Source: Phalacrocorax aristotelis
Lineage: Eukaryota; Chordata; Aves; Suliformes; Phalacrocoracidae
Direction of reading: 5' to 3'
Length of the DNA: 64,000 nucleotides
NCBI RefSeq assembly: GCF_949628215.1
Contig: NC_134279.1
Location: 83,261,517 to 83,325,516, forward strand
Shown: piece by piece, positions 1-64,000 of the stretch
How the letters are laid out: each line of letters begins with the position of its first letter
How positions within the stretch are numbered: the stretch's first letter is position 1
The notes under the pieces: model-generated
The model's input: only the letters and a program-made list of their open reading frames with translations
Told to the model about the DNA's origin: nothing
Database searches by the model: none
Made by a program: the position numbers and the translations under genes

Positions 1-3000
1 TGTCTGCCTGCCTCCTCCACCTGTGCAGACACAGTCTATCCCAGGAAAGCTGCATAAATGCTTGGTTTAATCATTCTCCTCGGTCACATTTGAACCCGAT
101 CCCTTACCAGTCTGAATACTTCAGCTACTAATATTTGCTCAATGAATAGCTGAAATGTCCAGAGCAGACAACCTTTAAATGCAGAGCCGTCTATTGTGGT
201 TTTCTTCTGTGGCAGCATAAATTTCCTTTACTTTTGCCTGAGCTGTCTCTAGAAACCCCATAATAATCATGTTATTATCTCTTACTAACTGCTAAGGAAT
301 GTTGATGTAGGAAAGACCTGTGCTTTCTAGGCAGGTTAGACAGATTGTAAACCTTTATTTCCTTTTTCTGATCATTTGGCCTTGTCTTAATTCATCCGCT
401 CTTTGTTTGGCCTCCAGATGACTTCTGGGTTTGTTACATACGTCTGGGCCACGCTTTTTTTTTCTGGATGAAGTCACACATCTAAGCCATCCTGGGCTTT
501 TCTAGTTAGGAGTCATTCTTAAAGCTCAGAACATGTCCCCAGCCATGGGGTGCGCATGGGGGATCTGGTATTTAAAACTCATTTTTCTGGGTTGTGTTTT
601 TTCATCATTGAGGTATCTTTAGTTTTTGATAGTTTTAACTTCCATGTGGCAACATTTGCCTATTTACCTTGGAAAGTCTCTCATGGTCGCTTTGGGAAGA
701 GGTGGTATTTTAGACACTGGAGCAGAAAGTCCTCTGGACGGTTCATGGCCCCTCTGTGCTTGGCCATGGACCCTCCTTTGGCAAACCGCCTTCTCCAAAT
801 GTACCGAGCCACATTTCTTTTGAGGACTACCAGCCCCATCCCAGAATAAAGTCCTTTCACCTTGTGATCTTCCCATCCCTTTGAGCAACACCTTCCTTGG
901 GTCATCTCCAAAACACAACGCAGCTGGAACTTGTGACCCTCAGTGGGGTTGTGGGTCTGATAGAAACGCAATTGCTTCTGCTGGATCTGCTGTTGCAAAC
1001 CCCAGCACAGCTGGGCTCGCAGCTGAAAGTGTCCTGGGAGGGGTAGCTGGTCCTTAGATCATACCCACTGACTGCCCATCTCCCTCGTGTTTCCACCTTG
1101 CGTCTGGTTGTTAAACCCCCGGGCTGAAGTGCAGGCATTTTGCTGGTGTTAAATCCAGCCTCAGGAAAGTTTGGGAACTGACTCACCATGCGTGCTCTCC
1201 TGTCTGCAGGATCCAGAGTCACCCTGGCAGGGCGTCAGGGCTGAAGGAAAGAAACCGTTTCAAGTGGGACAGGGGAGGGAGGGGACGGGGGCTGTCTTCC
1301 CTCCTCCTCTACATGCAAGTGCCTTCCGATTCCAGGGAGGCAAGCCTGGAGCTTTCTCCCTTTTATGTGGAGTCCTGTAGAAAGGGAATTCCAAGGAAGG
1401 TGAGAAGCAGTTTTGTTTGTTTGCTCTGAGTTCCAACAAGCAGTTTGAAACCTGTTAGAGATGCATTTACACCTCCTTCACCTGTTGCCGTAAGCACCTT
1501 GCCATTACAGCTTTATAAAGAGTAGTAACAAGGCTTTGTTAGCAAGCACACGATGAACCCAGACAGAGTCACGATCGGCTCTGAGTGTAGATACACGAGG
1601 TATGTGACTTCAAGACCAGAGCTGCCTTGTGTCTGGCCAGCTTGGAAGGGGGCCAGAGGATCTCAATTTACATCCATTTATTCAAACTTGGCCATGGCTC
1701 ATCTCTCCCTAACTTGCTTGAGGTGAAACTAATTCTGTGAAGCTTCAGAGTAATTATTCCATGGGCTTCAGAAGGAATTGGCCTTTCATTTAAAAGAGAT
1801 TCGCGAAGAGCTTTGAACAATTGTCTTTTTAATTTTGGAGAATATTGGTTTTCCTTCGCTGTCTTTTTCACGTTTTGTTTTTTATTCCTCTGTCTTTTTG
1901 TCTTTCTGTAATTTCTTTTCTTTCCAAAGGTAAAATGGGCTGAGGAAGGGCTGCCCCAAACTGTCCTCTTTTCCCTTTTTGGTCTCACAGCAAACACTGG
2001 GAAATTAAAAAAAATGTACATTTTGGATAAAATGAATGTTCAGTGGGAGAGAGTGTGGATTTGGGGCAACAATGGCTTTCAAAGAAGCGTGAGCGATCGG
2101 TGTTCTGCATCTCGCACCATTTGGGAAGTTCAGAGTCTGTAGGAGATGGTGCATAGCTCCAGCCTCTGTAGGGACATTCCCAGGCAAAGCCTGCCTTGCA
2201 GTTGCCCCTGAAAGACTGACCCATCCACAGCTGCAGCATCTCTTGTTAGTATATTTAAGTCCAGGATTGATAGTCTCTGAGCCAAACGGTGGCAAGGGAG
2301 TCTCTCCCTCTCCTTCAGCGTGCTCAGAGGCAGCAATTTCTTAGAGTACCTTTTGTCAAAATGCCCGAGGAAGGATCTGCTCCACAGAGGCAATGCTGAA
2401 GGGAAGGTAAACCCTTGACAAAGTGTGTAACTGGCCTTAGGCTTTGTGGGGAGAAGGCTGTGTTCCCTCTTCCCCTCATGTTTGAACAATTGGCATGTAT
2501 TTCCAGTGGGGACAAATTTTAGAAAGGTAGCAAACTGAGTCATGCTAATCATCTGCAATTTGGGTGTTCTGCGTGTGTATGAACAGCTGGCCTCCAAATC
2601 CCTTTAGACTATATTAGGAGTTGAAGGTCACTGGCATGTCTTTAGGAAGGTAATTTCCCCTAACTTCTAATAAGGGCTTGAATATTTAGCTCTGACCTCC
2701 ATGTTACTGAAAACTACCATGTCCGTGTATGTGTGTTTCTTCTTCACCTCTTCCTGTGATGGTCTCATGAAGAATCACCAGCCTCGTGACAAAAATTACC
2801 TGGTTTATTTTCTTCAGAAGCAGTCCTGCCTAATAAAGGGAAAATCCTTTGATTTGAAATCCTCTGTCCTGAGGTGTCTTTTTCTTCTAACAATTTTTTC
2901 ACCTACTAGCTGCCCTTTATTAGGCCTGCCTCTCAATATAAAAGCATCCTGTGCGTAAATATTGTTCATACCCCCTCCAGTCCTTTGGGGCTTGACTTTC

Positions 3001-6000
3001 AGATTAGTCAGAAATCTGGCAGTGACACCCTGATGAACATAAGCAGTTCCAAAACCTTATTTTTTTTTAAACAAATACTCAATATACCTAAAAACTCCCC
3101 AAAGAGGATCAAAAAGAAAATTGTGACCTTCCCTTTGAAACCTGCATTTAGAGGCAGTTGCTCCTGCCTCCAATATTAGGAGCAAAAAAATATCCCAACC
3201 ATCATCCCAATCCATAAATCAGAGAGGATTTAGTTGGAGAGTAAACCCTATTTTGGGTGGGAATTTAATTTTCTATGGAAAACTTTAATATTAGCCAAAG
3301 AAAATCCTCTATAAAATATGGCACTGGTTTTCTTCAGGCTCCTATTTTCTCCTTGGGGCGAGGCGTTCAGCCAGGTCATCTTCCATAATGCATCGCTTAG
3401 CAAGGGGTAGAGGCATCGTACGAATTCCTGGTTGTTGAGCACTGACAGATGTAACCTGGTATGAACTTCCCCTTTGCTATATGAGGTAGACAGAAGTCTG
3501 GTTTCTGGTGTGTTTTTTTTTTTTAAAAAAAAGTCTTTTTTTTTTTTAAAGCTTTCATAGAGTCATAAGGTACATGATTCACATATAGAAAGGGAAGGAA
3601 ACCTGATCGTTCCTATCCAGGGTAAATAATTTTTTTCTTCCCGAGCTAAAAAAGAGAAAAATCTTTCAGCTCTTTTCTTCTGAAACCCGGGCAGCTTCTC
3701 TGGGTGCCTATATAGCAACGAAAACATCTGTTCTTTATGCGACTGGATCTGAAAACGGTGGGTGAGTTTGCTAGATGGAAGTGAAATGAAAGAAAGTAGG
3801 TTGTGTCCCTGCTCTCAACCCCTCCTGGCAACATCCATGCATTTGAAACCCACAGGCTGAAAACCACGTTTGTAACTTATCCTTTTCTGAGCTATTTTAG
3901 TAGCTAACGTTATTAGTGTTAGTATAATTAGAGGCATTCCAGCTCGGTAATGGATTCCATTCTGGGAGACATGAGTTTGCTTAGCCCTGGGCTTCAGTCA
4001 GCTAGAGTTTCCCAAATTGAATGGAAGCTGAAGATCCAAACTTCCTTGGGGTGAAGAATTTTATTTGTGTTCCAAAGCCTTGTCTATCCCAATTTCCCTT
4101 CAGGGCTTCCACCATTTCTGACACTGGTACAGCCGCTCAGCTTGCAGCACCATCGTGGACCTTACGGCTCGTAGCCCTGCTTGGTAGGACCGTGGCCGTT
4201 GGAGATGACCAGATGCCATGATGGTGGCTGACAGGGTGATCTCTGCTAGAGAGCCTGTAGTTTCTTGCTGCAGGAACAGTGAGGTCCTGGAGCAAAAAGG
4301 AGTCTGATGTGGGCAAAGCACAGCTGTGGTCTGCTCCCTCCTGCCTTGGTGGTGGACTGACTCAGTCTGATCCTAGCAAAGCTTCATCTTCTGCAAGGGT
4401 TTATAAGCAGGGAGGCTCTGATGGTTTTATTTAGCGTTGTTTTGCCCAGGCAAAGCTTCCCTCCCGTTCATGCTGGTGGGGGCTCTGGGGTGCTGAGTTA
4501 CCCCTCTACTTGTGAGGCCAGCACCGAAGGAGTTGAATTAGGATCAGTCTGCTGGTGCTGGGGGCTTTGTGTGCAGCCCCTGGGAATGGAGCAGGGCTGC
4601 TAGCAGTGCAGTCTCCCAGCTGGAGACAGCTTCACCAGCTTGGAGGGAGATATTTTTTTTCTTCCTAGCTCACAGCGCTGCCAAGCAGAAGGTAAAGTCA
4701 TGAGAAGAATTGGAGGGGGTAAGCAGGGTGGGAGGGAGCTCTGCCTCTAACCAATTCCACCTGTTCCTGCGCACACAGACTTGCTCTAATTTCTGGCCAT
4801 CTGTATTTTTACTTTACGCTCTGCCTCAGAGTCTCCTCTGAAAGGTTTTTTAAATTACTTTCCCAGCCTCCTCCTTGCAGAGAGAGCAGCTGATTAGTGG
4901 CTCCCCCTATTTAATTTTCCTATCTAGATTAATTATTTCTCTTGATGGTCTATTTATCAGGCTAGTTTCCCTTCTGGGCTGTTTTGCTCTGTGATGCTTT
5001 TCCAAAGAGGGGAGAAAGGGTAAATAAAAACCAGACAAGCAAAGTAGATGCAACTCCATCTACATTGTTTCTTATTAAAATGAATACTAAATTCTTGGGC
5101 CACCCCTCTCCACAAAGGACCCCATCTCCCCCTTAATTTGGAAGATTTCTTACCTGTCCATTGGCCATTGACTGTGTTTCTACGTAGCTGGGCATTCAGC
5201 GCTGCATTACCTGCCCTGCATTCCAGTACTCTACAGGTTTTTGGTTCTGCTGAAATATCTGGTCTCGGAGACTTAAGCCATGCTCCTGTGGTGTTCACCG
5301 AGCCTCAAGCCCACCAGACAGATGAGCTCTCACAACAAAGCAGGGTCCCTACTGCGGGCTTCCTACCTAGAGAGCAGGGCGTTGTTCAGAGATTGACAGG
5401 ATGCTTCAGGCTCTCCCTTCCCAAGGTATATCTAGGGACTGAACTACCCAAACAGCCTCTTCTTTCCTTAAAAACTTTGTAACTTTATGGATACACGCAC
5501 CCAAGTGGAAGATTTTGCACCCAGTGATTGAACAATGGTCCTGGGATGTGGCAGTCAGGTTTAACGCACCGGTCCTGTTTGGGAAGAATGGGGTCTAAAA
5601 ATGGGTCTCTTGCTCCCTAGGTGAGTCTGATGTCTCACAGAGCCCAGATGTCAAGGTAATTTTCTGTGTTGTGAAGAGCCAAACTCATGGAGGAAGCTAT
5701 TGAGTCCTACAGGCCATAGGTTCCTTCGTCTGGCCTGTAATGTGGATCCCAGTGCCTCGTTTAGTAAAGCGAAAGCCTTTCTCCCTGTTCATAACACTTC
5801 CTAACTTCATGGCTCCCTGCAGTCCAGTTTGCAGATGCCAGCATTTTTTCACGCATCATTTATATTGTTGAGATGAGGGCTCTAAGGCTGGGAATTGCCC
5901 TGGCTGCTGGGGATCCATGGCACCACCCCTGGTGTGGCCAGGCAGGGAGCGCTCAGCATTTCTGAAAGGTGCCTCCACTTGTATTTGGGGGGAACCAGAG

Positions 6001-7384
6001 GATACCCAGATTGGGTGGGTCTACACAGCACAAGGAGCTCCCTGTGCTAGCCTTGGGTGAGAGTGGGTGTCACAAATAGCATAGGCAGAGTGGACAGGAA
6101 TCTCCAGGAGCAATGTGAGATGCTTTCAGAGACCATTTGCCTTTAGATTATATTCCTAGTGCTCCATAGACAGTTTAGGGCAGGGGTTGGGATGGAAAGA
6201 CTCTAACTGCTCAGACAACATTTAGCCATATGAGCAAGAACTTATCCAAAGTGCTCAGTCACCCGTTAGACTCACTCCATTTTCTCAGGACCGTGCCAGT
6301 GGGCAGCTGTCTTCCAGTCCCTTCAGCAAGTGATGAGGCAGGGCTAGTGATGAAGCTTTGCTTTCCCCTAGAGCACGTCCATGCTGGGAAGAAGCTGAAG
6401 GTTTCTAGGAGTAAACCTAGAATGCATGGTTTTGTGAAGTACCTTTTCCTGAACTCTTCCAAACTTTGGGGTGTGCTCATGTGGAACAAGTTATTTTAAT
6501 TCTAGTGACCCCAAACTATGTGCCGTCCAACCTCAGTGTTTATTATTGACTTCCTTTTTCAAGGGGATTGGAATTGGGATCGCCTAAAGGGGCAGTCTTA
6601 GAGCAGCCATTGGGTCCGTCCTAAGTCTCGGACAGGAGAGCCCCAGGGATGCAACTCATCTGTTGTAATTTTGGTTCATTCTACTCCATGGGCAGATGGT
6701 GCAGTAAAAGTCTTCTTAAATCTGTTCAGAGGCAAATGCCTCAAGACTACAGAATTTCAGCATCGCTTGTTCAACTTTCTTTATAATGTATCATATGATG
6801 CATGTAAATATCTAGTTCTGCCTTTGATGACCTGGGCAAATTAATGCCATAGGTTGTATGTTGCTGTTGCACTTGGACTTCAATCCTCTTAACAACATAA
6901 TTTTTCAGTATTTTAATAATTTCTCATTTCCTGACACGCTGGAGAGGAAACATATTTTGTGCTTCTGGCTTACAAAGTATGGAAAGCTGATGATTTTACG
7001 AAGGTTTGTTATACTTCTTTGCAGTTAGCAGGCCCATTCATCTTAATTTCTTTTTGTATGAAGGTCCCAGCAGGCCAGTAACTCCTGTCACTTGTCTCTC
7101 ATGCTCTTTCAAGGCAGAGTGACTGCAGCAAAGGCAGTATTAATGGACACAATGGCAATATTATCTCCTTCATCTCTCTTTCTACCTGATGTACCATTTG
7201 GCTTGGGTTTTGGTTTTAATTTACTACAGCTAACAGTACCAAGAAAATAGGAGGTAGTTCCCCATGCTGCCAGTAGTTAGGCTGGAGAATGCCTTTCAGT
7301 AGGATGGTGTGTGTGGCTTAAAGTTTACCTGGGTTCATAAAGCAACTGGACAAACTCATGGCGGAGATGTTCACAAGGGATGTC
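1..7384. other. Unique non-coding DNA, no gene seen
   Basis: No ORF here shows a recognisable domain, and none has the length or composition of a real exon that I can defend. Only T-runs and the cluster at 3510-3552 stand out. It could be intronic or intergenic. Confidence 0.6.
3510..3552. repeat. T-run, A-run, T-run cluster
   Basis: T(13) is followed by A(8) and then T(12) within 43 bp. The A and T runs could pair as a hairpin. Confidence 0.8.
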
Positions 7385-7500
7385 TCCATCCTTGGAGGAG
7401 TTCAAGGCTCAAACGTACAAGTCCTGAGCAACCTGATCTAATTAGACCTGCTTTGAGCAGGGGTTGGACTGCGTGACCTAAAGACACCTGCAAGAGCATG
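7385..7500 (+). mobile_element. CR1 LINE relic
   Basis: Weak plus-strand match to the CR1 segment before the 3' end: GGAGGAGTTCAAGGCTC, CCTGAGCAACCTGATCT and GAGCAGGGGTTGGACT. The terminal octamers are not recognisable. Confidence 0.6.
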
Positions 7501-8466
7501 CTGTTGTTGTAGGATGATGGCAAAGTATTCTGGAGAGTATTGTTCCAAGATTGAGCCTGGTTTTATAGCTTCTCCTCCCCAGTTCCTTGGTTCTTGACTA
7601 GTGTCTGAGACAGGGCACAGTATGAGAGAGTCCCATGGTAGACTCAGTTTGTTTTGTCTCTTTTTATTATTCTGGAATTGTAAATCACAAATGTTGCTGG
7701 TTGTCAAAAAGTTTGTTCCATTAAATTCATGACCAGGATAATTTATTTAAACCAGATCTCTTTTGTATGATTAAGCATGTATTTTTAATCATACACACTG
7801 CAGCACAGTTCCTTTGAGATCTCTTATGTTTTTATCTTTTTATTCCTGTCTTTGGGGCAATATGTGGAGATCTTTGTCCTCTTCCAGAGCTGTCTAAGGC
7901 AGCCAAACCCAATTCCCTGTTGAAATAAAGAAGTGGCTACTTACATTTTCTAAAGTTTGTCTTTGTTTTCCCAACAGTACCTCATTTTTCGGTTCCTTCT
8001 TTGGAAAGGTGGGAAAAGATGGCAGCAAGTGGCTTTTTGCTCTATCTGGGGTGTGAAAAATCACCCTCAGATAATTAGGCTTATCTCTAAATATGCTAAA
8101 TTTATGGCCATGGCAATCTCTTCCTGGAATGAAGTCCAGCTTCTGGAAACATCCTGTTGAACATGCTGCTGTCTATAACTCTCTTTCCAGAGGCGGATGT
8201 TTAGACTGCTGGGTAATGAAGGAAAGGGCTACGTTAGAGATGAGTCAAGTGACAGTGTATGGAGAAGCTTAGGTCTGAACTCCATGACATATGCTCTGTT
8301 TCCTTTTTCTGTTCCCTAGTCAGACTGGAAAATGGTAGGGCTTGAAGGGAGATTACTCAATATGCACAGCCAGCTCTTCAGCCACAAGCTAACTTTTCTT
8401 TTCAGCCTGCAAAGGAATGCCAAACTGGCACTTGGCCTGGTCATTAAAGACATTAGAAATTAGGAT

Positions 8467-8833
8467 TCATAAGCTCATAGAACAATTCAGGTTGGAAAGC
8501 ACATCTGGAGGTCATCTAGCCCAAAGCCTGGCCCGAACCAGGCCTAATAGATCAGGTTGCTCTGGGGGTTTTCCAGTTTGGTCCTGAACACCTTCAAAGA
8601 TGGAGTTGGCCCCACTTCCCTGAAAGTGTTCCAGCATTTGACAACTGTCATGGTAAAACCAAAGAAGTCCTTAAATCTAATCAGAGCGTCCCATTTTTTA
8701 ACATGTGTCTGTTGCCTCTTGTCCTATCACCGTGAACCTCCAAGATGTCTGACTCTACGTTTTGTGTGTCCTCCAATAAGGTAGCTGGTGACACCAGTAA
8801 GGTCTTGCCTGTTCCTTTCCTGCTCAAAGCTGT
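8467..8833 (-). mobile_element. CR1 LINE fragment, older copy
   Basis: Degenerate CR1 3' region on the minus strand, from a CATAAGCTCATAGAAC-type end through the familiar GGAGGTCATCTAGCCC and CCTTGTCCTATCAC blocks. It has more mismatches to the CR1 pattern than its neighbour. It ends where the next copy's octamers start. Confidence 0.85.
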
Positions 8834-9383
8834 CCATAGAATCATAGAATGATTTGGGTTGGAAGGGACATTTAAAGATTATCTAGTGTCCCTGCCGTGG
8901 GCAGAGACATCTTCCACTCAGTCAGGTTGCTCAAAGCCCTGTCCAACCTGACCTTGAACACTTCCAGGGATGGGCATCCATAGCTTCTCTGGGCAACCTG
9001 GGCCAGTGCCTCACCACCCTCGTAGCAAAGAATTTCTTCCACATATCCAATCCCTAAATCTACCTCTTTAAGCTTAAAACTGTTACCCCTTGTCCTACCA
9101 CTACATTTCTAAGACCTCTTTAAGTAATGAAAGGCTGCAATAAGGTCTCCCAGGAGCAGACCTGGTTCTCTCAACCTCTCCTCATAGGGCAAATGCTCCA
9201 GACCTCCAACCATCTTGGGGCCCCCACTGACCTCTCTCCATGATCTCCATGTCCTTCTTGCACTGGGGAGTCCCACTCCAGACATGGTCCTCCACCTGTG
9301 GTCTCACAAGTGCCAAATGGAGGGGAAGGGTTATGTCCTCAGACCTGCGGCTGTACTCTTGCTAATCCAGCCCAGGATGCAGA
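8834..9383 (-). mobile_element. CR1 LINE fragment, younger copy abutting an older one
   Basis: Starts with two copies of the 3' octamer (CATAGAATCATAGAAT near 8836) and runs about 550 bp through the CR1 3' UTR into the end of the ORF2 region, all on the minus strand. Its direct abutment on another CR1 of the same orientation suggests insertion into or beside the older copy. Confidence 0.9.
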
Positions 9384-11349
9384 TCCTATGGGAACAGGTT
9401 AGGAATTCACACCAAATGGATTTGGCTTCAATAAATAAGTGTTCTGTCTATAGCGATTTAAGGAATAAACTGTTTGGGTAGGCAGTTTTACCATTGATTA
9501 TCTCCACTGTAACATGCACACAAACTGAGATTCAGAAAATCTTGAGGCAGCTTTGGATTCTTTGGAAAGTAAAGAAACCTCTGCCTTTTCCTCGTGATGT
9601 GAACAATACTTGCCTGCCCTTTTCCCTTGGTCTACTGAGATTTTGAGTCTTTAGAGCAGGACCGTAAGACCAGGAGTCCTGATGCAGCCTGGGGAATCCA
9701 CGATGCGAACGTGACCAAAGGCATGGGTAGAAGGGTTTCCACCGGGACGTCTCGGGCCGTTGCCTGCAGTACAGGCAGCTGGAGCTGTTCATTCGTGTGA
9801 CACACAAAGACGTGGCTGCTGTAGCAGCCTGTATACAGAGAAGAGTCTGAAATCACGGATTCGCACTCACAAAATGTGAATCAGCCTGAACCTTCCTGGA
9901 GAAAGAGTAAACTTTTTGTTTAGCCATTAAAAAAAAAAAAATCCAACAACCTCTTTTGTTCCGGAAACCTCTGGGCATATTAAGCGAAACCAGATACTTG
10001 AGGGTGGGGGTGTTGGGGGAGAGAGACGCATACAGGAAAGCAATCAAAATCTACTGGAGGAATTTCTCCTTTCTGGAAGAACATAAACCAGTAACAGAAT
10101 GTAAACAACCCGCCATATGTAACTTGTAAATCAGAAGTAAAAGGAACGAGTTCCCAGCAGGCCATTGTGAACGGTTGGCTGTTGAGTCTTTTTATTTTTG
10201 TTCTTCTTGTTTGATTTAATTTTAAATTTGTCATTCTTTTCCCTCCTCTTCCTGCTCCCCCAAGATGAACCACAAGCTGAACACTTAAAGCCTGGCCTCC
10301 TAAGTGGTGCCTGAAATAGTCACAGCGTATTAATTTTGCAGCGGCTGAAGCGTAGGGTTTAACAAGGTCTGACAATGGTTCCTTCTGAAATCATGCCAAG
10401 AGCATTAGTTGTTTGGGACAAGGCTGAATTCTCTTCCCAAATTAATCAGTCACCTGTGATAGATGGTGTACGAGCTGGGCAGTTCATTTCTTGTTTAATT
10501 AGACTGCAAGGAGTGGCACTGTTGGAAAGGAGAGCGATATCTCTTTTTAAAGAGTCTTGGGAGTATATGTTTTGCAGCTTGAAAATAGCTTTGGTCTTTA
10601 ACAAACACAAAGCCACTCTATTTAGACTTTAGAAGACCTCCTTTCCCCCCAAATCCTTTTTCTGAGGAGAAAAAAAAATAGGCACAAGGTTTTTAAAAGC
10701 AAGTAGAAGTCTGACAGAGTAATCCATGAAGCTGTTTCTCTTGTGGTGAGAAGTGGACTCCAGGGGATGGAAAAGGCCAAGTTTGATGCCCTTTACCAAA
10801 ATATCCACCTGCTCCTTCTCGATTTACAGCCACATCGACTGTATGCAGCCTGGACTTGAGCTTGGAGCCGATCCCTGGGAGGCAGGATGGGTTTCACTGT
10901 GAAAGGTGGATCTATCCAAGAAACGTGTTTTGTCCTACAATGCATGTTTATGTTTTGTACATTTATGAAAAACAAGGAATTTCCAGAAAAATTAAAAAAA
11001 AAAGTTGTTTTGTTGCAAAATATCAGATATAGTTTTTTTTTTCTAGCACCGTAACGCATAATGCAAATTAATAGCAATGAAACAAGAGCAAAGTTTTCAC
11101 TTTTAAATGTCTACAAAAGCAAATTGAATGCATAAATGCAGTGTCCTGAAGACAAAGGCTAAAAGAGATAATTTCTTTTTTACTTCTTTCCTGTGTTAAA
11201 ATGAACAAAGCCCTCTCATTGTTTGTTGTGAAACTGGGGGAACGGAGAGGCAAACCCAGCCTCTGGAACATTTAGGGACTTCACCTCATATCCATTTCAA
11301 AGACACCTCCCTGTAGCTGAGCTTGCAAATAGAGTTTAGCTGGGGAACC

Positions 11350-11480
11350 TGGCTCATTTGCATGATTTCATCTCTCCCCCTAAAATATGGGCGTTTGTAG
11401 TAATTTGTTAAAATAGCGATTAGCACCGATGCTTTCCGGTATCAGCCGCTGCGCTGTCAATGAGATGGTTACAGCTTCGG
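11350..11480. promoter_or_regulatory. Possible non-coding regulatory element with POU octamer
   Basis: Contains an exact ATTTGCAT octamer at 11356-11363, then TTGTTAAAATAGCGATTAGC-type AT/homeobox-like sequence and a compact complex block to about 11480. There is no repeat and no ORF. This is a guess based on texture and one motif. Confidence 0.25.
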
Positions 11481-14400
11481 AAATCTCCCCACCCACTGCT
11501 GCGTGTTTGGGATCACTAGCTGCTCAAGGCAAGTCTTAAACTTCAAGCAGATTTGTAAAGACTTTCTCAGAGCTTTCTCTGCCCTTATCATGACAACTCC
11601 AATATACCGTGTTCCTGACAAGATTGCGCATGAGATTAAAGGCGGGGTGGGAAGCAGGATGGCGAGGGGCTCGTCAGACTCACCTCGTTTAAAGCTAGAA
11701 AGGTCATTTACCTTTTGGGCTGCTGGAGGTAGCGGACCGTGACAGGCTGCCGATGAAATCCAAGAGCGTGCTTATGCCGTTCTCCCCATCCAAACGAGCT
11801 GTTTGAACGGCAGAGACAAGAGAAATTGGGCATCTTCCTTGCTTGTCATGAAGATGGAGCCACTGGGGGCTGCTTCAGGGCCTATGGCAGCAGCATTGCT
11901 CTTGCCCAGTGCCGTGGGACTGAGCAGGCTTGAAAGGCAGAAGTTTTTTGAGGTGTGCAGGAACAGGAGCTGAGAGGCTGCGGCCCAGCTGGGACCACTG
12001 TCCTGTGGTGGTGACATGCAGCAACTCTTCCTCTCTGTCTTGCCCTTACGGACAGTTTTGGTCCTGCAGGAGGTCCCCCAGGTGATGGTCGCAGTGACGA
12101 GGGACTGTGTGAGTATCACATGCCTGTACCAGGGCTGGCAGCAAACCCAGAGAGGGGTTAAGGGCTTAGACAACGTTGGGACTCTGCTGGGTGTGGGGTT
12201 GGAGCTCAGACCACGGAGCCTGGACTCCTGCCCTTATCACTCAGGTCTTTGGTGTTGCTCTGTGCTGAGCAGCACGTGGAACCACAGGGAGCAGGAGAGG
12301 CAGGCAGTGGGGGTAAGCCGGTGCTGCTGCCTGTGAAGATCAGGACGTGCATCTTCAGAACGAGGCATGACACTCCCCAGGCTCCAGTAACTCTGCCCAG
12401 GAGCTCCGAAATACACGACAGCAGATGTGACACTGTAGCTACGCTAAGGCTAGAGGACGTGAATCCTGCCCAAGCCCAAAAAAACCCAGGCTATTACTGG
12501 TCTGGACCTTGTTGCTGAGATGTGTTTTGCAAGTCTTGTGGGAAGCATCGGCTCTTGCTGACATTTCTGCTTTGCTGGTGCCTGTTCTGTCCCTGGTGTC
12601 AGCGTGGGGACAGTGTCCTCTTCGCACAGCTCTGGGCAGAGGCCTGTGCACAGCTGGTGCTCAGGAGCTTTCACAAAAGCAAACATGATTTGGAAAGGTT
12701 TGTACTAGAAAAGTGAGAAAACAGAAGAGGAAAGTGGTCGTTCAACTAAACATCACAAATGTGAAAATTAGGGGGGTTTTTTGGAAGTAATTTAGGGTCT
12801 ATATTTAGAGAAACCCTATTATCCAATACATTTTTAGCTTAAAAACACCATCGGAACTATTTCTGTTTGAAGTAAACTGTTTCCTTTAAGAAATATAATT
12901 TTTTTTTCTTTTTTTTTCTTTTTTTTAAATGGGAGACTAAAGCAATATAATCACAGCAATTTTCTGAAATGATTTGAACTTGAAGAACTATTTCAATAAA
13001 CTTGAATCAGCTGTTTTTAGCCAAAAGTTGAGCTGAAACACATGACCTGACCCTGACAAGAAGCATTATGAAAGTTCAGACCTAACTCAAAGCTTGGCCA
13101 ATACAGCAATATAACCAATAAGGAGAAGACTCTGGGTAAGAGGTAGTGTGGAAATGCGTGTTTCCTTCTTGCGTGTCGCTCACGCAGATGCTGCGTAACC
13201 CGTTACTCAGACAAGCATTTTCCAGACCACCGGGGTCTGCCTGTGATCCAGCACTATCTCTTACAATTATCTAGAGGAAAATATAAAGTTCCTGGTAAAG
13301 TCTTCCAGATGGTGCAATCCTGGCAGAGAGGTCAAGTATGGACAGGACAGTTATACGAGGTGATTGTGATGACTTGGTAGGAAATCTTCTCTTGATCGTG
13401 TTAATGCAGCCAAGGGCAAGTTTACACTTCTAAAGAATTTACGAAAGGAGACGGCGTCTTGGAAGGCAACGGCTCTGGGAAGGCTTGGGATTAACAGCAG
13501 ATAACAAACTGCTTGTATACAAATTATTGTAAACAGCAGGAAATCTGTCAACTGTCCGCTATGCCTGTGGTGGCTGGACAACCGGTGAGGACAAAGCGAG
13601 TGGCAAAGGAAACCTAAGGTGAATGAGGGGATGAGCTTTTGAGCTGGAAGGACAGTTAAGTCCTGGGACAGACTGTCGGTGGGTGGGGATGGGAATCTTC
13701 ATCCTGAAGGACTGTGATATCTTGCAGGAACAAATTGTCCTGCAAGCTGTTGGCTGAGCTTTCCTGGATCCTTGGGGCTTGGAGCTGGGGGGCTTTGCTT
13801 TCTGTGAAGGGTGAGCTCTTTGGCTTGGAAGGCTTTCCTTGTCCCTGTAGAAATGAAAGGTGTAGTGGGTGTTCTTGTCTGAAAACCAGCGTAGCTGACT
13901 GAAATGTTATGGTAAAATTTGCCAGAGAGGTTGGGAATACCATAGGATTCCTGTTCTTACTGGAAAACTGAGAGTTTTCTACAGTATCTTTTTTTTTTTT
14001 TGTTTTAGGAACTTTTTTTCTTGGGATACTCAAAATATCCAGGTGTTCTTTTTTCCACTGCATTCTATAAAATGTTTAAATGTGTCTTGCTTTCTCTTCC
14101 TTTGCTGAAAGTAGGAAGCCTTTTTGTCTATGACTGTGCCAGTAAATTAGATGTGCCTGGGACTTTCCTTTGGCCTTGAAGCTGTTGGGTACAGGGCAGC
14201 TTATGTCCTTGCTATTGCGCTTTCTTGTCCTCTGAAACAGTGTGGCTGCATCCCGACTCGCTGTTGGGGATGGTCCCTGGCTCAGGCCAACTCCTGGTCA
14301 GGCATTGTTTGCAAAAGCATCATTTGGCCTGGCCCAAAACTGTGCCAGGGGCTGCTGTAGAGGCATAACAGTATTGATGGTGGTGTTCCTGTGCCTGGAA

Positions 14401-17020
14401 ATGCTCCCTGACACTGTTTAATTTACTAGTCTGGTTGTAGCCTTTGTATATCAGCAGGACCTGATACTCTCTGGTGGGACACATGACTGCTGTGATAAAT
14501 AGTGACTGAGGTGAAGCAAAGTCAAAGGATGTGGAGAGTTGCCTTGTTGTGCCGTGGTGAGTGTTTGGACTTGTCTTCTGTTTCGTGATAGATTCATTCA
14601 GGCACTGGAATTACAAGGGAGGGGGGGAAAGCAACCGCTGTCTATTCTCAGTATTGACACAGATGTATTTCTTAGTCATGAACTGGCGGAGGCAATATTA
14701 GCATGCATCTCTTCTTGAGGAAAAATTACCACTTTTGTGGGCTTTTTGTTTCTTGGGTCAGGCCTTTGGCTGGTCTGAATCAGAAGAGTGTTGCCAATGC
14801 CAGGAAATTGTTCTCGTTTCGACTAGTTGGGATTGTGGCCAAGGACGTGCAGTTGCTCCCAGTTTGCTTGTGCTGCTGAGTGGTTGTAAGGAGCAGCTTT
14901 GGGGCTGTATTTCAAGTGCTATAGGTGTTACAAAATAAAAAAATAAAATATTGGCTCACAGTGTCTTCTCTCTGGAGCCTCCAGACTCTGATTTCATTAG
15001 AGACAGTGGGGAAAAAGTGTATATGTCTTTAGGTAAGACATACAGAGAAAGGTCGTGTTCAAAGGACATAGTACTGGTGGCTAACCTGGGACTTGCAGCT
15101 TCTCACCTCCGACTCTAGTGGGGTTCAAGCCTGGCAACCCTTACCTAGCAGGAGCTCTGAACACAACCTTGCCCCGTTTCCTAGTGAGGACATGCCTGGT
15201 ACTGTGCCGGGGGCTGCTGCCTGCTGCAACATCTACTTCTCCTCTCTGTCTCAGCAGAGCAGCCAACAACTTGGGGCACAGCACCTCCTCTCCTCTAAGG
15301 CAGAACCTGAGGTGGGAGACTCTGAAGGGAAACAGGGTTTTTTCAGCTCCACCTTTTCAGTTTGTCAGGGTTTTGTTCCTCTCCAAAGGATGACCCTGGA
15401 GCCCTTGCTGTTACTGGGGAAGCACCTGGATCTACAGGACATGTAGGAACTTAGCTGGTGTTGAAAGCAATGTACCTTATGCACATTACTTTAGGTTTCT
15501 GGTACCTGATTCTCTACGACTGAAATCAGTGAGAAGTGCAGGCACAGGCTCAGGCCCTTGAAATATATAAAGGTTACAGGAATGAGTCTAAAAGAAAGCC
15601 TAAAATAGATGACTAGATAATTTCTGACAGTTAATGACCTACTAGAAGATCTGAGAGCTTAAGGGCTCTTCACCTAGGAACTCATTAAATGCCAGATCCA
15701 TTTGCTGTCATTACTGCTATTCCTATTTTTGGATATGTAGAAACATTCAGAAAAACAAAGACTTTTCTGAAGTGTTGCTGAAGTTGGAGGCATAGCTGCA
15801 CATTGCTGTCTGCGCACCGAGGCTGATCAAGGCCTCACTCACATCAGGACCAACAGGTTTATCCTGAGAAGCTTTGGTAGGGTCTATTCTGACTGGATAC
15901 TGATCTGAGATGAACATCTGGTCCTAGGGCACAAAGGAAAACATAGCAGGACTTCTATTTTCAACTTTCCTCCAGTTTAGACCTCTAATTCTGAGGTGCC
16001 ATTGTGGGCCATGAAACCTCTGATTTATTTTCAACAAGATTTCACATATTTTAGTGAAAAAAAGGTATACAGCTCTTAATTTCTTCTGCAGATGATACAT
16101 GCAGACCAAATACATTTGTCGGATATTTTCCTTTGTCTCAGATAGCTAAGATTAAGGAAAGAACACTGGTATTTGGAAGCGTAACAATTAAGCTCTAACT
16201 TTCCTATTCTGTATGTAATTTTCATACCATTACAAATACTCAGATTTCAGATATGCAGTACCATAACAGGAACAACACTCACAATTACTATTTCCTGAAT
16301 AGGGGCATAGATATTAAGCTGTTATAGTGTCTGCAGGGTCTTGCTTGCCTGTGTTAACACAGCAGTTTCAAACAGACTTTCTTCTGAATCTCCTCTGCCA
16401 TCACCGACACAATGGTCTAACTGTCCTTGACTTAAAGGGGTTACACTAGTGTGAATCCGAACTGACCTGGAGTAAGATGGAGTTGCTTTGGTTTCATGCT
16501 AAGACAGGAGAACGCAACGCCATTGGCAAGCTTCTGTGGTCTAGGGCAATTTACTGCTGGTTAAATGGCTAATGGGGGTGAAAGTTGGGACCCTGTTTCA
16601 ATTATATTTACGATGGAGGAAAAGTGCTGCTTGCCAGTGGCAGGAGATCCTTTCCAGACCTACATTCCCAGGGCAGGAGAATTTCCCTGTTCTCTGTGGA
16701 GCTATGCCAGGATGAAATGGTGAATTCAGGCTCCAGGACCTGTGTTTTGTAACTGTGATACTCTTTCCTCAAGAGTGCCATTGTCTAGGGCATACAACGA
16801 GATTTGTAGAGGGAACATCCAGTGATGGAGAAGGGCTGCAACCATACATTTTGTACCACTCACCCCAGCTGATGATCTGCTCTGCTCAAAGTGGTGAATG
16901 TTGTGCGTTGGTGGATTTCTGAACGTCCAAGGAGTGAACTGAGACATAATAGTGACATTTTGCCTCATAGCTCAGCATGGCCATCCGTTTACATGGGCCT
17001 CCATGTAAATACACACCCTT

Positions 17021-17120
17021 TCCTTTGAGGAAATGAAAGGACTTGTTCAAGGTCATATAGCAGAGCTGAGAACAGACGTTAGCCTCTGGGCTCCCACCTC
17101 AAGGCGGTGGCTATCAGACC
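17021..17120 (+). repeat. MIR/CORE-type SINE relic
   Basis: GAGGAAATGAAAGGACTTGT, CAAGGTCATATAGCAGAGCT and CTCTGGGCTCCCACCTC follow the MIR core and 3' order. The match is by eye and imperfect. Confidence 0.5.
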
Positions 17121-20100
17121 TGGCCTCTGACAATGGCTTATGAGATGATTCCCCATTTCCCTTCACGAAGCCGGTCTGACTCATCTGCATTGAGCAGACA
17201 CAACTTCCTTGGTCCCATTCCCACAGCAACAAATGTCATTGGCTTTGGTTCAAAAAGGCTTCTAGGTGCTAAAGTCCTATAGCAATCATCAGGAGTTGAA
17301 GGCCAAAATGCCTTTTTGGAGCTGGGTTTCTGGCTCTGCTCTGAGAAGCTGTCTTGTTTCTGCTGGAGCTAATGTGGCTGGTGGGAGGCGCTGAAGGTTC
17401 TGAGACACTGGGTTTTTTGGTTAAAAGATAAGACTTTCTATCTGTTGTGTCTACCAGCTGCTTAACCAGGCAGCCAAACAGACTCATAGCTGTGGCTTTT
17501 CCTACTCAGTGCAACTCTGGGTCATTGAAACGAGCTTCATTGTATTTTTCTTTCCCATGTAGCTTCTCAGATGTAAAACTAATTTTACTAGTTATAGGGA
17601 GGGATCTGTCTATTAAAACTGTCTCTGCTTAATCAACAGACCTTCCCTTCTTTTTTTTTTTTTGGTCACTGTCTTAATGGGAGTGAGCTCTTAGTCTAGC
17701 AGAGTGATGGACGAACCAGGCGAGGTCAATGCGGTTTCATACGCTGTTCCTGGCACAGAGACATCTGATGCCAATGTGCAGCATGGATGTGAAGCCCTCC
17801 ATGATCCACCTCACCTTTCTCAAGGCTTCACTTCATGCCAGCAGGAAACAGGCAGCGGGTTTTGGCAGGTATGTCCTCGTACACTGATGAAACAGAATCT
17901 GAGACCAAGACAGGTTTGTTGTGTGATGTGCCTCTACAGAAAAGGAAGATTGGGTTTTAGATTTTTATTTCAAGATGACAGCCTAGTATACAAAGCTTGC
18001 CACAGATTAGGTGATGAGAAAGCACTAATAGCTTATTCTCCTCTCACTCTAAAAAAGTTTGTTTGTTTTTCTTTCTTCAGCCAGCAATGCAAATAACGGG
18101 GGCTTGAAGTTGCCTTTCCTGTGCTGGGGGAGCGATGGTTCAGCGAATGCGAGCAATGAAAAGGAAAAGGTGAGGTGACTGTAACAGTGGGAAGCAGCAG
18201 GAGCTGCTGTGCCCCAAACAGAGGTTTGGAAACCTGCCCATCTCTGACTAATATATACACAGTTATTTATTCCTCCCCAGAACCGGGACCTCCCCCAGGA
18301 GCTGCTACAGATAAGATTTGCAGGAATGCTTGGTAACTTTGCCCTGCCATCGAGCAGCCCTCGCTAGTGCTGTGAAGTCTACCCCATGTAGCACTTGGCT
18401 CAGGTTTCTTCTGGGCCCCTTGTGGCTCCCTGTTATAATTAATTTCTTTTTTACTACTTATTTTTTTCTGTTTTAAATTCAAAGTGCCTGAAATACATGA
18501 GGACTGTGTTGCAGCCTGCTGGAGAGCTGATTTTGCAGCATATTTTGAGGTGTGTTGTGAGGGTGTAGGCAGGTGCTTGCAAGGGTTGGGTGGTTGGGGA
18601 GGTTATCGAGAGCGCCAAACCTGAGAGAGGCTCATCTGTACAGTGTGCAGGGAGCAAAACCTGGAGAAAAACACCCATACAAGTGTGCCTGGATTTCATG
18701 TCAGAGGACACTGGGTCATCCCACAGAGAGGCAGGAACAAACTAATATGTGGTAGGGATGACCAGAGGACCATGACCTAGGGGCAAACCGGTTTGCTAAG
18801 CCATTGATGGTTTAGACGTTCCTAGTGGGTATCTAGAGCTGGCAGGGACCTCAAGGGACTGTCTCGAGACTGTGGCCTGAGCTAGCACTCAGCTGGCGGA
18901 GTTGGACATCCCTACCAGCCCAGCTGCAGCAACATGCGTGGGCTGCAGACGCGCCCGAGAAGCAGAATAAATCAGCCTCCGCCAAACCCTTCCTTCCTCC
19001 TTCTCTGGGTGGCTCCTCTGAACCTGCTTTTGGTGTCACGGTATGGGGCAGATAACCCCTGAGGGACTTTTGGGAAGAAGAGCTATTTCCAAAAGTACCC
19101 AAGGGATGTAGGAGCCTGATAACCCTCTGTTTCTGCTGTCTGTCAGCATTGCCTGTGCTGGAGCAGGGTGAGGAGCAGGCAGGGCTGTTCCATGTTTTGG
19201 CAATTGTCTCTCTTCTTTCTGGGCATGGTCCTTGCCTCTTGCATCTCTTATCTCATGTGTGTTTTATTTCCCCACATGGAGTACAGCTGGGGCAGGAGGT
19301 TTATAAGCAGGAAGGCATTTCCCCTCCCTGAGCATGGCTCGGGAAAGGGGGAGGGAGAGGGGAGGTGATTTTGTGGCTGACAGAGCAAGGGGATCCAACG
19401 TGCCAAGCTACATCTGTGGTTCCTGAGAAATCAATTAGCGAGGGAGGGGAGGGGTGGTTGGCAAACCATGCAGCTGAAAGGAAAACATCACAAAAATGAG
19501 ACAGAGGGATGTTTTGAAGAAGCAGCGCTGCTGGAAGATGTGAGCGAGTGGCTTTGTTTGGTAGTGGGTGCGTGTGAGAGAGGGATGCTCACCAAAAGGT
19601 TAATCAAGACCTGGTAGGGAAAGCTGGCCTAGGATCTGGGAAGCAGGCTGCTAATAAAAGAGACCGAGAGACCGCACTCATCCTGTGCTGAACAATATAA
19701 CCCAGTATCTGTGGTATGCAGTGGCAGAGGTTGGGGAAAATGCACATTTGGCATCATCGCAGCAGTTTGCACACTCCATTAGAGTTAGACAGAGTATTTA
19801 GGCTTTTTTTTTTTTTTTTTCCAGACTTCAGTTCCCTCCCTATGATCTGGAAGACTTGAATTGTTCTGTCCTACTATTTTGGAAATTTATGTGTCCAGAC
19901 ATACTTGAACAAGTATGTTTCTGATGCTTTTCAGCGTGGAAATGGAGCATATTGGCAAGGCTCTTGGATGGATGGTCAGCACAGACTGTAGCTGTAATGA
20001 GGGAACTTCCCTGCCACTAGTCCTTGCTCCTTGGACTGTGTGATTATTTTAAATTAAATAAATCTTTGGGTCCAGGTCTCTCCATTTCCAGTGAGAAACC

Positions 20101-21189
20101 TCATCCCTGGTTTGAAGGAGTTTCTATCTCCTTTCTCTTTCACCAGAAGGAAGATGTGTGTTTTCAGGATGTAAATCACTACTTCAGGAGAGGGTCTGAT
20201 GCTGACAGTGATCGTCCTCATTGAATTTCTCATCCCTCAGCCTTGCTCTGGCAGAGTTACATGGGTGGTTATGTGGAGATCTGGACCAGGGAATCAATCT
20301 GGCTGAAAACCTCACCAGTCTTGCTCACCATGTAGTTTGTGAAGTGCTGGCACTAAGGTGAAGTAGAAATATCTTACTGGGGGTCTATTGGAGATGTGAT
20401 GACCCCTAATACCAGCAGCCTATTCCAAGACCAGCTTGAAGGGACAGTAGAGCTGAGCCTGGTGCCAGAGGAGTAGACTGCACTGCTGGGGGTTGAATAT
20501 ATGACCCTTAGTCTTCCTCCTCAAGCAAAAGGGAACCGAATGCCCATTTCCCACACCCATGGCATCGGCTCAAACCAAAGGTTTGTTTCTTCCCCCTCTT
20601 TTTCTCTTTTATACCACTGCAAAGGTACCACGGGGACAAGAGGGTGCACCACCTTTGGGAGGAAGCTCCAAGGCATAGGGAGCCTGTCTGTGGTTGTGGT
20701 AGTGCATGAAGCACCTGCACTTCTGATGAGGAATGAGACTTGAGATGAGGCCGCAGGCTCCTGGGCTGGGGGCTGTGCCCTGGCAAGTGCCTTGGCTGCC
20801 TTGTGCTCTGCATGGAGGTTTGAACCCCCATCTCAAGCCTGACGATTGGGAAACCAGGCCCTCAGGGTTGAGCACTGTAATGCTTGCGTGACTTTCACGA
20901 ACAAATTTGTCTGCCACCCAGGTAGGGATGGCAGCCATGCGTACGGAAGTGTCCCCACACCTTTCTCTGTATTGTTACTCTCAAAGAAAACATCCCTCCA
21001 AGCTCCTTCCTGGTGCAGCTACCCAACTTGTAGGGTTTGTCTGGTCTGCTTGTTTTCACTATGATTTTTCTCCTCTTATTAAATTCCTCCATAATCTTTT
21101 CTAGGGTCTTTCAAACCACTGCTTTTATGGTTCCTGGGAGGTGACCCTGCTGAGAAGGGAGAACCGAGCCGACACACAGTGGGGCAGAA

Positions 21190-21360
21190 GGGTGAAAGTG
21201 TGTGCACGTGCCTGAGAGAGGGAGAGGACTTGGGAATGAGAGGTGCCGATGCTGTGATAGTGTCCCTGTGTGAGACAGAGTTCGTCTGTGGGTGTGAGAA
21301 AGGAGTATTTGGAAGTGAGCGTGCGTGGGCGTGAGGTGTGTGTGAGAGTGTGCATGCATT
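21190..21360. repeat. Degenerate GT/GA-rich stretch
   Basis: Repeated GTGTG, GTGAGAG and GAGTG units over about 170 bp, the decayed remains of a (GT)n/(GA)n microsatellite. Minus-strand frames here are His/Ser/Thr-rich because of it and are not genes. Confidence 0.7.
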
Positions 21361-23402
21361 TCCATCCCCACACTTTGAAAACCTTTTTGGAGCGCTGCAG
21401 TGATCAAACAGGCCCCAGATCCCGAAATAATCAACCCATCTTGAAAAGTTATGAAGTCTGTGGACACCTGGAGGAGATGCCTTTCCTATCTGTGTCTTGT
21501 AACACATTTTAAGCAGCTTGTGCTGGCTGCAATGAGGTGTGCTGGAGGTCAGGGCAGGTGCAGAGGAACGTCTAGGGGAGCCCAGCACCTACTGCTCACT
21601 CCATTAGCCTCCTTTTTCCAGGGCTTTCGCAGCTTCTGAGAGGGAGAAATGCCACATCTCCTCCGCCACTGCCCGTTGCGCTCCCTGAAGGCCATGGAAG
21701 AGGTACGATTAGAGACCCATGGGGTCAGGGCTGGGCTGTAGGTGACTTCACAGACTCCTGTAGAAGAGTGAAATTGTCCTAATTTTTACGTTGCTGTGAT
21801 AGGCTTTATTTTTTTTCCCCTTCCAGAGTCAACACTGTGCTCCTAAAGCCAATAAAAGTACTGCATGCTCTTTAGAGCCGTGTCCCTGGACTAAAATGCA
21901 TGGGCAGCACGTACAGCATGTAAACCCTTTTTTATCCAAAACCATATGTGTGCTGGCATCACTGCAAGGGGATCGGGCTTCTCCTCCTGTGTCAGCAGTT
22001 CTTCGCCTCGCTAGCCCCAACACGCGTTCGCAACAGGGGAGATGTGGGCTCAGGTCCCTTTTCCATCAGGAAGGGTCCAAGCCACATCTCCCACTGCGCT
22101 CTCCTACCACCTTCCTGGGGCGATGTGGGGAGGTGGCAGGTGCCTCTTTGCTCCCCCTTCCCCCCCATTTGGGGAAAGCTGTTTCACCTCGCAGCGGGGA
22201 AACACCAGATTCAGTGGGTCAGCAAGAAAGAACAAGCAAGGCTGTCTGTGTTAGCGCTTGGGGAAATTCACCTGGGAGCAGGGCGGCCGGAGATCCAGCT
22301 CCTGCTCCAAGGACTGTTTATGTGTTTTAAAATTAAACAACCTATGGTGCCGGTAACTGGAATTCAGGTCTCCCCACTCCCAGGGGAGTGCCCCGGTCCC
22401 AGGGCTGTGGAGTCATGCTCACTCTTGCCCTCTGGAGCTTCAGGTTTTGATTTTTATTTATTTATATATTTATTTTTCCTGATGAGTAGTTTCTCCAGAA
22501 AGGGGGTGTGTGAGTCCCTCTGAGCTCTGCTGTTGGGTAGGGGCACTGCCCATGGCAGGCAGGGTTTGGAGGATTTCTGCCTCCAATGTCAGCGGGAGCT
22601 GGGCTGAGGTTTCCCAGACCCAGGGAATGCTCGCTAACCTTTCAGTTGTTAACTGGGAGGGGAGTGCATGAGTTTTGCCTCCTACTCCTGCATATTATGG
22701 GCAGCTGCCGGTGCCGCGTGGTGTGTGATGTGGTAGGCGTGCGATGGAAACACCTACAGGCCAGGCTTTGGTGGTGACACGAGGGGAGGGATGATGCACT
22801 GGCCAGGCATGGCCTGCATGGACCGAGACACTTCTGAGTATGTCCTGACGCTGTGCTTTTGGGCTGGAGACCTTCACTGTAAAAACTGAGGTTTTTCATA
22901 GACCGTGATACCGCCAGGGTGACATGGCAGGTGAGCAAAGGTGTGAGAATGAAATCTTGGATGTCAGTGTCTGAAACACTCTGGATTTGGCTGTATAGAC
23001 CCTTGCAGGAGAGGGTTCTTACTGTTGATTTATCCTGGGCAAAGCTTTTGTGGTCTCCAATGGCAGCAAACCTCCAGCGATGCTGCTTGGAAAGCAGTGT
23101 GGTCTGAAGCCTGGCAGCAAAAGACACTGCAGAGCCACACACCTGAAAGCTTTGATATTGCTGGCGTTAGGGATGACGAGCAAGGAGACAGGCTCTTGCA
23201 CAGCTGCCATTGAGCTTGGTGCTCCCATGTTCCCCAGCTTTCCCTCTGGTTTTTAATAGTCTTTACAGCAGACCCCTAAATCCCACAGGAGCTGTCTCCT
23301 GCCCCTGCAAGGCACTGAGCTCCCCTCTGGAGGTGCAGAGGGTCCCCAGCTCCGGTTACGACGGCGGTCTCCCAAGTTCTAGTTCAGTCTCAAGCGTGGA
23401 GT

Positions 23403-23545
23403 CTGTGCCTGTGGGCAAATCACTTCCACCTCTCTAAGATCTGGCTGTAAAACAAGGCTAATAACACCAAATTACCTACCTGTGAGAATTAATGAGATCA
23501 TACTTGCTCAGCCCTTTGAAGGCATGAAGCATTACAGAAGCACTG
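23403..23545 (+). repeat. MIR-type SINE relic
   Basis: Matches the MIR core in order: GGGCAAATCACTTCCACCTC, CTGTAAAACAAGGCTAATAA, ATTACCTACCTGTGAGAATT, AATGAGATCATACTTGCTCA. MIR elements predate the amniote split, and such readable copies in birds often sit in constrained DNA. Confidence 0.7.
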
Positions 23546-23919
23546 GGGCATTATTACAGAGTGTGTTTTTAATATACGTCTAGTTTCACTTACAAATTGG
23601 AGTTTTGCTCCCTTTTGACTAAACGGCACTAATTAGACATGTAGGGTAGGAAATAAATGTTTCCAGTGTTACTCAGGCTGGAAACCAGTTAATTTCAGGG
23701 TTCTTTGGTTTAATTGCGTCTGAAAAGACATTGAGAAAATGTGTAATGAGCTGAGAACGCTTTAACTTTGTTTTTATTGTTCCCTAAACTCTTGCTTCTG
23801 CTAAGTCACAAAATGCCAGTAAAATAGTGGAGAACTGGACTTGGAGCCCTTTTTTTTTTAGTATGTCAAGGTAAAATAATTCCTACTTATTCAGTTTAAT
23901 GTAGCACTCCTCCTCCATA

Positions 23920-24015
23920 AATCTCTGAGCACTTCACAAAAGCGGGTGCAGCGTTACCCTCATTTTACAAAGTCGGAAACATAAAGCAGAAGGAGGTTGT
24001 GGGATCTGCCCAGGG
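23920..24015 (+). repeat. MIR/CORE-type SINE relic
   Basis: CTCTGAGCACTTCACAAAAG followed by CCCTCATTTTACAAAGTCGG, AAACATAAAGCAGAAGG and GGGATCTGCCCAGGGTCAAG matches the ancient core-SINE arrangement. Confidence 0.5.
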
Positions 24016-24019
24016 TCAA

Positions 24020-24290
24020 GTAAATTAGGCCTTGTCTATGTGAGAAACATGTGCCAATTTAGTAAAACAGGTGGAAAACACACTGTGGACACTTACCTCA
24101 TTTTCAGAGTGGCTTTTCTTGTTTTCACATTAGCTAATTCATATCAATTTAAGCTTGCTTTAGCTTAGTGGATTTAAAGCAAAGTCTTCCCATAGCTTGT
24201 TGGGCTGTGTTGGCTAAGCTGGACCAAACTCACACCCTAACTTGGGCTGGTGTCTGTATACAAGTTCTTAGTAGTAGCGAGGAGATACGG
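24020..24290 (+). repeat. Possible old hAT-type DNA transposon relic
   Basis: Starts TAGGCCTTGTCTATGTGAGA and contains a series of GTTTAGCT-like blocks, resembling non-autonomous hAT-like repeats of turtles, crocodiles and birds that begin with a GGCCTTGTCTACAC-type end. The inverted end is not clear. Tentative. Confidence 0.35.
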
Positions 24291-26272
24291 GATGCCTCAG
24301 GCCCAGCACAGCTCGTATCTCCCACTTATGGGGAATCCTCTTCCTTGACAGGTTTAGATTAGGTGTCCCCAGCAAAGAAGAAGCCACACTGGGATGTCCC
24401 CTGAGCACGTTTGGATCGATGAGCATCGTCAGGAAATGCAAAGTCAATGAAGGCACTGTAGGATTTTATTAATATAGCAGACAGCAGAAGCACCACTTAT
24501 ATTTCAGTCACATGTCAGATGCCTGAGTTCCTGGTTTAGGCAGAAGGTTTTGGATTTAATCCTGTTTCTCCTTGTGGTCTCACACATTTGCTGTCACTCA
24601 CTGCAGCTCACCTGGGAAAGCTCAGGATGGGCACGTCGCTGCGTGCCGTCCCAAGGTCTGTGTGTCCACATGGGCAGTCAGGCAACACAGAGCTGATGTG
24701 GTTCAGCTGTCAATAAAAGTAACAAAATTATTAATAGTGGAAAAAGGAAACAATGCTGACAACTTGAAAAACAGGAGTTCCTCCATTGTTGTTTCCCTGC
24801 CAAGTGTAGAATTATCCACGTGTCTTTTTATTTTCAAGTAAAACAAAACAAAATAATCCTTCACAAATCTGAAATTGAATTTAAAGAGAACGAAAGTGAG
24901 GATGTTCTCCTCCACCCTCATTTCTCTTCAGCTCCCTTATTCTCTGAAGAGTTTTAATGAGGAATAATTGTGTCTGATTTTGCAGGTATGTTGTAATCAA
25001 GGACGTGAGCTTTCTCTACCCCGAGAGGAGCCCTACAAAAAAAAAATGCTAGCAAGTAATTTCCCCAAAAACTCTGGCTCATGATCATAACTTGCATATT
25101 TTGAGGGAATATGGTCTCATGTCTTGCTGTGAATCTTCTGTTAAAAACTTAATTGCAGAAAATCAGCTGTACAAATGTGTGCTGCATTTGTGCAGGACTC
25201 AGCGCAGCAATGGCTTGCTCAGCGGCTGCGCATTGTAGGTGTTACGATAAAGCGTTACCTGGATTATGTACGTTCATTTTTGAGAAAAAATAGAAAGAAT
25301 GCACTGGGGCTGAACTAAGTTCGTTATGATTTGGGGTGCCTTTTTCATACGGTGGGTGTTTGGAAGGACGTGGGCAGGCAATTTCTGAGAACCTGTGATG
25401 GGGCACACGTGGGACTCACACGTCCATGCCTGGGAATGGGATGCGCCTCTGTTTTAGGGATCAGGAACAAGGCTTTTCCAGAGAATAAGAGTCAGGTCTT
25501 CACCCTACAGTGACTACACACAGGGCAAGGGATTCCTTGGAAGCACCTGTAAGTCTAAGGGCCTTAAGTTAGGTGAAGCGTGGTAGGGAGGTGTCTGGGT
25601 TTTTGGTGGTTTTTTTGTTTGTTTGATTTAAATGGGGCACTACATAAAAGCAATGGAGTACATTGCAAAATCACAAGGAAGTCAGACCAAGAAAAGCTGT
25701 CCATCCTAAGCACTGAAAACGATTCCTGGGTCCGGATGTGGTGGTGTGGTATTCAGTGGCTTTCTGTTTTCCGGTAACCTTAGAAACAGCCATGACGAAA
25801 GAGATTGTGGAAAGAAATTTCTTTGCTTTCCCACCCCTTCATCCCTGGGGAATATAATAAGGAAACCCCAAGCTCCACAGTCAGGTGGGCTCTTTGGGAA
25901 TGTGCCTGAACAACAGCAGCATTAGGAGACTTATGGTTTGGTTCAAGGAAGCTTTGGGGTAAAAATTGTGCCCTAGTCGGGGGGTGGACATTGTGCTTGA
26001 AACTGGCTGTGGGCAGGAAGCATCAGAGAGCAATGGCCATTCTCTTAAGATTCTAGAAAGATTTAGAAACTCATTGAATCTGATTGTTGGACAGATTTGG
26101 AACTTACCGGGCGCTGGTCGAGAAGATGATTAGGATGGCTGTGGCAAGCATAAAGAAGGGAAGATTTTAGGCTAACTTACTGAATTTGGAGACCCAGAAG
26201 ACCTGGGGTGTATGTCCAGCTCTCCATAGAGTTGCTCTGTGACCAGAGCATGTTTCTTACCTGTGGAGAGGG
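24291..26272. other. Unique non-coding DNA left of the CR1/ERV
   Basis: No recognisable exon, repeat or RNA gene. Confidence 0.55.
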
Positions 26273-26550
26273 ATCATAGAATCATAGAATAACGTAAAGG
26301 CTTCAGTTGGAAGGGACCTTAAAGATCATCCAGTTCCAACCCCCTGCCATGGGCAGGGACACCTTCCACCAGATCAGGTTGCTCAAAGCCCTGTCCAACA
26401 TGGCCTTGAACACTTCCAGGGATGGGGCATCCACAACTTCCCTGGGCAATCTGTTCCGGTGTCTCACCAGCCTCACAGTAAAGAGTATCTAATATAAATC
26501 TAACCTCTTTCAGTTTAAAGCCATTATACCTCATCCTATCACCGCACTCC
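26273..26550 (-). mobile_element. CR1 LINE 3' fragment, cut off at the ERV
   Basis: Begins at its 3' end with tandem octamers (ATCATAGAATCATAGAAT at 26273-26290) and continues through the standard CR1 3' UTR on the minus strand, including the TTGGAAGGGACCTTAAAGATCATC and GTTGCTCAAAGCCCTGTCCAACATGG-type blocks. It stops at the ERV junction. Sequence beyond the ERV (33284 on) does not continue the CR1, so this copy's own 5' truncation lay within a few bases of the integration site. Confidence 0.9.
26546..26550. other. Target-site duplication, left copy (ACTCC)
   Basis: The five bases directly left of the LTR terminus are ACTCC, repeated exactly at 33279-33283. A sixth base does not match. A 5-bp duplication fits retroviral integrase chemistry. 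Confidence 0.85.
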
Positions 26551-27185
26551 TGTTGCATTAATAGTAGGAGTGTGAGGAGTGGCTGGGAGAGACCCTCCCG
26601 TTGAGTCACGAGGTTCAGACAGGACCCCCCTTGTCTTCTAAACTCCTCCTCCGAGAGGAGTCTAAGTGCGGCTAAGTCCAGTCTTAGTCACAGACTTGGT
26701 CAATGGTTTATTTTCTAAGGATTGTAGATGTAACCACCCATCAGAGTATTTATTGTTAGTAACTACTTTGGCAGATGGCCAGGCTGGTCACTTTCAATGA
26801 GAACGATCACGGCTAGATTAATGAATAGTACGATTTATTAAAGCAACAGATACAGAGGCTCTTTGGATTACTGGTGATAAATTTGCTGGCCACAAGGCAC
26901 ACAGAAATACCAAGGATATAAGTAACAGTGCTTGGCTACAAGTGCGTTAAAAAAAAAATAATAATAATGAAGCGACTCTAATGCATTTAAGGAGATTTAA
27001 GGTGACTCTATACAGGGGTTTCTAGCTTTCCCGGGGAAACTCTTGGTGTAACCAGGCATTCCAATCTTACCCAAAGGCATCCCAGTGGGGGGAAGAGAGG
27101 TTCAGCTCATCGACTGCTCCCAGAACTCAGAGTGGTACCCGATGGTGTCTTCCCTAAGTTTCTCTGAAAGTATTTTGGGGGCAGT

Positions 27186-27258
27186 GCTGGAGTAGCTCAG
27201 CTGGGAGAGCGTTAGACTGAAGATCTAAAGGTCCCTGGTTCAATCCCGGGCTTCAGCA
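27186..27258 (+). tRNA. tRNA-Phe(GAA)-type gene, head of an LTR-embedded SINE (3' LTR)
   Basis: A 73-nt sequence folds as a full cloverleaf. The acceptor stem is 27186-27192 with 27251-27257 (seven pairs, one G-T), the D stem GCTC/GAGC 27195-27198 with 27207-27210, the anticodon stem TTAGA/TCTAA 27212-27216 with 27224-27228, the T stem CCTGG/CCGGG 27234-27238 with 27246-27250, and the discriminator A 27258. The anticodon is GAA at 27219-27221. The A box (TAGCTCAGCTGGG) and B box (GGTTCAATCC) are intact. The acceptor stem differs from the usual tRNA-Phe GCCGAAA, but both sides have changed together so pairing survives. There is no encoded CCA. It runs straight into a CR1-like tail with no T-run nearby, which points to a SINE head, not a free-standing tRNA gene. 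It lies antisense to the provirus. Confidence 0.8.
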
Positions 27259-27317
27259 GTGGTTTAAAGGTTGGACTTGATGACCATTGAGGTCCCTTCC
27301 AACCTGTGATTCTGTGG
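27186..27317 (+). repeat. tRNA-Phe/CR1 composite SINE inside the 3' LTR
   Basis: The tRNA-Phe-like head is followed by a short link and then a CR1 3' end: GGTTGGACTTGATGACC..., ..GGTCCCTTCCAACC.. and a final ATTCTGTG octamer at 27310-27316. A tRNA promoter head plus a LINE-derived tail is the standard build of a SINE mobilised by that LINE. The motif GTATTTT occurs on both sides (27170-27176 and 27317-27323) and could be a 7-bp target duplication, with nine extra bases before the tRNA start. That motif is simple enough to be chance. I do not recognise this as a named avian SINE. Confidence 0.75.
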
Positions 27318-27879
27318 TATTTTTTACCTTTCAGGTGGAGCTTGAGTGACTCTAGTCGTACATACCTTTATTATGGTTGGGGTAAAGGTCCCTCGCTTTA
27401 CTTTTAAAAGCATAGACCAGAAGAAATTCAAAGCGCGTGCCCAGTGAGGGGTGGTCACGCCTTAGGGGGGGGGTGCTTTAGGGGTGGAGGTGTGTTTTGG
27501 TATTATCATGATATTACAACGAGCAAAGTTCACCAAAAGGACAGTATTTTGTCAAAAGCATGACGGACTCCTGGCCCAGGGTGGCAAACGTGCAGCGTAC
27601 CAGCTCTGTGGTACCTGGAGTCCCCATTTATCACGGAGCCTGGCCGCGATGCCTCCACAGCGCTCCACCCTCCGGACAACTCCTCTTGGAGTCAGTACGC
27701 CAAGTTCCCCTGGTTTTGCCGACATCTAAGGTTACGAGCCTAGGGAACTTCCGTGGAATGGATTGCTCCCACGTCAGCTGCACTCCAACCTGAAAGCTTC
27801 TTCCATGCTGTACCTTTTCTAAAAAACATAAGTTTAATTTCTAAGTCTCCTCCAGTGATAATTCCACATAATCCATCCT

Positions 27880-27893
27880 GTGACTATAGTCAC
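27880..27893. repeat. 14-bp perfect palindrome beside the 3' LTR
   Basis: GTGACTATAGTCAC reads the same on both strands and lies 11 bp outside the 3' LTR inside the provirus, where a polypurine tract is expected. The intervening minus-strand bases (AGGATGGA) are only partly purine, so the true priming tract is unclear. Confidence 0.7.
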
Positions 27894-27900
27894 CCAAGCT

Positions 27901-28347
27901 TCACAGTTGGATGAGATTGGAGCCACCACATGGGATCTTGGTGTGGTGATTATTGATTAATAGGGGAGTAAGGCATTTTCCAATGCTCCACAGTCTAACA
28001 TACAATATGATAGTTAAAACAAGATATACCAAGGTAAGGATCAATAATAACATGTCAACCGGATGAAGTAACTTGCTAAAGAGTCCTGTCGCAGTTGTTG
28101 ACCACCTAAAAAGAGAGTCCCACCAGTGGTGTTCTCCATCCTTCTTTGCTCTTTCTAAGAGATTTTTGTGTCCATTTTCTTGAATTCTTTCCAGTAGTTG
28201 ATTCAGGTCATCATGTTGCAACGGTTTCTTCACCAAGGTCAGGTTCATTCCAATGGTGGTAGGCAATAAATCTTGATACAATATATAGTTAGACTGTAAC
28301 AGTTGATAAGACATAACAGGAACTGAATAATTGAAGTCACCTCCCAT
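27901..28347 (-). pseudogene. Env C-terminal piece with membrane anchor, out of frame with the ectodomain
   Basis: 148-codon frame with an in-frame ATG at 28345-28347. It overlaps the end of the ectodomain frame by about 100 bp in another phase. Residues 73-90 are Trp-rich, as in membrane-proximal regions. Residues about 98-117 form a strongly hydrophobic transmembrane helix followed by a basic and Cys-containing tail of roughly 30 residues ending at 27901, some 30 bp before the 3' LTR. This is the C-terminus of env separated by a frameshift from the rest. The internal ATG could in principle start a small membrane protein, but nothing shows that it does. Confidence 0.7.
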
Positions 28348-29234
28348 AATTTCAGTAAAATTACAAACGCAAAGTGATTACCTGCCTCTACAGAGGTATT
28401 GTCTATAACTAGAAAGTCACAAAGGGTTCTCACACAAACACGCCCTTTCCCGATACATACACGTACAGTTTCAGGGCTTTCATCGGGTTGTATTTCAAAA
28501 TGACAAACGTTTTGTTCATTGTCGAGACAAATGTCTTGGGCTTTGATGGTGTTGCTCTCACAAATAAATCCTTGTTGCTCCCAGACAGCACATGCAGCAA
28601 CATCAAGAGTGTGCCATTTGTTCCCATTTTGTTGGGCCCACGCTCTATGTTCCAATGGATAGAGTGTGGCTCCACTGTGATTTAATTCCAGCACAATGAT
28701 TGGGTATATGGTGTATATCAAAGCATTGCGTATTGTCAACACAAAAGCTGTGGCTTTGCCTTCAGTAGGGTTGTAGGTGAAATTAACTGGATACCACCAG
28801 GACTGGAATTCTTTCTCAAATTTAGTTGCGTTATCCCAAATTATCTTTCGAATTTCAGTGGGCAGGGTGCCTCCCTCACCTTGTACAACTGCAGCGACTA
28901 TAGATTTTATCCACAGTTGAGCCTGAATACAACTAAGAGCTAGAGAACCATTATTCTGGGTGGCACCAAGTGCATCTGTAATCAACTGGTGGTTTTTCTC
29001 ATTTACCTTTCCCCACTGAGGTAACACATCCGATAAAAGCCATTGGTTGTTTCCCAGAACTGAAAGAGAAGATTGTAAAGTGTCTTTCAATGCATTTAAG
29101 TCACTGGTTACTGGTGCTAATTTATTAGCAAGTCTTTCAGCATCTATGTTGTTTAAAACTCCCAGTCCTGTTCCTAAGGCACCAGTCACATCTCTCTTTG
29201 ATTGTTTTTGAGAGGTGAGGGTCCGTCCGTGCAA
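28245..29234 (-). pseudogene. Env transmembrane-subunit ectodomain, broken at both ends
   Basis: Open frame of 329 codons that begins just after a TGA and has TTG, not ATG, as its first listed codon, so it is a fragment of env and not a complete gene. At residues 10-14 lies a K-Q-S-K-R site of the furin type. It is followed by a Gly/Ala-rich hydrophobic stretch (about 16-28) like a fusion peptide, then a long helical heptad region (about 30-75) typical of class I fusion proteins. Trp- and Cys-rich ectodomain follows, including Cys near residues 121, 215 and 224. Around residue 290, near 28350-28370, env-like character ends and the frame runs into unrelated-looking residues, which marks a frameshift. 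The anchor lies in the next frame. Not translatable as a normal env product. Confidence 0.75.
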
Positions 29235-29237
29235 TCA

Positions 29238-29971
29238 TGCTGGCCATCCTGTATGCGATGTATCCAGGAATGGTGAACAGGCAGGTTTAATTGCAGAGAT
29301 ATTGACCTGCACTGCCAATTCCACTCATTTGGGGGACCAGGACAGACTGAAGAGCACTCACTGTTGCCCTATGCTTTTAGTTATGTAGGGACCAATGTTA
29401 CTGATGTGAGGAGACAATTCAACAGGAGTTTGGGCGTGCTGATATAAGTGTTCAGTGTCAATTTTGAATTGAAAACCCAAGCTAAAGTGAGAGTTGGGGT
29501 CTGTCTTAACAGTGGAATTCTTTAATCGCCAATCATCCACTCTCATCTGAGAATGGTGATGTTGTTGTGTAGTACTATTGTAAACACATTTAAATCAGGT
29601 GGAGGTACATTAAAAAGCACGTATGCTTCAAACCATGGCCACCCTGTCACACATGGATTCCACATATTATGCTCAGTAATCATAAAGTCAAATAATAATT
29701 CTACGCCATGTTTGCTCCAGAGACATATTTCAGAGGGTTTGCCGTGGGTAGAGTCATTGATTGTTCAACACTTTATCTGTATTCCTTCTCCTGGTGTGGC
29801 CTGCAGGGTCAAAATTTGGTGAATACCATGTTTGTTGTGGGACATTTTGATTCCATGGGTTTGCAATATCTCCCATCTCCATTCATCTTTCAGGTATGCC
29901 TCATTCTTCTGCATGACCAGAATAGCGAGACTGAGGCCTGCCTGATTTCTTAGTGGTGCAACACTTTCACT
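29238..29971 (-). pseudogene. Env surface-subunit (SU) remnant
   Basis: The minus strand holds stretches typical of a retroviral surface glycoprotein: Trp- and Asn-rich runs such as a N-P-W-N-Q motif near 29850 and several Cys codons. They are spread over shifting frames with multiple stops. The longest single piece is 62 codons at 29358-29546. A TGA at 29235-29237 sits directly in front of the next env frame. The SU part is therefore not translatable as one protein. Identification rests on position between pol and the transmembrane subunit plus composition. Confidence 0.5.
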
Positions 29972-30319
29972 CTAATTTAGAAGTGCAAGGTTCCAAAGAT
30001 CGTGTGTCTGGACCGGAACGAATGTACTAATTTCGATTAGAAGGAGAAACATCATGTGTGCTGCAAGACAAAAGGGTGAAACTGGTCCCGGTGGAGTCTT
30101 TCCCAGACAGGTTACGCCATAAGAAAGGGTGATTCCTGTAAATGTAAAACGAAAGGAAGCGTGCCTAGTTGAGTATCCAACCCACAGGGTTATTATCTTG
30201 TTTTCCAGTGTATAATCCTGTAAGATATTCTCTCGGCTCAATATGAACCTTTGGGGCGATGGCATTAGCAGATACACAAAAGGGTCTCTTTTTGGGGCAG
30301 CTCCCTGTATCGGTGTCAC
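29972..30319 (-). pseudogene. Junction frame between pol remnant and env, possible env leader
   Basis: Frame of 115 codons opened by GTG, continuous with the end of the RT remnant. The middle is not recognisable. The last 30 residues are hydrophobic (a run containing M-M-F-L-L-L-I) and could be the remains of an env signal peptide or leader. The stop at 29972 separates it from the surface-subunit remnant. A deletion of most of pol explains why RT-like and env-like sequence meet here. The leader reading is inference. Confidence 0.35.
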
Positions 30320-30605
30320 GATCTCGGCGATGTTTGGAGCTGCGGCAGTTGAAGGTGCGGTATTACCATTTAACTGTCAGTAATGCACTGTGAAATGCCA
30401 TTGCCCAGTTGACTTCTTTACTGGCCACACTGGTGAATTATAAGGTGAATGAGTCCTTTTGATGATTCCTCTTTCCTCTAATTCTGTTACCACCCCGTCA
30501 GTCCCTGTAATTGCTGCTGCGGGTAACGGGCATTGCCGGACATTGATGGTATGAGAGGTGGGTAAGCGTACAGATGCTTCTAAGAGATTTAATCTAAGTC
30601 TGACC
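30300..30605 (-). pseudogene. Reverse transcriptase N-terminal remnant (pol), truncated
   Basis: Minus-strand translation here resembles the opening of retroviral reverse transcriptase. A Q-C-P-L-P block is followed by an E-L-E-E-R-G-I-I segment, an S-P-Y-N-S-P-V-W-P-V-K-K block and then a G-Q-W-H-F stretch. These match the conserved fingers region before the catalytic palm. A TGA at 30377-30379 interrupts the frame. After a short V-T-P-I-type stretch near 30315 the RT similarity ends, so the YxDD palm motif, RNase H and integrase are all absent. The deletion joins this point to env-side sequence in less than 350 bp. Confidence 0.65.
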
Positions 30606-31166
30606 CTATTTCATTTCCTGCAAAACTCCACACTGCCCGTCTGGGGGTTTCCACACCCGTCCACGCAGTATGTCAAATGCCAGAATGTCAGTGAGCGCTG
30701 CACTAACTAATATCTCTGCCCTGGTTAGTCTTTGTTCCCCTGGTAACCAGAGACTGATTTTTGTGGTGGGGCACTCCTTTATCACACCCTCAATTCCTGT
30801 GTATTTAACCCTGCGCTGGCCGGGTTGTATGCGATCTTGGGTGTTTGCTGCAAGTAGTTTCAGACTATCAGGAAGACCGCAAATAAGAGGGGTTAATCGT
30901 GCCGGGTCGATGGGAGCTGGCGTCAGGGATTTCCTGAACTTGTCTCTTTCGTACCTTGCCTGTATGCAGGCTGCTTTCTGTACTGACGCAGCCAGATCAG
31001 AGAAGCCAGTAGTTTTAATCTCCAGCAGTTCTCCTCTCTCCTGGGGTTCCATACCACCTGCCCAGTATGCAACCTGTGCAGTTAAGGAATAGCTGTGATC
31101 TCCTGGCGTGGAGCTTAAGAATACTCCTGGTCCCCAATAGCCTCCTGCTTCATCTTCATCTAACAC
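30606..31166 (-). pseudogene. gag/protease-like remnant leading into pol
   Basis: Frame of 186 codons opening at a GTG, with no ATG near its start. It is in a different frame from the coiled-coil ORF and separated from it by about 170 bp holding frame breaks. The N-terminal half (residues about 25-100) is polar with an Ala/Gln-rich helix and could be the end of a capsid-like domain. The last third has the hydrophobic beta-strand character of a retroviral protease C-terminus (around residues 150-172, ending near an F-D-I-L-R-G-R motif), followed directly by reverse-transcriptase-like sequence downstream. I could not find a convincing D-S/T-G active-site triad, so the protease core is probably lost. 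It is likely non-functional. The assignment rests on position and weak motif resemblance. Confidence 0.45.
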
Positions 31167-31335
31167 AATTTAGTGTCCCCCTGTCAGAGGAACTCGCCAA
31201 ATATACTCAACTTCAGATTCACCTGCTCGTCTTGAATATTTCTCCTGGATGTTTGCCAGTTCTGCAAACTGGGAACTGTGGGCACAGTAGTGCGGATCTC
31301 CTCCTCCTCCTCCTCAACAGCTGTCTCAGTTTTAA

Positions 31336-31968
31336 TCAAGGATCATGAAGGAACTGGTTCTGGTTCGGGATCAGGGTTTCTGCAATCTCATCATTGCTAT
31401 CAAGCCAAATATCCCCATCCCAGGTCCCAGGGTCTGTACAGGGCATTAATCTGCAAATCTGCTTAACTGGGGTGGAAGGCTGCACTTTATCTATCAGCCA
31501 ATTCAACTGTTGTTTAAGATAGTTATTTTCACTCACAACTTGATTCTTTTCATTTGCGAGTTGATAATTTTCACTCGCAAGCTGATTATTTTCACTCATA
31601 AGTTCATCAACTAAGGTTCCTAGTTTTTTGCCTGTCTGCCTCTCAAAGGCCAATGATGATTTTAATACTTCATTTTCTGATTTTAAAGCTGTATATTCCA
31701 CATTTGAAATTTGTTGGGGAGCAGGGGATTCCTTACTGTCGTGCTGAGCGCAGGACAAACAGGCTGCTAGCACCACACAGATTACACATTTACTGTTTGC
31801 TCCCAGCCATTGCGCAGCCTGACGCTGCTCAATGTGTTCTACCACTTTCTCTTCATCCTTCCAAAATTTTTGAGCCCACTCCTTCCCAGCCTGGGAAGGG
31901 ACACATCTGTGTTTTTGCAGCAATTTATCCGTGGTAACCCTGCCAATTACACCAATTTTCTGTTGCAT
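31336..31968 (-). CDS. Coiled-coil ORF of the ERV, ENS-1/ERNI-like (tentative)
   Basis: Open frame of about 210 codons from the first ATG (31968-31966) to a stop at 31336. It stays open upstream into the LTR with GTG at 32019 but no earlier ATG. The ATG lies in the last eight bases of the LTR, so the frame crosses the LTR end and the primer-binding-site region. Numbering from the GTG codon, a Cys-rich hydrophobic stretch lies at residues 77-90 and a long coiled coil at about 108-178. The latter includes four heptads of the form SENxxLA at about 142-169. The C-terminus is acidic. It occupies the gag position but shows no zinc knuckle and no late-domain motif that I can see. Chicken ERNI/ENS-1 is a retroviral-derived coiled-coil protein, so that family is the best guess; this is inference from layout. 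Confidence 0.65.
   Translation of the reverse strand: MQQKIGVIGRVTTDKLLQKHRCVPSQAGKEWAQKFWKDEEKVVEHIEQRQAAQWLGANSKCVICVVLAACLSCAQHDSKESPAPQQISNVEYTALKSENEVLKSSLAFERQTGKKLGTLVDELMSENNQLASENYQLANEKNQVVSENNYLKQQLNWLIDKVQPSTPVKQICRLMPCTDPGTWDGDIWLDSNDEIAETLIPNQNQFLHDP
31523..31606 (-). repeat. Four 21-bp tandem repeats encoding coiled-coil heptads
   Basis: Four consecutive diverged 21-bp units lie at 31523-31543, 31544-31564, 31565-31585 and 31586-31606, each sharing a TTTTCA core. Each unit encodes one heptad of the coiled coil (pattern S-E-N-x-x-L-x). The array is in frame, so unit gain or loss would change the coiled-coil length without a frameshift. Confidence 0.8.
31937..31954 (-). other. 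Possible primer-binding site, degenerate
   Basis: Six bases inside the 5' LTR edge, the minus strand reads TGGTGTAATTGGCAGGG. It begins with the TGG expected opposite a tRNA CCA end. With one indel it resembles the complement of a tRNA-Gly 3' end. The match is imperfect and I cannot test other tRNAs. The site lies inside the coiled-coil ORF. Confidence 0.35.
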
Positions 31969-32595
31969 TAATAGTAGGAGTGTGAGGAGTGGCTGGGAGA
32001 GACCCTCCCGTTGAGTCACGAGGTTCAGACAGGACCCCCCTTGTCTTCTAAACTCCTCCTCCGAGAGGAGTCTAAGTGCGGCTAAGTCCAGTCTTAGTCA
32101 CAGACTTGGTCAATGGTTTATTTTCTAAGGATTGTAGATGTAACCACCCATCAGAGTATTTATTGTTAGTAACTACTTTGGCAGATGGCCAGGCTGGTCA
32201 CTTTCAATGAGAACGATCACGGCTAGATTAATGAATAGTACGATTTATTAAAGCAACAGATACAGAGGCTCTTTGGATTACTGGTGATAAATTTGCTGGC
32301 CACAAGGCACACAGAAATACCAAGGATATAAGTAACAGTGCTTGGCTACAAGTGCGTTAAAAAAAAAATAATAATAATGAAGCGACTCTAATGCATTTAA
32401 GGAGATTTAAGGTGACTCTATACAGGGGTTTCTAGCTTTCCCGGGGAAACTCTTGGTGTAACCAGGCATTCCAATCTTACCCAAAGGCATCCCAGTGGGG
32501 GGAAGAGAGGTTCAGCTCATCGACTGCTCCCAGAACTCAGAGTGGTACCCGATGGTGTCTTCCCTAAGTTTCTCTGAAAGTATTTTGGGGGCAGT

Positions 32596-32668
32596 GCTGG
32601 AGTAGCTCAGCTGGGAGAGCGTTAGACTGAAGATCTAAAGGTCCCTGGTTCAATCCCGGGCTTCAGCA
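32596..32668 (+). tRNA. tRNA-Phe(GAA)-type gene, head of an LTR-embedded SINE (5' LTR)
   Basis: Identical to the copy at 27186-27258, displaced by exactly the inter-LTR distance. The cloverleaf, anticodon GAA (32629-32631) and both Pol III promoter boxes are preserved without a single difference. Presence in both LTRs means the composite was part of the parental LTR before this provirus integrated. Sequence alone cannot say whether it is transcribed. Confidence 0.8.
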
Positions 32669-32727
32669 GTGGTTTAAAGGTTGGACTTGATGACCATTGA
32701 GGTCCCTTCCAACCTGTGATTCTGTGG
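32596..32727 (+). repeat. tRNA-Phe/CR1 composite SINE inside the 5' LTR
   Basis: Second copy of the composite element at the same LTR offset, with no difference seen from the first. The CR1 tail ends in the octamer at 32720-32726. It lies in the part of the LTR expected to be U3, where an insertion can alter the provirus promoter without affecting the transcribed repeat. Confidence 0.75.
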
Positions 32728-33278
32728 TATTTTTTACCTTTCAGGTGGAGCTTGAGTGACTCTAGTCGTACATACCTTTATTATGGTTGGGGTAAAGGTC
32801 CCTCGCTTTACTTTTAAAAGCATAGACCAGAAGAAATTCAAAGCGCATGCCCAGTGAGGGGTGGTCACGCCTTAGGGGGGGGGTGCTTTAGGGGTGGAGG
32901 TGTGTTTTGGTATTATCATGATATTACAACGAGCAAAGTTCACCAAAAGGACAGTATTTTGTCAAAAGCATGACGGACTCCTGGCCCAGGGTGGCAAACG
33001 TGCAGCGTACCAGCTCTGTGGTACCTGGAGTTCCCATTTATCACGGAGCCTGGCCGCGATGCCTCCACAGTGCTCCACCCTCTGGACAACTCCTCTTGGA
33101 GTCAGTACGCCAAGTTCCCCTGGTTTTGCCGACATCTAAGGTTACGAGCCTAGGGAACTTCCGTGGAATGGATTGCTCCCACGTCAGCTGCACTCCAACC
33201 TGACAGCTTCTTCCATGCTGTACCTTTTCTAAAAAACATAAGTTTAATTTCTAAGTCTCCTGCAGCGATTATTCCACA

Positions 33279-33283
33279 ACTCC
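33279..33283. other. Target-site duplication, right copy (ACTCC)
   Basis: Five bases just outside the 5' LTR, matching 26546-26550. The pair shows that the provirus is bounded by one integration event, not assembled by recombination between different loci. Confidence 0.85.
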
Positions 33284-34267
33284 GTGAAAGATGCATTTTG
33301 AAATGGCCCTAAACCTTCTGCTAGCAGTCTGCAGATAGAAATGCATGCCACCAGAAATTTCATTTAGTTCTTTAGGTTGGCTTGTAGCTATGCATTTAGT
33401 AGCCTGGACATGATGGGGATACGTCTTTCCTTATCTGTCAGCATTAGAAAGAGTTTTTCCACAGCCAAGGAAACCAAACAATGAATGTCATATGGTGATA
33501 TGCTCACTGGGCTCCTACTTTTTGTTCCCTGCAGTACACAGGTGTGCAGTTGGTGCTGGGAGGGGAAGAACAAAGGGAATTTGCTGAAAATGAGAGGAAT
33601 TCGTTCAGGTGACATGTCAGATAATGTTATCTGAAACTCACATTGAAGCAGGGGTAAGTGCAGCCCTGTTGTGCATAAGGAGGAGGACGGCCATGGAAAC
33701 AAACAGCTGACACTGAGCCGTGTGAAATGGGAGCGTGTCCCATGCTGTCTAGGGCTGGTGGCATGTAGAGCTTCCTCAGGACCCTTTATTTTCTTGCAAA
33801 GACTCTTCCATCATGTCCTATTTAGGAAGTGCACAGAAGTGGGGGAAAAATGCAGGTATCTTCAGATCACCTGTTTTTCTACTCTTGCCTCTCCTTGTAC
33901 TTTGGGTATCTCCCTTTGGCCTGTTTCTCTGTGGTGGAGTAATCCCAGCCTTGCTCACCTGGGATGGGCAGAGCCTGTGAGTCCTGGTCACCAATGACCC
34001 TTCCTTGAGGGACAGGGGACAGTGAAATTGGGGATCGCTACCCTCAGCTCTCCCTTGCTGCATGGACGGCTGGTGTGCTCATAAGCCTCTGCTATTTTAC
34101 GGCATGATGTTCAATCTAAGTTCAAGTCTATACTAGTTTTGAAGTTTAAAAATGCTGCAGAGATTTGGGTGCATTGCAAAAGCAGCTCAGCTGTCCGTGC
34201 GGGGGGGAGTTTGGTCATCACGTGGGAATGGTAACTTTGTCAGGCTTTTCCAGTAAAGCTGGCTTGC
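33284..34267. other. Unique non-coding DNA right of the ERV
   Basis: Sequence does not continue the CR1 of the left flank. No ORF with recognisable features. Confidence 0.55.
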
Positions 34268-34887
34268 CTTTGTTCATCAAACAATGCTCTTCATGATGCA
34301 CTTTATGCTTCGGATTGTTTCTTGAATGTATTTGGCTTTTAAGGCCCCCAGAGCAGATTCTGATGAGAGCTCGTGGTCTCCTGCGAGCCGAGCACTTCAC
34401 TTAGGGGAATTCTGGGAGTCTGGCCGCTTGCAAACGGTGGCATCAATCCTCTTCTCTGCTGTAGCTTTCGAAGGCAAGGGGATGGAGCGCAGCCCGCCGG
34501 GCAGCCCGGAGGCGCGGGCGGGGGAGCGGCGGGCAGCCCCCGCGGCGCGGCGGTACCATGGACAGCGGTGGGGCGCCGCGTCCCCCACCCGCGGCCGCCC
34601 CTCGCGGGGACCGGCCGGGCTCCCAGCGCGCCGTGGGCCAGACGTGGCCCTTCTCCTCCCGAGGCTGATGGCGTGACATACCACCCCCCCACCCCCCCTT
34701 CTTCGTGCCCTTGGGCTTTGAGAACTTTTCCTTGTGGCAGTGGCTTTCCTCCAGCTGCGCCGGCTGCTGTGAAGTCTTTACAACACCACCTGGATTAAAA
34801 GTGTAGGGTAGGGTACCTGCCCACTTGTTTGCACATGAGGTGTTGTCCATCTGCCTTAGGCAAAAAGGAGTCTTTGTTCATCAAACA
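34268..34887. repeat. 588-bp segment bounded by 16-bp direct repeats
   Basis: CTTTGTTCATCAAACA occurs at 34268-34283 and again, exactly, at 34872-34887. Between them lies a segment whose centre is a CpG-rich block. The pair looks like a target-site duplication of the length made by retroposition or by repair of a staggered break. No clear poly(A) tail is seen next to the second copy, only AAAAA about 9 bp away. Similarity of the inner sequence to a known element is not evident. Confidence 0.65.
34480..34675. promoter_or_regulatory. Short CpG island
   Basis: About 30 CpG dinucleotides in roughly 190 bp by eye, in a window where CpG is otherwise sparse. Two ATGs lie inside on the plus strand. 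The one at 34482 opens a 64-codon Pro/Arg/Ala-rich frame ending at 34676, and the one at 34558 opens a 36-codon frame ending at 34668. Neither has a recognisable domain. The region could be the promoter or first exon of a gene whose other exons lie elsewhere, or a copied GC-rich 5' exon. I see no TATA box, and no splice donor that I would trust. Confidence 0.6.
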
Positions 34888-34979
34888 GCGGTGAACAAAA
34901 TTCTCTCCGAAAGCAGAGAACGGCTTCTTGAAATCTCTCCTCCAACACCCATACGGAGCAGTGCCCCTGTATCACTGCA

Positions 34980-35357
34980 GAGAGCTGGAACATGAGGAGG
35001 AAAAAATCTATAATAGCAGATATAAATATCTGAAGGGCGGATGTCAGGAGGATGGGGCCGGACTCTTTTCTGTGGTGCCCAACGCCAGGCCAAGGGGCCA
35101 CGGGCACAAGCTGGAACACGGGAAGTTCCCCCTGAACATGAGGACAAACCCCTTCCCTGTGCGGGTGCCAGAGCAGTGGAACAGGCTGCCCCAAGAGGCT
35201 GTGGGGTCCCTTCCCTGGAGACATTCACCCCCCGCCTGGACGCGGCCCTGTGCCCCTGCTCTGGGTGTGCCTGCTCCAGCAGGGGGTGGGACGGGATGAG
35301 CTCCAGAGGGCCCTTCCAACCCCTGCTGTTCTGGGATGCTGTGATTCTGTATTTCTG
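34980..35357 (+). mobile_element. CR1 LINE 3' end with ORF2 C-terminus
   Basis: A plus-strand frame here encodes the conserved C-terminus of CR1 ORF2: R-Y-K-Y-L-K-G-G-C, then G-A-G-L-F-S-V-V-P, then E-Q-W-N-R-L-P. The CR1 3' UTR follows and ends with GATGCTGTGATTCTGTA. The frame that holds these motifs is open from 34928 to 35299, but the element is 5'-truncated and lacks the reverse transcriptase, so it is inactive. Confidence 0.9.
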
Positions 35358-36296
35358 AGAAAGGGGATTCGACTGGTTGCTGAAGCTGGGGATCTACTGG
35401 CAATTCTAGCTCTAAAGGGTTTATTATTGCTCTAAAGGGCCAAGGGCAGGCCATGGGGCTTGTTCTGGTAGTATAGGGAGGTTACCTATTGTGGCATACC
35501 CTCTGCTCACCAGGAGGAAGAAGTGCTGGGAAATGATTAGAAAATATCTCCACGTTGCATGTTAAACACCTATAACATATAGAAAAAAAAACATCTTTGA
35601 GCCTGGGGAGGAACAACACGCAACAAAGTGGCTGTAGATGTTAATCAGGCTTAGTGGAGAACACAAAAGAGTTTAAACTGCAAAAGAAAGGTAATCGCAA
35701 AACCTCAGGTGAGAAACCCACCTCCAAGCATTATTCTACTACACCTCCGATCAGGACATTGGTGCTGAGTGTGGAGAATTGAGGACATCAAAGCAGCAGC
35801 TATGCATAACCAAGGAGCACTAATAATTGCTGAGAAACTAGTCTGGTGATCTCATAAGTACAAAAAATACAAAAGGGGTGCCAGGTCCTCATGTGATGCA
35901 TGTAGCCAACGAAGCTGTGGAAATCACCCAGATTTCTTCTGCTCTTAGTGTATATTATGCTGTACATTCATGGCTAGTTGTACATTTTTACACCAGATGG
36001 GCTCTTGGCCATCAGCTGATTGCTTCTATATGGGTGTTTTCTGGTTTAGTTAGGTTTAAAGAGTGATTCGTCTCACACTTTCAGCAAATAGAAATAAATG
36101 CCTGTGGGGTCTAATGCTTTGCCATGACCAAGCTGTATTGTGGCCGTACCAGCCTTGTCTGCAACAGTATTCAGTGTGGAGCATTGGTTCTGGGGCCAAG
36201 GAAGGCTACCCATGGTGGATGGGCAAGGTGATTTGTGGGACAGTTGTTCTTGGATGCCATCAGCACAGCTGTTCAAGCACTGAAAGGACATAATTG
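35358..36296. other. Non-coding spacer between two CR1 ends
   Basis: No gene or repeat recognised. It separates two CR1 3' ends of the same subfamily and orientation. Confidence 0.55.
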
Positions 36297-36480
36297 GGTG
36301 ACAGAGCAGTGGAACAGGCTGCCCAGAGAGGCTGTGGAGTCCCTTCACTGGAGACATTCACCCCCCGCCTGGACGCGGTCCTGTGCCCCCTGCTCTGGGG
36401 GTGCCTGCTCCAGCAGGGGGTTGGAAAAAGTGAGCTCCAGAGGTCCTTTCCAACCCCTGCCAGTCTGGGATTCTGTGATT
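36297..36480 (+). mobile_element. CR1 LINE 3' end, short
   Basis: A 184-bp plus-strand CR1 end, from AGAGCAGTGGAACAGGCTGC to GGGATTCTGTGATT. Across its length it closely resembles 35168-35348, so both belong to one subfamily. Confidence 0.9.
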
Positions 36481-39400
36481 AAATGCTTGATCTGTATTTC
36501 AGAAGTACATGGAGGTTCCATCAAAGATCACGGCCATGTTGTGCTTGGCGCTGTAATGAACACGAGCTCCTTGGCCTGAAGTGTTTGTAACGCATAGAGG
36601 GACAAAACAGACAAAGGCTAGATTATGGCTCCCTTTCTCAGGTGGGAAGTGATTCAGGCTTTGCAATATCCAGTCATTTCAGACTAAGGAATGGAGGAGC
36701 TCATATGCGTTTGTGAAGAATGTGTTGGCTATCACAGTATGCCGTAATCCAGAGGCAGGTCCCTCTGCATTAGGGCAACCAGAGGCGTTCAGGTTTCCTG
36801 AACCCTGCACTGGTGCTGGGTGTCAGGGAAAGATGGTCCTGGCAGAGGCTTTCTTCTCATGTTTGGCACCTCGATGGTACGAGCACGTATGTATAAGGGA
36901 GGATGTTGCGATTCTGGGAAGGATATGTTCTTGGGTTCTTCTACCCCTCTGAAGTTGAGGGAACTGGCAGTGGTTTGCCCTGGAAGACTGGCTCTGCTTG
37001 GCAGTCCCACCTGTAAGAAAAAGAGGTGTGGAAGACTCTGAAATGGTAAGGTCTTGGGCCTCCCATGGTTGCAGTCTATATCATGTAAGAATCTCCTATC
37101 ATCTCCTCGCTAATGAGTCTTCTAATTTATACCGATCTATTGGCTGGTCTTCTGTAGTATCAGAGCTATCTTTGGGTACCACCAGTTGATTGTCTCTGGG
37201 TGCTGCCCTGTATTAGGCAATGTTATATCTACCACCAAAGCTTTCATGGGACCTTGGGGACAGGCTTCCTACATGCCCGGACAAGCATTACAAAAACTGT
37301 TTCTCAGTGCGAGTTTCCCACAGCCAAAGAAATTCCTTACAGGGGCCACACCTGCCTCTGAACTTGTTTAACACCAGCCTACTAAATGGGTGAAGCTGAT
37401 AGGGACTGGAACCCACTGGAAAACACGCAGCCCAGCCCAATCTGAACATCTTTACCTGGGGCAAAACTTTCCTCCGCAGAGAAGGCGACAGATGTCAACT
37501 CCAGTACTCTGCTTCTCTTGGCGTGCTCTTCCACCCTGGGGAAGAGAGCTGAGGCACACAGGAGGTATCAAATGGAGAATCCCAGCACTGGCAGTGAGAT
37601 ACGTAACTCTGCACAAAGGCAGTTCAAAATTATTCCTCATTAGAGATTTGAGGTGGGCCTGCAGGGGAATCTGGGGTTTGAAGCCCCTCTATGACATTCT
37701 TGGGTGGGTTGCGATGCTTCTGTTTTCCTGGCTACAAATACACCCTTTTTGTTTTTCACTTGGAACAAGTTTTTCCAGGTCTGGAAGTGTCCCAAGTGAG
37801 AATAAAAACCTGACATCTCAGCTGCTTAAAGAGTCATGGGAACACCTTTGAGAGATTTTAGTGTCATTTTTCCTGAGCCTGAAAACAAAACCTGGTCTGC
37901 CCCTCGCTTTTGAACCAAGACCCTGAAATTCAGGGCAATGGGAATGAAGACAACTGAGTTGAGTATTTTTGGTAAAAAATATTTTTGTCTAAAAAAGGTT
38001 TTATCCCAAATACCACCTTGGATCAAAAATACTTGTGATTATGGGTTCAAATTTTGAAACAGCTTAATTTAGAAAATAAAATGAAATAGATTATACTTTT
38101 CTAGTTGCCTTCTCCACATAAACATTTTCCTGTTTAAATTTTCAATGGCATTTTTAGGTTAAACATTATCTTGATATTGTGTAAAGGTTAAATTATACAA
38201 AATGGAGCAAAGGATTTACTCCAACTTGAGTTTGTGACCTCTATGGAATTATTTTGTTTACTGATTTTTCTACCTGAAAAATCAAAGAGGGTTTTTTTTT
38301 TTGTTTTGGGTTCCCTCCCCCCCCAGTTTTTTTGGCTGCAGAGGTGAAGAGTCAGTTTCTCAAGCTGCCAGTGAGGACCCAGACCTGTATTGGTCTGCAT
38401 GACTGAGTTTCACAAGATGTGATTATATTTATGCGATCTTTTTGCGTGAAGCTGAGATCCCCTGATACTTGGAAGGGGTTAAAATGTAGAAAAACAGATG
38501 ACAGACTTAGTGAACTGCCTTTTTTTTTTTTTTTTTTGGCATACTCTGGTTATTCACCTAAATAGAAGATGGAAAACTTTTATTTTTTTCTGCATGTCTC
38601 TTGGGACTTTCCCCTCCTTTTACCTGTTGCAATCTCCCTTGTACATCGTGATGTCAGCGTTGTTGGCTGCTGCTTCTTTACTTGTCCAGGACGTAGAAAT
38701 TCCCAGTCTAGCCCAGACTTGCAGTCTATTTTAGTCTGCTGTCCAACACCAAACAGGTGTAAAATCCCTGCAGTCAGCAGAGGTAGGGCAGTTGAACGCA
38801 GAGGTCCAGTGGAGCTGTTTGACTCTTGTGCCTTTGCAAACTGTCTGTCAGGAATCCTTAAGCTGTTGATTGCCAAGAACTGGGGAAACGCACCAAGGGA
38901 ATGCTTGTTTTGCACTTGTCCTTGCTACGTTATCGTCAAGTATACTCTTTCCTGGATTATGTTCCATCACTGTGATGGAGCCAGGGAGTGAGAGTAGATG
39001 GACTCGTAATGGACTGTGGTAGTCCATTGGTCTAAAAGTGTAGTGTTAGCTTAATTCTTCAGTGTGAGAGTTAACTTTGGCTGCATGAAACCCACCATAG
39101 CCAGCTGCTGAATTAGTTATCTTTGAATCTAGCTGGGGTCTAACCCACAATGGGTTGGGGAGGGCATCTGCATGACCTTTTCTTAGTTTCAAAGGAGCTT
39201 ATATACTAGCTTTAACCATTGAAAAGAGGACCTGGAGTTTTCCTGACCACTGGGGAATGTGTGGACATGGCAGAGAATGGGACAGTGCTTCACTCCTAGG
39301 CTGCATTCAGCCAAAACACAGCCATGTACATGGGGTAGTTCCCAACAGACACTTGAGAAGAATTATCTGGGTGGTTAAGTTGGGTTGCAGGTTCCTTGGC

Positions 39401-42400
39401 TCACTTCATGCTTCATCAAGACCTTTCCTGCATAGTTCTCAAGCTAGTGGTAGGATTTTCCATCTCATTTTCCCTTCACAAGGTGGAGGATGACTTTGGT
39501 GGTGCTACGTCTGAGGAACAGGCCCTTTGGCTTGGTTAGATTCTCTTTTCACCTACTTACTGATGCGCAACTGAAACTATCCCTGAGTTTGGCTGAGGGC
39601 CATGTGAAACGATGTGGTTGCAGCTGGTGGAAAACTTCTGAGTGGAATCCTATGGGAACGAAAGGGAGCACCTACTGTGGGGTCCAGAGTTGCTGCTGTG
39701 TCAGGCAAGGCATGCATGTATGGAGTGAAACTGTAATTTTTGAAGTAGGCTTTTGCATAAGAGCACCTTGTTTTTTGCAGGATGCTGAGTTTTAGGCTGA
39801 AGCGTAAACACAGACAGAAAAGGCTTGTGAGTTTCAGAGCTGCAGCCCATGAACCTGCATGTGTGTGCAGGTTTGCATGTCACGTTTGAAGCTTGCTTAG
39901 ATCCATCTGTTGTGCTGAATCACATAAGCAGGTGAGTTATCTCAGTAAGATGGGAATCTTTCCTTTCCCCTTCTTGCAGCTGGATCATGACTATGTCTTT
40001 GGCAAAACTCCCTTGCGGGTTAATGACTTAGAAAGCCCTGTGCTTTGCCTGGCTCTGATAAATGACTAATTAATAATAAGCATTTCTTTGAGAAAGAGGG
40101 TGGAACTGGTGAGGGGCATTTTGTCTGCAGTTGTGTCTCAAGCAAGATCTCTGGAAGTCTTGAATAAGTGCTAGGAGGATTTGATACTTGAAGGGGCTCA
40201 TATTACCACTCCATGTCGAGTAAATGTTGTCTCACTTCATGCTGCCTCCGTGCAAAACTTGAGTCAGGATCACCAGGGCCTTCTCCACTGTGACTCCTTC
40301 ATGGTCCTGTCCATGGGAGCACAGGTAACCTGCCCATCAGGAATATTATTCCATGAAAACACCCTAGTGGGATTTACAGGGTTCTCTCTCCATGCAGTAC
40401 CCTCTTCTCTTGTGATGAAGACATCAATAGGTCTTGTGGGAAGGGTAGGAAAGGACTTGCTGAACTTATTACAGATCTTGTTCATGAACTGTCATACTCT
40501 AGTTAGGAAGGGTCCCTGTACCACACAGCACAAGTTCTGCTTTATTTAAAAAAAAAAAAAACCCAAACAGCTGTTTCAGATTTAATGATTTTTTTACAAA
40601 TCTTTGTTGTTTTTCCATGGGACTTTTGAATTTAAACTAACTGTGGGTCTGACTCACTTGTGTCTCAGACATTTGTGTATGAAACTGGGCTAGGCTGTAA
40701 GAGAGGTCATGCAGTTTGCCTTCTTTCCTCCAGACATTCAGTGGGGAAGAATCTAGATCAGCGTTCAAAAAACCAACAACGTGGTCCTGGAACTGAGACC
40801 CAGGAACTAGTCTGACGTTAAAAAGCAAACAGGAATCCCTGCTGGTGCCGGTACAAAGGAGGTGGAGATGGAGCAGGGAAGAGAGCGGAAAGCTGGAGAG
40901 ATAAATGACTGGTGCTTCTCAGATCAGTATTTGCAGTAGTGCCTCCATGTGACCAACTTCAGTTGCTCCAGTCCCCTGCTCCTATTAGTCTCTCTGATTA
41001 CCCTGCGAGCAGCATGAGGGAGAGACAGACTTTTGCTGTCAGAGCAGGGCTTGAAGAGCGTGCTCGACATATGGCCTCGGGAGAAACAAAGTGCTGATTA
41101 GCCGCTTGTGTGGCGAGAACCATTCTTCAAGGGGAGGAAATGAGGCAGGGGTTGGGGGGGAATCCACGATCCCCTACCTCTGGGTGTGCTGCCTGGTGCA
41201 CTTCAAAACACAGTTCTCTGAGCAGGGTCTAAACTGAGGCTACCAGGGCTCTGGTAATGCCTAGGAAGGCAGAGAAATCCACTCTGTAACCGAGAACAGG
41301 CTCTGGAAAATGCCAGGCTGGTTCTGTACTGAGATTGGCGTGACACCAGGACTTGTCAGCATGTGTCCTGCACCGTGTGTCTGCTGGCTCATCATGCACA
41401 AGACTACTGGAGTGGAGCTCTACTCGCTCCAGGTGTTGCACAAACTGGGCCGGAGTGACTGCATCCTAGCGGGAGGTCAGATACCTGCGGGCAGATAACC
41501 TTGCCTTTCAAGGTCCTCTTGCCCGTCAGACCCAGCTCTGCTGCTGGAGGATGCAGTATTAGGGGCAGTGGGGCTTCTATGTCATCTCCTCCAGCTGCAG
41601 GAGGAGCCTGGCCAGGCAGGAATGCAGTTTGGGAGCATTTTATAGAGACTGGGAGGTTAGACACCCCCAGTAATTAAAGACCTCAGCACAGCTGAGAAGG
41701 TTTAAAGGAACTGGACGAAGGTGACAGTGGTAGCTTAATTTGGATACTGCTGAACCTCTGAGTTGGGCCTTGCTGCGTGTGTGATCTTTTAGCATAACCT
41801 GGGCATCGTGTATAAACACGTCTCTGACCTTGGGCCTGCAGACCTCATTGCCTCGAGGAAATGCTGAGTCCGTGAACTCGTCAGATTTTAGGCCTGTGGA
41901 GTGAGGACGAGACCCACCCTCAGATGCATTAGATAGAAAGAATTAGGAGACGTGAGAGAAAAATCTGATGCAACAGCTGACCTCAGAGGAAAGAAGGAAA
42001 GGGAAAAGGGAAAAGGTAATGACTTTCCTAGGCATTTTTTTTCTCATTATTTTCTTTATTAGATGGTTTCTTGTAAACCCTTCCTATAGCTCACATTATT
42101 ATTGCCCACAGTCTAAATAGTGACGTTACTGAACCTCTAAAGTTTTGTCCCTGTGATGCATAAAAGAAACCTCCTGTGCTGAGTTATGCAACAGAAGTAT
42201 GCGTTTGGCATGTGTCGCACAATATAAGTGCCTTCGGCTCATGTTTGCGCAGTTTAGAGGAGTCCAGCCAAAAGGAGGCAACAAGGGAAGCTATCTTCCA
42301 GTGCAGCTCCTTGCAGGAGAGAAGTATGCTGTGGGACATCCTTTCTCAGCTGCAGTGACACCATGAACTGGCTGCAGGTGGTCAGAGCATCCCCACGCAG

Positions 42401-44218
42401 GCAAAGCAGCTGCACCGGGCTGCTGGGATAAAACCCATGAGTGGTCCAAGTTGAAGGGTCAGCCTGATCCTTCTGTTCTGATATCGCAACTGAGGCTTGC
42501 CCTCAAGCCTCCCAGTTTCAAGCTTCTCTGAGCAAAAGGGAAGCAAAGAGATTCCTTTGCTTCTGCACAGGGTGAAGCCTCAACACCATCACCTTGCAGA
42601 TACCAAGATCTTTAGAAGATCTTTCGAAGGAGCCCCAGAATAGTCATTGGTGGGGTTGCTATTGTACTTTGGAGCTAGTGATGATGACACCTGCTTAAGC
42701 TCATGTAACTATTCAGCTGATCGACTTCAGAGCCAACTTCTACCTTCACTTTGGGGCAGTGAATAAAAAAATAATAAAAATCCAGGCCTGATTCAGTTTG
42801 TGGCTCAGCAGAGAGAAGTTCGATGTGCCAAGAATATTCTCCTCATTGCTATGAATTTTTTTCTTCCATTTCTGTTGAAAAATACAGCAGACAAGTAGGT
42901 TTTGTGGGTGTCTCTTTCTCTTTCGGCAAAGGAAAAGAATTAAGATGTCCAGATGGCTACACCCTGCCATAAATCTTTTATGCATTGGTAGAGAAAGACC
43001 AAACAACATCAGATCTGCAAGTCACAGTAAATTATATAGGTGTAACCAGCCTCCTGTAAGCAAGCGCAAACAAATTTTGAGGTTTGCTAAGGGTCAGATA
43101 GATGACAGTGGGCCAAAGTTCCTTGCTTGTTTAAAATGCCACTCTGTCAGGTACTCTGCAGTCTTCATACCTGGGAAGAATATGCCTCCCTGTCATAAAG
43201 CTCTTCCTTTCCCTGAAAAGCACCTTTAAAACATTTGTTTTTCTTATTGATGGTGCACAGCTGGAGACGTGTACCTACGCATCTCTGCCCTGCCACCACA
43301 GTGGTACCCATGCAGGGAGCAAAGGAATGAGGTAGAGATGTACTTGGTGTTCCAGCAGTGCAAAGAAACTAAAGAGGACACGAAGGCCAGATCCTCAGCC
43401 AGAGTAAACTAGCAGCTGTGCTGATTTACAGCAGCAGAGAAAATAGACTAAAGGGATCCCAATTTCATTTGTTGCCAGAGGAGAAGGGTACAGGGGGTCA
43501 TCTTGGGATCTCTGCAGGCTGGTGCTTGTGATATGGGGGGCACGACCTCCTGGAGCAGATGGTGCCAGCAAGTCTGTCTGTAGATAGCACAGCGATGCGC
43601 CAGCGCTTGCTGCATTATTTTTCCCTCTGCGTTGCACCAGCCACAGAAGTTATTGATCTGAAGCCTGAACCCCGGCTGCACAGCACGAAACTGAGTGCTC
43701 TTCGGGGCTGGAGGTAGCTGCGACAGTGAAGGGGTGCGAGGAGCAGGGCTGTAGGGGCAGAGGGGGTGTTCAGCGGCAGGGGTCCCACCGCTGAGGCAGG
43801 ACATACGCAAGCTGCTGATGGGGACATCAGGGAAGAGGGGACGGGAGCTGCAGCCCCCTTAGCCCACCTCCCTGGGAAATTCATCCCTGCCACTTGCATT
43901 GAAGCAGATAGGAAAGGTGAATCCAAGCTGTCAGCCCCTGAACCTATCATTCTGTAACCTTTATTTATGCTCTTTTGGTGTAATTTGGCCAAGGCGGGCC
44001 CGGTTTCATTGAGAAGAAGCAGGAGGGTGGGCAGGCAAGGAACCAGCTGCAGGTGGCATCTGAGATAAACAAAGCAATTAAACTTTTACTTTTTCCTTCC
44101 GTAAACGGGAACAGCAGTTGAGAACAGGCAGGAATGTGGCTCCCTATTCCTGTTTCTTAATGAGCTCGGGGGTGGAGGTTTGACAGACTGGCTGGCAGTC
44201 ATGTCATTGCAATGACAG

Positions 44219-44285
44219 TACTTTGCACCTAACACCTTTTACCTGGGGGATCTCAAAGCACTGTATAAACATCCACTCAGCTCCT
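44219..44285 (+). repeat. Ancient core-SINE fragment
   Basis: TACTTTGCACCTAACACCTT, TTACCTGGGGGATCTCAAAG and CACTGTATAAACATCC match a common amniote core-SINE start. A weaker relative may lie at 56905-56960. Confidence 0.45.
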
Positions 44286-46899
44286 GGCACTGCCGAGCTG
44301 TATTGTTCTTTTGATCTAGCAGAGGAGAGGGCGGGGGAACTGGGAGCAGGAAGATTAAAAAACACAGATTAAAAAAAAAAAAAAAATAATGCCGTGCCTA
44401 TGATTGTGCTACAAACGTGGCAGCCCAGTGGAGACCACACCTGCGGTCCTCAGTGCCAGGCCTGTGCCAGTGCCTTGAGTCCGTGGCCTTCCAGCAATGA
44501 CCTCTCGATCCCGTCCTTCATCTTAACCACTGAAAGAACCTTGGGAGTGTCGCATGGCTCTGGTGATGTCTTTGGGCTGGGCTGTGACCTTGCCCATGGA
44601 CTTTTACAGCTGTCACTAAGGCACACTGCAGTATGCAATATCGATACAGCAGGAAGGCTCCCTGAAGCAATGCCATTAAATATTGGCTCATGCATGCCGC
44701 CTTGGTCCTCACCTCCTTGCTCCATCAGTGGCAATAAGACCACCTCCTTTATTCTGAGTCCCTGGAGCTGGGGTTTGGTTGTGCTCCCAGAGGGCTGTTG
44801 CACCTCCTGGAGTGCTCAAGAGACATATATCAACTGAAGAGCATCGTGGTGCCACCTTTTGGCCTCTCATTTGCACCAAGGGTGCAAAGGCAGCAGAGCA
44901 GGTTTGGCCAGGACAGAACCAGGAGCAGGAGAGCATGCAAATGGCACTGGCAGAATAAAGTCCTGCCAGTGCCTGGTACATGAGGCTCTATCACAAAAGT
45001 GATGGCTCGGCTGCCTGGCGTGGTGTGGCCATGGTGAAGTCTGGGCGCTACCATAGGTCTTGTGGGGAAACTGGAACTGGGACAGGGTGAACCCAAGGTT
45101 TCATCATGGACTTCAGCTTTGGTTTTGCCTCCTCCAAGCCCACCAAGGCAGATTTCCCACTGCCTACACCTGCACATACAGACGCTTGCATCGTGAACCC
45201 AAGGGATTCAAACTGGAGGTGTGTAGGACTGACTGGGCCCATGGACCTCCCAGACTGGACAGTTGTCCCCAGAGATACCTGGTGGAAGGAAATTGGCCCC
45301 TTCCATGATACCAGTGCTGTGCAGATACGCAGAAGTACCAACAGCTGGAGTCCCAACATCTTTGCTGGGACCCAATACTCCCACTTAGTTCTTGCCTAGG
45401 GTGCTGCAGGTAGCTCAGTATGAGAGCAGCCAGGAGTGCTGGATGCTACTTTGCAGACACATGAGGTGTAGTCTGAAGACCAAATGGAAGCTGAGAATTT
45501 TGACCTGAGAATTTGCTGACAGCCATTCTCACAGTATTTCCACAAGCTATTTGAGGGCTTTTTTGAGCAATGTCATGGTTCCTGTGCTAGTGGTATGTTC
45601 TACCTCTTGCTTTCAAGTTGCTGAGGGCTAAATCACCCGTGTTGGAAATGATACCACTGTTTTTAATCTCTTTGCAGTGAGGACTTAGAGCTGCCTAGTA
45701 ACTGGGTGAAGCCCTTTAAAAAAGTCACAGTTACCCAGCTTTCTTACAGACCAAACTGGCTCTGCCTTGTTATGCAGAAGCAGTAAAAAAACCTTCTTTT
45801 TGTCAGGTTTCAACACATTTCTTATCATTCTTGGGAAGCTCATTAACCACTTCTTTAATGAAAGATTATATTGGTTGAATCTCTGACTAATTTTTTGGTT
45901 GCTGTAGCTGGGTAATAAATAGTCTGTGTGCTTATCTCAGTGACAGATGGCTTCTGTGTTGTAATAGATTGTATCTCTTTTATGCTAGAGCTCTCCTGTC
46001 CCCGGAGGCATTCTTTAGAAAAAGGAAAAAAAAAAGAAAAAAAAGGAAAGGTGTTTATCTCAATGAGTTTGTAATCCCTGCCTTAAAAAAACAAAAACCC
46101 AAAGCTAACCCAAATCTGAATAGTAATTTATGACTCCAGGTTCATCCCACTTTGTGACAGAGCCAAGATTGTGAGACGAGGAATGATGGTATTGGGTGCT
46201 GCTCCATTCACAAGAATGTGTACTGTGTTTCTCCTCGTGCTTCCCTGGCTGCTGCGAGTTAGTAAGAGCTGTGTCCTTTGCTAGGGAATCTGCCACTATG
46301 TTCACTCCCTTAACACTAAAAGTTTGTTGCTGGTTTGTATTTCTGAGAGGAGATGCACTGGTTAAGTTGACCCTGTCTACAGAAGAGCGGCTCGTGCTCT
46401 GTGTGTCCTTGACCTGTGCTTTCATGCTGCTGCCTATAGGAAGACCATGGCTAAAGTTGATGTTGTTCACGTTTTACCAGAGTAATCCACCTGCTTTGGG
46501 CTCTGTCCTGTATGCTCTTGGGGTAAGGAAACTGTGACTTTCCTATGAAGGATCGTGGCTGACACCATGCAGGTATGAAATTGCTGTCAGCGGTCAGACT
46601 AATCCAAGGCTGTCTTGCTCTCTGTAGGGATGGAGATATATACAGGCCCATATCGAGGGGTTGCAGGCCTGAGGCTTTGCCTGGTCTAATATGCGATGAC
46701 ATTCACCATGAGCATCTCTGGACATGCTTCTGTGCAGGCTATACTTGACTGCACTGTATTGACATGGCAACGGTGTATGTGCCTCACACGTGGTAGAGGG
46801 CATGGGCCTGGCCACCAGCACAGCTGTTGCTCTCTTCTGGAATGAAGCAGTGATGAAGTGCGTATAAAAATTAAAAGATTGGATCAAAAGATGCGTGGT

Positions 46900-46952
46900 T
46901 GGGGTTTTTTGTTGTTGTTGTTTTGCTTTTTTTGTTTGTTTTGTTTTGTTTT
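46900..46952. repeat. T/G low-complexity run
   Basis: A run of GTT, GTTT and GTTTT units, about 53 bp. Confidence 0.8.
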
Positions 46953-48889
46953 CTGGTCAATTTTGAACCTTACTTATTACTTTAAATTATTTGACGTTAT
47001 TTACTTGGGTTTTGGTGCCATCATGTCATATGTAGACAGCACTTGAAAGAAGCTCAAGACACTATTGTGTTGAAATAGGCTAAGTGAAATGGTGCTATCT
47101 TGTACCCGCAGTAGACTAACAGTGGGGCTCAGCTCAGGTGCACAGGCTTTTAGTGGAGGCTTACGAATCTGCCCTCTATCCATCTAGCTCAGGTTTTAAG
47201 GCCACCTTCTCCATGCAGTGCATCTGTAGAACTTGTTGCTGCAGTGACAGAGAAGGAGACTTCAGCCCAGTATTTTGGCTAACACCAGCATCAAACTTAA
47301 AAACCTCTTAAAAGTGCTCTGAAATATTCTGTCTGCATTTGAACTTTGCAATTTCCACAGTATGGCAAAGTGAGGTTTGAATTTCATCCTTTTTGGGGGA
47401 AGAGAAGGAATTTACAGTTGGTTTTTGGCTCCAACAAATTTGCAAGTGGGATTTGGCAGCCAAAAATGGCTTATGTCTGAGATTCTGATTTTGGGTTATT
47501 TGCGTGCAATAAAAATGAGCTCTGTGAGAAGACAAGGACCTGACAAATCTTGTGCTGTCCTTTGGAGAAGTGAGCACCAAAAAGCCCAGGAGGTCCAGCA
47601 GCTTTAGGGGCATTTCTTCCCATAGACAAGCACTCTGCAAAGAATATTATGGCTGATACAACCTTTGTGTTTGCTTTTCTTTCCCTCAACACCTAAAAAA
47701 GAGTAACAGCACTGAAACAAACCAGAGCTTTGAGGATCTCTCCTATGAAAGTTTTTAGGCTTAATTTTGAAGTGACTTCTAGAAGGGGCCATTTCAGGTC
47801 CTGTTGTGTCACAGAGTAGCTGTGGACCAAGAAACCCATGGGTAAATGTAGTGCTGGAGCAACTCAGGTGCTCCTGAACACCTCACTCCCTCCCACCGCT
47901 GGTGGATGAGTCTGTTCTGGGACCTGTTTAACTCCCAACTCTGTGCTTTGGGAGTCAGGCTGTTTCCAGTGTGAGCAGTCTGTGAGTAGTACATGCTGAC
48001 CCTTTACATTTTGGCCCTTCTCCAGTACATATTAATTCTCCCACAGGTAGCACTCACGAGTTTGCTCAGACCCAGGTGGTTCATCCACGCTCTCCTCCAG
48101 TCTTGGGAACAGCTGTAAGCCCAAGGGAGACTTTCCACCACCTTCTGCTCCCATCTTTTTGCGGATCCATTTTCTGAGATTTGCTCTGTTGCTGTGAGCT
48201 CTGCCTGCAATCTGTCGTGTCAGCTCAGCACAAGTTCAGGTGTCTTTGGCAAATGGCTTTTGTATTTTTCAGGCTGGCATGCTTGCCTTCCTCAGTTCCC
48301 CTATTCAATACATGACTTAAACCAACACCAAATACAACAGCCCACTCCCTCCTTGCTCTGGCATAGCAGAGCACAGTGGTTACAGGATTTCCAGAGACCT
48401 GATTTTGATTTTGGAGCAGGAGTGGAGGCTGTGGCTGGTGTGCCAGCAGAAAAGGGTTAAATGAGGACAGCCTTTGGAGCTCCCAGCTTCTCCTGGCTGC
48501 CTGCACCCATCTGCAGAGTCTGCTGCCACTGCGTCTCCAGAGCAGCTGCTCATTTTGGTGATCTTGTTGGCAAACTGGGCCATGATGGAGAAGAGGAGGT
48601 GGGCAAAGGAGGATACTGGGAGAGGAAAAATAAGGTGGAGAGATGAGAGTCACTCCTAGGTACTCAACTTGTTGTTTTCCCAGACCCACCTTACACCTGA
48701 AGAGAGGCTGTGATGGCCAAACTGGCAGCCTGTTGTCAACAAGGCCAATCAGTGGCCTGAACAACCCCATATGGAGATGGGGTCGGCTATGGAGGTGTCG
48801 GCAGCCAGGATAGATCCTCTGGGACCTTCTTGACTGCGGCAACAGCCATCCTGCTGCTGCCACAGGAGTGGGACCCTCATCTTGACGGT

Positions 48890-48935
48890 GAGATTTGATG
48901 ATCCTAGAGGTCTTTTCCAAACTTAATGATTCCAT
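48890..48935 (+). mobile_element. CR1 LINE tail remnant
   Basis: Only the last 45 bp of a CR1 remain: GATTTGATGATCCTAGAGG, TTTTCCAAACTTAATGATT, CCATG. Severe 5' truncation is usual for CR1. Confidence 0.75.
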
Positions 48936-49369
48936 GCTCTTAGCAGATATCTAAGAAACACTTTCTTGCCTCATAGCAAAATATCTCATAGTCTGTGTTT
49001 TGCCTTTTCACTTGTGCTTGTGTCTTTCAGGTTCCCACTCTTGACGTCTCTGACTTTCTACCTTGGGTGAGAGTCTGTGTCGGGTCACAACTTGCCTTGG
49101 TCTCAGAGACTTTGGCCATCGCATGCTCCCATGCTCAGTAATAAATGAATCCTCCGTTGAAACGCTGGCCTGGGTTGGAGGAGACCTGCCTCTGCTGCGG
49201 GGAGCACTTGTAAAGGCAGGTCCTTCATGCTCCCTGTAGACCAGGCATTGGCGTAATGCCACATCACCCACTTACAAGTGGTGCCAGTATCTGTCTTGTG
49301 CCTGTGACTGATATAGTCATGGAAAAAAGGGCTGGGGGCACCATCTGTCATTATGCTGGTTCTTCCGCT

Positions 49370-49630
49370 GCCCCAAGGCAGGATCAGCTCTACCTAATCC
49401 ACCTCTGACAGATGTCTGTCTAATCTTTCTCAGAAAAAAGAAGGACGAGAACCCTCCAGTGCTGGCAATTCTAGACCCTCCCTAGACAATTCACTTCTCC
49501 CTGCTGGAAAATTTCTTGCTGTGCTTAACCAAAATCCCTTTTGCCTAATGCAATTTGACATATTTCTTCTTGTTCTGTCCTGAGTGGATGCGAGGAGCAT
49601 CTTGTAGCTGCCTCAGCTGCAATCCCGTGC
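49370..49630 (-). mobile_element. Old CR1-family relic
   Basis: Minus-strand match to the older amniote CR1 pattern: GGCAGGATCAGCTCTACCTA, CTGACAGATGTCTGTCTAAT, CAATTCTAGACCCTCCCTAG, CTTCTTGTTCTGTCCTGAG. Many substitutions indicate an ancient copy. Confidence 0.7.
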
Positions 49631-52600
49631 TAGTTTGAGCTATGCAGAAGCTGTGGGGACATGTAGCTAAACCCAGTGATAAACCTCAATGTACATCCAG
49701 TTCAGTTTTTTGCTGGCAGCCTGAACATTCAGCTTGAGATGAATGCTCCAGTATCAGTTTTCCCTCTTCTCCCTCATTTGAGAAGTGTAGCAAATGAATA
49801 GAGGGAGCCCATCTGTTGCCTATCCTGCTGGGGTTGTTCTCTCCTCTCTCTGGGGATGCTCACCACCCTTTGAGTGACAGGTCTTGTCACTTGAAATCTC
49901 ATTTCTGCTTGGAGGTGGCAGTGAAGTACACTTAGGGTGTAGACCGCTGCCTTGTATTGAGGGATGGGAGGCAGAAGAGAGGATACAAACCCAATGTATT
50001 CACTAATGCTCAGGTTCAGAAATGCCCTAAGATGTGTGCCTTTCCCTTCTGCCATTCCCCTCTCCACCCAGCCCACCTGGTCCTCTCTACCTCCCCCTCC
50101 ACACAGGCAGTGCAGGCAGGAGTTTCACCCTGTCCTGGCCCCAAGCTGCTTCCGAGGTTTTGGAAACTCTCCCACTCACCCAGAGCCTTGGAAGCAGTTG
50201 GGCTTTGGCTTAATCAAGTCAACACAACTTGCTGGGATAATTAAGACATTCCAAATTCCAGTTGCATCTGCTTTCCCTGCCTACCCCCACCAACCTCCCT
50301 TAGATTAACTCTGTTCCTCTCATAGTTCACCATGCCTGGGGGATTTATTTATTCAAAGTCTCTTGGCTCAACCCTTACTCAGGCAAACTCTGATTGACTT
50401 CAAGGGCATGGGTTGATTTCAGCGTTGGCTTTGCCAGCGTGAGATCATAGTCTGGTGTGTTGGCCTGCTGATGTGTCCTGGTGACTTTCTCACCTAATCC
50501 TGCTTTGTTTCTGATCCTTCCCTGCCTTTCCCCATGCCTTTGTTTTCTGGGCATGCCTGGGATCACTAGTCTCCAGCACTGCCCTTGAGCTCCTCGTGTT
50601 CCCACCAGGGACAGGCAGGCACAGGAACATGTCCTGGCACAGCTGGAAGGGGGGGCAGCCTTGGGTGCAGGAGCTGGATCCTGCCTGACCCCCATTTCAT
50701 CAGGGGCAATCTCCAGCTCCTCTCCTGGCCTGAGCAGGTCTGGCTGGTGGGGAGGGTCTTGTGAGGGGACAGTGGTTCTCCTTTCCTCTGTTGTGAAGGC
50801 ACCTCAGCCAGCAACCCCCCTGATACAGAGGCTATGACAGTGTCCATCCTCACCCCGTGGGGAGTGGGGCAGGCTGCCGACGGGTGGTGTGCGTTTACCA
50901 GAAGATTAGGGACTTTGCCTCTGGCAGAGGGCAGAGCAAAGTATCCTGATACATGGAGACCCTGTGCAACCAGCTCTCTTCCTGTGCTGTCCTTTCAAGC
51001 TCACCAGCACATCCCATAAACACTCACCCATTGCCTTCCTCAGGCTTTCTTCTCTATCACCAAAGAAGGCAGATACTAAGCCAGCACCTTCATCCAGTGG
51101 AAACCAGTGCAGCATCACTGGAGCTGGCGGATGGAGGCTGAGCTTTGCCTGTGGAGAAGCTGATCCTCTAGTTGTACCAGGCAGAGACCTGGTGGTCATT
51201 GGAGCCTTGCTTAAAGCAGTTTTCTGGCCTTCTTCAGGTTTACCTCAAGCACACGTTGCCTTTTCTATAACAGGCTAGATTTTCTTCAGGTGCTACCCCC
51301 AGCTTCTTGTCTTTATGTTTTTCTCAGAAAAATCCCACTGGAGAGCTGAGTGTGCTTGAGAAAAGCAGGGTTTTCACATGGTGATAGATAATGAGCTGTT
51401 GCATAGGCTGTCCCTGAAGCCAGGAGTTACCAGATTTAAAAGGAAAAGGAAGGAGAAAGACAAAGGGAGAACGAAAGAAAAAAGTGAGATAGAAATAAGT
51501 AAAGAAAGAAGGAATGAGAGAAGGAAAAAGAAAGAGGGGAGGATGGAAAGAAGGAAAGGGAGAAAGAGGAAGAGAGAAAAGAGAGAAAGAACAAAAAAGA
51601 TGAGAAAGAAAGCGAAGGAAAAACAAAAAGAGAGAGAAGGAAAGAAAGGAAGAAAGGGAGAGAGAAGGAGAGCAAAAGAGAGTGGAAAGAGAAAGAGAGA
51701 AAGAAAAAGAAAAAGAAAAGAAGGAAGGAAGGAAGGAAAGAGAAAGAAAGAGAGGGAGGAAGGAAGGAAAGAAGGAAAGAAGGAAGAAAGGAAGGGCTGG
51801 ATGTCTACTATAAATACTGACACTGCCTGGTTGTGCAGACCTGCAGGAAAGTCTTAAGTTAACAAGTGTGAAGGTTGAATCCTTCTGTAAATGGGTGCGT
51901 CACCACTGCTTCCACTGGCAGCCGTGATGTTTTAGGGCAGTTCTGGAACTACTCTATTTTTGCAGCAAAAGTAGTACTTTTTGCTTCAGGGAAGACTTCA
52001 GCTTCTAAATAATGACACTTAGGAAACCTCTTACTGGGGACTATTGCTCTCCTTGGAGCATGCGGTGCCTCCTCCCTTCTCTGACATTACAGCCATTGTC
52101 ATGTACTTGACAGACTATGGATGCTCATACACAAAGCATACAGTGTTGAATGCCAGATTTGGGTTTTTTTCTCTGAATTTGAGGAGATTGGATCTGGAGT
52201 GAGTCTTACTTTCCTTCTAGACTACATGCCAGAACCAGGGATAAGTGGGAGTTTAATACTGAATTGGTTGGTGTCTCTGAGGTACATTAACAGTACCTAA
52301 ACTGGGACTAACTTAGATTTATTCCAGCATAAGTAGAACAGAAGTTGGCCTATTTATCCTTTCCTGCCTGCCCAGTCCTTCACTGAGACATATGAGAAGA
52401 AACAGAGGTGCTATTTCATCTCCAGTGTCGCTGCCATCTCTGGCAGATGAAACAAGGTTGAAAAGAAGCTCCTTCTGGAGAAATCATTGTAGTCATCTTT
52501 GTTTTTCCTCTCACTGCTCCCTCTCCCAGACTCAGAGGGTAGGGATCCAAAAGTCTGCAAACAAGGAAAAAGCTGTATCTTTTGAGGAAAAAACCCACCA

Positions 52601-54240
52601 GATAGCTGTAAGGAGAGTTGACAAAAGCAGCTCATCTTCTTGGTTGTGTAGAGCGACCCCCTGCAACAGTGTGTTTTGAGGTCAATCACAAACTCTCCTG
52701 GCATCATCTTGAAGAGTGAGACCAGCATCAGGGGAAATCTATCTCATCCTATTAGACCCTGTGGTGTAGACACATGGAGAAATCTTCCAGACCAAGTTTA
52801 CTTTGCATGCATGGCTTGGAAGGTGCAAGAAACATCCAGATTATGAAATAAGAAGTCCATAGGTTCCTAGTCCACGTCATTACAGACTGCCCTGAAGCAT
52901 GAGGGTTTATGACTCTAATTCAGGAAAGTACTGAGCCTGTGCTTATTTTTAAACCTTTCCTTAATTCCTATTCACACATTTGGAAGAGCAAATTTGACAC
53001 ATTGAATAATTAACTGAGGACTCGCTGCACAAAGTTGGCAAGAAACCACAGGGCTAAAAATAAACCACTGAGAATTGGGAATAAATGGGCGAAAATCATA
53101 GTGTGTTCTCTGACAGTTCATAAAGAGAGGAGGAAAGAGAAGAGAATCTGACAAATAGTTCACACTGAATAATTCAACCAGCATTGTTTGCACTGTGCAC
53201 AAGGGACTGAACTTGCAAGGGTCTGAAATGTTTAACTTGCTACTGAACTGGGGACAGCTAAATCTAAAATATATAGTGTGGGGGAAATACCTGTGTAGGC
53301 TTTGGTAGATAGGTGGTTTAGATGATTTAAGATGTCTCCCTAACATTGAATTACATATTTATATAGTAAAAAAATATGTATTTATATCATTAAACTGTAG
53401 GCAGGATGAAAGCTGTAGCTTTTCCTAGTGTGAATTGGCTCTGGTGAAGTTTGGTGAAGGATAAATTGACCGAGTTCTGCTAAAATCTAGGATTCATGCC
53501 CTGACTGATGGCAAACTGCTCGGCTCCACTGGAAGCCAGCAGACCCACTGCCGGCAGGAGCTGCTGTGGTCTCAGTAAGTCAGTAGGCTGAGTGACCATG
53601 CAGCATCAAACAGCATGTGCTGCTGAAGCCACGGCTGTTTGCTGGGCGGGTTTATTTTATCAATGGAGAATCTGCCTTTTTTCTTCCTTTTTTTTTTTTT
53701 TTCCCTTTAGGTAGCTCTGGAAATGCACCTTCCTGATAATGAGGAAACAATTTCAAATTTATTTTCAGAGCCATGGCTGTCTGGGGAGCTATTAGCTGTG
53801 GGATGGAAGAAAGCAGCTGTTGAACTCTGCACATCAACGCTACACAACAGGTTAGGGCAGGAAGTGAAGAGGAATCCAATTGAAACCTTAGGGGGAATTT
53901 AGGGAGACAGAACATAATTAACTCAAATTAGATTTTGGCCAGGATACCAGGGCTCTGCTGTTGTGAAATGCACATCTGGGATCTTGGATGGTCATGAGGC
54001 AGCTCATCAGCTGGTGTAAATGAGCCTGGCTCTATTATCCTCAGTGGGTGAAAATTGGTCTCCTTGGAAGGAGTACAATGGAGGCAGTTTGGCTTGCGCC
54101 ACACTACAAAACCTGGCCCACAGAGTCAGTAAAGCAGTTTCCCACTGCTTATCTGTCTAGTTCCCCTCTGGCGCCGGTCCTTTTAAAATAGTAATATAGA
54201 TACATATATATATCTAGAAAAGGCAAACAATGAATTTAGG
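49631..54240. other. Non-coding DNA around the purine tract
   Basis: Nothing is recognised outside 51437-51796. Frames near 50375-51278 overlap on both strands and show no domain. Confidence 0.55.
51437..51796. repeat. Near-continuous purine tract, (GAAA/GGAA)-type
   Basis: About 360 bp almost wholly A and G on the plus strand, built of interspersed GGAA, GAAA and GAGA units with only isolated pyrimidines. The tandem GGAAGGAAGGAA runs at 51721-51736 are the most regular part. The long Arg/Lys/Glu-rich and Phe/Ser/Leu-rich open frames over it (159 and 149 codons) are products of composition, not genes. Confidence 0.95.
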
Positions 54241-54248
54241 GGGAAAAA

Positions 54249-54314
54249 GTATATAACATGGAAAGTAAATATATAACATGGAAATATATAACATGGAAAA
54301 GTAAATAACATGGA
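54249..54314 (+). repeat. Short tandem repeat, ATATAACATGGAAA-type
   Basis: Four imperfect copies of a unit containing AACATGGAA (at about 54256, 54276, 54290 and 54307) separated by 14-20 bp. Confidence 0.75.
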
Positions 54315-54754
54315 ATACAAAAATCCCTGAAGTCCAGGTTTCCACAGCACCTTTCTTGAGCAGGGACAATTTCTTTCTCCAAGTTTGTGCTGTGACTGTT
54401 GTCATTTCTATGTAAAATGAGTCAGAAGTAGTGGGGGCATGTGGGGCATCTTCCTGGCGGTCATTTAGTTTTGAACAGCTTGGTGTCCCCTTGCTCTCTG
54501 ATCCACCGCACCAGGGAAACCTTCATTCCTATGGGAATGCACTGAACTGTGGCAATTTCCCATGTGAAGACCCATCCCAGAAATAAAAGTTTTGTGGGCT
54601 CATGGGTCTGCTGCGTTTCCACATCTTGCTGTCCCTCTGCCCTGGTGGGTTGCCCCTTGCTTGGGTCTATGGTCTAGTGTGGGCCAGGGTCTTGCTGAGG
54701 TGAAGGGCATAAACAGCACCAAGAAGTCACCAAACCATAGAAACCAGGAGTGGG

Positions 54755-55030
54755 AGGGAAGTCCAGACAGAGGTCATGCAATCCACCTCCTTGCCCTGGG
54801 GCAGGATGAACTTTACCTACGTCATTCCTGACAGATATTGTCTAAATTGTTCCTGAAAACCTGCAGTAATGGCTCTTTTACCCCCTTCCTGACAATCTAT
54901 TCCAGTACTTCTCTTTCCTTATCTGTGTTTTCCCTAGTGTCTTACATCAATCTCTCTTGCTGAAATGCAAATTCAGGCCTCCTCATCCTAACCACTGAGG
55001 GCACAGTGATTAGATTACCCTCTTCCTCAC
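54755..55030 (-). mobile_element. Old CR1-family relic
   Basis: The same old CR1 type as at 49370: GGGGCAGGATGAACTTTACC, CATTCCTGACAGATATTGTC, CAATCTATTCCAGTACTTC, on the minus strand and strongly decayed. Confidence 0.7.
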
Positions 55031-57061
55031 AGGAGCAGATTCTCATCTCTCGCCCATTGCCATTCCTAGACAAACTATCCCTGTTTCCTTCACTCTTCCC
55101 ATGCTGTCCACGTCTTTGGGGGTAATGCTCTTCCCCTCATCCCTTATCAGGATTTTCTTCAACTGGTCCTCATCTTCCTGGAAATCTTGCAGCACGCTTT
55201 GAGGTTCTACCAGGGTGGACTTCAGGGGACAGGTTGCTTCACTTGCAGGTTGTGCTCCTGCGTGCGCCTTTCCACAGTGTGTTGGCATGTCTTTGGCATG
55301 CGTGTAGGCAGACTTTGCTGGCTCCTGCTTGGTTCACCCATCTCCTCTTCAGCATCTGCCTCCCCACTTTTTCACCACCTCCTCTCACACCGTCCATCCC
55401 TCCTGCCCGAGGGCAGCGTCCTACGAGCATCCTCGGTCCCTGTTTCCTTCAGACCCGCTGTTCCAGTTTGTCTTGGGGAGGGCTATCATTGAGCTTCTTT
55501 TAGGGGTGAGCCACAGGAGTAATTTTCTGAGGCTAAAGGAGCCCCACGAGGCTGAGATAAATATCAGTGTAACTCATCCAGGGTGTGGGTGGGAGGAGGT
55601 CCAGGGCTCCTGCCTTAATCTTTGCTTATTGGCCCCTGTGAGTCAGATACTGCCTCTGCTTAGAGGTCAAATTAGGCATGAATTTAAATCTTGGCTGGAC
55701 TGCATTTTCACAAGGGTATCAAGAGCCAGGTGAGCAGCAGGTTTAGGTACTGAACATCTGTCGGAAATACCTAATGCATGTGTGGATCAGGACCTCCAAT
55801 GTTTTCTCCAGTAAAGACTTGCCAAGAGGAGGTAAACAAGCAGCAACCACCAGGGACTTGACTGCAAAACTCATTCCAGAAACACCACCATCCCAGTTCT
55901 TCTGTTGCTCATAGACAGGGCTGGGGGTGGCACTTTTGCCAGGGGCCGGAGTCTCTCTTAACTGTACCCAGAGCTGTCAAGGGGTGTTGAGACCTGGGCG
56001 GCTAAGAAAAACCCAATAAAGAAGCATCGCCTTGTCTAAACTGTTCAGTTTAATTGCGTTGACTTCAGGCTATGTCCTGCATGAGTCTCACATCCTGGCT
56101 CTGCCTCTTTTGCCCCTGGATTGCTTCTCCTGAAGCAGCGACACCGGTCCTTCGCGGGTGACACTGAAGCAAGCAGCATCCCTGAATGAGATGGAAAACC
56201 CAAGCATTTGGCCACTTCTGTAATCCTTCAGAGTCCCCATGGTGATTTTGCAAGAGTAGGTGTGTTATGCCTGGCTCGGTTCCAGCTCTGCTAATCATAT
56301 CGCAGCCTAGAAAAAAGAAACCCCAAATCAAAACAACAAAACCCAAAACGCTGCTGCTGCAATTTTGGTTGCGTACAATAGTTTTTTCAAAGCTGTTGCC
56401 CAGGGATGGTTTTTAGAAGTGAACAAGGTGATTATACCAGTGTTAATGATGTAAAGTGATGTGGGCAAATATCACAGCATTATACAGCATGTTCTGGGAT
56501 CTCTGCTGCTGTGTGCGATACGAGGATTGATAGCCTGGTACTGTGCTGAGATACCGGTCCTGCACGTGTGTGTTTACTTGCATATATACACAATTGTTTG
56601 TAATATGCTTTATGATCAAAGGTACTACATAAATGTGAGTTATTAATAATCATAATTATTGGATGTTGAAAATTGTTTCTGGGTATTTTGCCATTAAAAA
56701 ATAAAAGAAGAGGGTTTAAGCACTTTCAACTTTTGCCCGGGAATATTATGTTCATTTATAAAACAATATTAATGAGTTGCCTAAAGGAGCCTGTAATTTG
56801 GGTTGTTGCTGTGGATATTATCTTGCCATTAAACAGTTCAAAAACTCAAAGGGGAGCATTTTCAGAAGCAGAAGCGTAATAACAGTTTATAATACCTGAC
56901 ATTCATATTGCACTTTTCATTCCAATAGATCATAAATCATTTTGCAGGCCATAAATAGAGGGGGGGCCTGCTCACCTCCCATTGAAACGCGGTCATCTCT
57001 GGGGTGGAACGCAGCAGCCCTTCTGTGCCAGCAGTGTTAAGCAACAGCTTGTTTAGGAGGT
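55031..57061. other. Unique non-coding DNA
   Basis: Several short frames (55187-55733) have no domain. The sequence near 56884-56960 may be a core-SINE relic. Nothing else is seen. Confidence 0.5.
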
Positions 57062-57200
57062 GAAGTCATACGATCACAGGCGTTAGGGCTGGGAAAAAAC
57101 TCATTAAGTAATTTACTCCATCCCTCTACCCCTACGTGCTCGTTCCTCTGTCCTGTACTTTGTCCAGACTAGTTTTAAATATCCCAGGGGAGGTAAGGAA
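57062..57200 (-). mobile_element. Old CR1-family 3' relic
   Basis: Starts with GTCATACGATCACAGGCGTT and GGGCTGGGAAAAAACTCATT, a decayed CR1 3' end on the minus strand. It continues through a CCATCCCTCTACCCC block. Confidence 0.55.
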
Positions 57201-57229
57201 CATCTCCAAACGAAACTGCAAAAGCAAGC

Positions 57230-57600
57230 GGGAGTAGACAGAGGAGCTGAAGCCCAGCCAGGGCAGCACAATAATGTTCCTCTTGCAAAAAATGCCACGG
57301 CATCTCCGGAGCCTGTTGCGCAGATTTTTAAAAGCGCAGCACAGCGCCGGGCCACCAATGCGTGCGGACTTGGCAGGAGCAGCACAGCCTCTGCCAGCAC
57401 GGGCGTTAGCTTCTGCCCGTTGCTCTTGCTACAAGCCTCCTCTTCAGACACCGACCAGACACTCCTCTCTCCCCATCGTTTATAGGCGCGGAGGCAGCAC
57501 CGGCAAAGCGGCCGGTGACTGCAAATAGTGCCGGCTGCAGAGAGACCATGCACGTTCGAGGATGCGCGTGCAGCTCCGCAATTACGTTCCTGCAGTGGCG
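57230..57600. promoter_or_regulatory. CpG-enriched stretch
   Basis: CpG is denser than in surrounding DNA (for example around 57345-57420 and 57480-57600) but less than at 34480. There are small frames on both strands without recognisable domains. It could be a weak or decaying CpG island. Confidence 0.35.
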
Positions 57601-59287
57601 AAAATGAGTTTGGAATTCGCATCGCTCTGACAGAGGTCATGTCAGGTCAGGAAAGAAGGGCTAGCATTTGAGATCTGCAGTGAGAAGAAAAAGGCTCGCC
57701 ACACAGGAAGCGGTGGATGCACTGTTGTTTGAATCATTTAAACCAGGGCTGGAAAAGTAGATTCAAGAATAGAAAACTGTCCTGTGTTTCTTTGTACAGG
57801 AGGCAGACGGGCCGTCCTGGCTCTACGCACCCGTTAAAGCCAGGGTGCATTGTGCAAGGGACAGCAGTTGTGGAAAGCGCTGGCTGGTGCTGGGGGAAGG
57901 AAAAGGGCTTTTTTACCAAGCCTCTGTGCCTTTGCAGAGTCGCTCCCCCTTTTAGGCCTCCGGGATAACGCTCAGAGCCGAACACACCGAGCTGACAAAC
58001 GCGAGGTGCTGTTCGCTCAGCCCCTCTCCCTAGCCCCAAATTCACCCGAGCAAAACCCCGGCCAGGCCCTTTGCTGGACAAATCCTCAAGTTCTCCCTAA
58101 GCCTTCCCTTGGCTAAACTCTCCCTGGCTTCAGCTGCTGTTTACTCATTTCTTACTCAAGGAAACTCCAACTGATTTTTTGACCCGGGTAAGGCTGGACG
58201 GAGGATGAGTAAGTTCCTTAGGCTCCATCTTTGTGATCTGAGCCCCAGGGCGACCCTTTGCCAATACGGGAATGAAACCCAGTGTCCGAGCAGGACGGGA
58301 GGGAATTAGCTGGCAAGTGCCAGTTGTTTAGAAATGCTGCCTTGCCTGGCTGCTAGACACACCTACTTGTTCCAGGATCGACCTTCCTGCCTAAGGATAT
58401 TTAACACACAATGGCTGGCACAACTGAACTTTAATTTTCCAGACAATTATGGTGAAGCGGCGTTCACCGCATTCCTTTCATGCTCCTTTGATGTTGGGTG
58501 ATTTCACAGTACATAATGATAGGACACAGACCAGGCTAACATTCTCACCCTTTGGAACTAGCACCCACTAGCACAGCCTCATTTATTTCTAGATATATAA
58601 CATATATATTATGTATCTTTATATGTGTGTCTTTTTTTCCCCCCCACAGCAGATGGAGTTGTTTTGAGCATCATTACTCTGGGTTCTTAATTAAAGCACC
58701 CTTGTTAATTATATTAGGGGACACTCCTTAAGCAATTATAAGTTGGAGAGCAAGGACTCTCCCTGCTCTGACTATGCTCCCATTATACAAAGTCCTGGGA
58801 GACGTTAAGCAGGATTGTTTGGGTATTTGAAATTTTCTGCAGTCTCTCTTGAAACTATGCGTCCCATAGCTAAAAACACTTTTTCTATACTCCGTTGAAA
58901 GTAATTCCATAGTGATAGATCAAAGCTAATCCTGTGCCTTTTTTTTCCTGAAAGCAGCCAGACAGAAAACACCCATTGACTTTTAGTCTGCTCATCGCTC
59001 TGAGATTGTGAAGTTTTGGAGGGTGAGGCGATGTGTTGTGCCCTCCTTGCAGCCTCTGGAAGCAGAGGGAGCCGGTGGTAAGGAGAAACGTACCGCTCCA
59101 TCTCTGGGAAACATCCTACTGCAGCCAGAAGAACCCAGCTGCGGCCAAAGCAAGTTGCGTTATAAAACCGGGGCCAGCGCAGGTAGCATTATGAACCATC
59201 TGGGAGCTTATAAAACTGTCTTATGCTGAATATCTAAACAGCTTAGTGGTTGCCATCTTTTACATCCACCTTTGCCTTACTCCTCTG

Positions 59288-59400
59288 AGGCAGGGAAGTG
59301 TGAGTCCCACTCCACAGGAACCTGAGTCATAGAGAAGCAAGGTGACTTACCCCAGGTCATGGGCTCAGAACGGCTCCCACGATGACGAAGACAGGATGCA
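59288..59400. repeat. Possible MIR-like fragment
   Basis: Contains CATAGAGAAGCAAGGTGACT, TACCCCAGGTCATGGGC, the MIR core pattern, in decayed form. A similar 3' piece (GTGTGAACCCAGGTCTCCTG) lies at 59950-59985. Confidence 0.4.
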
Positions 59401-60507
59401 GTCATCCCGAGTCCCAGCGGTGCTGCAGCCTCACCTTGCCCACTCCCCTCCCCTCTGCCTGACCCTTGCCCAACCCACAGGTGCACAGTCACTTCTGCAA
59501 AAGGCTCTATTTCCCTGCAGCTCTTGGCCTGTGCAAGCCCAGAAACACCTTGTGCCGCCATTGTTGCGCACAAATCCCACCCAGGCCTTGCTGGTGTCCC
59601 AAAAGTAAGCTGAAAGGAGCCTATGTTGAGGAGTTCAGGCTACAGGTACACTGCCTGACCCTCTCTGCCACTCAAGGGTAGGATGCATCCCTGGAAATAA
59701 AGCGGCAATGGGCTTGCCATCCCCTGGCTCTTACACAGTAGCTAGAGCAGGAGAAGCTTGGGCTCAGATCTCACCTGCAGAGGGTCTAAAGCCTCAGCTT
59801 CCTAGGAGAACATTGTTATCAGCTATATTCATTTAAATCTCCTTCTGCCTCTGCAACTGACACATGCCACAGAACAGCAGGAAAAAAATCTAGAACATTA
59901 AAGGGAAGAAATTCACAGGAGGACTGTGTGACCTCTCTGCAAGGTGAACGGAGTGTGAACCCAGGTCTCCTGCTTCCCAGGTGAGTGAGCCAACCGCTAG
60001 CACTCAGCTGGAAGGTGTGATGAAGCATCACTTCCACTTCTGCCTCCCCTGCTCTTCCAAAAAGTGCTTGTGGGTGCTGGCACTGGGGGAAAGGTCCCAG
60101 ATTTGGGCTGAAAGGGTCCTTTAGTCTCATACATGGTATCCTGAGAAGTTAGATCTACCCTCAAGCAGGGCAACTCCTGCACAGCGTGTGGGTATTTTGC
60201 TCTGAGTGCAACCCCACGAAAGGGAAAAGGTGTCTTAGTATGGGGTTTGCCTTCCGCCCTCATGCTGAGGGCAGGAGCATTGCAGCACCTGGGTTCTAAG
60301 TGCTTCATCTTTTGCTGAGATAAGACTTTACTTGGTGAGAGAACTGGGAACTCAGTTCTTCTGGAAAATCCCACTTAAATTGGAAATTATTTCTTGTTTC
60401 TAGCTGGTCAAATAATACAGCAAGAGAGGGACTCCTTACGCATAGAGGAAGGACAGCCTTTGGTGTGATGTGGTGGCTGTAAAACAATATAATGTTAAAT
60501 AAATAAA

Positions 60508-60525
60508 TACCCCCACCCCCACCCC
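60508..60525 (-). repeat. C-rich run, G-run on the minus strand
   Basis: The minus strand reads three to four G-runs in GGGGTGGGGGTGGGGG. It is short of a full canonical G-quadruplex but close. A second C-rich run lies at 34682-34698. Confidence 0.6.
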
Positions 60526-63500
60526 AATATTACGTACAGCAGATAGTTATAGACTTATCTAGGGGAAAAGATGATCTGTGAACAGGAAATAATGCTGCTT
60601 AGTTTAGGGAAGAAGATAAATGATACTGCTTTCAAGGACATAAAGGCTGGTTGCAAGGAGGGAGGATGCAGGTTGCTCTCTGTATCTGTAGTGGGTGGAA
60701 GAAGAAAACGTGGCAAGGAAGATTTAGATTAGAAAAAAGGAAAACAACCGCAGTGGTGAGGATAATGAACAGCAAGAATCAGCTGCCTGGGGAGGGGGTG
60801 GCAGCTTCGGCCTTGGAGGGCTTTGAATACAGGTTCAATGAACATCTGATAGGAAAGGTTTTGTTCTTCCTGCTTTGGGGCAGGTGGATAGACTGGGTGA
60901 TAGCTATGACTTGATGCTGCAAGGAGAACGTGCCTAATGTGAGACATGGGAGGCTGGGTCTTGGTTTCTCAGCCTTGCTGTGGCGACTTCCAGGACTTGG
61001 AGCATTCAGCTGAGACACTCCAAAGCCTTTATGTGCTCCTCTCCTCTCCTTGTACCTGCATGTGAGCCGACAGGGACTAGGAATCTCAATCAAAATATCC
61101 TCTTTGGTAACCCTAGGAAATACATGGACCTTCCTGAAGCGGAGATTTCTGAATAAGGGAAGGCCTCATTCCCTTTGGGGAGCTGCACTGTATTTTCCCT
61201 ATAACTTCCTTTTTTTATTGGTGAAATGGGGCACATACTAGAGTTTTCTAGGCAGGGGGAAAAAGCACTCACCCATGAGGTCATGAGGGTTGCAGCATGG
61301 TAAACAGCTCTTAGCAGAGACAACAGGGCAAGGACAACAAAAAAGTTCAGCTGTTCTGATGGGGCTTCCGAAACCCAACCTGAGAGCTGAGGTTGGATTC
61401 TAGTTAAATGTTGAATTTTCATCTAGAAGTGAGCGGGTAGCCAGGAGACAGGAGCTGGGACCAACCTCCCCTTCTAGGACAATGCTTGTCTTGGCTACGT
61501 CGTGGTCACTGGGCGCCCACGTTTGTGCCTGACCTCAAAGCCTCACTTACTATCTTGGGTGTTGACTCGCCAACACAGGTATTGCCTGAGCGCAGAGCCT
61601 GGAGTGTGGTGACTGAGCAGGGGGCATTTGAGGACCTGCAGCTGCAGAAGCAGGAAGGCAGGGACTTGGCTTGAGAGGTGTCTCCATCTCATCTCCCGCT
61701 CATTTCTCATGCTGGGGAGATGAGCACAGTGCAGGGTGCATCACCAAGGCTAATGTGAAATGAAAACTGATTGCCAGGTGGTTGGAAAATTCCCTGTTTG
61801 GGTTTCCAAAGAAAATCATAGGTTGGGTGGACATGTTATTTTATTAAAACCTGACATGCACTCTTCTTCCCACCCCCATTACCCCAGGCACCTGCCTTCC
61901 TATCAGAGGTGTGTCTTCTCCCAGAGGAGTAGCAGGCTGGGGAAGAAAGGCTTTCTGCAGCATAGGCACACCACAGTTGCTCTCTGACTCAAACCTGTGA
62001 ACTGCTCAAAGCTATTTGTGTCAATTGAGGTGCTCAAACAAATAAAGGGAGTGTGCTCAGGCCAACTTCCTGGGACTGCTTGTGGTCAAAGATCCCCTTG
62101 CATTTTCTTTGTTTTCTCCTTTTCTTGCATGTTAAGCGGATGGTCTGGAGAAATTCCAGGCTGGGTAATTACCTTCTGCCTACTTGAAATTCCCTCCCGC
62201 AATTTCTCCTGACTTCTGCTGCTGGAAAGGGGCAGAAACCATAGTCCACTTCAGAAAGGACAGAGGAAGGAGAAACTGCTGCAGGGTGAGCATAGGGCTT
62301 GCCAACGATCACCTAGCCCCGTATGCTTCTCACCTTGAGTGGTATTTCACAGTCCAGCTGTGAAGATCCTTCACAAAGACAGTCGGGGTTTTGGGGCTCT
62401 ACTCCAGTGAACTGAGGAGACAACACTCTCTCTTGGTGGGTGCAGTTGGCAGTCAAGGCTGGCATCCAACTGCAGTCTCAGTCCTGCAGTTATTTGATAG
62501 TGTATCTCCTATATACCAAAAACAAATGGTTTAATGAAGGTGTTAGAGATACAGGCGATCTATAGAAGCAACGGATCTATTTGTGGTCATGCAAGGCTCA
62601 TATCCAGTTGGGTTTCGTCTCCCTGGGTTCCTTATCTAGCTTTTTTCCAGTTTTGGTCTTCTCCCTGGATAATGCGTGTCTGTGTGTACCCTCATTTCCT
62701 CCTAAATTGGGGGTCAGGCATGCCAAGTCATGCATGCAGCTTCTTAATGATAAGAGTTCATCTCTTCAGGCTCCACTGGCAACTTTTCTCTTCCCTTTCA
62801 TCCTCTGTCTCTTGCCTCCTCATTGCAAGCCTGGAGACACTGGGCTCCAGCAGTTCTGATTAAGAGTTCACCCAAGAGCTTCTGAAAGATGGATGTAGTT
62901 GAGGACATCCCCAGTCTCCAAACCTCACCGCAAATATCAACCTGAGTGCACTGAAGTCCTGTTTGAGCTCCTCTCAACCCTTCCATCAGTGTACCTTCCA
63001 TTAGCTTTAAGACCAAGACTCATCCCACCTGGTGTGAGATATCTGATGGGGTTCAGCAGCATCCTCCGTGTAGGTGTCTGCATACAAATGCTTATTTGTG
63101 TGCTATGGACCTAAGCTCCCATTGCAGTTGGTGGGGATCTGGTCACTACAGTCAGTAGAGGTGTGAATCGGTTGACCACACAGACATATCCAGTGCAGTG
63201 TCACCCACTTGCCTCCAGCTGTCACTGCAGGAGAACAGTTGTTCCTTTGCTTGCCAACCCCTCGTGGATGTCTCAGAAACCTCAGAGTGTCCAAAAAGTC
63301 AATAGGAGCACATGTGGACAATTGAACTGAGCAGTGAAGGATACCAGGGGTCTGTCGCTGTTTCACTGGGGCTCAGTTTAGGCTGAAAAAGCTGCAGGTG
63401 TGGGAGCCAGGGCACAACTGGATTGTTTTTTAACTTTGGTGTTTTCACAGCTCATAATGGATCTGCCCTCTGGTAGTTCGTCTGATCTCTTTCTGAACCC

Positions 63501-64000
63501 ACACACTCTTTTGGGACAATGAGCTCCTACCTATACTCATGCACCATAATAAAAAGCAATCCTTTTGTTTTAAAGCCGATAACAAAAGAACTGGGGGAAG
63601 TGACACGAGATGATGAGATTCTTCATTCACCTTCTCCAGGACCATTGTGACTTCATTCAGAACTCTCTTCCATTCCCCTCCTTCCCACCCAGGGTTTGCT
63701 TCCTAAGTGCTCACTCTACTTTTACCCCAAAGCTATCCAGACCTTTGGACACCCCTACCACCTTAGGTATGGTGACGTTTTCCCTTACTGCTCTTTAGTT
63801 TCTCAATTAGGAGACTAGAAGTGCACCGTGTAACCAAACCAGAGGCTCCCTATGGAATTATACATTGACTTTCTTTTTTTTTTTTGTGATATACTGTATT
63901 CATTTCCTCACATTCCTTCCTAACAGTGTTGCTACAGCCTTCACAATGAAGGCAGGTAAAGCCAGGTCTGTAGAGAAAGGTGACGCGTCTTTTATTAGGT

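Follow-up and report, generated by a model that had tools for sequence, protein, structure and literature searches.

A tRNA-Phe/CR1 SINE in both LTRs of a single endogenous provirus of Phalacrocorax aristotelis, possibly shared through LTR-to-LTR gene conversion

The window, a stretch of 64,000 nucleotides of the Phalacrocorax aristotelis genome (contig NC_134279.1, positions 83,261,517 to 83,325,516 of the forward strand), contains a provirus with a SINE, composed of a tRNA-Phe head and a CR1-derived tail, in each of its two LTRs. The features of the locus, in window coordinates, are the following:

26546-26550: target-site duplication ACTCC, left
26551-27868, - strand: 3' LTR (left copy), with TG...CA ends
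26834-26839, - strand: predicted poly(A) signal AATAAA, conserved at its 6 positions in 27-29 of 29 aligned stretches
27009-27012, - strand: TATA-like element predicted for the LTR promoter, conserved at its 4 positions in 27-28 of 28 relatives
27186-27319, + strand: tRNA-Phe/CR1 SINE of the left (3') LTR (ARAGORN, Rfam; ends match other genomic copies)
27186-27258, + strand: tRNA-Phe(GAA) head, with A box at 27193-27204 and B box at 27237-27247
27259-27319, + strand: tail derived from CR1; a 3' hairpin is predicted in it, and ATTCTGTG lies at 27309-27316
27320-27325, + strand: T6 run, the LTR's own sequence, predicted to act as Pol III terminator
27869-31960, - strand: proviral interior in open-frame pieces, one of them Env-like
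31961-33278, - strand: 5' LTR (right copy), with TG...CA ends
32596-32729, + strand: tRNA-Phe/CR1 SINE of the right (5') LTR, identical to the left one (ARAGORN, Rfam, alignment)
32730-32735, + strand: T6 run of the right LTR, same as the left
33279-33283: target-site duplication ACTCC, right

The two LTRs differ at 8 positions over 1318 bp, and the 5-bp target-site duplication (ACTCC) fits an ERV3/ERVL-like LTR element, duplications of this length being assigned to ERV3 in PMC6523648. The Env-like open frame lies on the - strand, so the provirus reads on that strand and the SINE, on the + strand, is antisense to it, in agreement with the preliminary description of this DNA. The named organisms among the 56 database matches of the Env-like piece are birds, the best being the stork Mycteria americana, at 78% identity across 78% of its length. 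Other interior pieces we take to be gag-like and RT-like; Pfam searches of six interior pieces yielded no retroviral family and a single sub-threshold match, to DUF6681, and the 77-residue piece that is presumably RT-like had no Pfam match. No stretch could be recognised as the primer-binding site. Across all its 531 bp, the env piece is 89% identical to its nearest relatives in the host genome, and over shorter parts the identity does not exceed 92% (best 40 of 59 candidates); among these the provirus is, by sequence comparison, a loner without a close relative. Env-like fragments of 89-90% identity form a tandem array at C36:52210110-52284721, recurring every ~7.4 kb (11 among the matches listed); this 79-Mb contig is perhaps the Z chromosome. 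Within the window, a CR1-tail-like fragment is found on the - strand just outside the provirus (26306-26341).

In both LTRs, ARAGORN called a tRNA-Phe (GAA) on the + strand, at 27185-27259 and 32595-32669. The cloverleaf scored 65.6 bits with the Rfam tRNA model, against a cut-off of 29 (E 5e-12), and both Pol III boxes are intact, the A box as TAGCTCAGCTGG from 27193 and the B box as GGTTCAATCCC from 27237, so that the perfect GAA cloverleaf with its two boxes, and the tRNA claim that hung on its score, hold. The two 132-bp composites of head and tail are 100% identical between the LTRs. The end common to the aligned SINE copies is 27319 (GTGGTA), two bases past the 27317 given earlier, which makes the SINE 134 bases long; it is identical, at the same offset in both LTRs as first described, at 27186-27319 and 32596-32729. 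A composite occupies LTR positions 552-683 and the predicted TATA starts at position 857, 173 bp from the first base of the SINE. The positions of the predicted TATA and AATAAA, both on the - strand, place the SINE in the predicted U3.

The host assembly searched for further copies comprises 1.28 Gb, and the window lies on its contig C4. With the 132-bp query, the best 40 of 315 candidates consisted of the two composites in the provirus, four further composites, three head-only matches and 31 tail-only copies, the last 91-96% identical to the SINE tail and taken by us to be CR1, in part from their ATTCTRTG end. The four further head-tail junctions are on contigs C3 (two), C1 and C6. Three of these composites start from tRNA base 1, the fourth has a 5' truncation at base 40, and all finish GTGATTCTGTGGTA, which brings the insertion sites to five in total, one of them 5'-truncated. 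All four are outside the LTR family of the provirus, when 1.5 kb on each side is compared, and share with its LTR just the SINE and a few adjacent bases. With four other copies of the junction in the genome, a one-off insertion is not supported; the junction and both ends recur at other genomic sites, which bears out the earlier view of a true SINE with a CR1 3' tail on a tRNA-Phe head. A lone tRNA gene or pseudogene adjoining CR1 is ruled out by the same junction and ends at five sites. The 3' hairpin predicted for the tail has a z of -1.2, with 21/200 shuffles folding equally well, and the fold of the whole ~140-nt RNA is not better than that of shuffles (z -0.57, 54/200). By its structure, namely a tRNA head with Pol III boxes, a CR1-like 3' end with a predicted hairpin and dispersed copies, the element conforms to what defines a CR1-mobilised tRNA SINE.

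A query of head plus junction, with 23/23 candidates scored, retrieved the same six composites, two tRNA-Phe genes on contig C2 (at 166.27 and 166.28 Mb) and otherwise tRNA-like sequences: one decayed tRNA-Phe-like copy on C1 that ARAGORN passes over, two tRNA-Phe calls of lower similarity on C144 and a cluster of twelve matches on C23. The C23 cluster spans 9.6 kb (C23:6179693-6189246), and the one locus checked there consists of five tRNA-Cys genes. When a 39-base core of the head was searched with up to 3 mismatches, seven matches were obtained (the two in the LTRs, three in other composites and the two C2 genes); apart from the composites and these two genes, the assembly yielded no further tRNA-Phe core at this tolerance. 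Between these C2 genes and the SINE head there are differences at 4/73 positions, and a TTTT run closely follows the genes, which suggests that the head probably derives from them or from a close relative. They start GCTGAAG and lie 12 kb apart in inverted orientation (C2:166270999-166283228), with ~250 bp alike at 98%.

Across the five insertions, 1/73 columns vary in the head, compared with 7/61 columns and one inserted base in the tail, a contrast that five insertions are too few to read firmly and from which we claim no selection. The LTR-borne SINE has two private tail changes, at 27259 and 27278 in the left copy and common to both LTRs, so it either had time to change before it was doubled or arrived in that form. 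Taken together, the tRNA-Phe/CR1 SINE is real, very rare and, we infer, young.

Relatives of the LTR lack the SINE. The left flank (26551-27180) gave 799 candidates, of which the best 40 were scored, with relatives 82-86% identical; for the right flank the figures are 616 candidates, again with the best 40 scored, and 86-88%. With 799 candidates on first inspection, this is a large LTR family. Presence of the SINE was read in the left-flank relatives, of which there are 38 (40 scored minus the 2 of the provirus), and it was found at this LTR offset in none of them (absent from 28/28, then from 10/10 more). Nine of these 38 relatives are on contig C35 (31 Mb), which may be the W chromosome. Partial matches to the SINE tail occur in 6/38 relative loci, away from the SINE site, and the head-plus-junction search revealed no other SINE-bearing LTR in the assembly (23/23 candidates scored). 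On the 38 relatives and the head-plus-junction search, we reject a widespread family of SINE-bearing LTRs. The earlier description had also named the lack of any LTR relative with the SINE as evidence against its reading, and that is so far what these 38 relatives show. At the site, related LTRs read about TATTTTATACTA joined directly to TTTTTTACC, and the provirus LTR reads TATTTTGGGGGCAGT, the SINE and then TTTTTTACC; the six target bases look replaced by GGGGGCAGT, and no clean target-site duplication was seen on comparison with the empty-site relatives. Six or more T are present at the position of the T6 run in at least 20/38 relatives by a strict motif, a lower bound because 10/38 did not fit the motif.

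The distribution of differences between the two LTRs is one-sided. All 8 fall at 27437-27860, that is, in the 432 bp to the right of the SINE, and the 886 bp that hold the SINE contain none. The probability of such clustering is 2e-4 to 3e-4 if differences are uniform, rising to at most 7e-4 when CpG sites receive a 15-fold weight. With all differences outside the 886 bp, homogenisation of the SINE-bearing part from LTR to LTR is probable. In the 38 relatives, 14.5% of aligned bases are substituted on the right side versus 13.7% on the left, the right being slightly more substituted in 26/38, so the right part is no strong mutation hot spot; together with the weighted probability, these values led us to reject a mutation-prone right LTR half as the sole cause of the clustering.

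We therefore favor, at a probability of about 0.5, a reading in which the SINE was inserted antisense into the predicted U3 of one LTR by CR1 target-primed reverse transcription, after which gene conversion between the LTRs would have carried the SINE-bearing stretch into the other one. What tilts us towards conversion is the lack of any other SINE-bearing LTR in the assembly along with the one-sided clustering. The antisense orientation of the SINE argues against retroviral reverse transcriptase having copied packaged SINE RNA. That CR1 was the driver, that a conversion step took place and that it came after integration are all inferred. In plants, 25% of LTR pairs were predicted to have converted regions (PMC7251063). 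Several points tell against a firm verdict: conversion could have followed integration of a provirus that already bore the SINE, the provirus has no close relative, the SINE site shows no clean target-site duplication, and 3/8 of the LTR differences are within 9 bp of one another and perhaps arose as one event, which would soften the clustering; the right side is also the slightly more substituted one in 26/38 relatives. With 0 differences between LTRs where 0.8 would be expected at the mean LTR divergence, the SINE itself offers too little sequence to place the events in time.

Somewhat short of even odds, in our judgement, which is also what the weighting of the preferred reading reflects, is that the SINE was already present in the U3 of a parental provirus and was doubled by one round of reverse transcription, with later conversion or chance producing the one-sided differences. 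The identical SINE at the same offset in both LTRs, the clean 5-bp duplication around the provirus and the private tail changes common to both LTRs all agree with such a course, and, the provirus being a loner (env no more than 92% over any part), it is unsurprising that a parent with the SINE is missing. Against it, the assembly yielded neither a parent or sibling provirus nor a solo LTR that bears the SINE, and the clustering of differences still calls for an added conversion. The broader proposal of the preliminary description, that the SINE entered an ancestral LTR and was spread with it by reverse transcription, is not supported, as only one provirus was found with the SINE (23/23 candidates scored) and the 38/38 related LTRs read are without it; a single cycle could explain both LTRs, but 8/8 differences outside the SINE-bearing 886 bp point to conversion. 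At a bird substitution rate of ~2e-9 per site and year, the 0.6% divergence between the LTRs corresponds very roughly to an age of 1.5 million years for the provirus, or 4-5 million years by the right part alone.

The earlier description also had a Pol III promoter in each LTR opposing the LTR's own Pol II promoter. Within one LTR, the two predicted units are 173 bp apart and would fire away from each other, Pol II leftwards and Pol III rightwards, which sets them back-to-back within the 5' LTR. Opposition survives only for the 3' LTR, where a genomic transcript reading through U3, with the SINE antisense to it, would presumably meet Pol III head-on. The intact boxes would yield an RNA of ~140 nt that ends at the LTR's T6 run and is antisense to the viral RNA's U3 portion. 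Whether the SINE arrived by conversion or otherwise, it is conceivable, though we consider it improbable, that the unit in the LTR functions as a Pol III gene, producing tRNA-Phe or SINE RNA and affecting the LTR promoter. The complete GAA cloverleaf, the intact boxes with the T6 run behind them and a head varying at 1/73 columns, compared with the more variable tail, are what such a gene would display; youth alone, however, would keep the head intact, five insertions are few, and the 140-nt fold is no better than that of shuffles. It is likewise doubtful that the LTR operates as a two-polymerase mobile unit, whose every integration would bring a Pol II promoter together with a back-to-back, intact Pol III tRNA-Phe/SINE gene terminated by the LTR's T-run.

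An assembly artefact that transferred the part with the SINE from one LTR to the other would account for the identical left 886 bp but is very improbable, given that the right part differs as expected of real LTRs and the target-site duplication matches.

Among known systems, the closest are TguSINE1 (tRNA-Ile) and PittSINE (tRNA-Asp), passerine tRNA SINEs with CR1 tails, for which acquisition of a new head by template switching has been proposed (PMC5729268). Their hosts are passerines, and the present host belongs to the Suliformes. They share with the present element a tRNA head on a CR1 tail, an RT-binding hairpin (predicted here) and the ATTCTRTG end, but have tRNA-Ile or tRNA-Asp heads where ours is tRNA-Phe, which sets it outside their lineage, and reach ~2000-2500 copies per genome compared with five insertions here. 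A tRNA-Ile query for TguSINE1 gave no matches in the assembly, but the tRNA-Ile genes were also missed by it. The tuaCR1-SINE1a/b elements of tuatara are CR1-mobilised as well, with ~6,900 RNA-like elements overlapping a CR1-mobilised SINE there (PMC7116210, in part). In endogenous polytropic MuLV, a foreign 190-bp insertion likewise resides in the U3 of an ERV LTR; there it is a feature of polytropic ERV LTRs as a group, and here of one provirus (PMC4306825, in part). The head-tail junction pattern had 0 matches in viral contigs. We found no tRNA-Phe/CR1 SINE of birds in the literature searched, which extended to sources other than the likeliest survey of bird tRNA SINEs, and no description there of a tRNA SINE in both LTRs of one provirus.

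CR1-mobilised SINEs are present in only some birds, according to the part of PMC8665684 consulted, and, on the literature searched, the tRNA-Phe/CR1 SINE adds to the CR1-mobilised tRNA SINEs of birds with what is apparently a new head. With its likely parent tRNA genes, five insertions and an almost unchanged head, it offers a view of a SINE near birth. Furthermore, LTRs can copy to each other, so an insert common to two LTRs need not be virus-carried, and the case counsels caution with the common inference that inserts in LTR pairs were spread by the virus.
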